Source of the DNA: Flavobacteriales bacterium
GTDB taxonomy: Bacteria; Bacteroidota; Bacteroidia; UBA10329
Assembly (NCBI GenBank): GCA_021739625.1
Contig: JAIPBJ010000029.1
Location: 1 to 34,882, forward strand
Direction: 5' to 3'
DNA length: 34,882 nucleotides
Part shown: piece by piece, positions 1 to 34,882 of the stretch
Layout of the letters: each line of letters starts with the position of its first letter
How positions within the stretch are numbered: position 1 is the first letter of the stretch
Notes under the pieces: generated by a model
Seen by the model: the letters and a program-made list of their open reading frames with translations, nothing else
Databases searched by the model: none
What the model was told of the DNA's origin: nothing
Translations under genes and position numbers: made by a program

Positions 1-10
1 GAACAGCCAC

Positions 11-304
11 ATGCGCAAGCACCGTTATTACAAGTCGGCATTGGCCCGCGACATCGGAATGCATTATGAGACGGTGGTGAACTTCATGCGCAGGCCTGAC
101 AACAAGGTGTCCTACCTCTGGCGCATCTGCCATGCGCTGCGATACAACTTCTTCGCTGACCTCGCGGCCCAGCTGCCGCCCACAATGCCCAGCGCACCCA
201 ACGCCAAGGACGCCCGCATTGCCGAACTGGAGCTTCAGCTGAGGGAAATGGCCATAGAGCGCGACACGCTGCAACGCATAGTGGAGGTGCTTCGGCCGAA
301 ATAG
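11..304 (+). CDS. Small HTH/coiled-coil protein, probably XRE-like, 5' end possibly outside window
   Basis: Encodes 97 residues from the first ATG, but the frame is open to the left edge (codons for N-S-H precede the Met), so the true start may lie upstream. The first 45 residues look like a Cro/XRE-type helix-turn-helix (SALARDIGMHYETVVNFM), followed by a segment ending RICHALRYNFFADLAAQLP. Small Bacteroidota HTH proteins often end their HTH domain with a similar pattern. Residues about 67-94 form an amphipathic coiled coil (ARIAELELQLREMAIERD), suggesting oligomerisation. A DNA-binding regulator is inferred from this arrangement only. No partner gene is visible because the window begins here. 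Confidence 0.6.
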   Translation: MRKHRYYKSALARDIGMHYETVVNFMRRPDNKVSYLWRICHALRYNFFADLAAQLPPTMPSAPNAKDARIAELELQLREMAIERDTLQRIVEVLRPK

Positions 305-349
305 GCGGACGACCGAATTTAATGGCATGGACTGCGGGGCATCCCCCTA

Positions 350-378
350 TTTTCCATTCCCCCATTTTCCATTTTCCT
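350..378. repeat. Short tandem array, TTTTCCA-type 7-8 bp words
   Basis: Four consecutive words TTTTCCA, TTCCCCCA, TTTTCCA and TTTTCCT fill 350-378, between the first gene and the TPR-SpoIIE gene. The period (7, once 8) matches the other intergenic word arrays in this window, but the word differs. The rest of 305-456 shows no gene. Confidence 0.6.
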
Positions 379-456
379 CCCCTTCCTTTGCGCACCGAAC
401 TTCGCGCCACCCTCCCCCGTCCCCACATCCCATTTCCCTGATTAGTTTAGCTGTCG

Positions 457-2823
457 ATGAATCGCATCCGCATATTGCTACTGGCAGGGGCCATTTCGGT
501 GGGGGCTGCCGCCCATGCCCAGCAGGCAGAGGTGGACAGTCTGCAGCGGTTGCTCAATGGCAGCTTGGCCGCCAAGGGCACCAAGGCCGACTCGGTGCGC
601 ATCTCCGTGCTTGTGCAGACCAGCGAGCTGCTGCTGCGCATAGACCCTGCCCGTTCGCTCGATATGAGCAAGGAGGCGCTGCGCCTCAGCATCACCACGG
701 GCCACAATGCCTACATCAGCCATATCTATAACAACACCGGCACCGCCAACCGCATTCAGGGCAACTATGGGAAGGCCATCAGCTTTCACACCAACGCGCT
801 GGAGAACGACCGCAAGCGGGGCAACCGCGCAGGCGAGGCGCTGTCGCTCAACAATCTGGGCAACGTCTATCTGAAGCAGGGCAAGTACCGCGATGCCATC
901 AGCAGCTACGAGCGGTCGCTCGACATACGGCAGGACCTCAACGACAACGAGGGCGTGGCCGCATCGCTCAACAACCTCGGCATGGTCTATAAGAACCAGG
1001 GCGACCACGACCGCGCCCTGTCCTACTATCAGAACGCGCTCAAGATATTCGAGCAGCAGAAGGACCGCGTGGGGCGTGCCAATGCGCTCAACAACATCGG
1101 TATCGTACACCGCAGCAACGGCAATGCCGAGAAGGCGCTGAAGGTGTTCATGGAGGCCCTTGCCGAATTCGAGAAACTGGGCAACAGGGTGGGCGAGGCC
1201 AACACGCTCAACAACATCGGCAACATCTATTTCCAACAGGCCAAGCACGACCAGGCACTGGAGTTCTACGAGAAGTCATATTCCGTGAGCGAGAAGGTGG
1301 GCGATGTGCACTCCATGGCCAGCAAGCTGGGCAACATGGCAGGTGTCTATCTCGTGCGGGGCGATAAGGACAAGGCCGTGAAGACCGCCCACCGCGCCCT
1401 CGAACTGCAGGAGCGGATAGGGGACGAGCAGGGGCAGATCAGCACGCTCAACAATATAGGCGCATATTATCTGGAGGAAAAGGACTATGACCTCGCCCTC
1501 GGCAATTTTCTCAAGGCCGAGAAACTGGTGAAACGCACAGGCGACCGCAGCTATTCGGCCATCACGCTCACCTCCATCGGGCAGGTCTATCAGCAGCAGG
1601 GCCAGCACCGCAAGGCGCTCGACTACCTCACCCGGGCCATGCGCGAGGCCCGCACCAGCGGCAACAGCAGCGCCATGCTCACCGCCTATTCGGCCCTTGG
1701 CGAGACCCATGCCGCCCTTGGCGACTACAAGCAGAGCTATGCCAGCGAGCAGGCGCGCAAGCAGTTGCAGGACAGCCTCGACAGGTCGAGCAGCACCCGC
1801 GACCTCGCACAGATGCAGGCCCGTTTCGAGACCGAGCGCAAGCAGCGCGAGATTGAGATGCTGAACAAGGAGAATGAGGTGAATCAGCTCCGCATGGCCA
1901 AGCAGCGCATGGTGCGCAATCTCATCCTCGTCCTCTCATTGCTCATTCTGGTCACCCTCATCCTCATCTATGCCCGCTACCGCGCCAAGCAGCGCGCAAA
2001 CGTGGTGCTCGAAGGCAAGAATCGCGAAATAGAGGCCCAGAAGGTCATTGTCGAAGAGAAGAACTGGGCCATCACCTCCAGCATCGAATATGCCAAGCGC
2101 ATTCAGGACGCCATCATGCCCACCATGGCGCAGATCCGCGAAGTACTTCCCGAAAGCTTCGTCTATTATCGTCCCAAGGAGATAGTGAGTGGCGATTTCT
2201 ACTGGTTCTCGCACCTGAACGGGCAGACCTACCTCGCAGCCGTGGACTGCACCGGCCATGGCGTGCCCGGTGCCTTCATGAGCATGATAGGCAACGACCA
2301 TCTCAACCAGATAGTCAATGTGGAACTGGTGAGCCGGCCCGACCACATCCTCAACCGCCTGCACGAGGAGATTCAGGTGACCCTCAAACAGAAGCACGGG
2401 GTGAGCGAGAACCATGACGGCATGGACGTGGCCCTCTGCGCCATCGACCGCCAGAAGGGTGTCCTCCTGTTCGCATCTGCCAACCGCTACCTCTATTTTA
2501 TCAGAGACAATGAGCTCACCGAGATTAAGGGCGATCACTTCAACATCGGTGGGGTGATGCACGAGGATGTGCGCAGATACAACCTTCACCAGCAGGACCT
2601 GCGGCCGGGCGACACCTTCTATATTTTCTCCGATGGCGTATCAGACCAGTTCGGGGGCACCAATTCCAAGAAGTTCGGCTACAGGCGGCTGCGCGAACTG
2701 TTGATGGAGATGCACGCGATGCCAATGGACGCCCAGCGTGCCTTCTTCGAAAAGAACCTCTTAGAGTGGATGGGTTCCGGAGATCAGATAGACGACTTCC
2801 TACTGATCGGGGTCAGCGTCTGA
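457..2823 (+). CDS. TPR-repeat SpoIIE/PP2C-type serine phosphatase
   Basis: 788 residues. A signal peptide (residues 1-21, ending AHA) is followed by about nine tetratricopeptide repeats (about 85-440) carrying the recurring LNNIGxxY core. Next come a coiled coil (about 445-485), one membrane helix (about 487-506), a second coiled coil, and a cytoplasmic SpoIIE phosphatase domain (about 545-788). Metal-binding motifs are intact: SGDFYW, DCTGHGVPGA, SDGVSDQ and a terminal DQIDDF. The architecture predicts a periplasmic TPR sensor driving a PP2C-type protein phosphatase across the inner membrane. In the family such enzymes dephosphorylate anti-sigma-factor antagonists or similar partners; none is encoded nearby. 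The 3' end overlaps the convergent gene by 24 bp. A paralogue of the same architecture lies at 25296-27575. Confidence 0.9.
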   Translation: MNRIRILLLAGAISVGAAAHAQQAEVDSLQRLLNGSLAAKGTKADSVRISVLVQTSELLLRIDPARSLDMSKEALRLSITTGHNAYISHIYNNTGTANRIQGNYGKAISFHTNALENDRKRGNRAGEALSLNNLGNVYLKQGKYRDAISSYERSLDIRQDLNDNEGVAASLNNLGMVYKNQGDHDRALSYYQNALKIFEQQKDRVGRANALNNIGIVHRSNGNAEKALKVFMEALAEFEKLGNRVGEANTLNNIGNIYFQQAKHDQALEFYEKSYSVSEKVGDVHSMASKLGNMAGVYLVRGDKDKAVKTAHRALELQERIGDEQGQISTLNNIGAYYLEEKDYDLALGNFLKAEKLVKRTGDRSYSAITLTSIGQVYQQQGQHRKALDYLTRAMREARTSGNSSAMLTAYSALGETHAALGDYKQSYASEQARKQLQDSLDRSSSTRDLAQMQARFETERKQREIEMLNKENEVNQLRMAKQRMVRNLILVLSLLILVTLILIYARYRAKQRANVVLEGKNREIEAQKVIVEEKNWAITSSIEYAKRIQDAIMPTMAQIREVLPESFVYYRPKEIVSGDFYWFSHLNGQTYLAAVDCTGHGVPGAFMSMIGNDHLNQIVNVELVSRPDHILNRLHEEIQVTLKQKHGVSENHDGMDVALCAIDRQKGVLLFASANRYLYFIRDNELTEIKGDHFNIGGVMHEDVRRYNLHQQDLRPGDTFYIFSDGVSDQFGGTNSKKFGYRRLRELLMEMHAMPMDAQRAFFEKNLLEWMGSGDQIDDFLLIGVSV

Positions 2824-3507
2824 CACCCCCAGTGTTGCCGCCCTCCGCTCCACAAAGCCGAGCAGCACCTGATAGCTCTCGTTCTCCGAGTCCCAGTTCC
2901 TGCGCTGTGCAAGCAGTTCGAAATAGTGGACGAGTTCCTCTGCACTGCGCGAGTTGTTCAGCTTGATTACCGCATCACCGAAATCTGAGGCATTGCCCGC
3001 GAACAGATTGCGGATGATCCCGAACTTCTCGTTCAGCGGAATGCCCGACTGAAGGTCGCTGATGGGCTTGTTGTTCAACCTTCCCGCGAGAATGTTCAGG
3101 TCATTCGCCTTCTCGACCTTCACTGCTGTGTGGGCGTTCTCCTTGGCAACAGGCTCCTTTGGAATTGCCGGGGCCACCGTCTTCCTCACCTCGGGGATGT
3201 GCCGCTCTTCCGCCACCGGAGTTGCCACCGTTGCAGCAACGGGCTGCGCGATGGGCGCTTCTTCAACTGGCGCTGCCTGCATCGGTACCTCTGCGGCCGC
3301 CATCGGAGTCTCCTTCACCGGGGCAGGTGCCGGTGCTTCAATGGCCACGGGCTGCCCAACAGGCAAGGACATCCCCAGCACCACATCATAGCACTGCCGC
3401 AGTTCGCCAAGAAGCAGGTCGCGCGAGAGGGCAGAAGGATGACTGCTCAGTTGGGCCATGCGCTCACCGATGCGCTGCAGGTGTGAATCGAGGTTGCTCT
3501 TTGACAT
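2800..3507 (-). CDS. Conserved Bacteroidota protein of unknown function with Pro/Ala-rich linker
   Basis: 235 residues in three parts. The N-terminal helical segment is about 1-50. A low-complexity Ala/Pro/Val/Glu linker runs about 52-125. The C-terminal domain (about 135-225) contains LNEKFGIIRNLFAGNASDF and an ending of type YQVLLGFVERR. The last part resembles a domain common in Bacteroidota proteins of unknown function; I recognise the pattern but not a role. There is no signal peptide or membrane segment, so it is probably cytoplasmic. It is divergent from tdk and has a near-ideal Bacteroidota promoter at 3581-3611. Its end overlaps the convergent TPR-SpoIIE gene by 24 bp. Confidence 0.8.
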   Translation of the reverse strand: MSKSNLDSHLQRIGERMAQLSSHPSALSRDLLLGELRQCYDVVLGMSLPVGQPVAIEAPAPAPVKETPMAAAEVPMQAAPVEEAPIAQPVAATVATPVAEERHIPEVRKTVAPAIPKEPVAKENAHTAVKVEKANDLNILAGRLNNKPISDLQSGIPLNEKFGIIRNLFAGNASDFGDAVIKLNNSRSAEELVHYFELLAQRRNWDSENESYQVLLGFVERRAATLGVSDADPDQ

Positions 3508-3541
3508 GGGACTGCTTTCAGAATGAGAAACGCATTTGCGT

Positions 3542-3549
3542 TAGATTTG
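3542..3549 (+). promoter_or_regulatory. Possible -7 box for thymidine kinase
   Basis: TAGATTTG matches the TAnnTTTG -7 element. The -33 side is weak (TTTC at 3516-3519, 22 bp upstream). It would give a leader of about 55 nt before the start at 3613. Confidence 0.3.
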
Positions 3550-3580
3550 TGAAGTAGGATCTGCCCCTAAGGGCGTCCCA

Positions 3581-3611
3581 CAAAGCTAAAGACCCTATCC
3601 CAACGCCCAAA
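3581..3611 (-). promoter_or_regulatory. Bacteroidota-type promoter for the 235-residue gene
   Basis: On the minus strand TTTG (3611-3608), exactly 19 bp, then TAGCTTTG (3588-3581). This matches the TTTG-N19-TAnnTTTG consensus fully. Transcription would begin near 3574, leaving a leader of about 65 nt before the ATG at 3507. The -33 box lies immediately next to the tdk start codon. Confidence 0.6.
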
Positions 3612-3612
3612 G

Positions 3613-4197
3613 ATGTTTCTGGAGAATTCGCGTGATGCGCAAGGCAGGAAAGGGTGGATCGAAGTGGTCTGCGGCTCCATGTTCTCAGGCAAGACAGAGG
3701 AACTCATCCGCAGGCTCAAACGCGCACAGTTCGCCCGTCAGCGTGTGGAGATCTTCAAACCCGAGATCGACCGCAGATATGACGAGACGGCCGTGGTCTC
3801 GCACGACAGCAATTCCATTCCCAGCACCCCTGTTCCTGCTTCGTCCAACATCATATTGATGGCCGATAATGTGGATGTGGTGGGCATAGACGAGGCCCAG
3901 TTCTTCGACATGGGCCTTGTGGATGTGTGCAACCAACTGGCCGCAAGCGGTGTGCGGGTCATTGTGGCAGGTCTCGATATGGACTTCAGGGGCAAGCCGT
4001 TCGGTCCCATCCCTCATTTGATGGCCACAGCAGAGTATGTGACCAAGGTACACGCCATCTGCATGAGATGCGGTGAACTCGCCAACCATTCGCACCGCCT
4101 CGACTCGGACGAACGTCTTGTCAAACTTGGAGAAAAGGACAGCTATGAGCCGCTGTGCCGCTCATGCTTCAACAGCTTCACGCAAGGGCAGGACTGA
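3613..4197 (+). CDS. tdk: Thymidine kinase (type II, TK1-like)
   Basis: 194 residues, the usual length for bacterial type II thymidine kinase, which phosphorylates thymidine to dTMP with ATP in the pyrimidine salvage pathway. The P-loop GSMFSGKT is at 21-28. The Walker B/catalytic segment GIDEAQFF is at 91-98, with Glu94 the expected catalytic base. The lasso-side motif [13 protein letters not shown] is at 120-132. The structural zinc site is formed by CMRC (150-153) and CRSC (182-185). All family motifs are present, so it should be active. It is transcribed divergently from the 235-residue gene, with a 105-bp shared promoter region. Confidence 0.95.
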
Positions 4198-4210
4198 CCC
4201 GCCCGCACGA

Positions 4211-4444
4211 TCAGTTGCAGGTGGATGCCGCACCGAGCCCCTTCTTCCGCTCTCCGCAATCATAGCAATCGGTTCCGCAGTCGCATACGCTGAAGGACGA
4301 ACCACTGCCGCCATCGTCACACGCACCGTCATAAGCGTAGGTGCAGGTGTTGTCGCAGACGGTCTTGACACACGAACTCGTCAGTGTCATGCCAATGAAC
4401 AGAAGCGAACCGATGAAAAGATGGGGTAGTGTACGATGGCTCAT
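4211..4444 (-). CDS. Tiny Cys-rich lipoprotein with a DGxCDDGG-type motif
   Basis: 77 residues. A hydrophobic signal ends in LTSSC, giving a probable lipidated Cys25 (Thr at -3 is atypical but tolerated). The mature part has eight further cysteines in a pattern C-x3-C-x7-CDDGG ... C-x-C-GTDC-x2-CGER. The CDDGG...GTDCxDCG core is a small disulfide-rich motif that I recognise from otherwise unrelated secreted proteins of bacteria and eukaryotic microbes; its role is not known to me. It is convergent with tdk, 13 bp away. CAAAAATA at 4487-4494 gives a minus-strand TATTTTTG, a plausible -7 box about 40 bp upstream of the ATG. Confidence 0.65.
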   Translation of the reverse strand: MSHRTLPHLFIGSLLFIGMTLTSSCVKTVCDNTCTYAYDGACDDGGSGSSFSVCDCGTDCYDCGERKKGLGAASTCN

Positions 4445-4762
4445 GGTAGGTTGGAATTTGATTGTGCGAGTTCATCGCGCACTGTTCAAAAATAGGTGAG
4501 GGACACTTTCAAATTGCAGATGGATCAACAAAGCCACAACAATTTTTTTCCGACAGCCAAATTGGCGGTCGCAAGTGCCCAGAAAATCCTGTTGGAGGCC
4601 CGGTCGGTCCTGTTCCGAAAGCAAGCGTGGAACGTTTTGTGAGATATGGTCTTGGCCACTGCACCGAAGGATGGGTGCTTAACCGTTGAATCAGCCCCGA
4701 TCAGTCGCTCGTCTTTTCCGATCACATCCGAACCGGCTCAGTTCCCTTCTATAATAAGGACA
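4445..4762. other. Intergenic stretch without a supported gene
   Basis: 318 bp between the Cys-rich lipoprotein and the DUF2147 gene. Apart from the putative TATTTTTG -7 box (minus strand, 4494-4487), nothing was recognised. Short ORFs exist on both strands, but none has a start signal, conserved motif or signal peptide. Confidence 0.5.
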
Positions 4763-5200
4763 CTATTCGGCAGGGAGCCAGGTCTGCGTGCGATAGAGGA
4801 AGGCGATATAGCCACGCACCTGAAGCTTGCCGTTCTCCACCCAGATCTTGCCGCGATAGACCTTTCCGTTCTCAGGGTCAAGGATGTCGCCACTGGCCCA
4901 CTCCTGCCCATCCTTCACCATGTTTCGGATCACCTCAAGCCCTCGCACAGGCTTGCCATGGCGCGGGTCGTCCTTCGCACATTTGTCGCATTTCGGATTC
5001 GGTTCGGGCGGATCGAACAGGTCTAGCACCTTACCGTGCAGCTTGCCGCCCTTCTCAAATATCTCTACCACAGATTTCACCTTGCCCGTGGCATCGTCCA
5101 CAGTTTTCCATTTGCCCACGGGTGTGGTGCGCTGCGCTGACGCAGCAACAGAAATAAGTGCAAAGAGCAGGGAAGCGAGCAGGAGTCTCACCTTGTTCAA
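4763..5200 (-). CDS. DUF2147 family secreted protein
   Basis: About 145 residues. A signal peptide (LLLASLLFALISVAASAQ) is followed by a DUF2147 domain: GKWKTVDDATGKVKSVVEI, the central CDKCAKDD, and the C-terminal VRGYIAFLYRTQTWL. DUF2147 proteins are periplasmic or outer-membrane-associated small beta-rich proteins of uncertain function. No ATG is available: translation starts either at TTG (5200) or, giving a more standard signal peptide (MRLLLAS...), at GTG (5191). The start lies 4 bp after the stop of the upstream T9SS gene, so the two are probably one operon with translational coupling, which would explain the weak start codon. Confidence 0.85.
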   Translation of the reverse strand: MNKVRLLLASLLFALISVAASAQRTTPVGKWKTVDDATGKVKSVVEIFEKGGKLHGKVLDLFDPPEPNPKCDKCAKDDPRHGKPVRGLEVIRNMVKDGQEWASGDILDPENGKVYRGKIWVENGKLQVRGYIAFLYRTQTWLPAE

Positions 5201-5204
5201 CGAT

Positions 5205-5906
5205 TTATCGGGCCACTGAGAACCTTTTGGTCTGAATCTCCTGTCCGTTGACCGTCAGACGGTAGAGGTACATTCCTGCCGGCAGGGATGCCACATTCAC
5301 ATTGAGGCGGCCTTGCTGCCCGGTCAGGTTCAGGCTCTTCACTTTCACACCGAGCATCGAATAGATGTCTATCCGTCCCACACCTTCGCCCACTACATAA
5401 TCAATGAACAGGTCGTTGGCAGCAGGGTTGGGATAGGCCTTGGAGATATTGGGGCGGGCCGTTGCTCCCGGATCGTTGATTCCCACCGGACTGGCACTGA
5501 AACGGACAATGCTGCACACGGAATCGGCCTCGTTGGCCACGTTGAAAAAGCAGTATTTGAGGGACGAGATTCCTGCCTGTCCCTGAGGCATATAATCACC
5601 ATAGAATGCGTTGACACGCTCTCCTGGCTGCAAAGTGATGGATGTGGGTGACAGGGTGACTCCCGGTTCATAGCACTGGGCCCAACAGAAGTAGTTCAAA
5701 GTGCCCGGAACAATGGACACTTCCTGCGAGCGTACCTTCACCTCCACGGCACTTCCGCTGATGTTCTCAACCCCACCGGCAGCCTGAATGAAGGACGCAT
5801 CCGTATTGCCCCATACCTCCTGTGGCATCGAAACAACGGTGAGACTGTTCTGGGCAATTGCCCCACTGGCTGAGGCGATGATCAAGGCAGATAGAATTCT
5901 CTTCAT
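5205..5906 (-). CDS. Secreted protein with T9SS type A C-terminal sorting domain
   Basis: 233 residues from the ATG at 5906, chosen because it begins a clean signal peptide (MKRILSALIIASASGAIAQ); an ATG 24 bp upstream only adds an unlikely leader. The middle part (about 20-150) is a beta-rich domain of unknown type. The last 75 residues form a T9SS sorting domain: AYPNPAANDLFIDY, then IDIYSMLGVKVKS, then LPAGMYLYRLTVNG. It is expected to be exported to the periplasm and carried across the outer membrane by the type IX system. It is the first gene of a pair with the DUF2147 gene and is divergent from the Omp28-like gene. Confidence 0.85.
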   Translation of the reverse strand: MKRILSALIIASASGAIAQNSLTVVSMPQEVWGNTDASFIQAAGGVENISGSAVEVKVRSQEVSIVPGTLNYFCWAQCYEPGVTLSPTSITLQPGERVNAFYGDYMPQGQAGISSLKYCFFNVANEADSVCSIVRFSASPVGINDPGATARPNISKAYPNPAANDLFIDYVVGEGVGRIDIYSMLGVKVKSLNLTGQQGRLNVNVASLPAGMYLYRLTVNGQEIQTKRFSVAR

Positions 5907-5927
5907 AGTGCTTGGGGATAGAAGGAG

Positions 5928-5935
5928 CAAAGCTA
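5928..5935 (-). promoter_or_regulatory. -7 box for the T9SS/DUF2147 pair
   Basis: Minus strand TAGCTTTG, a full match to TAnnTTTG, 21 bp upstream of the ATG at 5906, predicting a short leader. The -33 region has no clean TTTG at 19 bp. Confidence 0.45.
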
Positions 5936-5991
5936 ATTATCATTTATCAATCCACTGTCCAATTTTGGTCGTTGCGTTGGGTTGATGTAGC

Positions 5992-5999
5992 TACATTCG
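5992..5999 (+). promoter_or_regulatory. Possible -7 box for the Omp28-like gene
   Basis: TACATTCG (one mismatch to TAnnTTTG) with a TTG 17 bp upstream at 5972-5974. It lies about 35 bp before the start codon at 6034, in the divergent spacer. Confidence 0.35.
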
Positions 6000-6033
6000 A
6001 CCCCTCAGAAACAAACTCAATAAATCTTCTCAG

Positions 6034-7779
6034 ATGAAAAGAACAATACTCGTTTCAGCGATGACATGTTTCGGTGTTGCCGCCTTTGCCCAGACCTTTG
6101 TAAGCACCACCGCAGAGAACCGCAACGTGGTGCTTGAGGAATTCACAGGAATCAATTGTCAGTACTGCCCTGACGGTCACAAGATCGCCAATCAGATCAA
6201 GGCCGGCAATCCGTCCAACGTGGTGCTTGTGAACGTCCATGTCGGTGGTTATGCCACACCAAGTGCCGGGCAGATCGACCTCCGCACCAACTTTGGAACA
6301 GCGCTTGACAATCAGGCAGCTGTGGAGGGATACCCTGCCGGCACTGTGAACCGCCACGTGTTCCCTGGTCTGGCTACCGGAACCGCAATGGGTAGGGGAG
6401 ATTGGAACAATGCCGCCAATCAGACATTGAACATGGCCTCACCGGTGAATGTGGCCGCCCGTGCCACCATCGATCTGACCACGCGGGTACTTACTGTTGT
6501 GGTGGAGGCCTATTACACAGGCACCAGCAGCGCCAGCACCAATAAGTTGACCGTTGCCCTGCTCCAGAACAATATCGAGGGCACGCAGTCAGGTGCAAGC
6601 CTCAATCCCACTGCCATACTGCCCAATGGCAACTACAACCACATGCATGCCCTGCGCCATTTCCTGACCGGACAGTGGGGCGCCACCATCAGCAATACTT
6701 CTACAGGATCTTTTTTCACCGAGACCTACACATACGAGATACCTGCGGCCATCCGGAGTTTGCCGGTCCTTCTGCCCGACCTCGAAGTGGCCGTCTATGT
6801 GGCCGAAGGCAATCAGGAGATCCTTTCCGGAAACATGGCCGAACTGACGTTCATCTCTCCCAACGCGGTGGATGCGCTTCCATTCGAAGCCATTGTTCCT
6901 GATTATCTCTGTGACAATGAGTTGAATGCTACTGTGAAGATTCAGAATATGGGCAGTCAGACGCTCACCAGTCTTGACGTGCTTTATTCGGTGAACGGTG
7001 GACCTGCAGGTACTTACAATTGGACCGGGAGTCTTCCAACGGCCAGCATCGCCAGCATCGACCTTCCTGCCATTTCGTTCACCCATTTTGAGGAGAACAC
7101 GCTTTGGGTGGCCACGCAGAATCCCAATGGTCAGTTCGACCCTATCAGTGCCAATGACATTGTGATGGTTGATTTCCTGCCAGCAAGGAACTCCGGCAAT
7201 CAGGTCACCCTTACCTTGACCACGGATAACTATGGCAGCGAGACCAGTTGGCTGTTGAAAGACCCAAGCGGCAGCACCATCGCCTCAGGTGGATCCTATG
7301 GCAACAACGCCACCGTCACAGAGAACTTCACTCTGCAGAACGGATGTCACGAGTTCATTATCAATGATGAGTTCGGTGATGGCATCTGCTGCGGATATGG
7401 CAATGGTTCTTATACCTTGACCAGCGGAGCCCAGACCCTCTATGATGGCGGTCAGTTCGCTGCACAGGAAGTGCGCCTGTTCAACGTGGGCGGTGTCGCA
7501 GGATTGGAAGATATGGAGATCCTCACCGGCCTCAGCATCTATCCCAATCCATTCACAGACAACGCCACGTTGCGTTTTGAACTTGCAGAAGACGCACAGG
7601 TGGCCATCTCAGTCCGCAATGTGCTCGGTCAGACCCTTGTTGACCGTCAGTTGGGCCATCTGTCCGCAGGAACGCATTCGCAGCAGATCGCATCAAACGG
7701 CCTTGCTCCGGGCATCTATATGGTATCACTTTTGGTAGATGGTCAGCAGCGCACAGTGCGTGTAAGTGTGAGCAAATAA
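6034..7779 (+). CDS. Omp28-like protein with T9SS type A sorting domain
   Basis: 581 residues. The signal peptide ends AFAQ (20). Residues about 28-270 match the Omp28-related family: NVVLEEFTGINCQYCPDGHK with a CxxC pair (C42, C45) in a thioredoxin-like context, then a VEGYPAGTVNR segment resembling a cis-Pro loop. A central Ig-like region (about 285-375) precedes a domain (about 388-490) with EFGDGICCGYGNGSY, a disulfide-bearing beta module common in secreted Bacteroidota proteins. The end (about 500-581) is a T9SS sorting domain (LSIYPNPFTDNATL; GLAPGIYMVSL). It is therefore predicted to reach the cell surface. It is followed by a TlpA-type thioredoxin and a DUF6029 barrel, the three likely acting together. 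Confidence 0.9.
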   Translation: MKRTILVSAMTCFGVAAFAQTFVSTTAENRNVVLEEFTGINCQYCPDGHKIANQIKAGNPSNVVLVNVHVGGYATPSAGQIDLRTNFGTALDNQAAVEGYPAGTVNRHVFPGLATGTAMGRGDWNNAANQTLNMASPVNVAARATIDLTTRVLTVVVEAYYTGTSSASTNKLTVALLQNNIEGTQSGASLNPTAILPNGNYNHMHALRHFLTGQWGATISNTSTGSFFTETYTYEIPAAIRSLPVLLPDLEVAVYVAEGNQEILSGNMAELTFISPNAVDALPFEAIVPDYLCDNELNATVKIQNMGSQTLTSLDVLYSVNGGPAGTYNWTGSLPTASIASIDLPAISFTHFEENTLWVATQNPNGQFDPISANDIVMVDFLPARNSGNQVTLTLTTDNYGSETSWLLKDPSGSTIASGGSYGNNATVTENFTLQNGCHEFIINDEFGDGICCGYGNGSYTLTSGAQTLYDGGQFAAQEVRLFNVGGVAGLEDMEILTGLSIYPNPFTDNATLRFELAEDAQVAISVRNVLGQTLVDRQLGHLSAGTHSQQIASNGLAPGIYMVSLLVDGQQRTVRVSVSK

Positions 7780-7799
7780 TCTTCAATTATTGAACATTC

Positions 7800-7841
7800 A
7801 AAAGGCCGCAATCTGGAATCCCCTTCCGGTTGCGGCCTTTT
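7800..7841. terminator. Strong inverted repeat between the Omp28-like and tlpA-type genes
   Basis: AAAAGGCCGCAA (7800-7811) and TTGCGGCCTTTT (7830-7841) form a perfect 12-bp stem with an 18-nt loop and an A tract / T tract, a classic bidirectional intrinsic terminator shape. It sits 20 bp after the Omp28-like stop but only 16 bp before the next start codon, so it lies in the leader of the downstream gene unless transcription of that gene starts after the hairpin. Confidence 0.75.
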
Positions 7842-7857
7842 CACAGACCTTCGTTTC

Positions 7858-8364
7858 ATGAAAAAGACATGCGTTCTGGTGGCCATCATGGTGGTTTCCA
7901 ATCTTGCTCAGGCCCAGATTGCCAAGAAGGACTGGGATCTTCCATCCGTGAATGTGAAGACCTTGGACGGAAAGACCTTCAGCACAGGCGACCTTGACAA
8001 TGATGGCAAACCTATCATTATCAGTTTCTGGGCCACATGGTGCAAGCCCTGCGTGCTCGAACTGAGCACCATTGCAGAACTCTATGGCGACTGGCAGGAG
8101 GAGACCGGAGTGAAACTGGTCGCCATTTCCATTGATGATGCCCGTAACGTGGCCAAAGTACCGCCCTTCGTCAACGGAAAGGACTGGGATTATGAGGTCT
8201 ATCTTGACGCCAATGCCGATTTCAAACGTGCCATGAATGTGAACTCGGTGCCTCACACTTTTCTGCTCAATGGGCAGAAGCAAGTTGTGTTTCAGCACAA
8301 CGCATACGCTCCGGGAGATGAGAATCATCTCTATGAAAAGGTCAAAGCTCTGGTAGTGAAATGA
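7858..8364 (+). CDS. TlpA-family thiol-disulfide oxidoreductase
   Basis: 168 residues. The signal peptide (1-20, ending AQAQ) is followed by a thioredoxin fold of the TlpA/ResA class. The active site is WATWCKPC (Cys62, Cys65), and a cis-Pro loop NSVPHTF follows near residue 131. TlpA-type proteins are periplasmic and reduce or oxidise specific client cysteines; plausible clients here are the CxxC-bearing Omp28-like neighbour or the barrel downstream. Its stop overlaps the next start (ATGA, 8361-8364), so the DUF6029 gene is translationally coupled. An intrinsic-terminator-like hairpin lies directly upstream. Confidence 0.92.
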   Translation: MKKTCVLVAIMVVSNLAQAQIAKKDWDLPSVNVKTLDGKTFSTGDLDNDGKPIIISFWATWCKPCVLELSTIAELYGDWQEETGVKLVAISIDDARNVAKVPPFVNGKDWDYEVYLDANADFKRAMNVNSVPHTFLLNGQKQVVFQHNAYAPGDENHLYEKVKALVVK

Positions 8365-10097
8365 AGGGAATGATGGAACGGAGGGCCCTCGGTGAAGCCA
8401 ACTCCATGGTCGCTGCACTGGCCGTCCCAGTGCTCACAGGATTCCTCTTGCTGATTGGGCATCTTTCCTTTTCTCAGGAACAGGAGGCAGAGACCAAGGC
8501 CAAGGAAAAGGGCAAGTGGGGCGAGGTCCATGGCAATGTCCAGTTCGATGCCCAGTACTATAATCCCGACTCGGCCATCGGTGCACAGCCGGTTCCGGAG
8601 AAGCTGCTGATGAACGGTTTCACCAATCTCATCTATACCAAGGGGAATTTTACCGCAGGGGTGCGCTATGAGAACTATATGAACCCGATGCTGGGATTCA
8701 ATCCACGCTACAAGGGCCATGGAATTGCGTACCGTTATGCCAGTTTCGACAATGATTTCCTCAGCATCACAGTGGGCAATTTCTACGAGCAGTTCGGCTC
8801 TGGAATGATATTGAGGGCTTATGAGGAGCGTGCCCTGGGCTTCGACAATGTTCTGGACGGGGCGCGGGTCAAAGCCCGGCTGTTGGGAGGCATCCGGCTC
8901 AAGGCACTCATCGGCAAACAGCGCCTCTATTGGGAAATGGGCGAAGGACTGGTGAGGGCCTTCGATGCTGAGATTGATGTCAATGAGACCTTCAAGGCAC
9001 TGGAAGAGAAGGATCTGCGCGTGGTTCTCGGAGGCAGTTTCGTAAGCAAGTATCAAGAGGACAAGGACCCCGATTTTGACCTTCCTGAGAATGTCGGGTC
9101 TTATGCCTTCCGTGGAGGTGTCCGCTATCGGAAATGGGCCTTGAACGCAGAGTATGTGCACAAGGACAATGACCCACAGGCCACCAACACCATTTTTCAT
9201 GAGGGCACAGAACGCAGGAATTTCAGTCCGGGATCGGCCCTCCTGGCCACGCTCACCTATTCGCAGAAGGGCCTGGGGGTGGCGGTCAGTGCAAAGCGGA
9301 CCGACAACATGGATTTCCGTTCAGACCGTGGTGCGGCCGGTTTCGATCTCAACATCAACTATCTGCCGGCCCTGACGCAACAGCACACCTATCAGCTTGC
9401 CGGCAGCCTATATCCCTATGCCACACAGCCCAATGGAGAGTGGGCCTATCAGGTGGATGTCAACTATCGGATTCCTAAGAACTCTAAATTGGGTGGAAAA
9501 AGGGGCATGGGAATTCACTTCAATTATTCAGAGATCCACGGTCTGGTCACCACTGTCACCCCCGAAGGCAGCGGTCTCACCAGCACCCCGTTCGGGCAAG
9601 GCGATCTCTATTTCCGCGATATCAACTTCGATGTGCAGAAGACCGTGTCCCCGAAGTTCAAGTTCATAGTCCAGTATCTCAATCTCACCTACAATAAGGA
9701 CGTGGTGGAAGGAGTGGCCGGCAAAGGCACTTTGTTCACCAACATAGGCATCATCGACATGACCTATAAGGTGGCCACGAAGCATGCCCTGCGCTTGGAA
9801 CTGCAAGGACTGTGGGTGAAGGATCGTGCCGATCTGGGCGATTGGGCCATGGCACTGCTGGAATACACGTGGTCGCCCCACTTCTTTGTGGCCATCACCG
9901 ATCAGTGGAACTATGGGAACAAGGATGCGGACAGACGGCTGCACTATCCGTCCATGTTCGTAGGCTACACCCACAACGCAACCCGGGTAACATTGGGCTA
10001 TGGCCGCCAACGGGCCGGAATCCTATGTGTTGGGGGAATCTGCAGGACAATACCTGCATCAAACGGGGTGTCACTCACTGTGACCACCAGTTTCTGA
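8361..10097 (+). CDS. DUF6029 family outer-membrane beta-barrel protein
   Basis: 578 residues from the ATG overlapping the tlpA-type stop. The N-terminal hydrophobic stretch (about 17-37, MVAALAVPVLTGFLLLIG) acts as a signal. The rest is alternating beta-strand sequence ending in Phe, typical of an outer-membrane barrel. The segments GNFYEQFGSGMILRAYEERA and LGFDNVLDGARVKA resemble the conserved core of the DUF6029 family, which I recall beside Omp28-like and TlpA-like genes in Bacteroidota. A short charged segment (EQEAETKAKEKGKWGE) follows the signal. Function is unknown. The family call is from memory of these motifs. Confidence 0.8.
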   Translation: MKGMMERRALGEANSMVAALAVPVLTGFLLLIGHLSFSQEQEAETKAKEKGKWGEVHGNVQFDAQYYNPDSAIGAQPVPEKLLMNGFTNLIYTKGNFTAGVRYENYMNPMLGFNPRYKGHGIAYRYASFDNDFLSITVGNFYEQFGSGMILRAYEERALGFDNVLDGARVKARLLGGIRLKALIGKQRLYWEMGEGLVRAFDAEIDVNETFKALEEKDLRVVLGGSFVSKYQEDKDPDFDLPENVGSYAFRGGVRYRKWALNAEYVHKDNDPQATNTIFHEGTERRNFSPGSALLATLTYSQKGLGVAVSAKRTDNMDFRSDRGAAGFDLNINYLPALTQQHTYQLAGSLYPYATQPNGEWAYQVDVNYRIPKNSKLGGKRGMGIHFNYSEIHGLVTTVTPEGSGLTSTPFGQGDLYFRDINFDVQKTVSPKFKFIVQYLNLTYNKDVVEGVAGKGTLFTNIGIIDMTYKVATKHALRLELQGLWVKDRADLGDWAMALLEYTWSPHFFVAITDQWNYGNKDADRRLHYPSMFVGYTHNATRVTLGYGRQRAGILCVGGICRTIPASNGVSLTVTTSF

Positions 10098-10128
10098 GGA
10101 TTTCCTTGGAAAACAAGACCCGAAAGGT

Positions 10129-10509
10129 TCAGTCCTGAGACTTGGCGAATCCCGCCTCTTTCACATATCGATTGGCAGAGACCACTGCGCCATCGGCATA
10201 TTGCATTTCGAGGTAGCTGTCGCTATAGGTGTCCCAGATGCGGAACTCCCCGTGACGCTTACCATTGATGTAGTTGATCTCAGCAGTCTTCTCTCCGTTC
10301 TCTGCGAAGGTCTCCCATTTACCGTCAGGGATATTGTTGAGGAAGCAACCTGTTTCACGCACCGAACCATTCGTAAAGTAGTGGGTGACACGTATGTGTT
10401 TTCCTTCCTGCACATAGGTGCTGTTGTTCTCAGAGGAAGCAGTCAGTGTATTTTGCGCCTCGGTGCCGAATGACACCAACAGGCCAAAAGCGATGATTAG
10501 GGCTCTCAT
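10129..10509 (-). CDS. Small secreted protein with MORN-like repeats
   Basis: 126 residues. The signal peptide ends EAQ (19). Residues about 40-115 contain MORN/YwqK-type repeats: THYFTNGSVRETGCF, then NIPDGKWETFAENGEKTAEI, then NGKRHGEFRIWD. Proteins of this type are abundant in Bacteroidota; some are annotated as YwqK antitoxin-like on fold alone, which does not establish a toxin-antitoxin role, and no toxin gene is adjacent. It is convergent with the DUF6029 gene and divergent from the epimerase gene. TACCTTTG on the minus strand (10581-10574) is a plausible -7 box without a clear -33 partner. Confidence 0.8.
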   Translation of the reverse strand: MRALIIAFGLLVSFGTEAQNTLTASSENNSTYVQEGKHIRVTHYFTNGSVRETGCFLNNIPDGKWETFAENGEKTAEINYINGKRHGEFRIWDTYSDSYLEMQYADGAVVSANRYVKEAGFAKSQD

Positions 10510-10621
10510 GATTTCCTGTTTTTGTTAATCCAGTATTAACGGAATCCGAAAAGTTGTTAACGATTTGGTAACACAAAGGTAAACGATAAGAATCCGAACT
10601 TGTTGCTATTCCTCAGCCACC

Positions 10622-11503
10622 ATGGAAAAATTTAACATTGGAAGTGCAGACCTGAATGTTACGCTAAAGTTAACAGGGGCAGAAATGTGCAGTATGATTG
10701 ATCTACGTGATGGCTGCGAGCACCTTTGGCAGGCCGACCCGACCTATTGGGGCCGTCATGCGCCCATTCTGTTCCCCACCGTTGGGGAGTCAAAGGACGG
10801 GGCCATCACCGTCAACGGTGAAGCATTCCCGATGGGCAGGCATGGTTTTGCGCGCTTCCGGAACTTCACATTGGTATCTAGGGACGAGACCAGCGCGCGG
10901 TTGAGGCTTGTTTCTGATGCTGAGACCAGGGCGTGCTATCCATTCGACTTTGTGTTCGAGACAGAGTACCGTGTTGCTGGAGGCACCATCACCCAGCTGT
11001 TCCGTGTGAAGAACACCGGGAATGGGCCCATGGCATTCCAATTAGGCGGTCATCCTGCTTTTGCGGTGCCCTGCGGAAGTAGCGGAGGGCATGCCGACCA
11101 TTCCATCGTTCTCAGTGATAAAGGGAATCATGATCGCCATCTGCTAACAGAAGGCGGGCTGTATTCTGGAGAGACGCGCCCATTTTTGAAGGACACCGAC
11201 CGTTTTGAATTGAGTCATGACCTTTTCCGCGAGGATGCCATTGTGTTCAGAAATGACGGCATCACAGATGCGGCCTTGTTGAACAATACCACCGGAAAGC
11301 AAGTGCGCATGCGTTTTGAGGGATTCCCGCATCTCGGAATCTGGTCTGTTCCCGGGGCTGGCTACGTTTGTATCGAGCCTTGGATCGGCTGTGCTGATGA
11401 TGCCCACGGCACCAACGATATCTTTCTGAAGGACAGCGCAGTGATTCTGGAGGCGGGTGAGGAATTCAACACCTCATTCACCATCAGTGTGGTTCAGCCC
11501 TGA
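10622..11503 (+). CDS. Aldose 1-epimerase family protein (LacX-like)
   Basis: 293 residues with no signal peptide, so cytoplasmic. It is a galactose-mutarotase-like beta-sandwich of the LacX / glucose-6-phosphate 1-epimerase-like group: WGRHAPILFPTVGE (about 42-55), then MGRHGFARFRNFTL, then QLGGHPAFAVPC carrying the expected catalytic His, and late GYVCIEPWIGCADDAHG with the conserved Glu. Family members interconvert the anomers of free or phosphorylated hexoses; the substrate cannot be read from the sequence. The last 10 bp overlap the 3' end of the convergent PAS gene. Confidence 0.88.
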   Translation: MEKFNIGSADLNVTLKLTGAEMCSMIDLRDGCEHLWQADPTYWGRHAPILFPTVGESKDGAITVNGEAFPMGRHGFARFRNFTLVSRDETSARLRLVSDAETRACYPFDFVFETEYRVAGGTITQLFRVKNTGNGPMAFQLGGHPAFAVPCGSSGGHADHSIVLSDKGNHDRHLLTEGGLYSGETRPFLKDTDRFELSHDLFREDAIVFRNDGITDAALLNNTTGKQVRMRFEGFPHLGIWSVPGAGYVCIEPWIGCADDAHGTNDIFLKDSAVILEAGEEFNTSFTISVVQP

Positions 11504-13056
11504 ACGGTCTTTTGGAGTGTGATGTCCTCGCAGATGCCTGCGATGCGCAGTACCTCGCCTTGCTCATTGAGGACAGGGAAGGCACGGTCTCTCACCCAAA
11601 TGAGTCTTCCGTCAGGATGCACGATGCGGTACTCCTCATTGTAGGTGCCAAGGGGTCCTTGTTCCGCAAACCGTTCGGCAATGCCCGGCCTGTCTTCCGG
11701 GTGAACATTCGTCTCCCATGCGAGGGGATTGTCGTAGAGGTCCTGCTCCTTCGTTCCGAACAGCCTGAAAAACTGTGGACTCACATAAAGGAATCGGTTC
11801 GCCTCACCGTCTGTGAGCCAAAAGACCTCTGCGATATTCTCGGCCATGTCGCGGAACAGCTGTTCACTCTCACGGACCTTGTGTTCCATCTCCACCCGTT
11901 CGGTGAGGTCGAGCAATACGCCATGCATCCGCATCGGCCGACCATTCTCACCGAAGACGGCCTTGCCCTGGTCGTAAATGGTGATCTCCCTACCGTCCGG
12001 TCTTATATAACGGTATTCCACTGCAAAATGCCCATCGCCCAACAATGATTGCTGCAGGCGGTCGGTCACCAGTTGGCGGTCATCTGGGTGTATGCGTTCG
12101 GCAACATCCAACATGTTGACATAGTTGCCCTGAAGTCCATAGATCTCTGCACTTCTCTGGCTGTAACTGCAGAAAAAACTGTCGCATTCCCAGGTCCAGA
12201 TTCCGATGTTTCCCGCTTCGATCGCCAGATTCAGTTGTTCGGTCTGAAGCTTGCGCTCATGTTCAGCCAGCAGCGTGTCGGTGATATTCTCCACGAAGAT
12301 CACAAGCCCGCCCACATCACCCTCAGCGTTGAACCACGGATTCATTTTCCAACGCAACCACCGGGTCTCTCCCTTGAATTGATACGGTTCTCCCTCGTTG
12401 GACATGGTCTCTCCCTTTAGGCCACGTTGATGCGCCTCCCTCCATCTGTCAGGCAGATGCGGGGACAGGTCGTACATGTGACGGCCAAGAATTGAATCTT
12501 CGGACATGTCCATGGTAGCGGCCCATTCCTCACTCACCACCAGATAGCGCATTTCGCGGTCGAACATGGCCACTTCCATGGGCATGTTACGCACCATGCT
12601 GCGGATTGCCAGTTCATTCGACTTCAATTTGGAATGACTGCGTTGAAGCTCAACCAGTGTCTCATGGCGCTGAATGGCCTTACGGATGATCACCGGTAGG
12701 CGCTTCAGGGTATTGCGATTGATGTAGTCCTCGATGCCCGCAGAGAGCAGCTCGATGGCAATCTCCTCCGCCAGATCGTAGGCCAAAAGGATGAACGGTG
12801 CCTCGCAACCGAGCTTTCGGGCCACGCCAAGCATCCTCAGCACGTTGGTTTCGGGCATGCTGTATGGGCACAGCACAATGTCGGGATGCAAATTTTTCTT
12901 GCACAGAAGACCCATGGATTCTTCCGTAGCTGCGCAGGTTGTGAGCTGATAGGAAAATCCGACATCGCGCAGCTCTTGCTCGAGCCGGTCGGTCTCCGAA
13001 CGTTCCCTGTCGATGATCAGAATATGTATCTCAATGTGTGTGAACACGGGCCTCAC
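11494..13056 (-). CDS. Degenerate receiver domain with three PAS domains, no output domain
   Basis: Up to 520 residues. The frame begins at GTG (13056) with another GTG nine bases later; there is no ATG before the domain starts, so the N-terminus is uncertain. Residues about 8-130 are a response-regulator receiver fold whose phosphorylation site is lost. In VLCPYSMP, Pro64 stands where Asp should be; the second acidic residue is Arg (IIDRE, 16-18); and the usual Lys is Arg114 (DYINRNTL). Three PAS/PAC units follow (about 150-270, 275-395 and 400-515), the last two with typical HPDDR and HPEDR motifs. The protein ends right after the third PAC, with no histidine kinase, GGDEF or phosphatase domain. 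It probably senses and signals through protein-protein contacts. Confidence 0.85.
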   Translation of the reverse strand: MRPVFTHIEIHILIIDRERSETDRLEQELRDVGFSYQLTTCAATEESMGLLCKKNLHPDIVLCPYSMPETNVLRMLGVARKLGCEAPFILLAYDLAEEIAIELLSAGIEDYINRNTLKRLPVIIRKAIQRHETLVELQRSHSKLKSNELAIRSMVRNMPMEVAMFDREMRYLVVSEEWAATMDMSEDSILGRHMYDLSPHLPDRWREAHQRGLKGETMSNEGEPYQFKGETRWLRWKMNPWFNAEGDVGGLVIFVENITDTLLAEHERKLQTEQLNLAIEAGNIGIWTWECDSFFCSYSQRSAEIYGLQGNYVNMLDVAERIHPDDRQLVTDRLQQSLLGDGHFAVEYRYIRPDGREITIYDQGKAVFGENGRPMRMHGVLLDLTERVEMEHKVRESEQLFRDMAENIAEVFWLTDGEANRFLYVSPQFFRLFGTKEQDLYDNPLAWETNVHPEDRPGIAERFAEQGPLGTYNEEYRIVHPDGRLIWVRDRAFPVLNEQGEVLRIAGICEDITLQKTVQG

Positions 13057-13106
13057 TTTCAGAACACGAAGTAAGGAATTGTAAATGGGCCGTAATAACT
13101 GTCATA

Positions 13107-13907
13107 TCACTCAGCTGTACGGTGCGCCATGAAACGCTTGAATCTGCGCAGGCGGTCCACATTGATGATGTCCGCGCCTTCATCCAACAGTATCTTCCAC
13201 ACCTTGGGCCTGTTGGTTGCGGCCCAGAAGCGCACTGTCCGGCCTTCAGCATGTGCTGCGGCAATGGTGTTGCGAAGCCGTGACTGTTCCTGCCCGTCCA
13301 TCTGTCCGCGTCCTCGCCATCGTGTCTGACCGCGAAGACTGCCGCTCAACCGTGGAATGATGTCCGAATCATAAGGCCCGCCAAGTGCATTGAAGTTCCC
13401 TTCGAAATAGAACCACCTCCTTGGAGATGCAAGCCATTCCTCCTCGCGGCCACAGGCCCCGATGATGATGCTCACCGCGCCTGTCCGCTTTTGCCCTTTG
13501 TCCCAAACGGTGAGCATTTCCTCGTACTTCTTCAACTGCGAGATGAGTGTGTCGCAGATGTGCGGGCAACCCTGCTTTATGTCGATATAGAGCACGAATT
13601 CCTGCGGCCCGTCAGGGAAGATGCTGCGGAAACCGTTGGCCTTGGCGAGTTCATAGAGAGGCTGCAGATATAGTCGTTCAAGCGTTCGTCCCTTTCGGGT
13701 GAAAGCTGTCTCGTGATTCACCAGAAGGTCGCCTTTTAGCAGATGGATATCGGCCTCCACACTCATAAAGCCTTGTTCCAAAGCCTGATGCAGCGGCCTC
13801 AGATGCCAATAGTCGTTGTGGGCATGGCCTTGGGGCAAGGGTTTCACCTGTGCCATGGCCATGCCCCACAGGCAGAGGCCAAAAAAGGAGAGTGTCAATT
13901 GCCTCAT
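13107..13907 (-). CDS. PI-PLC/GDPD-like phosphodiesterase, secreted
   Basis: 266 residues. The signal peptide ends AMAQ (20). The PI-PLC-like/glycerophosphodiester phosphodiesterase TIM-barrel motifs are present: QGHAHNDYWH (His28, His30), VEADIHL (Glu51, Asp53), LLVNHE (His65), and a C-terminal DEGADIINVDRL strand. The HAHNDY form is characteristic of the AIM6-like branch of the superfamily. It probably hydrolyses phosphodiester headgroups of lipids or glycerophosphodiesters in the periplasm; the substrate is unknown. It is divergent from pheT, 112 bp apart. Confidence 0.85.
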   Translation of the reverse strand: MRQLTLSFFGLCLWGMAMAQVKPLPQGHAHNDYWHLRPLHQALEQGFMSVEADIHLLKGDLLVNHETAFTRKGRTLERLYLQPLYELAKANGFRSIFPDGPQEFVLYIDIKQGCPHICDTLISQLKKYEEMLTVWDKGQKRTGAVSIIIGACGREEEWLASPRRWFYFEGNFNALGGPYDSDIIPRLSGSLRGQTRWRGRGQMDGQEQSRLRNTIAAAHAEGRTVRFWAATNRPKVWKILLDEGADIINVDRLRRFKRFMAHRTAE

Positions 13908-14019
13908 TGGTCGATAATCCCGTGCAAGATAGCGGCATGTGCATCAGTTTGGGCTCGACCTCTATGTCGACCTGCTTTTGAATCTCGCAGGGTAACTTCG
14001 CGCCCTCATTTCCTTTCGC

Positions 14020-16464
14020 ATGAACATCTCCTACAACTGGCTGCGGCAGTATCTCCCTATTGACATGTCGGCACGTGAAGCGGCCGAACTTCTCACCCAC
14101 AGCGGGCTGGAGGTGGAGCACGTTGTGCCGTTCTCCAGTGTGGAGGGCGGGCTGGAAGGAATCGTCATCGGTGAAGTGCTCACCAGAGACAAGCATCCCG
14201 ATGCCGACCGCCTGAGCGTTTGCACCGTGAACGTGGGTAGAGTAGAACCCCTCAATATCGTGTGCGGTGCGCCCAACGTAGCCGCTGGACAGAAAGTCGT
14301 GGTCGCCACCGTGGGAGCGAAACTCTACCCATCCGAAGGCGAACCGTTTGAGATCAAGAGATCGAAGATCCGTGGGCAGGCGTCCGAAGGGATGATCTGC
14401 GCGGAGGACGAGATCGGCCTCGGCAAGAGCCACGATGGCATCATGGTGCTGCCGGTTGACACGAAGGTGGGCACGCCCGCTGCCGATTTTTTCAAAGTGG
14501 AGAACGATGAGGTGCTGGAGATCGGCCTCACGCCCAACCGTGCCGATGCCATGAGCCATATCGGTGTGGCGCGAGACCTGCGGGCCGTTGCCCGAGCCGC
14601 AAAAGGCGGTCTTGAAAAACTGGAACTGCAATGGCCAGATGTGGCGAACTACAGTGCGCAGACCGAGAACCCTATCGCCATTGAGGTGAAGGATACGGAT
14701 GCCGCACCGCGCTACGTGGGTGTTTATATTGAAGGAGTGAAGGTGGGGCCGTCACCGCAGTGGCTGCAGGACAGGCTTAAGGCCATCGGCTCGCGGCCCA
14801 TCAACAACGTGGTGGATGTGACCAACTTCGTGCTGCACGAGCTGGGACAGCCGCTCCACGCCTTTGATGCCCATAGGATAGGAGGGAAGAAAGTGGTAGT
14901 GCGCACCGCCCATTCCAATGAGAGATTCACCACGCTCGATGAGGTTGAACGCTCCATGCACGGGGAAGACCTGCTCATTTGCGATGCGGACAAAGGCATG
15001 TGCATCGCGGGCGTGTTCGGTGGCGCGAATTCAGGAGTAACGGAGCAGACGGTGAACGTATTCCTCGAAAGTGCCTATTTCAACCCTGTCACTATCCGCA
15101 AGACGGCCAAAAGGCACGGCCTCAGCACGGACGCATCGTTCCGTTTCGAGCGTGGCATCGACCCTGAAATAACTGTTTATGCTGCCAAACGGGCCGCGCT
15201 GCTCATCCAGCAGGTCGCGGGCGGGAAGACATCGGCCATCACCGACATCTATCCGAATCCCATCCCGCATCACAAGGTGGAGGTGAAATTCGCCCACATC
15301 GACCGTCTCATCGGGCAGGCCATCGCATCCGACACGGTCGTCAGCATTCTCGAGGACCTCGGCATTTTCATCGAAAAAAGAAATGCGGAAGGACTGCGAC
15401 TTTCGGTGCCCACGTTCAAGACGGACGTGACCCGCGAGGCCGACATCATAGAAGAAGTGCTGCGGGTTTACGGCTACGACCGCGTGGAGGGCAGCGGCCA
15501 ACTGCGCGTGCCGCTTACCGACAGCCCCGACAAGGACGTGGAGATGTTGCGCAACATGGTGGCCGACACGCTCACCTCGCAGGGCTTCAACGAGATCATG
15601 AACAACTCGTTGACACGTTCCGCTTATGCGGAAAAACACCTCGCAGCTCAGTCCGCGCAGTCGGTCATCATCCTCAACCCGTTGAGCACCGACCTCAACG
15701 CCATGCGTCAATCCCTGCTGTTCGGAGGGTTGGAGAGCGTGTCGCGCAACATCCGCCATCAGAACCCCGATGTGCGGTTCTATGAGTTCGGGAATCTGTA
15801 TTTCAACGCGGAGGAGAACATCTGGCCCTATAGGGAGCAGCATTCGCTTGGCATCTTCCTTTCAGGAAAGTGGCAGCAGGAACGCTGGAATGCGGTGAAA
15901 GGTGATGTGTCTTTTCAACATGTGTACGCGGTAGTGAGGCAGCTTTTGGAGCGGATGAACATTCAGGCGCGGTTCACCGACCTGCCCGCTGAGAACTCCA
16001 TTTTTGCCTACGGCATGGCTTTTTCGTTGAAGGATAAGGTTCTCGCGCGATTCGGAAGCGTTCGCAAGGACATCCTCGCCACTTTCGACATCGATCAGGA
16101 GGTCTTCTTTGCCGATGTGGACTGGGACGCAGTGCTTGCAGCATCCGCCATCAACAGGCTCACAGTGTCCGACCTGCCGAAGTTCCCGTCAGTGAGGCGC
16201 GACCTTGCCCTGCTCGTGGACAGGTCTGTGAAGTACGCCCGCATCGAGGAATTGGCCCATCAGACCGAGCGGAAGCTGCTTCGCGAAGTGGACCTCTTCG
16301 ATATCTATGAAGGAAAAGGGGTTCCAGAGGGCAAACGCTCCTATGCGGTCAGTTTCATCCTGCGCGATGACGAGGCCACCCTACAGGACAAATCCATCGA
16401 AAAGACGATGGAAAGGCTGGTAGGCAGGTTCAAGCAGGAGCTGGGGGCGGAGCTGCGCGGGTGA
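14020..16464 (+). CDS. pheT: Phenylalanine-tRNA ligase beta subunit
   Basis: 814 residues, full length. It has an N-terminal tRNA-binding OB fold (about 40-155, VIGEVLTRDKHPDADRLSVC), the B3/B4 editing domain (about 215-400, with RPINNVVDVTNFVLHELGQP), the B5 domain with its Mg-binding cluster (TREADIIEEVLRVYGYDRV), the catalytic-core-like domain, and a C-terminal ferredoxin-fold anticodon-binding domain (about 720-814, KFPSVRRDLALLVD). With PheS it forms the alpha2-beta2 enzyme charging tRNA-Phe. pheS is not in this window, so the two genes are unlinked. TAACTTCG at 13993-14000 could be the -7 element. The gene ends 4 bp before the stop of a convergent gene. Confidence 0.97.
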   Translation: MNISYNWLRQYLPIDMSAREAAELLTHSGLEVEHVVPFSSVEGGLEGIVIGEVLTRDKHPDADRLSVCTVNVGRVEPLNIVCGAPNVAAGQKVVVATVGAKLYPSEGEPFEIKRSKIRGQASEGMICAEDEIGLGKSHDGIMVLPVDTKVGTPAADFFKVENDEVLEIGLTPNRADAMSHIGVARDLRAVARAAKGGLEKLELQWPDVANYSAQTENPIAIEVKDTDAAPRYVGVYIEGVKVGPSPQWLQDRLKAIGSRPINNVVDVTNFVLHELGQPLHAFDAHRIGGKKVVVRTAHSNERFTTLDEVERSMHGEDLLICDADKGMCIAGVFGGANSGVTEQTVNVFLESAYFNPVTIRKTAKRHGLSTDASFRFERGIDPEITVYAAKRAALLIQQVAGGKTSAITDIYPNPIPHHKVEVKFAHIDRLIGQAIASDTVVSILEDLGIFIEKRNAEGLRLSVPTFKTDVTREADIIEEVLRVYGYDRVEGSGQLRVPLTDSPDKDVEMLRNMVADTLTSQGFNEIMNNSLTRSAYAEKHLAAQSAQSVIILNPLSTDLNAMRQSLLFGGLESVSRNIRHQNPDVRFYEFGNLYFNAEENIWPYREQHSLGIFLSGKWQQERWNAVKGDVSFQHVYAVVRQLLERMNIQARFTDLPAENSIFAYGMAFSLKDKVLARFGSVRKDILATFDIDQEVFFADVDWDAVLAASAINRLTVSDLPKFPSVRRDLALLVDRSVKYARIEELAHQTERKLLREVDLFDIYEGKGVPEGKRSYAVSFILRDDEATLQDKSIEKTMERLVGRFKQELGAELRG

Positions 16465-16468
16465 CCCC

Positions 16469-16846
16469 TCAGACTTCAGGAACCTGTGGATCTTCGTGTT
16501 TCAGCTTCTCATCCTCCATGGTGTCCAAAGGCATCATGGCCGACCCGCTGACGTAAACATCCGCCATCAAGGCCACCACCATCAGGATGAAGAACCCGGT
16601 GGCGATGCCAAGCCCAAGACCGCGTAGCAGATTGGCGATGATGAAGCTCAGAATCAGGAAATGACGTGTCCAGATGGGTTTTCCGACCCTGTTGGCACCA
16701 TAGCTGGCCCTGAAATGGAACCACAGGACCCCCATACTGCCGATCGCTGAGACCGCTACTCGGCCCTGCCAACCGGCCACTGTCATGGAGAATCCTGCGA
16801 ACAGGGTAAGCACCGAAAGTAGGAAAAGGGAACGTTGGCTTGGCAT
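16469..16846 (-). CDS. Small membrane protein of unknown function
   Basis: 125 residues with about four hydrophobic segments (about 5-23, 28-45, 63-77 and 78-100) and an acidic hydrophilic tail (MEDEKLKHEDPQVPEV). No family is recognised. Topology suggests a small inner-membrane protein. Start codon ATG at 16846; on the minus strand GATATTTG about 25 bp upstream is a near match to the -7 consensus. It is divergent from the nitroreductase gene and convergent with pheT, with 4 bp between stops. Confidence 0.7.
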   Translation of the reverse strand: MPSQRSLFLLSVLTLFAGFSMTVAGWQGRVAVSAIGSMGVLWFHFRASYGANRVGKPIWTRHFLILSFIIANLLRGLGLGIATGFFILMVVALMADVYVSGSAMMPLDTMEDEKLKHEDPQVPEV

Positions 16847-16951
16847 CGGTCTGTTTCAGGTCACAAATATCGCAGGCATAGCAGTGAATGAACGATGTCC
16901 ACTTTACGCCATTGTTCCCCAACTTTGAAGTCACATCATAAGCCCAGTCCG

Positions 16952-17608
16952 ATGAGCAATTTCATTCCATACGTAGCACCGCAACTTTCTCCGGAGGAGA
17001 TGCTCGATCGTGCCAGCCAGTTCCATGACCTGATGGCGCAGAGGCGCTCGTTGCGGATGTTCTCTGACCGCCCGGTGGCCAAGGAGGTGATTGAGCACAT
17101 CATCCTCACGGCCGGCACCGCCCCGTCTGGCGCCCACAAGCAGCCTTGGACGTTCTGTGCGGTAAACTCTTCCGACATCAAGCGCCAGATCCGCGAAGCT
17201 GCAGAGAAAGAAGAATACGAGAATTATCATGGGCGCATGTCAGACCGTTGGCTCCACGACCTCGAACCATTTGGCACCGACCATCATAAGCCATTTCTTG
17301 AGACAGCTCCTTGGCTCATAGCTGTGTTCAGGCGCAACTATGAGCTTCTGAACGGTGAGAAGGTCAACAACTATTATGTGAACGAATCAGTGGGCATTGC
17401 CACCGGCTTTCTTCTGGCGGCCATTCACAATGCGGGACTTGTTGCGCTCACGCATACGCCCAGTCCCATGAATTTCCTCACGCAGGCATTGGGCCGTCCT
17501 GCCAACGAAAAGCCTTTCCTGCTTGTGCCAGTGGGTCATCCCGCAGATGGTGCCACCGTTCCTCATCTCAAACGCAAATCGTTGGCCGAGATAGGTGTAT
17601 TTGTCTGA
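16952..17608 (+). CDS. Nitroreductase family FMN-dependent oxidoreductase
   Basis: 218 residues from the ATG at 16952 (MSNFIPYVAPQ); an earlier in-frame ATG at 16895 would add a non-conserved 19-residue leader. Nitroreductase hallmarks are RRSLRMFSDRPV (FMN phosphate contacts), TAGTAPSGAHKQPWTF, NYYVNESVGIATGFLLAAIH and a terminal LLVPVGHPADGA. Related enzymes use FMN and NAD(P)H, including the iodotyrosine-deiodinase-like branch, which the PSGAHKQPW motif favours. The physiological substrate is unknown. It is followed 28 bp later by the acidic protein gene on the same strand. Confidence 0.92.
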   Translation: MSNFIPYVAPQLSPEEMLDRASQFHDLMAQRRSLRMFSDRPVAKEVIEHIILTAGTAPSGAHKQPWTFCAVNSSDIKRQIREAAEKEEYENYHGRMSDRWLHDLEPFGTDHHKPFLETAPWLIAVFRRNYELLNGEKVNNYYVNESVGIATGFLLAAIHNAGLVALTHTPSPMNFLTQALGRPANEKPFLLVPVGHPADGATVPHLKRKSLAEIGVFV

Positions 17609-17614
17609 CCTTTG
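17607..17614 (+). promoter_or_regulatory. Possible -7 box for the acidic protein gene
   Basis: GACCTTTG (one mismatch to TAnnTTTG) with TTG 22 bp upstream at 17582-17584, overlapping the end of the nitroreductase gene; the start codon is at 17637. Confidence 0.3.
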
Positions 17615-17636
17615 CGCACCATCAAATCAAATCGCC

Positions 17637-18113
17637 ATGAAGACCATACTTATCGGACAGGGCCTCGGCCCCATCAAGTTCGGAATCACCCGCGATCAGC
17701 TCACGCACCTCATTGGTGAGCCGGACGAAGTGGAAGAGAATGTGGACATTGACGAGGATCTGGACGAGCAGGCCGAAGCATGGCATTATGATGAGTTGGA
17801 AGCGTCCTTCTCATTCGATCAGGAGGACGATTGGCGATTGGGCATGATCGCCATCAGCCATGAGGATGCCACGCTGCTTGGACGGAAGATCATCGGCATG
17901 AGCCGGCAAGAACTGTTGGAGAACCTTCAGGACATGGGCTTCGAAGACCTTGTCTTCGAGGATTGGAGTGACGATGAGGATCCCGACCGCCATTTGGTGC
18001 AATCAGATTCCTCAGCCATCAACTTCTGGTTGGAAGATGGCGAACTCTGCGAGATCCAATGGGGTCCACGCATGTTGGACGAGGACACGGTCGATTGGCC
18101 GGCCGAGGATTGA
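17637..18113 (+). CDS. Very acidic cytoplasmic protein with BamE-like opening
   Basis: 158 residues from the ATG at 17637, chosen because upstream codons lie in the nitroreductase tail. It opens IGQGLGPIKFGITRDQLTHL followed by IGEPDEVEE, the pattern (G-x-I-K-F-G-M-T-x-x-Q-x-x-x-x-L-G-x-P) of BamE/SmpA-fold domains, here without signal peptide or lipobox. A second similar segment (LGRKIIGMSRQELLENLQDMG) follows. The protein is extremely rich in Asp and Glu (for example DWSDDEDPD). Similar soluble proteins occur in Bacteroidota as hypothetical proteins. It ends 7 bp before a convergent gene. Confidence 0.75.
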   Translation: MKTILIGQGLGPIKFGITRDQLTHLIGEPDEVEENVDIDEDLDEQAEAWHYDELEASFSFDQEDDWRLGMIAISHEDATLLGRKIIGMSRQELLENLQDMGFEDLVFEDWSDDEDPDRHLVQSDSSAINFWLEDGELCEIQWGPRMLDEDTVDWPAED

Positions 18114-18120
18114 GGCAGCT

Positions 18121-19353
18121 TCAATAACTCCATTTCACCCGCAGAAAAACACTGTTGCTCAGGTTCTGATAGGAGCTTGAAATGCCTGTTGGCGTAATCT
18201 CTGGAAACTCGGAGAAGAACAGTTGCGCGGCCAGCAGAATGTCGAAACTGTTGCTCACAGAATAGGTGAGCGATGGGTTGATGAGCAGCAGATGAGGCCC
18301 ATAGCCATAGATTACCGCCAAGCTTGAGTTGATGAGCGGTGTGATGGGATAACTGGCGGTGATGAAGCCGTTGTAGCGCGTAGGCATCAGGTTCTTGGCG
18401 CTGAGCGCGGTTCCGCTGAAGAAGCTGACCAGTTTCGCGGGGTCCGAATCGTCAATGCCGTTGCTGTTGAAAAGAAGGGAACCGTTGAGATACAGGCTGT
18501 TCTTGAAGGCATAGTCCACCGAAATGGCACCTGACACCGTGTGGGTGCTGTCCGCAAAACCCTCGAATGGTGCGAACCACTGCGCCTCGCCCTTGAAGCC
18601 CGCATTGCCCAAATTGCCTGCCCAACCGATGCCCGCTGTCACCTCGTCACGGTATTGGCCTGCGATGAACTGCAGGTCGTAGCCGCGTGCGTTCATCTTG
18701 AACATCACCGCAGCGGTCGATTCGAGCCATTTTTCCCGTGGGGCAACAGCAATCTCGAAACCGCTCATGTTCTTGCCGAAATACTGAAACCGAACGGCAT
18801 CCGTGCCCGGCCGTTCCTCATAGTCGAAGTCGATGAAGTTGTAGGCGTTGAAGATGTCGTTGGGGTTCCACGCGAGGTTCACACCCCAATTGATGCGCTG
18901 ACGACCGACCCGCACATCTACTTTCTGATTTCCCCAACCGAGATAGAGCCTGTCGAGCGTGGTGTTGAGCAGCACGGCATCGCTCCTGCCGATGTTGGCC
19001 GTCATGTCCACGAGGCCACCGTCCAATTCGTAGTTCTCGTGCAGCGTTGGCGTGGTGGCCGTTTTTCCTGCGTAGAATAGCCTTGTGCGCAGTTCAGCCC
19101 CGATAAGGAAACCCTTGCCGGGTGTGATCTTCAGGTTGATGCGGTTGTGTAGGAAATTCTCGGTGCTATTGCCGATGAGTGGATTCTCAGAAATGGAAAC
19201 GATATTCAGGTTCTTGATATAACCATGTATCTGAACGATGTCGGAGAATTTGATCTTGGGGGATGGTGAGGAGGTGCTGTCGGATTCTTGGGCAGTAGCC
19301 GATTTTGCCATCAGCATGCCCAGAACCACCAAACAACAGCCAATGTTGCTCAT
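18121..19353 (-). CDS. Outer-membrane beta-barrel protein, last gene of the Lol-like operon
   Basis: 410 residues from the ATG at 19353 (MSNIGCCLVVLG..., signal ending ATAQ). An in-frame ATG 24 bp upstream would add MFKVQSW, but those codons are part of a repeat array. The sequence is beta-barrel-like and ends FLRVKWSY, with a terminal aromatic residue. The segment VGRQRINWGVNLAWNPNDIF, followed by NFIDFDYEERPGTDAVR, resembles the central signature of large DUF1302-like/porin-like barrels that accompany LolA-like transport genes. It probably provides the outer-membrane end of the transport route; transported material unknown. The gene is convergent with the acidic protein gene. Confidence 0.8.
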   Translation of the reverse strand: MSNIGCCLVVLGMLMAKSATAQESDSTSSPSPKIKFSDIVQIHGYIKNLNIVSISENPLIGNSTENFLHNRINLKITPGKGFLIGAELRTRLFYAGKTATTPTLHENYELDGGLVDMTANIGRSDAVLLNTTLDRLYLGWGNQKVDVRVGRQRINWGVNLAWNPNDIFNAYNFIDFDYEERPGTDAVRFQYFGKNMSGFEIAVAPREKWLESTAAVMFKMNARGYDLQFIAGQYRDEVTAGIGWAGNLGNAGFKGEAQWFAPFEGFADSTHTVSGAISVDYAFKNSLYLNGSLLFNSNGIDDSDPAKLVSFFSGTALSAKNLMPTRYNGFITASYPITPLINSSLAVIYGYGPHLLLINPSLTYSVSNSFDILLAAQLFFSEFPEITPTGISSSYQNLSNSVFLRVKWSY

Positions 19354-19359
19354 CGCCCA

Positions 19360-19391
19360 ACTTTGAACCTTAAACATTGAACTTTTGAACC
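19360..19391. repeat. Word array ACTTTGA-type (7-8 bp) between ATPase and barrel genes
   Basis: Consecutive words ACTTTGA, ACCTTAA, ACATTGA and ACTTTTGA, then ACC, run from 7 bp upstream of the barrel start to 5 bp short of the ATPase stop. It occupies the ribosome-binding region of the barrel gene. Confidence 0.65.
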
Positions 19392-19395
19392 GTTT

Positions 19396-20082
19396 TCATC
19401 GCCTTTCATCTCTCACAACAACCCCATCCTCCAACGTGATCACCCTGCGTGCGCGGTCTATCACGCGCTGGTCATGCGTGGAAAAGATGAAGGTGATGCC
19501 TTCTTCCTTGTTCAATCGTGCCATGATGTCGAGCAGGTTGGAGGCACTGGCCGAATCGAGGTTGGCGGTGGGCTCATCGGCCAGAACGAAATCGGGTTTG
19601 GAGGCCAACGCCCGCGCCACGGCCACGCGCTGCTGCTGTCCGCCAGAGAGTTCCGTTGGGCGCTTGTCCATCTTGTCGGCAAGGCCCACTTCGCCTAGCA
19701 ATTGCTCCACACGGGCATCTCGCTGCGCCTTCGGGATCTTCTGAAGGAGCATGATGAATTCGGTGTTCTCCTTGGCCGTGAGCACGGGAATCAGGTTGTA
19801 GCTCTGGAACACGAAACCAATGTGTTTCAACCGGAAATCGATCAGTTCGCTGTCGGTCTTGCCTGTCAGTTCGTGGCCGTTCACTTTGACACTGCCTGAA
19901 GTAGGACGGTCGAGACCACCGATCATGTTGAGCAGCGTGGTCTTGCCGCTGCCCGATGGGCCGATGATGGCCGTGAACTCGTTGTCCTCGATGGTCACAT
20001 CCGCACCGCGAACGGCATAGACGGGAACGATGCCTTCGTAGGTCTTGGTCAATGATTTTGTTTCAATTACGTAGTTGGTCAT
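19396..20082 (-). CDS. ABC transporter ATPase, LolD/MacB type
   Basis: 228 residues. It has Walker A GPSGSGKTT (41-49), Q-loop Gln93, signature LSGGQQQR (145-152), Walker B VLADEP (166-171), D-loop ANLDSA and switch His203 (STHD). The stretch HIGFVFQSYNLIPVLTAKEN is typical of the LolD/MacB/FtsE group that pairs with FtsX-like permeases. It should power the two FtsX-type subunits encoded upstream in the same operon. All catalytic residues are intact. The start codon is followed upstream by a CAATNNN array and then the S23 gene. Confidence 0.95.
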   Translation of the reverse strand: MTNYVIETKSLTKTYEGIVPVYAVRGADVTIEDNEFTAIIGPSGSGKTTLLNMIGGLDRPTSGSVKVNGHELTGKTDSELIDFRLKHIGFVFQSYNLIPVLTAKENTEFIMLLQKIPKAQRDARVEQLLGEVGLADKMDKRPTELSGGQQQRVAVARALASKPDFVLADEPTANLDSASASNLLDIMARLNKEEGITFIFSTHDQRVIDRARRVITLEDGVVVRDERR

Positions 20083-20086
20083 TTTT

Positions 20087-20121
20087 CAATTATCAATTAA
20101 CAATGAGCAATTATCAATTTA
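20087..20121. repeat. CAATNNN heptamer array, left arm of S23 cassette 1
   Basis: Five perfect-length heptamers: CAATTAT, CAATTAA, CAATGAG, CAATTAT, CAATTTA. They begin 5 bp upstream of the ATPase start codon. The inverted partner is at 20504-20538. Confidence 0.85.
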
Positions 20122-20140
20122 ATGAGGAAAGTGGACTGAC

Positions 20141-20500
20141 TCATTCCTCTGGCCTATTGGTGGTTCTGATTATGGAGAAGAGAATTCTGAGAATTTCCTC
20201 ACAATCGTTGACCAAATCATCGTATTCATTCTTGGTGATGTATTCTGTGGCATGAAGAAGGCGCAACCAGAATTTCGATTCCCGTGCTTCCTTGTATGAG
20301 ATGCCTAGTTTGGCGCTAAAATCCTTCCTGGAAATTCCGCCAATGGCCTCCTCAGCATTGGCCCCTATTGAGGTTGCACTTCGCATCAATTGCCGCGTCA
20401 GGTCATATTCTCGATGCTCAATTCTTACGCGTTTGCACATCAGCAAGACTTTCACCGCGAAATCAAAACTCTTCGTCAAAATCACATTCTCTGCTGCCAT
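20141..20500 (-). CDS. Four-helix-bundle protein, S23 (23S rRNA intervening-sequence) family
   Basis: 119 residues from ATG 20500 (a GTG lies one codon earlier). The S23 signature is clear: DLTRQLMRSATSIGANAEEA, then ISRKDFSAKLGISYKEARES and FWLRLLHATEYI. The family was named from proteins encoded in intervening sequences of 23S rRNA genes, is also found elsewhere in bacterial genomes, and shares the fold of the Avd protein of diversity-generating retroelements, which binds RNA and reverse transcriptase. Here it sits inside an ABC transporter operon, on the same strand, between inverted CAATNNN arrays. It belongs to a different subgroup from the S23 gene at 23167-23532. Its role is unknown; a selfish or RNA-processing-linked cassette is inferred. 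Confidence 0.85.
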   Translation of the reverse strand: MAAENVILTKSFDFAVKVLLMCKRVRIEHREYDLTRQLMRSATSIGANAEEAIGGISRKDFSAKLGISYKEARESKFWLRLLHATEYITKNEYDDLVNDCEEILRILFSIIRTTNRPEE

Positions 20501-20503
20501 CAC

Positions 20504-20538
20504 GTAATTGTTAATTGCTCATTGATAATTGTTCATTG
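20504..20538. repeat. CAATNNN heptamer array, right arm of S23 cassette 1
   Basis: Read on the minus strand: CAATGAA, CAATTAT, CAATGAG, CAATTAA, CAATTAC, five heptamers. The first word contains the final Gln codon and the TGA stop of the FtsX gene. Aligned with the left arm, 29 of 35 positions match, so the two arms can pair in RNA. Confidence 0.85.
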
Positions 20539-21738
20539 AGTCCTGATGGCTTCAACAGGTATCAACTTCAGGGCTTTTCTCGCAGGGTAAACCGCAGCAA
20601 TGACCGCCATCACTGCTACCATTATGGCTACTTCGAAGTAGCTGCGAATGTCGAGATACGGATAGACGATGCTGGCGAATCCGAGATCGTTGTATGCACC
20701 ACCGAGGTCTATGCCCACTTGACCGAAGTACGAGACCATGCCCCATGATAGCAGCAGCCCCAGCGGCCCACCGATCATGGTGAGCATCACCGTTTCGAAG
20801 AGGATCATGCCGAAGACCTTTCGCTTGGCCATGCCAACGGCCATCAGCACCCCGATCTCGCGAACGCGCTCAAGCACTGCCATAAGCATGGTGTTGAGTA
20901 TGCTGAACAATAGGGCCACCAGTATGATGCCCACGATGAAATAGAGGTAAACGTCCATGGTCTCGATCATGTAGCGCATGCCAGTGGCCAGATCGAGCCA
21001 GGGCAACACCTCCAGTTCGGGATGAGCAGCGCGGTATTTGGCCGCCAGTGGTTCGGCCATGTCATGATCGGTGAGGGACACCGCTATTTCGTGTACACCG
21101 GCCTCGATGCGCATCAGCGCGCGGAGGTCGTCCTGACGCACATAGATGTTCATCTCATCGAACATGCCGTTGCCCGTATCGAAAATTCCGACCACGCGAA
21201 ACGCCCCGGCAATGATCTCGCCATCCAGATCCTGAACGGTGAGCACGAGTTTCGATTTCAGGTCCACCCCATACTTCTCGGCCACTTTACGACTGATGAC
21301 CAGCGGATTGCGCGATGCGCCTTCGAACCACGTGCCGTCCACTACTTTCTCGTTCAGTCCTGTCACCAGGGCCTCTTTCGCAGGGTCGATGCCCATGATG
21401 CGGATGGCGCCCGAACGTCTTGCCGAACCCACCATGCCCATGCTGATGAGCCTTCCAGAAGTGCCCGCAACGGTCGGTTCCTGCTCCACTTCGACCATGA
21501 TCTGGTCTGCATTCGGGATATAGAGACTGGTGAGGAATTCATCGGTGAACTGCGGTCTGTGGAACTGGAAATCGCTCATCTCAAGCTTGATCACACTCTC
21601 GATCTTCTGCCGCATCATGCCTTGCATAAAAGCAGATGCGAACACGCCAGCCAATAGCCCAATAGCAATGGCCGTGATGACCACGATGCTGCGGGTGCGG
21701 TTTCTCCAAATATTTCGCCAAGCGATTTTTAGCAACAT
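20533..21738 (-). CDS. FtsX/LolC-type ABC transporter permease (first)
   Basis: 401 residues from ATG 21738 (MLLKIAWRNIWRN); the upstream in-frame extension is encoded by a repeat array and is rejected. Topology is that of LolC/LolE and MacB-type permeases: TM1 (about 18-40, SIVVITAIAIGLLAGVFA), a large periplasmic domain (about 41-260), then three C-terminal TM segments (about 265-290, 310-340 and 365-390), with the usual VREIGVLMAVGM motif before TM3. With the second FtsX gene it should form a heterodimeric type VII ABC transporter extracting a lipid or lipoprotein from the inner membrane. Stop codon and last Gln codon are shared with the CAATNNN array. Confidence 0.92.
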   Translation of the reverse strand: MLLKIAWRNIWRNRTRSIVVITAIAIGLLAGVFASAFMQGMMRQKIESVIKLEMSDFQFHRPQFTDEFLTSLYIPNADQIMVEVEQEPTVAGTSGRLISMGMVGSARRSGAIRIMGIDPAKEALVTGLNEKVVDGTWFEGASRNPLVISRKVAEKYGVDLKSKLVLTVQDLDGEIIAGAFRVVGIFDTGNGMFDEMNIYVRQDDLRALMRIEAGVHEIAVSLTDHDMAEPLAAKYRAAHPELEVLPWLDLATGMRYMIETMDVYLYFIVGIILVALLFSILNTMLMAVLERVREIGVLMAVGMAKRKVFGMILFETVMLTMIGGPLGLLLSWGMVSYFGQVGIDLGGAYNDLGFASIVYPYLDIRSYFEVAIMVAVMAVIAAVYPARKALKLIPVEAIRTQ

Positions 21739-21741
21739 AGC

Positions 21742-21867
21742 CGTTCGCTTTTCGCCATTCGCTTTTCGCAAAAAAGGCAGGGGTTTGATGTCTGTGAATC
21801 TGAACTCATTTGTTTTTCCACTTCTTGTTTTTCAGTTAGCCGAATGGCGAACAGCGAACAGCGAAAG
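21742..21867. repeat. Inverted pair of GCGAANN heptamer arrays between the FtsX genes
   Basis: The left arm (21742-21769) reads on the minus strand as GCGAAAA, GCGAATG, GCGAAAA, GCGAACG. The right arm (about 21839-21867) reads on the plus strand as (G)CCGAATG, GCGAACA, GCGAACA, GCGAAAG. About 70 bp without an ORF separate them. The left arm ends 3 bp from the start codon of one FtsX gene; the right arm ends 6 bp from the stop of the other. Confidence 0.8.
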
Positions 21868-21873
21868 GCTTTC

Positions 21874-23094
21874 TCAACTCCTCATCGCCACAATCGCCTT
21901 CATCCTCAGTAATCTCATCATCGGATATAAGGCTATTACCGAAGTAATGGCCGCTACAACCAACGCCTGCGTGGCAAACACCCCGATATCCACCGTGCTC
22001 TGCATCACGGGTTCCATGCCGTATTCCTCGAACATCTTGGTGAATTCCTCGCCTTCGCCAAAGGTGATGGGGAAATAGTAGAACCAGCTCACCACGGGCA
22101 GGGCGCCTATCATGCCGAGGATGGAGCCGAGCAGGGCCAGCATTACCACTTCGAGCCAGAAGACAGCGGCCAGTCGCCAGCGTTTCATGCCCACCGCCAC
22201 CAGCACCCCGAACTCATGCATCCGTTCGGCAAGCATCATCAGCATGGTGCCGAAAATGCCGAACGAGATGACCATGTAGAGGATGAACATGAACACGTAG
22301 CCCTCTTTGCGGTCAGTCTCGATCATGTGCTTGAGGTCGGGCATCAGCACTTCCCAATCGTGTGCCACGAGGCCGGTAGGAAGTGAACCGCTCAGGTCAC
22401 TGACAATCTTGGTGGAGCGGTCAGAATTGTCCATCAGCACCACTATGTTGGTACACATGCCCTCGGCCCCGAAGAACCATTGCGCCTCCTTCAAAGGCAG
22501 TATCACCAGTTGCTTGCTCAACTCGGGCGACCCGAATTTGACCAGTCCTTTCACAGGATATTTGCCCGTGGCGGTGCTGCCCTGATAGCCCATGCCGATG
22601 AGCACGATGGTGTCGCCCACCGCCAGCCCGAGCTTCTTTGCCAGCCCGGAACCAAGGAGCACAGCCTTGTCATCAGGTTCGAGGTAAGCTCCATCTGAAA
22701 CCCGTGCAGCCATGTCGGTGTGGTCCTTCTCGGCCACTGGGTCAATGCCCACGACCATCGCGCCCTTGGTGGTCTCGTCCGATGCGGCCAGCGCAAAACT
22801 CTCGATGCGTGGCACCCAGCCGGTCACATGGCGCGTGGACATTATGCTGCTGTCAATGCCGTCCGACATCATCAAGGCATCGTCCAATGAGCGGTCGGGG
22901 AGATATTCGGCCGACTGTACCTGAACAAAGCCACTGTAAGCCCCGATCATCGAGTCCATCATGCGGGCATACATTCCTTCCTTCATGCTCATCATCAAGG
23001 TGGAAAGAATCACCGCGAAGAACACCGACATCAGGGTGATGGCCGTTCTGCGCTTATTGCGCCAGATGTTGCGGTATGCGAGACGGAGGAGCAT
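21874..23094 (-). CDS. FtsX/LolE-type ABC transporter permease (second)
   Basis: 406 residues with the same topology as its neighbour: TM1 (about 17-38, TAITLMSVFFAVILSTLMMS), a periplasmic domain (about 40-270), and three C-terminal TM helices carrying RMHEFGVLVAVGMKRW. It opens MLLRLAYRNIWRNKRRT, parallel to MLLKIAWRNIWRNRTRS in the first permease, so the two are diverged duplicates that probably heterodimerise as LolC and LolE do. The start codon (23094) is separated by only one base from the first TCAGGNNN word, leaving no room for a normal ribosome-binding site outside the repeat. Confidence 0.92.
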   Translation of the reverse strand: MLLRLAYRNIWRNKRRTAITLMSVFFAVILSTLMMSMKEGMYARMMDSMIGAYSGFVQVQSAEYLPDRSLDDALMMSDGIDSSIMSTRHVTGWVPRIESFALAASDETTKGAMVVGIDPVAEKDHTDMAARVSDGAYLEPDDKAVLLGSGLAKKLGLAVGDTIVLIGMGYQGSTATGKYPVKGLVKFGSPELSKQLVILPLKEAQWFFGAEGMCTNIVVLMDNSDRSTKIVSDLSGSLPTGLVAHDWEVLMPDLKHMIETDRKEGYVFMFILYMVISFGIFGTMLMMLAERMHEFGVLVAVGMKRWRLAAVFWLEVVMLALLGSILGMIGALPVVSWFYYFPITFGEGEEFTKMFEEYGMEPVMQSTVDIGVFATQALVVAAITSVIALYPMMRLLRMKAIVAMRS

Positions 23095-23095
23095 A

Positions 23096-23174
23096 TCAGG
23101 GTGTCAGGTTTTCAGGTAATCAGGAAACGGGTGAATTGGTTGTCAGGAGGTCAGGTTTTCAGGTGATCACGATG
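23096..23174. repeat. TCAGGNNN octamer array, left arm of S23 cassette 2
   Basis: The first block of four octamers is TCAGGGTG, TCAGGTTT, TCAGGTAA, TCAGGAAA (23096-23127). A 15-bp interruption follows, then TCAGGAGG, TCAGGTTT, TCAGGTGA and the degenerate TCACGATG (23143-23174). The S23 stop codon (TCA on the plus strand, 23167-23169) lies inside the last word. Confidence 0.85.
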
Positions 23175-23532
23175 GAAGGGACTTGGAAAGGTTGGCAATG
23201 AAACGGGCAAGCATTTTCCGTTCTTCATCAAGTTGGGAATTCAGCTTTTCTATGAGATCAGTGGGTACCGAGAAACGCCTTTGGACTATCAGAGCCTGTG
23301 TCTGAAGCTCGAATGTTGAACCAAGTGCTGTTTCCAGATACTGGATAAAGTGCCTGTCACTCTTGCGAGAACAACCCTCCGCGATGTTGCTTGGAATACT
23401 GACACTGCATCGCGCCATCTGTGTTCTTAGTCCAAAGCGTTCTGAATCAGGAAGCAGAGCAATAAGGTCGTACGTTGTTTCGACCACACCCATTCCGCGT
23501 TGCCAAATGGTCAAATCCTTAAAATCTCTCAT
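23167..23532 (-). CDS. Four-helix-bundle protein, S23 family (second, different subgroup)
   Basis: 121 residues: MRDFKDLTIWQRGMGVVETT, then LRTQMARCSVSIPSNIAEG and FIQYLETALGSTFELQTQ. These are the hallmark S23/four-helix-bundle motifs (Q-x-x-R-x-x-S-I-P-x-N-I-A-E-G and L-x-x-A-x-G-S-x-x-E-L). It is only distantly similar to the S23 protein at 20141-20500, so the two are independent insertions rather than a recent duplication. It is encoded on the operon strand between the LolA-like and FtsX genes, enclosed by inverted TCAGGNNN arrays. No catalytic residues are known for the family; RNA-associated behaviour is inferred from the Avd fold. Confidence 0.88.
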   Translation of the reverse strand: MRDFKDLTIWQRGMGVVETTYDLIALLPDSERFGLRTQMARCSVSIPSNIAEGCSRKSDRHFIQYLETALGSTFELQTQALIVQRRFSVPTDLIEKLNSQLDEERKMLARFIANLSKSLPS

Positions 23533-23549
23533 CCTTATGCGTTATTGCT

Positions 23550-23589
23550 AACTCTGATTTCCTGATCACCTGACACCCTGATTTCCTGA
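23550..23589. repeat. TCAGGNNN octamer array, right arm of S23 cassette 2
   Basis: Read on the minus strand: TCAGGAAA, TCAGGGTG, TCAGGTGA, TCAGGAAA, TCAGAGTT, five octamers. It begins 5 bp after the stop of the LolA-like gene and ends 17 bp before the S23 start codon. Shifting by one word, 25 of 32 positions match the first block of the left arm. Confidence 0.85.
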
Positions 23590-23594
23590 CCACC

Positions 23595-24389
23595 TTACTT
23601 CACCGTTTTCATGTTCGATGTACTGAAGAAGGAATCCTCCAGCGGCTTGTCAAACTCGATCGCGGTGATCTCCATCATGGTCTTGTTGCCGGGTTTGTCC
23701 ACAGGGATCATCTCCATTTTGGCAGCCAGTTTCTTGCCGCCCATTTCCTTGATGTCGGAAGAGTTGAGGATGTTGACAAGCGCACCGTCCTCGTCATACA
23801 TCTCGCTGCGGAGCTGGATGAGATCGGCCCTGTCGATGAAGAGGACGATCTTGCCCCAGACCACGGCCGCTTCGGGCTTGGGGTCGAGCTGGATCTTGTA
23901 ACACTTTCGGCCCAAGATTGTGCTGTCGCCCGTTATCTTCTGGGTGTAGTCGTTGAGGGTGGACGATTCGCGCACCAGGTCATCGTTGGTGAAATCGGTG
24001 CCCATCCAGCTCTGCATCATCATGCTGGGCGGCAACTTGATGGTGCGCTCAATGCTGGGCATCCAGTTCCATATCTCCTTGTCGCGCTTGAGGAAGGCAA
24101 CGCCTTTGTCCTTGGCCGGTGCTCTGACCACCGAGAGGCTCATCTTCTCGCCCTTGCTCCAGCTTTTGAGGGTCATTTCGCGGGTCCATTTGGGGCGCAC
24201 GGTGGTGATGGTCATCTCGGTGATGGCCGATTTGGTACCGCGCATCTTCTGGTCGGCCTTTTCGATGATCTCGCGGGCGGTTTGGGCTTGCGCGCCAAGG
24301 GCGATGGCGGAAAGGAGGAGGGTTAGTGCGAGGCGCGATAGAGCTGTTCGCCATTCGCCATTCGCTGTTCGGATTGTGTAAAAAGCCAT
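23595..24389 (-). CDS. LolA-like outer-membrane lipoprotein-sorting protein with repeat-derived N-terminus
   Basis: 264 residues if started at ATG 24389. The mature domain (AREIIEKADQKMRGTKSAIT...) matches the LolA_like 'outer membrane lipoprotein-sorting protein' family: MTLKSWSKGEKMSLSVV, WNWMPSIERTIKLPP, WMGTDFTNDDLVRES and IEFDKPLEDSFF. Such periplasmic proteins carry a lipid or lipoprotein between membranes, fitting the FtsX/ATPase and barrel genes downstream. The signal core (LALTLLLSAIALGAQAQ) is preceded by IRTANGEWRTALSR, which is the translation of a GCGAANN array. No ATG lies between array and signal core, so the array seems to have replaced the original start. An ATG at 24485 would extend the protein through a further array. 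Confidence 0.85.
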   Translation of the reverse strand: MAFYTIRTANGEWRTALSRLALTLLLSAIALGAQAQTAREIIEKADQKMRGTKSAITEMTITTVRPKWTREMTLKSWSKGEKMSLSVVRAPAKDKGVAFLKRDKEIWNWMPSIERTIKLPPSMMMQSWMGTDFTNDDLVRESSTLNDYTQKITGDSTILGRKCYKIQLDPKPEAAVVWGKIVLFIDRADLIQLRSEMYDEDGALVNILNSSDIKEMGGKKLAAKMEMIPVDKPGNKTMMEITAIEFDKPLEDSFFSTSNMKTVK

Positions 24390-24561
24390 TCGCTGTTCGC
24401 CATTCGCTGTTCGGGCAATGGGAGAAGCTATTTGCTGGTCACTGTTTACTGTTTTGAGAAACAGGTTTTTCGGATGGAGATTCATGTTATGGTTGATATG
24501 TGCTCATGTTTTTGATTTGGCGAATGGCGAAAAGCAAATGGCGAATAGCGAATGGCGAACA
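24345..24561. repeat. Inverted GCGAANN arrays with an inner CTGTTTA array, TetR-LolA junction
   Basis: The left arm (24345-24414) holds eight heptamers on the minus strand in two blocks (words such as GCGAACA and GCGAATG), split by 14 bp. The right arm (24520-24561) holds six heptamers on the plus strand: GCGAATG, GCGAAAA, GCAAATG, GCGAATA, GCGAATG, GCGAACA. Between them, CTGGTCA, CTGTTTA, CTGTTTT (24435-24455) forms a second word family. The right arm stops 8 bp short of the TetR stop; the left arm runs into the LolA-like coding region. Confidence 0.8.
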
Positions 24562-24569
24562 GCTCCTTC

Positions 24570-25145
24570 TCATGCAAACTGCATTATCACCATCTGTTTC
24601 ACTTTCTCTACTGGAAAATTGTCTGGGTCGAGGAGGGCATGCATCTGCACCCCGTCCAGCGAGGCACTGAAGTAGCGCATGGCCGCCACGGGGTCTTCGT
24701 AGCCCTTGGCGTGGAAGTACTGCGACATGCTCATCATGAAGGGCGTCACCTTGGGCAGCATCGTTTCCATCAGCAATGGGGTCACTTCGGGTTGAAAGGC
24801 CAGTGACATGTAGAGCTTCCACCGCTGGGGTTCTTTCACAGCAATATCGATCTGCAGGTCTATGAGCTCGATGAACCGCTCGCGGGTGAGCACTTCTCCC
24901 GGAGTTATCCTCAACAGCTCCACCACATGGTCGAACAGGTCGTTGACCAACGTGAGCAGCACCGCTTCCTTGCTGGGGAAGTAATTGTACATCAGTCCCT
25001 TGCTCACGTCCGCCTCCTTGGCTATCATGCTCACCGAGGCCGAATGGTAGCCACTGTTGGCAAACACCGTGAGGGCCGCGTTGAGAATGGCCTGCCTGCG
25101 GTCCTTTCGGAGTTCTTCGAATTGCTGCTTGGTGCGGGGGGACAT
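24570..25145 (-). CDS. TetR family transcriptional regulator
   Basis: 191 residues. The N-terminal TetR HTH domain (about 12-60) reads RRQAILNAALTVFANSGYHS, then SVSMIAKEADVSKGLMYNYF with PSKEAVL, which is standard for the family. The C-terminal all-helical ligand-binding domain (about 70-191) is of unknown specificity. As first gene of the Lol-like operon, with two matching operator-like sites immediately upstream, it most likely represses its own operon until a ligand binds. The ATG at 25145 is 5 bp from an AAGCTGT-type array. Hydrophobic or membrane-active ligands would suit the neighbourhood, but this is inference. Confidence 0.92.
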   Translation of the reverse strand: MSPRTKQQFEELRKDRRQAILNAALTVFANSGYHSASVSMIAKEADVSKGLMYNYFPSKEAVLLTLVNDLFDHVVELLRITPGEVLTRERFIELIDLQIDIAVKEPQRWKLYMSLAFQPEVTPLLMETMLPKVTPFMMSMSQYFHAKGYEDPVAAMRYFSASLDGVQMHALLDPDNFPVEKVKQMVIMQFA

Positions 25146-25150
25146 GAGGA

Positions 25151-25185
25151 AAGCTGTAAGCTGTTGGCTTCAAGCCGCAAGCGAC
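25151..25185. repeat. AAGCTGT-type heptamer array in the tetR leader
   Basis: Five words: AAGCTGT, AAGCTGT, TGGCTTC, AAGCCGC, AAGCGAC, starting 5 bp upstream of the tetR start codon, in the leader of the operon mRNA. A short GCGAGTA GCGAACA pair of the other family is at about 25277-25290. Confidence 0.55.
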
Positions 25186-25190
25186 AAAGT

Positions 25191-25249
25191 TTGATTGAAC
25201 GAGCGGTCAAAGGAATGGAAAATAATCCTTTGACTGAACGGTCGGTCAA
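25191..25249. promoter_or_regulatory. Twin TetR-type operator and promoter region of the Lol-like operon
   Basis: Two related 20-bp sites, TTGATTGAACGAGCGGTCAA (25191-25210) and TTGACTGAACGGTCGGTCAA (25230-25249), start 39 bp apart. The second is a near-palindrome (16 of 20 positions symmetric). They lie just upstream of tetR, as expected for autoregulation. Minus-strand TATTTTCC between them is a possible -7 box, with TTG inside the second site as -33. Confidence 0.6.
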
Positions 25250-25295
25250 TAAAATTTATGACAAGGGAGAAAGCAGCGAGTAGCGAACAGCCACT

Positions 25296-27575
25296 TCATG
25301 TCTGATGTATCCGCACCCCCATCACGCAGACATCGTCCGTCTGTTCGCCTGTGCCCCGCCATTCAGCGAATTCGCGGCTCAGTTCCAGATGCTGTCCGTT
25401 CATGGGCAGGTGGCTGTTGCCCAGCAGAAATTCGCGGAACCTGCGTGTCATATACTTCTTGTCACCAGACCCTCCCATCTGATCCTGAAATCCGTCAGAA
25501 AAGAGATAGACCGCATCACCTGTTTCGATGCCCACTTCCTGCTGGGTGAAATTGAGAGCACTGTCGTGATAGCCCACCGCCCTGCGGTCGCCCTTGATGA
25601 CGTGCATTTCGCCATGACGTGCGATCCAAAGGGGATTATGGGCCCCTGCGAACGTGATGGTCATTGCCTTCGTGTCGATGGCGCAAAGGGCTATGTCCAT
25701 GCCATCGCGCACCTGTGCCACCGAGCCTTCAAAGGTCACCAGCAGGTCAAGGGTCATCTGGGTGAGCACATCCTTTGGGCGGGTCAGCCCAAGGTCGCTG
25801 ATGCAGCGGTTCAGGCTGTTGAGGCCTATGACACTTAGCATGGCGCCCGGCACCCCGTGACCTGTGCAGTCTCCCACCGCCAGATAGATCACGCCCTTGT
25901 GGCGGGCCATCCAATAGAAGTCGCCCGACACCACATCGCGGGGCCGATTGAAGAGGAACGAGTCTGCAAAAAGCATCTGCAGCGCATCGGTTCCGGGCAT
26001 TACCGCTTCCTGAAGCCTTCTTGCATAATCGAAACTCTGCATGATCTCGCGGTTGCGCACATCCACCTCCGCCTTCTGCCGCTCCACTTCCAGTTTCTGC
26101 TCATGGATGAGCGAGTTCTTCACCTCCAGTTCAGAATTCACCCTCGATTTCGAACGATAGGCGAAGAAGATGACGAGGAACATCAGCCCCAGAACGAACG
26201 TGACCACCGTGGCCGCTGCCAGATAGGTGCTGCGCCTTTTGAGTTCCTCATCGGCAATGGCGTCCTTCTTCTCCTGTTCTACCGCAAGCAGGGCCTCCTT
26301 CTTGTCGTAGTCGTATTGGAAACGCTGACGCATCAGTTCTTTCTTGTTCTCCTCGCTCAGGGTGCTGTCGCGCATGGCGATGTATAGATCATACATGTCC
26401 AGTGCTTCCTTGTAGCGGCCCTGTTTGCGATGGATCTGGGTCTGGGTCCAGGCGGCATTCTTGATCTTTTCAGGGAAACCGAGTTCTTTTGCAATGCCCA
26501 TGCTGCGCTGTGCAAGGGCGAGAGCCTCTTTCAGATCGCGCTCCGAACCGGAGCGCACCAGCATGTAGGCCAGATTGTTGGTGTTCTCCACCAGCGAACG
26601 CTTGTCGCCTGCGCGCTCTGCGGTCTCAATGCCCTTCCGCACGAACTCCAGTGCCCTCGGCAGGTCTTTCATCTGATAGTACACCGACCCTATGCTGTTG
26701 TAGGTCCCACTTATTCCACGTGTATCACCCATCTCCTGCAGCAGTTGCAGATTCCGGAGAAGATACTCCAATGCCTTCTCATTGTTGCCCATGGTGCGGT
26801 GGGTGATACCGATGTTGTGGCAGGTGGTGGCCATGTGTGCGCGGTCGCCCATGGCCTCGGAAAGCTCCAGGGCCTTCTCCATATATCCGAGCGCAAGGGT
26901 CTTCTCACCCTGTTCGGAGTGAATGCTGCCCAAGTTGCCGTACGCACCCGACATTCCCCGCTTGTCGCCCAAACGTTCGTAAATGCCCAGTGCCCGGTGG
27001 TGGTACTCCAGTGCCTTGCGCACATCGCCCAGATCGTAGAGCACCGTGGCAATGTTGTTGAAGGTGAGGGCCATGCCTTTCTCGTTGCCCACCTGCTCCT
27101 GCAACGTCACACTCTTCTGATAGTATTCCAGGGCAAGGGCGTTTTCGCCCTGTCTGCGCTTGATCAGCCCGATGTTGGTATAAGCGGTGGCCATGCCTTT
27201 GGGGTCGTTGGCCTGTTGGCTCAGGGCAAGGCTCCGTTCATACAGGGGCATCGCCTCCGTGTAGTTGCCCCGCATGAAATAGGACGCCCCCTGTGTGTTG
27301 AGGGCTGCGGCCATCTGCACCGGCAGTTTCTTCTTTTCTGCGAGGGCCAGTTCGAGGCTCGCGTAGTGGAAGGCACTGTCGGGGCGGGAGTAGAGGTAGC
27401 CTTCGCGGGCTATGTCGTGCATGGCCTTGAGGCGGCTGGTGTCCGCCTCCTTCTGGTTGTTCCAAACCGCCCACAGCGAGTCGTTCAGTGCCTGAGGCAG
27501 CACGCTCTGCGCCACCGCCATCTTCCCAAAGGGCAACATGCAGAGTATTGCGAACACGACCCGGAGCCTATTCAT
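25296..27575 (-). CDS. TPR-repeat SpoIIE/PP2C-type serine phosphatase (second copy)
   Basis: 759 residues from ATG 27575 (MNRLRVVFAILCMLPFG..., signal ending AVAQ); the ATG 63 bp upstream adds a non-signal leader. The order is signal peptide, about nine TPRs (about 65-400), coiled coil, one membrane helix (about 460-485, YLAAATVVTFVLGLMFLVIF), second coiled coil, and SpoIIE phosphatase (about 530-759). Metal motifs SGDFYW, DCTGHGVPGA, SDGFQDQ and EQTDDV are intact. It shares the whole architecture of the 457-2823 protein but differs enough in sequence to be an old paralogue. It is predicted to couple a periplasmic TPR sensor to cytoplasmic dephosphorylation. The adjacent TetR operon on the same strand has its own operators. 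Confidence 0.9.
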   Translation of the reverse strand: MNRLRVVFAILCMLPFGKMAVAQSVLPQALNDSLWAVWNNQKEADTSRLKAMHDIAREGYLYSRPDSAFHYASLELALAEKKKLPVQMAAALNTQGASYFMRGNYTEAMPLYERSLALSQQANDPKGMATAYTNIGLIKRRQGENALALEYYQKSVTLQEQVGNEKGMALTFNNIATVLYDLGDVRKALEYHHRALGIYERLGDKRGMSGAYGNLGSIHSEQGEKTLALGYMEKALELSEAMGDRAHMATTCHNIGITHRTMGNNEKALEYLLRNLQLLQEMGDTRGISGTYNSIGSVYYQMKDLPRALEFVRKGIETAERAGDKRSLVENTNNLAYMLVRSGSERDLKEALALAQRSMGIAKELGFPEKIKNAAWTQTQIHRKQGRYKEALDMYDLYIAMRDSTLSEENKKELMRQRFQYDYDKKEALLAVEQEKKDAIADEELKRRSTYLAAATVVTFVLGLMFLVIFFAYRSKSRVNSELEVKNSLIHEQKLEVERQKAEVDVRNREIMQSFDYARRLQEAVMPGTDALQMLFADSFLFNRPRDVVSGDFYWMARHKGVIYLAVGDCTGHGVPGAMLSVIGLNSLNRCISDLGLTRPKDVLTQMTLDLLVTFEGSVAQVRDGMDIALCAIDTKAMTITFAGAHNPLWIARHGEMHVIKGDRRAVGYHDSALNFTQQEVGIETGDAVYLFSDGFQDQMGGSGDKKYMTRRFREFLLGNSHLPMNGQHLELSREFAEWRGTGEQTDDVCVMGVRIHQT

Positions 27576-27642
27576 GCCGTGAATATCTACAAATCTCGCA
27601 AGGCAGGGGTACTCCTTTTGGTTGAATGTTCTCACCATAAGG

Positions 27643-27790
27643 CTACCCCGACCGCTCCTTTAGCAGTTTCACAATCTTGGAGTGGCCTTGTTGCTTCGCA
27701 ATAATGAGGGCGGTGTCGGTGTTGAAGCCCACCTTCAGCTTGGGGTGCCTTCTTGGGCGGCAATCAGCATTTCTTTCCGGTCGCCTGCGG
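27643..27790 (-). pseudogene. Ankyrin-repeat gene remnant, frameshifted
   Basis: On the minus strand one frame reads NTDTALIIAKQQGHSKIVKL followed by LKERSG and a stop (TAG at 27643-27645), a canonical final ankyrin repeat. Slightly upstream, in a different frame, GDRKEMLIAAQEG also looks like an ankyrin helix and runs into a stop. The two pieces fit one ankyrin protein broken by a frameshift and lacking its 5' part. The remnant begins right after the stop of the 27816-29426 gene, with no start codon or promoter of its own. Confidence 0.6.
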
Positions 27791-27815
27791 CCTTGGGGTG
27801 GGTTGCGGTTGAGTC

Positions 27816-29426
27816 TCAGTGAAAATCAATCTTCACCAAGCTCTGCGACAGCTTGCCGCCCTGGATGTAGGTAAGCCCCGTGGAAGAGCCATTAGGACTG
27901 TAGAACATCTCGGGCCGGAACATGCCGCCCACTGCTGAGGACGGCCAGAGCAGTTCGCGCTTCTGGCGTTCATCCGCATTCTTCATGTCCACGCTCACGA
28001 TAGTGACCGGATTCTTGGGGCCCGTGAACTTGTAAGGTTTTTTACCGGTGTTCCATTCCTTCTCAAGGTTCCGGAAATTGTCGTTGAACATGAGATAGAG
28101 CTTGTCTTCATGGATCTTATAGGCGTAGCCCCTGCCATCGGTGGTATAACCACGCTGATAGAGCGGCACCACGGTGCTCCATTGCAGCTCATAATCTGCG
28201 CTGAGGCCGAAGGCGTGTATGTTCAGGAAATGGTAGATGGTCCTCGATATGCTCGAACCCTGCCGCGTGCGCACTTCTATGAACTGCTCCTGCGCCAGCA
28301 CCACATAACTGCCATCCTCAAGCCGTATCAGCTTGTCTATCTCCAGATAGGGTATGACCACAGGCTTGCCCTTCTTCTCGCGCTTGGCCTGCTTGCGCCC
28401 CACTTTGGCCGGTTGGTTCTTGCCCGCATGTTCAGCGGTGAAAGGGGTCTGCTTCACCATCGGCTTGTCGCGCTTTTCACCTGTCCATGTGATGGAGGCG
28501 AACCCGGTCTCGCCACCGGGCGAACCGAACCATAGGAAGGTGAAGCCCCGCACTCCTGTGGAGAAGAACAGACTGTAACGCCCCTCGGTGAGGTCAGAAG
28601 TGACACCCGTGGCCCGCACTTTGTCCACACGGGTCGAGATGGTCTTCTTCGGCCCTATCGCATACAGCATCACCGCGAAACGGTCCTGTAGCTTATAGCG
28701 CCTGCCACGGTCCACGGTCGCCCAGCAGTACACCGTGCCCTCATCGTTGAACTGGGCATTGCCGCTGTATTTCACCACCCCGTCCGTGGCCTCGAATTCC
28801 TGCACGCGGTCTGAGACCACCTGAAGCTCGGTGTCCAGCACAATGTATCGGTAGCGCATCACCTTCACATTGCGTTGATTCCTGGTCTCCGGCAGCTTGA
28901 GATACACCAGAAGGTTCTCGCCATCATCCGAGATCTCATAGTCCAGATCCGCGTTCTCAATGATGTAGTAGTAGTCCTTGTCAATGCGTGCAAGCTCCAC
29001 GGCAGACCCGCTCGCGTTGTCCTCCTCATCAAGTTCGGTGAGGGTGAAGAAATTGTGCTTAGAATCGCGGTCTGTCGTGGCCTTCAGCAACAGCCGCTTG
29101 TCAGCGAAGTCCAAATGGTACCAGTCAGAGAGCTCATACTTCTTCGGTTCGCCCTTCTTGGCCATCTCCACGGTCTCGGTATGCACCGGCTCCAGCTCAT
29201 CATTGAAAGTTACGATGTCATACTGGCCCTTTGACCGCAGACGTAGCTTATACTCACCCTCTTCAATGCTCTCAAACCGGTCGATGGACTGCCCCTGTTT
29301 CCGTTCGAATTTCTTTCCCACGAAAGCATCGGCCTGGGTGGCCTTGCTTACTTTCTTCTGAGCCTCGGCAAGGTTCGGGAAGGCCAGAATGATGCTGATG
29401 GAAACAAGGATGCTTGAACACTTCAT
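27816..29426 (-). CDS. Large secreted protein of unknown function
   Basis: 536 residues. The signal peptide (MKCSSILVSISIILAFPNLAEA) is followed by a long beta-rich domain with alternating charged strands: KLRLRSKGQYDIVTFNDELE, WYHLDFADKRLLLKAT, and late YAYKIHEDKLYLMFNDNFRN. A basic insert (about 345-365, KVGRKQAKREKKGKP) may be a surface loop. No T9SS sorting domain or lipobox is present, so a periplasmic or outer-membrane-associated location is likely. The repeated strand pattern could be a beta-propeller, but I recognise no family. A good promoter (TAGGTTTG) precedes it. Confidence 0.8.
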   Translation of the reverse strand: MKCSSILVSISIILAFPNLAEAQKKVSKATQADAFVGKKFERKQGQSIDRFESIEEGEYKLRLRSKGQYDIVTFNDELEPVHTETVEMAKKGEPKKYELSDWYHLDFADKRLLLKATTDRDSKHNFFTLTELDEEDNASGSAVELARIDKDYYYIIENADLDYEISDDGENLLVYLKLPETRNQRNVKVMRYRYIVLDTELQVVSDRVQEFEATDGVVKYSGNAQFNDEGTVYCWATVDRGRRYKLQDRFAVMLYAIGPKKTISTRVDKVRATGVTSDLTEGRYSLFFSTGVRGFTFLWFGSPGGETGFASITWTGEKRDKPMVKQTPFTAEHAGKNQPAKVGRKQAKREKKGKPVVIPYLEIDKLIRLEDGSYVVLAQEQFIEVRTRQGSSISRTIYHFLNIHAFGLSADYELQWSTVVPLYQRGYTTDGRGYAYKIHEDKLYLMFNDNFRNLEKEWNTGKKPYKFTGPKNPVTIVSVDMKNADERQKRELLWPSSAVGGMFRPEMFYSPNGSSTGLTYIQGGKLSQSLVKIDFH

Positions 29427-29460
29427 CTACTTCAGGTTTTGCATTTGGATTGTGGGCGGC

Positions 29461-29491
29461 CAAACCTAATGTTTTTCAATCATTGTCGAAA
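29461..29491 (-). promoter_or_regulatory. Bacteroidota-type promoter for the 536-residue gene
   Basis: On the minus strand TTTC (29491-29488, one mismatch to TTTG), 19 bp, then TAGGTTTG (29468-29461, full match to TAnnTTTG). Predicted start of transcription near 29454, 28 nt before the ATG. Confidence 0.5.
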
Positions 29492-29747
29492 ATGGAGACT
29501 GATAACAGAATAGAAACGCGGCCATGATAACAAGGGGCATAAAATCCCATGGCAAACGCATCAGATCCGACCTCGAAGAGAACCTCCTTCGGAAGCAGTG
29601 ATCCTTACCACGAAGTGTCATAAAGGGTCTTGTTGCTCTGTAAAGGGCTCGGTTCACTTCTGTCCCTACTGGCCAAGATTTCCTCGCGTCAATGCAATGA
29701 TTCCCCGCATTCTTCCGTTATCACATCTCATCAGCCACATCATCGCC
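29492..29747. other. Intergenic stretch without a supported gene
   Basis: With the promoter at 29461-29491 this makes up the 321-bp spacer between divergent genes. Only short, motif-free ORFs are present. No repeat words of the kind seen elsewhere were found, and no clear -7 box for the plus-strand lipoprotein gene. Confidence 0.45.
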
Positions 29748-30338
29748 ATGACAGCCCGCCCGAACATCATCCCACAGAGTGCGGCCCTCATCTTGGGCAT
29801 CCTGTCCCTCACGGCCTGTGAGAACAGCGATGTGCATCCTCGCGATACCATCACCGTGCTCTACTATGTGCTCACGCCAGAGGACGGAAGCCGACCTGAC
29901 GTGACCCTCTACTATGAGGACATGGACGGACCGGATGGCCGGAACCCCATGATCATAGGCGGCCAGCTCAGTGCCAATACCACCTACAATGGCACATTGC
30001 ACCTGCGCTTCGCTTCCGAGAAATCGAGCAGCGATGCCGAGCATCTCATCATCGAACAGGGCATCTTCAAACACCCCGAATCACATCAGGTGTTCTATAC
30101 CGTTCCGCCCGCTTTGGACATGATCGCGTACTACACCGACCGCGACACTTTCGGCCTCCCCATCGGGCTGCGCACCCGACTTGTCACTGGTGCTCAAGGG
30201 CAGGGCACGCTGACCGTCACGGTGCGATATGACGTGAACAAGACCGCTCCGGGAGTGGCCCAAGGAGACATGACCTATTCCGGTGGTGCCAACGACATCG
30301 AGGTGGTTTTCCCTGTGGTTCTGCAATCCGGGCCATGA
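29748..30338 (+). CDS. Lipoprotein of the Bacteroidota 'type 1 periplasmic binding fold superfamily' group
   Basis: 196 residues from ATG 29748, chosen because MTARPNIIPQSAALILGILS leads into a lipobox LTAC (Cys24); earlier in-frame ATGs add unlikely leaders. The mature part shows a conserved pattern of Bacteroidota lipoproteins: TVLYYVLTPEDG, VTLYYEDMDGPDGRNPMI, GGQLSANTTYNGTLHLR, then LVTGAQGQGTLTVTVRYD and a final GGANDIEVVFPVVL. Database entries usually carry the name given in the call. The name reflects an automatic fold match; the role is unknown. It is probably anchored to the outer membrane. Confidence 0.8.
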   Translation: MTARPNIIPQSAALILGILSLTACENSDVHPRDTITVLYYVLTPEDGSRPDVTLYYEDMDGPDGRNPMIIGGQLSANTTYNGTLHLRFASEKSSSDAEHLIIEQGIFKHPESHQVFYTVPPALDMIAYYTDRDTFGLPIGLRTRLVTGAQGQGTLTVTVRYDVNKTAPGVAQGDMTYSGGANDIEVVFPVVLQSGP

Positions 30339-30517
30339 ATGCAATAATAGGGTAGGGGAAGGAGTGTGCAGGGAAAGTTCGTCCATCACGCCCCTGTCCC
30401 GCGCCTGCCTAACGGAACACGGTTCCCAACGGGCACATCAGCGAAAACGCGGACCGGGCAAACGCATCAAAATTCCTAACCACGGAAACACATTGATTAT
30501 CAATCAAATGCTCTTAA

Positions 30518-30591
30518 CCACAAAGGACACGAAGTTACACGAAGAAAATTCTTCGTGTGCCCTTGTGAAAGCCCTTCGTGTGCCTTTGTGT
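30518..30591. repeat. CACAAAGG-ACACGAAG inverted repeat element
   Basis: CACAAAGGACACGAAG is followed by TTACACGAAG, then the inverted form CTTCGTGTGCCCTTGTG and again CTTCGTGTGCCTTTGTG. The words have a period near 8-9 bp and the halves are separated by only a few bases. Similar ACCACAAAGGCACGAAG-type words are, from memory, common around small orphan genes in Bacteroidota and other phyla. Here there is no gene between the halves. Confidence 0.7.
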
Positions 30592-30599
30592 TGAAAACC

Positions 30600-30622
30600 G
30601 AAGTCTTCCGAAGGAAGACTTC
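30600..30622. repeat. Perfect 10-bp hairpin
   Basis: GAAGTCTTCC, GAA loop, GGAAGACTTC, followed by AAAATATTCT. It could terminate transcription from either side, although the T tract is poor. It lies about 260 bp beyond the lipoprotein gene. Confidence 0.6.
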
Positions 30623-30742
30623 AAAATATTCTCCTTGGGGTTGCATTTGATGCGTTGCTCCTGAAAACGCGGACACGAACTCTTCCCCCTTTTCGCAACC
30701 TGTTCTATTTTCACCGTCAATACTATCAACAACCGAATTGAC

Positions 30743-31714
30743 ATGCGAAACCTTCTCCTCCTTCCGCTCCTTCTGTCCGTTGCCACGGCCGTTGCACAGG
30801 ATCCCTGCGATGACCTCGACATCCTCTCCGTCCGATACAGCCCGTTCACCGACACGGTCATCATCGTGGAGGTGGCGAACAACGGGGAAGAGATCTTCTC
30901 CTATCCCGGCTTCGTCCTCATCAACAGCGATGGCGACACACTGGCGCTGGAGACCGTCAACTACTTCGGCATAGGGCAGCAGTCGGTCCATCACCTCACT
31001 GTGCGGCCGGGCATCGCAGCCCCCACGGACGTCTTCCAAGGGGTGCTTGAACTGTACTCCGACTTTTTCAACATGCAGGAATGCAGCTGGGCCATGGACT
31101 CGGTATTGTGCGTAACGGAGGAGTGCGAGGGTCTGGTCATCGGATTCGAGAACTGGGGCGGGGCGCTGGTGCTGGGCGATTTCACCTTTGCCCTCACCGA
31201 CAGCACCGGATCGGAGGTGGCTGCAGGGGCATTCACCATGACCGCTGAAGAGCAGTATTGGCAGCAGACCATCTGCCTGCGGCCCGGTTCCTACACCTAC
31301 AGCGTCACTGCGCTGGGCGAACCCTCGGGCGGTGGCCCCACCATGACCGTGGCATCGGGACCGTGGTTCGGTTCGGCCGGCATGTCGCAACCTTTCCCGT
31401 GGTACGATGCCCTGTCCTTTGATATGGAAGTGCCCTTCTATCTGCACTGCATGGATTCAGGAACCGTGAGCACTCCGACCTTGGGCGCGGCCCGCGCTCC
31501 TGTCACTGTGGCCTACGACCCCACGCTCACGCTGCTCAGCCATCCGCAGGGCATCACCTCCGTGACCCTCATCGGCATGGACGGAAGGCACATGGGCACC
31601 TGGCATCCCGGCCACACCGTGTTCGCGCTGCCCGATGGGCTGCCCGCAGGGCTGTATGTGGCTCAGGTGACGACACGGGAGGGAAAACAGCTTGTGAAGG
31701 TGGCCATAAGGTGA
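30743..31714 (+). CDS. Secreted protein with T9SS C-terminal sorting domain
   Basis: 323 residues. The signal peptide (MRNLLLLPLLLSVATAVAQ) is followed by an Ig-like beta-rich region of unknown family (about 20-240) with several Cys (DPCDDLD, CVTEECEG, QTICLRPG). The end (about 250-323) has T9SS type A features: LTLLSHPQGITSVTLIGMDG, then LPDGLPAGLYVAQVTTREGK and VKVAIR. The YPNP-like box is degenerate (LLSHPQ), so sorting is likely but not certain. It stands alone on the plus strand, preceded by a repeat-rich spacer and followed by GCGAANN and AATCGNN arrays. Confidence 0.8.
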   Translation: MRNLLLLPLLLSVATAVAQDPCDDLDILSVRYSPFTDTVIIVEVANNGEEIFSYPGFVLINSDGDTLALETVNYFGIGQQSVHHLTVRPGIAAPTDVFQGVLELYSDFFNMQECSWAMDSVLCVTEECEGLVIGFENWGGALVLGDFTFALTDSTGSEVAAGAFTMTAEEQYWQQTICLRPGSYTYSVTALGEPSGGGPTMTVASGPWFGSAGMSQPFPWYDALSFDMEVPFYLHCMDSGTVSTPTLGAARAPVTVAYDPTLTLLSHPQGITSVTLIGMDGRHMGTWHPGHTVFALPDGLPAGLYVAQVTTREGKQLVKVAIR

Positions 31715-31722
31715 GCGGGCTA

Positions 31723-31868
31723 TTTGCTGTTCGCTGTTCGCCTTTCGCGTATTCGTACCCAGTAAAGCAAGCTGTGAGCTCCCGATGGTCGGTTCGTAAT
31801 TATTGCGTTCCGCAATGAGAGGCAGTTTGTAGCCGCCCTCAATCGCCAATCGTTAATCGATAATCGTT
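31723..31868. repeat. Heptamer arrays GCGAANN and AATCGNN flanking a mini-hairpin
   Basis: The first array (31723-31748) on the minus strand is GCGAAAG, GCGAACA, GCGAACA plus a degenerate unit. The second (31841-31868) is AATCGCC, AATCGTT, AATCGAT, AATCGTT. Between them lies a copy of the CTCAYTGC-N5-GCARTAA mini-hairpin (31800-31819, minus strand). Together they fill most of the 173-bp spacer. Confidence 0.65.
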
Positions 31869-31887
31869 CTTCGCAAATCCTTCCCCC

Positions 31888-32274
31888 ATGCCCATCCTCA
31901 CCGCCTTCACCGACCGCTGGCTTTCCGCTTGGACCGGCAACCGCCCACAGCAACTTCTGGAATTCTACACCAATGATGCCTTCTACCTCGACCCCGCCAA
32001 CCCGGAGGGACTGCAAGGCAAGGCGCAGATGCTGCCGTATTTCACCAAGCTGCTGGCACGTAACCCCGATTGGGAATGGAAGGCCGTGGAAGTGATTCCC
32101 ACGGCAGAGGGCTTTACCCTCAAATGGCAGGCGCGCATCCCTGTGGGCAGCAGCACCCTCACCCTCCAAGGCCTCGACATTGTGGAGCTGCGCGATGGAC
32201 GTATCAGCCGCAACGAGGTCTATTTCGACCGTCAGCCGTGGCTGAAGGCATTGGCGGACGATGCAAGGGAATAA
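31888..32274 (+). CDS. NTF2-like / SnoaL-like small protein
   Basis: 128 residues without a signal peptide. The cone-shaped NTF2 fold pattern is clear: N-terminal helix LTAFTDRWLSAWTGNRPQQL, FYTNDAFYLDPANPEGLQGK, central FTLKWQARIPV and LQGLDIVELRDGRISRNEVY with a terminal FDR. NTF2-like proteins include polyketide cyclases, dehydratases and binding proteins; no specific activity can be assigned. Its stop is 15 bp from the stop of a convergent gene. Confidence 0.85.
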   Translation: MPILTAFTDRWLSAWTGNRPQQLLEFYTNDAFYLDPANPEGLQGKAQMLPYFTKLLARNPDWEWKAVEVIPTAEGFTLKWQARIPVGSSTLTLQGLDIVELRDGRISRNEVYFDRQPWLKALADDARE

Positions 32275-32289
32275 CCGACACCCCGCCCC

Positions 32290-33294
32290 TCAGGGCATGG
32301 GTGGCGGTGGTCCCATCGGGCTCAGCGTGAAGTTCTGCTCCTGTTCCTCTTCAGGGGCTATCGTCACCGGGCGCGAGGACGGCATCATGCCATTGGCCTC
32401 AGCCGATAGTGTTCCGCTCTCGGGCTGCGCAAGCTCAGGCACCTCCAGACGGTACTTGCCGTTGCTGTCCGTCTGCACCTCCAACATCCCATCAGCGTTG
32501 CTCAACCTCAGGATGGCACCGGCCAGCATGTTACCGTTCGTGTCCACCACTTGGCCAAAGAAGGCCGTTTTGGGTTCAGGCCCCGTTCCACCACTACCAC
32601 CTATCAGCTCCATCACACGTTCCACTATGAACTGTTCTCTGATGGCCGCCTGCTTCCTGAATATCCGCTGACCGTCCTTGAACATCTTGCTCATCGTCTT
32701 GAAGAGCAGATTGTTCGCCTCCACCTTCAAATCCGTCAGCCGTTTCGCCTCCTCCTCCGCATGAAGGAACAGTTGATGGTGCGTCTCAAAGTCCAGCTTC
32801 AGCGCATCGAAGGCCCCCGCAAATGTCCCCGGCATCCCTCCGTCAGCGGCCAGCACCGTTGCGTTGCCGGCTATGAACCCCTTCCCGCTGCTCATCAGCC
32901 CTTTCACGCTGTCCCAGTCCTCACGTTGTGCACCCCTGTAATAACCGTGCCCTGCCGCCTCGCGCTTGTCCTCATAGTTCTCCTCCGGAAAAGCATCCAT
33001 GATATAGCTGTCCAGAAATGACCATTGCTCCAAGCAGTCCAACGAAAGGTCAAGCACTTTCTTCCGCAGCGTCTTATGCACCTCTGCTCTGCTCGCCTCG
33101 TCAGGCATCATCCGCGCAAGCGCCAGTGCCGTCAGCTCGTCATCGGCCACCTGCTGCGTATAGATGGTCTTCTTATTGGTGAAATCCGGCAGATACTGCA
33201 CATAACTGCCCCAACCTGTCTCGATCAGCGTGTAGAGTTCCTGCTGTGTCCCTGGATATGCCGGCTGTGGCCGACTGTCGTTCAACGTGCCCAT
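32290..33294 (-). CDS. Helical protein with C-terminal carboxypeptidase-regulatory-like domain
   Basis: 334 residues with no signal peptide. Residues about 1-225 are largely alpha-helical, with no recognised family (for example FETHHQLFLHAEEEAKRLTD). Residues about 240-320 form a CarboxypepD_reg-like beta-sandwich: AFFGQVVDTNGNMLAGAILR, then VQTDSNGKYRLEVPEL, typical of such domains. The end is a Pro-rich tail (SPMGPPPPMP). Such domains usually occur in exported Bacteroidota proteins, so the absence of a visible signal is unusual; it may be intracellular or use another route. Confidence 0.8.
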   Translation of the reverse strand: MGTLNDSRPQPAYPGTQQELYTLIETGWGSYVQYLPDFTNKKTIYTQQVADDELTALALARMMPDEASRAEVHKTLRKKVLDLSLDCLEQWSFLDSYIMDAFPEENYEDKREAAGHGYYRGAQREDWDSVKGLMSSGKGFIAGNATVLAADGGMPGTFAGAFDALKLDFETHHQLFLHAEEEAKRLTDLKVEANNLLFKTMSKMFKDGQRIFRKQAAIREQFIVERVMELIGGSGGTGPEPKTAFFGQVVDTNGNMLAGAILRLSNADGMLEVQTDSNGKYRLEVPELAQPESGTLSAEANGMMPSSRPVTIAPEEEQEQNFTLSPMGPPPPMP

Positions 33295-33540
33295 GGCTCG
33301 TGGTTTTAGTGAACATTTGAATTAGGTACAGTCTCATCATGCTGTCTCTATAACGCAACCGTCTCCCTCATATTTCAAAACCCCGAAAAAAATTTGCCTT
33401 TTAACATCTGTTCACACCCTCCGAACCGAATTCCCCTGCCCAAAAGCACATCCGTCCGTCCTATTAATGCGAAAGGAAGGCTCCGTTGGCCCGCCTCACG
33501 CGGGTGCCGCGCATTTCACGCGGTGAACTGAGCGAAGCGG
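33295..33540. other. Intergenic stretch upstream of the carboxypeptidase-regulatory-like gene
   Basis: First part of a spacer of more than 600 bp that reaches 33931. It presumably contains the promoter of the minus-strand gene, but no convincing TTTG-N19-TAnnTTTG pair was found. An A-rich run occurs near 33385-33395. No gene is visible. The remainder (33542-33872) is repeat mosaic. Confidence 0.4.
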
Positions 33541-33541
33541 T

Positions 33542-33800
33542 CTCACTGCTTTTCGCAGTAACCGACCAACGGGAGCTCACTGCCAACGGCAGTAATCGAG
33601 AACCATGGCACCGACCCTTCTCCCGCTCCCCACCTTGTCTCCGTCCCTCGTGTCTCTATCGTCCCTGAGTTTATTCTGAGCTGTCCTCCTGAGCGAACCG
33701 ATCCGCCATAGACGGAGAGCTCATTGCGGAACGCAGTAAGTCGAAGGGCGAACAGCGAACAGCGAACCGACCGAAGCGAGCTCATTGCCTTCTGCAATAA
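33542..33800. repeat. Four copies of a CTCAYTGC-N5-GCARTAA mini-hairpin
   Basis: Copies at 33542-33561, 33576-33595, 33720-33739 and 33781-33800, each with an 8-5-7 layout and conserved arms around a variable 5-base loop (ttttc, caacg, ggaac, cttct). A fifth copy in inverse orientation is at 31800-31819. Several are embedded in GAGCGAA/TCGAAGG-like flanks. Confidence 0.75.
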
Positions 33801-33872
33801 TCTCAAGCAGAGCAATGCAAGCTGTCGATGGCGAAAGGCGAACAGCGAATGGCGAAAGGCGAACAGCGAACA
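33741..33872. repeat. GCGAANN heptamer arrays upstream of the TPR gene
   Basis: The first block (33741-33768) is TCGAAGG, GCGAACA, GCGAACA, GCGAACC. The second (33831-33872) is GCGAAAG, GCGAACA, GCGAATG, GCGAAAG, GCGAACA, GCGAACA. Both are in the same orientation. The second block ends 59 bp before the TPR start codon and occupies the likely -33 region of its promoter. Confidence 0.8.
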
Positions 33873-33931
33873 GCTCATCCCCCAACATTTTTTACCTTCA
33901 TCCCACATTACAGCAACGAACCCTCCTTGCC

Positions 33932-34765
33932 ATGATGATGACGCTGAACGGACTGCCCAACATCCAATTCTCCTTCGACTCCACTTGGGACGACAGGATC
34001 GACATTTTGGAGAAGGCCCTGCTCGAATATCCGGAGGATGAACTCAAGATCCTCATGGCCATGCTGCCGCTCACGTCCATTGTCAAAGACCGCGAGGAGT
34101 TGCGCCTGCGCACTGCCGACCGCGTGCTGCAACTCGCCACCGACCCCGAACACCTGGCCGATGCCATGATCGCCCGGGCCGATGTGCTCCATGCCCAGGG
34201 CAACGACATCGAAGAGGTCATCACCCTTTACACCGAGGCACAGAGTCTCTACTCCGATTTTCAGGATCCCTACCAGCGGCTCTTCGAGATATACACCAAG
34301 CGCAAGGAACACGAGAAGGCCCTGCACTGGGCCCGCCTCATGGCAGAGCAGGGGGACATGGATCACATCGGCCTGCCCATGGTCGGCCAGGCGCTCACCG
34401 AGCTGGGGCGCATCCCCGAGGCCATCGATGCCTTCGAGACCTGCCTCAGGGAAAATCCCAAAAGTGTCGATGCCCACTGCGGCCTCGCCAACTGCCATCT
34501 GTTGCAGGAGCGCTTCGCAGAGGCCACCGAGGGGTTCATCCGTGCATTCGAGCAATGCCACTATCCCGAACCGCTCTATGCCTACGGGGCCGGCTATGCC
34601 TATCAGCAGAACGATGACCCCTACCGCGCCATGAAATGGTATGCCAAGGCCCTCGACATCGATCCCGCACACCCCAATGCCCTCAACAACATGGCCGTCC
34701 TCAACCTCGAGCTCACCAACACCTGGGAAGAGGCCCTGCCCTATGGTAGCCTTCCCCGAAAATAG
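33932..34765 (+). pseudogene. TPR-repeat protein gene interrupted by an IS3-family element
   Basis: The frame encodes 277 residues from ATG 33932 (MMMTLNGLPNIQFSFDSTWD), but about the last eight (ending GSLPRK) are read from the insertion sequence. The genuine part has at least five TPR-like helix pairs (for example HEKALHWARLMAEQGDMDHI, and PYRAMKWYAKALDIDPAHPN followed by ALNNMAVLNLE), and is cut in the middle of a repeat at LTNTWEEALPY. There is no signal peptide. The rest of the gene is expected on the far side of the element, outside the window. A truncated protein may still be made. TACCTTCA at 33893-33900 is a possible -7 box. Confidence 0.75.
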
Positions 34766-34882
34766 GACAGTTTGAAAGTAGACTAACTTCAAACCACAAA
34801 CTGTCAAGATGAAAAAGAGTCGATTCACAGAGAGCCAGGTCATCAGTATCCTGAAGGAGTATGATGGCGGCATGAAGGCGGA
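34744..34882 (+). mobile_element. IS3-family insertion sequence, left end, continues beyond window
   Basis: The left end is placed at about 34744, at a TG-starting end (TGGTAGCCTTCCCCGAAAAT) where TPR similarity stops. A palindromic segment (34770-34794, GTTTGAAAG...CTTCAAAC) precedes orfA. The right end, terminal repeats and target duplication cannot be seen. Confidence 0.75.
34809..34882 (+). CDS. IS3-family transposase OrfA, partial
   Basis: The first 24 codons read MKKSRFTESQVISILKEYDG followed by GMKA, the usual N-terminus of the IS3-family OrfA (InsE-like) helix-turn-helix protein. OrfA normally binds the ends of the element and is fused to the DDE catalytic OrfB by programmed -1 frameshifting. 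The gene runs off the right edge of the window. Confidence 0.85.
   Translation, partial: MKKSRFTESQVISILKEYDGGMKA

Follow-up and report, generated by a model that had tools for sequence, protein, structure and literature searches.

What accounts for an S23 gene that lies between the permease and ATPase genes of a bacterial operon, with two arrays of one seven-base word facing each other across it? The question was addressed in the window, the whole 34,882-nucleotide stretch of contig JAIPBJ010000029.1 from a Flavobacteriales bacterium, and in its genome (G000), a draft of 179 contigs that is 96% complete. To our knowledge, S23 genes have no known function so far. The locus, which we call the first cassette, and its host genes comprise the following features.

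20533..21729, minus strand: LolC/E-like FtsX-domain permease, the upstream host gene
20504..20538, minus strand: upstream arm (in the sense of S23), CAATGAA CAATTAT CAATGAG CAATTAA CAATTAC
20141..20503, minus strand: S23 gene (four helix bundle; PF05635/TIGR02436; 120 aa)
20087..20121, plus strand: downstream arm, CAATTAT CAATTAA CAATGAG CAATTAT CAATTTA, an inverted copy of the upstream arm
19396..20082, minus strand: LolD-like ABC ATPase, the downstream host gene

The two 35-bp arms, each made of five CAATNNN words, enclose the S23 gene in inverted orientation. The first-pass annotation had counted 29 matches in 35 positions; we obtained the same count in its register, and 30 of 35 when the register was shifted by one or two bases. 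The local arm-match score of 24.0 was reached by none of 2000 second-order Markov shuffles of both flanks (maximum 14.0), and flanks swapped in from other S23 loci gave at most 18. Both CAATNNN arrays were also detected by TRF. Thirteen period-7 arrays were found in the window, against 0.0 expected in Markov sequence, and its two period-8 arrays flank, as arms, a second S23 gene described below.

The arms fit closely between the coding sequences. As had been read from the sequence before, the right arm opens with the last permease codon (CAA TGA on the sense strand) and so provides the permease stop codon; it stops 1-4 nt short of the S23 start codon (GTG 20503 or ATG 20500). The downstream arm ends 4 bp ahead of the ATPase ATG on the sense strand. 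The inverted matching ends resemble terminal inverted repeats, and S23, the sole ORF between them, matched PF05635 alone in Pfam, so that the cassette encodes no transposase. ATGA stands at both sides of the cassette, but ATGA is also the stop/start sequence; no consistent target-site duplication was found, and none at the second cassette. No rRNA match was obtained in the 18-26 kb part of the window, and by its location between the permease and ATPase genes the first cassette is not an intervening sequence (IVS) of 23S rRNA. A known RNA family in the operon and a role in anti-phage defence were both considered and rejected, the former for want of any match and the latter for want of a PADLOC match.

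The AlphaFold model of S23 is a confident four-helix bundle (pLDDT 95.8), and its TM scores of 0.77/0.86 to Avd bear out the Avd-like fold that had been proposed. We know of no catalytic motif in S23. The link to reverse transcriptase proposed along with the fold gained no backing, as a search of the 96% complete genome G000 revealed no RVT_1 protein. A Y1 transposase as a common partner was also rejected, being absent from two carriers of S23 cassettes, G004 and G006. The nearest solved structures, 2RLD (45% identical) and 2GSC, have five chains each, and a toroidal homopentamer has been described for the Xanthomonas protein (PMC4990558).

The upstream host gene had been labelled ftsX; the FtsX domain is present, and the gene is better read as a LolC/E-like permease beside a LolD-like ATPase. 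The gene order TetR - LolA-like - permease - permease - ATPase - DUF1302-like is kept across the genus. In the window, this operon contains a second S23 gene with its own inverted 8-bp arms, which the first-pass annotation had overlooked, and two inverted array pairs that enclose no gene.

23554..23598, minus strand: upstream arm of the second cassette, 8-bp word TCAGGNNN
23167..23532, minus strand: second S23 gene, between the LolA-like gene and the first permease
23096..23163, plus strand: downstream arm of the second cassette, 8-bp word TCAGGNNN
21744-21769 and 21841-21865: gene-less inverted GCGAANN pair, 71 bp apart, between the two permease genes
24347-24413 and 24518-24559: gene-less inverted GCGAANN pair, between the TetR and LolA-like genes

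The arm score of the second cassette was 22.0, which was again reached by none of 2000 shuffles. Both GCGAANN pairs run TTCGC...GCGAA, a polarity opposite to that of the S23 cassettes, and the pair at 21744..21865 was not seen at the equivalent junction in three congeners (G003, G002 and G001). Further GCGAANN arrays, also with no S23, lie at 31719-31748 and 33742-33874 of the window; the S23 genes found in the genome include none with precisely this word, L006 coming nearest. The arrays at 24347-24485 reach into the annotated N-terminus of the LolA-like protein (RTANGEQRMA..., RTANGEWRTA), and hence the true start of this ORF is uncertain. A single TTYAANG array at 19359-19385 overlaps the start of the DUF1302-like gene, and its word is that of an S23 gene on another contig (L003).

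An empty site had been called for as a check, and it was found: G003, G002 and G001 have the operon with neither S23 gene, and at the corresponding junctions stop and start codons overlap or lie from a few to about 40 bp apart. In G003, the closest congener (ATPase 95% identical), the permease stop overlaps the ATPase start (ATGA), and the junction between the LolA-like and permease genes is a few bp. The operon of G004 (L121, G004:C2:43000-53500) has an S23 gene at each of three junctions, every one with a different word; one of the three occupies the junction of the second window cassette, but with a different word. The permease/ATPase junction is taken in G004 by a GxxExxY-type gene flanked by inverted ACGAAT-type arrays, and in G005 by a DUF559 gene.

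Among the occupied sites, one in the genus was found to contain two unrelated cassettes in different species, with S23 proteins 38-45% identical and flanks 83-88% identical. At 17 sites occupied in several species, the arm match was 17.3 within an element versus 9.2 between species (230 pairs), and words were common only to pairs with an S23 protein identity above about 60-70%. The S23 tree requires 32 site changes, where the minimum is 16 and shuffling gives 49.8. Since S23 occupies some sites in several families, vertical descent accounts for part of the record. By these comparisons, the cassettes have in part been inherited in place and in part been replaced.

The flanks of S23 genes were surveyed, as the first-pass annotation had proposed. 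S23 genes are present in 26 of 29 genomes of the class, in up to 12 copies each, and all six of those in this genome have inverted arms, with six different words. Among 94 loci from the 29 genomes, 68 exceeded the 99th percentile of swapped flanks in tests on fixed windows, against about 1 expected, while the direct orientation gave 10 of 94; with a slightly different flank definition, 54 of 92 S23 loci passed. None of 18 permease control loci exceeded the threshold for inverted flanks. The period was 7 in 51 of 72 S23 loci and 8 in 17, and each arm holds about 4-5 word units. The cassettes are codirectional with the upstream gene in 118:5 cases and with the downstream gene in 112:12, counts in which neighbours were called by ORF length and loci that share a site are not independent. 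The median gap is 3 nt from stop codon to arm and 7 nt from arm to the next start. Two loci, L005 and L006, carry a third array on the upstream side, placed between the outer arm and S23 and inverted to that arm, which makes this side a small hairpin pair of its own.

Period-7/8 inverted arms were also found in most of 80 named loci from many phyla (Bacteroidota, Planctomycetes, Acidobacteria, Proteobacteria, Clostridia, Fibrobacter, Verrucomicrobia and candidate phyla), a set drawn from a narrower S23 alignment and skewed toward relatives of one S23 subgroup. Because related loci have words in common, the null is raised in this set, and only 34 of the 80 surpassed it. G004 has 12 S23 genes and yet five period-7/8 arrays in 400 kb of S23-free DNA, and its arms therefore accompany S23 and are not background. 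Inverted ends occur at 12 of 28 GxxExxY loci (PF13366; L136-L165), with CACAGAG-like words, and at 8 of 22 DUF559 loci (PF04480; L166-L195), with CCCCCTTTnAAAGGGGG-like words; period-7/8 arrays on both sides were found at none of them. These findings suggest that GxxExxY and DUF559, small PD-(D/E)XK-like or endonuclease-like families, are parallel cassette families.

Words of the S23 arms also occur away from S23 genes. In 462 kb of G000 we found 46 arrays outside S23 loci, and their match to the six words of this genome averaged 14.2, as compared with 8.83 for six foreign words (sd 0.91, maximum 12.55 in 2000 sets). A whole-genome search with CAATNNNx5 gave about 31 runs on 21 contigs of G000 and 0-1 in eight congeners; TCAGGNNNx4 was nearly confined to G000, and TAAGNNNx4 was present in the three genomes that have an S23 with the TAAG word, plus one place in G002. 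Several of the CAAT places consist of two inverted arrays with no gene between them, spaced by 26-72 bp and of the same polarity as the S23 cassette. At one such place, arrays are missing from G003 and G002, and G001 seems to carry a different word. No S23 remnants were found in the gene-less pairs. The match of dispersed arrays to own words was not replicated in 400 kb of G004 and was weak in G021; orphan arrays as a general companion of S23, a pattern that holds in G000, were accordingly rejected.

The cassettes thus are insertions with matching arms and a gene-specific word; they lie in sense orientation, recur widely, and have lineage-specific copies of their words. An IVS-like insertion within an mRNA, as had been proposed for this locus, is well supported by the empty sites, the Coxiella-like anatomy described below and the sense orientation in the operon. 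We consider, with a probability of roughly 0.58, that the S23 gene and its two inverted arrays form a discrete inserted cassette, kin to the S23-bearing IVSs of 23S rRNA. The arrays would be the ends of the element, and the S23 ring, presumed to be a pentamer as in the solved relatives, would bind its own word at a pitch of 7-8 bp, with about five units to an arm. Such a gene-word pair could let both the cassette and its gene-less copies spread, as RAYT genes and their cognate REPs do, and the strand-cutting machinery may be host-derived. In the transcript, the arms would pair, and RNase III may nick them as it does the rRNA IVSs; this is probably a consequence and not what keeps the arms alike. 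Counted against the cassette reading are the want of a known catalytic motif in S23, the missing transposase and reverse-transcriptase partners, the missing consistent target-site duplication, the partly vertical record and the match of dispersed arrays to own words that failed in G004 and was weak in G021. To these is added a register-specific arm match (0.844 vs 0.713 with shuffled units) that exceeds what word binding alone needs.

A broader form of the proposal, which we advance tentatively and would put at somewhat below even odds, is that S23 is the specificity factor of phylum-spanning minimal mobile elements at operon stop/start junctions. Each ring would recognise its own inverted 7-8 bp array and move itself and gene-less pairs, and the S23-bearing rRNA IVSs would be members that landed in rRNA. 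Such a proposal points to mobile elements that can do without a recognised transposase and without their own reverse transcriptase.

The alternative that survives best, although we think it unlikely, places the function at the RNA level: the arms form a stem in the polycistronic mRNA, and RNase III cuts out the S23 portion, leaving permease and ATPase as separate messages. The strong sense orientation of the cassettes suits this reading. The arms can indeed pair in the transcript, as had been anticipated. The predicted fold pairs them (z -2.54; -2.93 for the second cassette), the arm duplex of the first cassette was calculated as -29.6 kcal/mol, and arms with their units in order pair better than arms with shuffled units (median -32.0 vs -25.4). 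In the Coxiella IVS, the first heptamer is where RNase III cuts (PMC4990558). However, any inverted repeat would pair anyway, and a plain stem gives no reason for the period of 7/8 bp or the core-and-spacer pattern. G-U-compatible arm mismatches were not enriched (102 vs 138 for the mirror class); the wobble test thus gave no support for selection on the RNA stem, and it is not visibly the stem that selection preserves.

Under autoregulation, the S23 ring would wrap the array of its 5' leader, in the way TRAP wraps its repeats, and repress translation; the cassette would then be a regulated gene and not a mobile element. The upstream arm lies directly ahead of the S23 start in the first cassette and typically at the other loci, and about 4-5 units per arm would suit the pentameric relatives. 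The words are also of a core-and-spacer type, with 3.25 invariant phases per pair versus 1.73 at random (82 of 93 pairs), values that inheritance from unit to unit can inflate. We nevertheless regard this reading as quite improbable: in the mRNA the downstream arm is the complement of the word, so that one single-strand binder misses one arm, and the inverted arms, the empty sites and the gene-less inverted pairs are left unexplained. That S23 merely settled among ordinary intergenic heptamer arrays is very improbable and largely refuted: many arrays lie away from S23 in G000 (46 in 462 kb) and Bacteroidetes and Cyanobacteria are known to carry heptamer repeats (PMC4679880), but G004 combines 12 S23 genes with five S23-free arrays in 400 kb, both arms of a locus have one word in common far above swapped flanks, and the ends of GxxExxY and DUF559 genes are of other kinds, none with period-7/8 arrays on both sides.

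The reading as an inserted S23 cassette can be set against several known systems. The 23S rRNA IVS of Coxiella burnetii has an S23 ORF, tandem heptamers (GACAGAT x2-3 plus GACAGAA) before its start and inverted ends, and its heptamer number varies (PMC4990558). The present cassette is alike in its S23 ORF, heptamers before the start, pairable inverted ends, length of about 430 bp and patchy presence, whereas it lies between protein genes in an operon and not in an rRNA helix, and it has its own word. A general pattern of S23 with arrays would account for the Coxiella heptamers, and the gene-specific inverted word arrays would give S23 its first testable partner. In the literature searched, the Coxiella IVS paper (PMC4990558) alone joins S23, heptamers and IVS; most subscription papers and preprints lay outside this search, and an earlier notice is possible.

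The TAACTGA heptamers of Beggiatoaceae, Cyanobacteria and Bacteroidetes are intergenic and tandem, often stand just before starts, and turn over rapidly between strains (PMC4679880). They differ in being direct repeats of one fixed word, and that paper makes no mention of S23. For the intergenic heptamer repeats of Bacteroidetes, or at least some of them, the S23 cassettes are a candidate source. Avd of the diversity-generating retroelements (4DWL, 8UB7) has the same fold and a pentameric ring, whereas the S23 cassette is not part of a retroelement, no reverse transcriptase having been found in G000. The diverse words, each paired with its own protein, would also be well suited to working out how nucleic acid is read by a small helical ring.

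Finally, RAYT is a Y1 (HUH) transposase that cuts palindromic REPs tagged with GTAG/GTGG (PMC3686654, PMC3116915). Likeness to this system lies in the inverted cognate repeats around the gene, the close inverted doublets (REPINs) and the switching of words between orthologues. For dispersed cognate copies the picture is mixed: they occur in G000 and in the genomes with the TAAG word, but were not found in 400 kb of G004, and the pattern is weak in G021. S23, however, is a four-helix bundle with no known nuclease, and its words are tandem, 7-8 bp long and not palindromic. Because the gene and repeat types differ, the cassette is not a member of the REP/RAYT system, which is its closest working model (PMC3686654).

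What the first reader, a model, noticed from the sequence alone, without database searches (positions are those of the whole stretch)
23096..23589. Second, unrelated S23 gene with its own inverted octamer arrays
A different S23 subgroup gene is inserted between the LolA-like and FtsX genes, flanked by inverted TCAGGNNN octamers (left arm of 4+4 words with a 15-bp break, right arm of 5 words). Its stop codon lies inside a word. The word and period differ from cassette 1, so one principle (S23 plus inverted word arrays) has been realised twice with different sequence within 3 kb. This argues that array and S23 gene form a functional unit, and that each S23 subgroup may have its own word.
Basis: partly seen in the sequence, partly recalled or inferred. 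Interest (0 to 1): 0.78.

Follow-up and report, generated by a model that had tools for sequence, protein, structure and literature searches.

The report
S23 gene cassettes with matching repeats
A small bacterial gene of unknown function sits between two other genes inside a pair of mirrored short-word repeats, and across many bacteria the repeat word changes together with the type of the gene, so gene and repeats look like one mobile unit whose protein probably reads its own word.

Summary
The window gene (PF05635, 104.5 bits) lies between inverted TCAGGNNN octamer arrays. All six S23 genes of this genome carry word arrays, each with its own word. Of 203 S23 genes from many genomes, 148 have a significant array in at least one flank (period 7 or 8). 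Both arms use the same word, and the word tracks S23 phylogeny even where no neighbouring gene is shared (S23 identity >=60%: 83 of 128 pairs share the word; <40%: 163 of 6037). The word core is conserved while fourfold sites are near saturation. Thirteen of 13 plasmid S23 genes tested also have arrays. Related genomes and plasmids show the site without the cassette; arrays are its outermost parts. The upstream gene is on the same strand in 190 of 196. Best reading: an IVS-like mobile cassette living in ordinary operons, whose S23 protein recognises its own end words. Not shown: binding, DNA versus RNA, how it moves. Arrays are not exclusive to S23: unrelated GxxExxY nuclease genes have their own inverted words, and orphan arrays exist. 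Nearest known kind: the S23-encoding 23S rRNA intervening sequence, which has heptamers in Coxiella.

The parts
23096..23127 (+). array block 1: four TCAGGNNN octamers (downstream arm of the S23 gene, written on the + strand)
23128..23142 (.). 15-bp break in the array
23143..23174 (+). array block 2: three TCAGGNNN octamers plus one degenerate word holding the S23 stop codon
23167..23532 (-). S23 / four helix bundle gene (cassette 2), 121 aa, PF05635; predicted model matches 2gsc
23550..23589 (-). upstream arm: four TCAGGNNN octamers plus one degenerate, inverted with respect to 23096-23174
21874..23094 (-). FtsX/LolC-E-like permease directly downstream of the cassette; start codon abuts the array
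23595..24485 (-). LolA-like gene directly upstream of the cassette; its stop is next to the array
20141..20503 (-). S23 gene of cassette 1, same operon, other subgroup
20083..20119 (+). cassette 1 downstream arm, CAATNNN heptamers
20505..20538 (-). cassette 1 upstream arm, inverted CAATNNN heptamers
21744..21865 (.). S23-less inverted pair of GCGAANN heptamer arrays between the two FtsX genes (21744-21769 / 21841-21865)
24347..24559 (.). S23-less inverted GCGAANN arrays around the LolA-like start (24347-24371 and 24389-24413 / 24518-24559)

Best explanation
The feature is one copy of a large class of small mobile cassettes. A cassette consists of an S23 (PF05635) gene and, as its outermost parts, two inverted arrays of about 4-5 copies of a 7- or 8-nt word. 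Shown by sequence: gene and arrays are present or absent together at otherwise matching sites; the cassette fills the gap between a stop codon and the next gene; it is almost always in the sense of the gene upstream; both arms share a word; the word evolves with the S23 protein and its core is kept by selection. Inferred: S23, a four-helix bundle (pentameric in Xanthomonas) related in fold to Avd of diversity-generating retroelements, is the specific reader of the word and thereby marks the element's own ends (as DNA, or as the stem of the transcript) for mobilisation or processing. The cassette needs no promoter of its own because it is transcribed with the host operon, and the paired arms make it an RNA stem-loop like the S23-encoding intervening sequences of 23S rRNA that RNase III cuts out. 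More speculative: one word per subunit of the pentamer, which would suit arrays of 4-5 words. The enzyme that moves the DNA is not identified.
For: Arrays: p<=0.01 in 207 of 406 S23 flanks versus 26 of 239 control flanks; 204 of the 207 have period 7 or 8. Arms: own-arm word similarity median 0.87 versus 0.39 to other loci; inverted fits better than direct in 77 of 84. Tracking: Mantel rho 0.238, 0 of 500 permutations as high; with no shared neighbour gene, word similarity >0.7 in 83 of 128 pairs at S23 identity >=0.6, 275 of 917 at 0.5-0.6, 163 of 6037 below 0.4. Constraint: at S23 identity 0.6-0.8, fourfold-site identity 0.36 (baseline 0.31) but word-core identity 0.86 (baseline 0.57). Insertion: G007 has the LolA-like stop directly at the FtsX start (83% identical protein; no S23 found in that 76%-complete genome); three plasmid site sets show occupied and empty forms. 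Orientation: upstream gene same strand 190 of 196 versus 138 of 178 control pairs, p 6e-9. Breadth: 13 of 13 plasmid S23 loci tested have p<=0.05 in an arm; cyanobacterial L388/L391 share the S23 subgroup (56-61% identity) and a TCAGAAG-type word with Bacteroidota loci L074 and L111. Fold: 2gsc TM 0.90, Avd 4dwl TM 0.77. Array length mode 4-5 words (155 of 259 arrays).
Against: No binding, excision or movement was observed. Within-genome S23 copies are never more than 66% identical in 22 genomes compared, so there is no sign of recent copying. No clean target-site duplication; two of three plasmid sets replace spacer DNA. The order of words is not shared between arms (72 loci, 6 with p<=0.05, KS p 0.36). 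RNA folding of the window cassette is only moderately better than shuffles (z -2.49, 2 of 100 as good). Protein columns linked to the word did not replicate between disjoint sets (rho 0.07). Sixteen of 203 loci show no array by either test. The same architecture with an unrelated nuclease means S23 is not the only possible cargo.
Confidence: 0.6

Rival explanations
1. S23 is an RNA-binding regulator. It binds the word array in the operon mRNA, competes with the hairpin of the two arms, and so tunes its own expression and that of the next gene. The cassette spreads only by ordinary horizontal transfer and recombination.
For: Sense orientation to the upstream gene 190 of 196; cassettes inside tight operons; Avd-like fold; arms pair in the predicted RNA; D arrays start a median 7 nt after the stop.
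Against: The downstream arm is inverted, so the transcript shows the complement of the word there; a simple RNA site would need only one arm. Unrelated operons are hit and empty sites are found in every case looked at closely.
Confidence: 0.25
2. Arrays are generic slippage-prone repeats of these genomes and S23 genes merely ride beside them; word and S23 type agree only through common descent of neighbouring DNA.
For: Orphan arrays exist without S23; control flanks also show arrays in 26 of 239; word-order mismatch between arms fits local turnover.
Against: Word cores are conserved where fourfold sites are near saturation; both arms share the word; tracking holds without shared neighbours; samples of two genomes with no S23 found had few or no arrays (G088 0 period-7/8 segments in 400 kb, G006 5 in 140 kb).
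Confidence: 0.07
3. An RT-dependent retroelement: S23 acts like Avd with a reverse transcriptase that copies the cassette RNA into new sites downstream of genes.
For: Fold match to Avd and to the DGR RNP entries 8ube/8ub7; sense orientation bias.
Against: No RVT_1 match in G000 (0 matches, 96% complete) and matches in only 2 of 9 genomes of the genus.
Confidence: 0.08

Closest known systems
23S rRNA intervening sequences (IVS) encoding S23p, e.g. Coxiella burnetii (PMC4990558; abstract, introduction, discussion and passages read)
   Same: S23 (PF05635) ORF between inverted repeats; transcribed with the host transcript; Coxiella IVS has tandem heptamers (GACAGAT) just before the S23p start; described there as selfish or mobile.
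   Different: Those lie in rRNA helices. Here no rRNA was found in the window or in 20 S23 loci; cassettes lie in protein operons, arms are word arrays, and words differ by S23 subgroup.
Avd of diversity-generating retroelements (PDB 4dwl, 8ube)
   Same: Same four-helix-bundle fold (TM up to 0.78).
   Different: 13-17% identity; no reverse transcriptase match in this genome.
Cyanobacterial STRR heptamers (PMC2670836, one passage read)
   Same: 7-bp tandem repeats, hairpins, between genes; function said to be unknown. Plasmid S23 genes of cyanobacteria carry such arrays.
   Different: That passage does not mention S23; whether STRRs in general are S23 ends was not tested.
TAACTGA heptamer arrays in Beggiatoaceae, cyanobacteria and Bacteroidetes (PMC4679880; abstract and section 12 read, text searched)
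   Same: Heptamer arrays between genes, including Bacteroidetes.
   Different: One fixed word, mostly direct orientation near start codons; the term S23 does not occur in that text.
GxxExxY (PF13366) nuclease cassettes
   Same: Paired inverted short-word arms in 36 of 50; upstream gene same strand 44 of 46.
   Different: Unrelated protein; other words (CACAGAG, CGCAAAG, ACGCAGAT), period 8-10, 2-3 words.
REP/RAYT elements and TRAP (both recalled, not from a call)
   Same: Works like: short inverted repeats read by a partner gene; ring protein on regularly spaced short RNA words.
   Different: No transposase domain here; the protein only hit PF05635. Homology to TRAP is not claimed.

Membership tests
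S23 / four helix bundle family (PF05635, TIGR02436) | profile score over the curated cut-off | tested here: met
   104.5 bits vs 33.8; TIGR02436 101.6 vs 24
S23 / four helix bundle family (PF05635, TIGR02436) | four-helix bundle fold of 2gsc | tested here: met
   model pLDDT 95.6; TM 0.90
S23 / four helix bundle family (PF05635, TIGR02436) | homopentamer | not testable with these tools
   reported for the Xanthomonas protein (PMC4990558 introduction)
23S rRNA intervening sequence (IVS) | S23 ORF flanked by inverted repeats able to form a stem | tested here: met
23S rRNA intervening sequence (IVS) | located in an rRNA gene | tested here: not met
   no Rfam match in the window; 0 in 20 S23 loci; site is LolA-like/FtsX
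23S rRNA intervening sequence (IVS) | excised from the transcript by RNase III | not testable with these tools
   needs RNA work
Diversity-generating retroelement accessory protein Avd | associated reverse transcriptase with template and variable repeats | tested here: not met
   0 RVT_1 matches in G000; template/variable repeats not searched
REP/RAYT (IS200/IS605-like) | transposase of the HUH/Y1 type encoded between the repeats (definition recalled) | tested here: not met
   only PF05635 hit

The most novel reading that the evidence does not exclude
S23 proteins are a modular family of short-word readers with a learnable protein-to-word code: each subgroup's pentameric ring binds an array of about five copies of its own 7-8-nt word, and these rings define the ends of a pan-bacterial class of operon-inserting cassettes, of which rRNA IVSs are one special case and orphan heptamer arrays, including many cyanobacterial STRRs, are the debris. 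A second, unrelated family (GxxExxY nuclease) has reached the same architecture with other words.
Probability: 0.35. Interest if true: 0.92.

Novelty: new variant of a known kind. Interest (0 to 1): 0.82.

Why it matters
S23 is a very common small protein in this class (157 of 198 genomes sampled have it) and the sources read call its function unknown. If the word is its binding site, the function becomes directly testable with short oligonucleotides, a natural set of many protein-word pairs is available for learning a recognition code, rRNA intervening sequences gain a family of relatives outside rRNA, and a source is offered for heptamer repeats whose origin has been open.

Tried and rejected
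Word order between arms as proof of a selected hairpin: not supported. Period 8 as a strict subgroup trait: 6 of 15 nearest neighbours share it, permutation mean 1.31, largest 9 of 2000 permutations; only suggestive. Specificity residues: one column (N114 of the window protein; printed as N112 because the added reference row lost its first two residues) recurs, but column scores do not correlate between disjoint sets; dropped. Reverse transcriptase as partner: no RVT_1 in G000. Recent transposition seen as near-identical copies: none over 66% within genomes. Two near-identical S23 copies on two Calothrix plasmids share longer gene neighbourhoods, so they are not cassette moves. Orphan arrays matching resident words: yes in G000 (18 of 25; 300 random word sets gave mean 7.2, maximum 17), but G004 had only 3 orphans in 340 kb, 1 matching, so it is not shown to be general. 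Strand bias of AG: the upstream arm is no more biased than its flank; the downstream arm goes against its flank (80:31 versus 36:78). Phage collection: no S23a relative. Paper searches (8 of 10 allowed) listed no paper that I could see linking S23 genes to word arrays outside rRNA; listings and the few papers named were seen, not the text of all listed papers.

Biases told: the 203 S23 genes are mostly strong hits (top of the list, best 80 of 527, those found in the genus); 6 of 209 were left out for short or N-rich flanks. Control flanks come from the same loci, so some may hold orphan arrays. Of 22 plasmid records, 13 were tested for arrays; 9 were not (near duplicates, partial matches, 2 unlisted). 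G000's sampled contigs are mostly short, possibly repeat-rich. L154 and L205 were left out of alignment A1 (L154 stopped for a stop codon; L205 was dropped with it). GxxExxY: 50 genes were found in 51 loci.

Full report
What is there. The window is contig C32 of a 3.69-Mb genome in 179 contigs. On the - strand an operon runs TetR, LolA-like, S23, FtsX, FtsX, S23, LolD-like ATPase. The S23 gene at 23167-23532 is flanked by TCAGGNNN octamers, inverted on its two sides. The second S23 gene at 20141-20503 has inverted CAATNNN heptamers. The proteins are 14% identical in the alignment but both pass PF05635.

All six S23 genes of the genome have word arrays: TAAGNNN, TCAGGNNN, GTTCAAN, CAATTAN, GGGACGA, CGAATNN. 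In two of the six (L005, L006) there are, by eye, three arrays rather than two.

General test. 209 distinct S23 genes were gathered from the genus, a sample of the class and named genomes of several phyla; 203 had usable flanks. Periodicity against dinucleotide shuffles gave p<=0.01 upstream in 111, downstream in 96, either in 148, both in 59 of 203; control flanks from the same loci 26 of 239. Among 207 significant arms, 184 have period 7 and 20 period 8. Paired arms match better than mispaired arms: 144 of 203 above the 95th percentile of 812 mispairings. Sixteen of 203 show neither signal; in the genus 36 of 38 show one.

Word follows protein. For 150 genes with a period-7 arm, word similarity rises with S23 identity. 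Leaving out pairs that share any neighbouring gene, the same word (similarity >0.7) is found in 1 of 2 pairs at 80% identity or more, 82 of 126 at 60-80%, 275 of 917 at 50-60%, 240 of 3414 at 40-50%, 106 of 3984 at 30-40%, 57 of 2053 below. One cluster of 33 genes, from Flavobacteriia, Saprospiraceae, KSB1, Calditrichota and other records, uses a TTRGCYN-type word. Common descent of neutral DNA does not explain it: fourfold sites are at 0.36 identity when word cores are at 0.86. In the sister genome G004 the S23 most like the window's (62.5%) also has octamers, TTAGGNNN, at another joint of the same operon.

It is an insertion. In G007, whose FtsX is 83% identical, the LolA-like stop runs straight into the FtsX start; G003 and G001 have no gap and 16 bp there, and G004 has three S23 cassettes in the same operon plus a PDDEXK_3 and a DUF559 gene. 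Among plasmids: Picosynechococcus PCC 7003 has S23 between cas10 and cmr3, PCC 7002 does not; Nostoc C052 and N. edaphicum have S23 after a TraM gene, Nostoc C057 and UHCC 0926 do not; Nostoc ATCC 53789 pNsp_a has one where three relatives have none. The arrays are the outermost parts of what is extra. Two sets lose spacer DNA, the third is nearly clean, and there is no clear duplication. At the Nostoc TraM site, ATCC 53789 pNsp_c holds GGGAAC arrays without S23 with the same left border, so orphan arrays can be derivatives of cassettes, or the reverse.

Orientation. The gene upstream is on the same strand in 190 of 196; where both neighbours were called: tandem-same 124, convergent 31, tandem-opposite 3, divergent 2. 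Control adjacent pairs: 138 of 178 same strand. The cassette therefore depends on, or tolerates only, read-through from upstream.

Breadth. 13 plasmid S23 genes (11 Cyanobacteria, one Gemmatimonadota, one Riemerella) all have arrays at p<=0.05 in at least one arm. In Pseudanabaena (L380) the arms look direct rather than inverted, a minority form; 7 of 84 loci also fit direct better or equally. Nearest relatives by S23 often carry the same kind of word across phyla, e.g. Nostoc L388 and Bacteroidota L074/L111, or within the phylum Riemerella L390 and the window genome's L003 (GTTCAA). Against this, Calothrix L389 and Picosynechococcus L392 have words that differ from those of their nearest S23 relatives.

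Not only S23. PF13366 (GxxExxY) genes, also found in the G004 operon, have paired inverted arms in 36 of 50 and the same orientation rule, 44 of 46, with other words.

Trans effect. In 189 kb of the window genome 25 orphan heptamer arrays were found; 18 match a resident S23 word, more than any of 300 random word sets (mean 7.2, maximum 17). G004 does not show this (3 orphans, 1 match). A genome with no S23 found had none in 400 kb, another had 5 segments in 140 kb including one inverted octamer pair.

How it may work. The model of the protein is a confident four-helix bundle close to 2gsc and related to Avd. The Xanthomonas protein is a pentamer (PMC4990558 introduction). Arrays have mostly 4-5 words (87 and 68 of 259 by lag scan), so one word per subunit is attractive but unproven. 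The arms pair in the predicted RNA, as in rRNA IVSs, where RNase III cuts at the first heptamer in Coxiella (PMC4990558). Because the second arm is inverted, either both DNA ends are read, or the transcript forms a stem whose 5' arm can alternatively bind S23. The data do not separate these.

Known or new. The S23-encoding IVS is the nearest known kind; the window cassette fails its location in rRNA. I found no paper linking S23 to word arrays in ordinary operons or to subgroup-specific words in the searches named under Tried and rejected; subscription literature is mostly outside that library.

Noticed in passing
window 21744-21865, 24347-24559, 31719-31873, 33742-33874: GCGAANN-type heptamer arrays without S23, some as inverted pairs; the word resembles that of the resident S23 gene L006.
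   Followed up: partly
L055:10226-10618 and L055:11424-11771: PDDEXK_3 (GxxExxY) and DUF559 genes also inserted in the same operon of a sister genome, the first with inverted CGAATTA arrays, the second next to CCCCCTTT/AAAGGGGG palindromes.
   Followed up: partly
L056:3959-4062, L057 (spacer upstream of FtsX): CCCCCTTTGGGGG-type palindromic inserts in the same joint in two further sister genomes; possibly DUF559-linked repeats.
   Followed up: no
L392 and L380: S23 cassettes sit inside CRISPR gene clusters on cyanobacterial plasmids (cas10/cmr3; cas6/cas4).
   Followed up: partly
L243:2502-2570 and L249:4510-4613: Minimal hairpins: two inverted word arrays with only 12 and 17 bp between them; L249 is from a genome with no S23 found.
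   Followed up: no
L234:136-1190: Pile-up of GGGACGA, CAAATTG and GCGAA arrays around a small ORF, as if elements had inserted into each other.
   Followed up: partly
L400:1024-1285: S23-less GGGAAC inverted arrays at the site where relatives carry the S23 cassette.
   Followed up: yes
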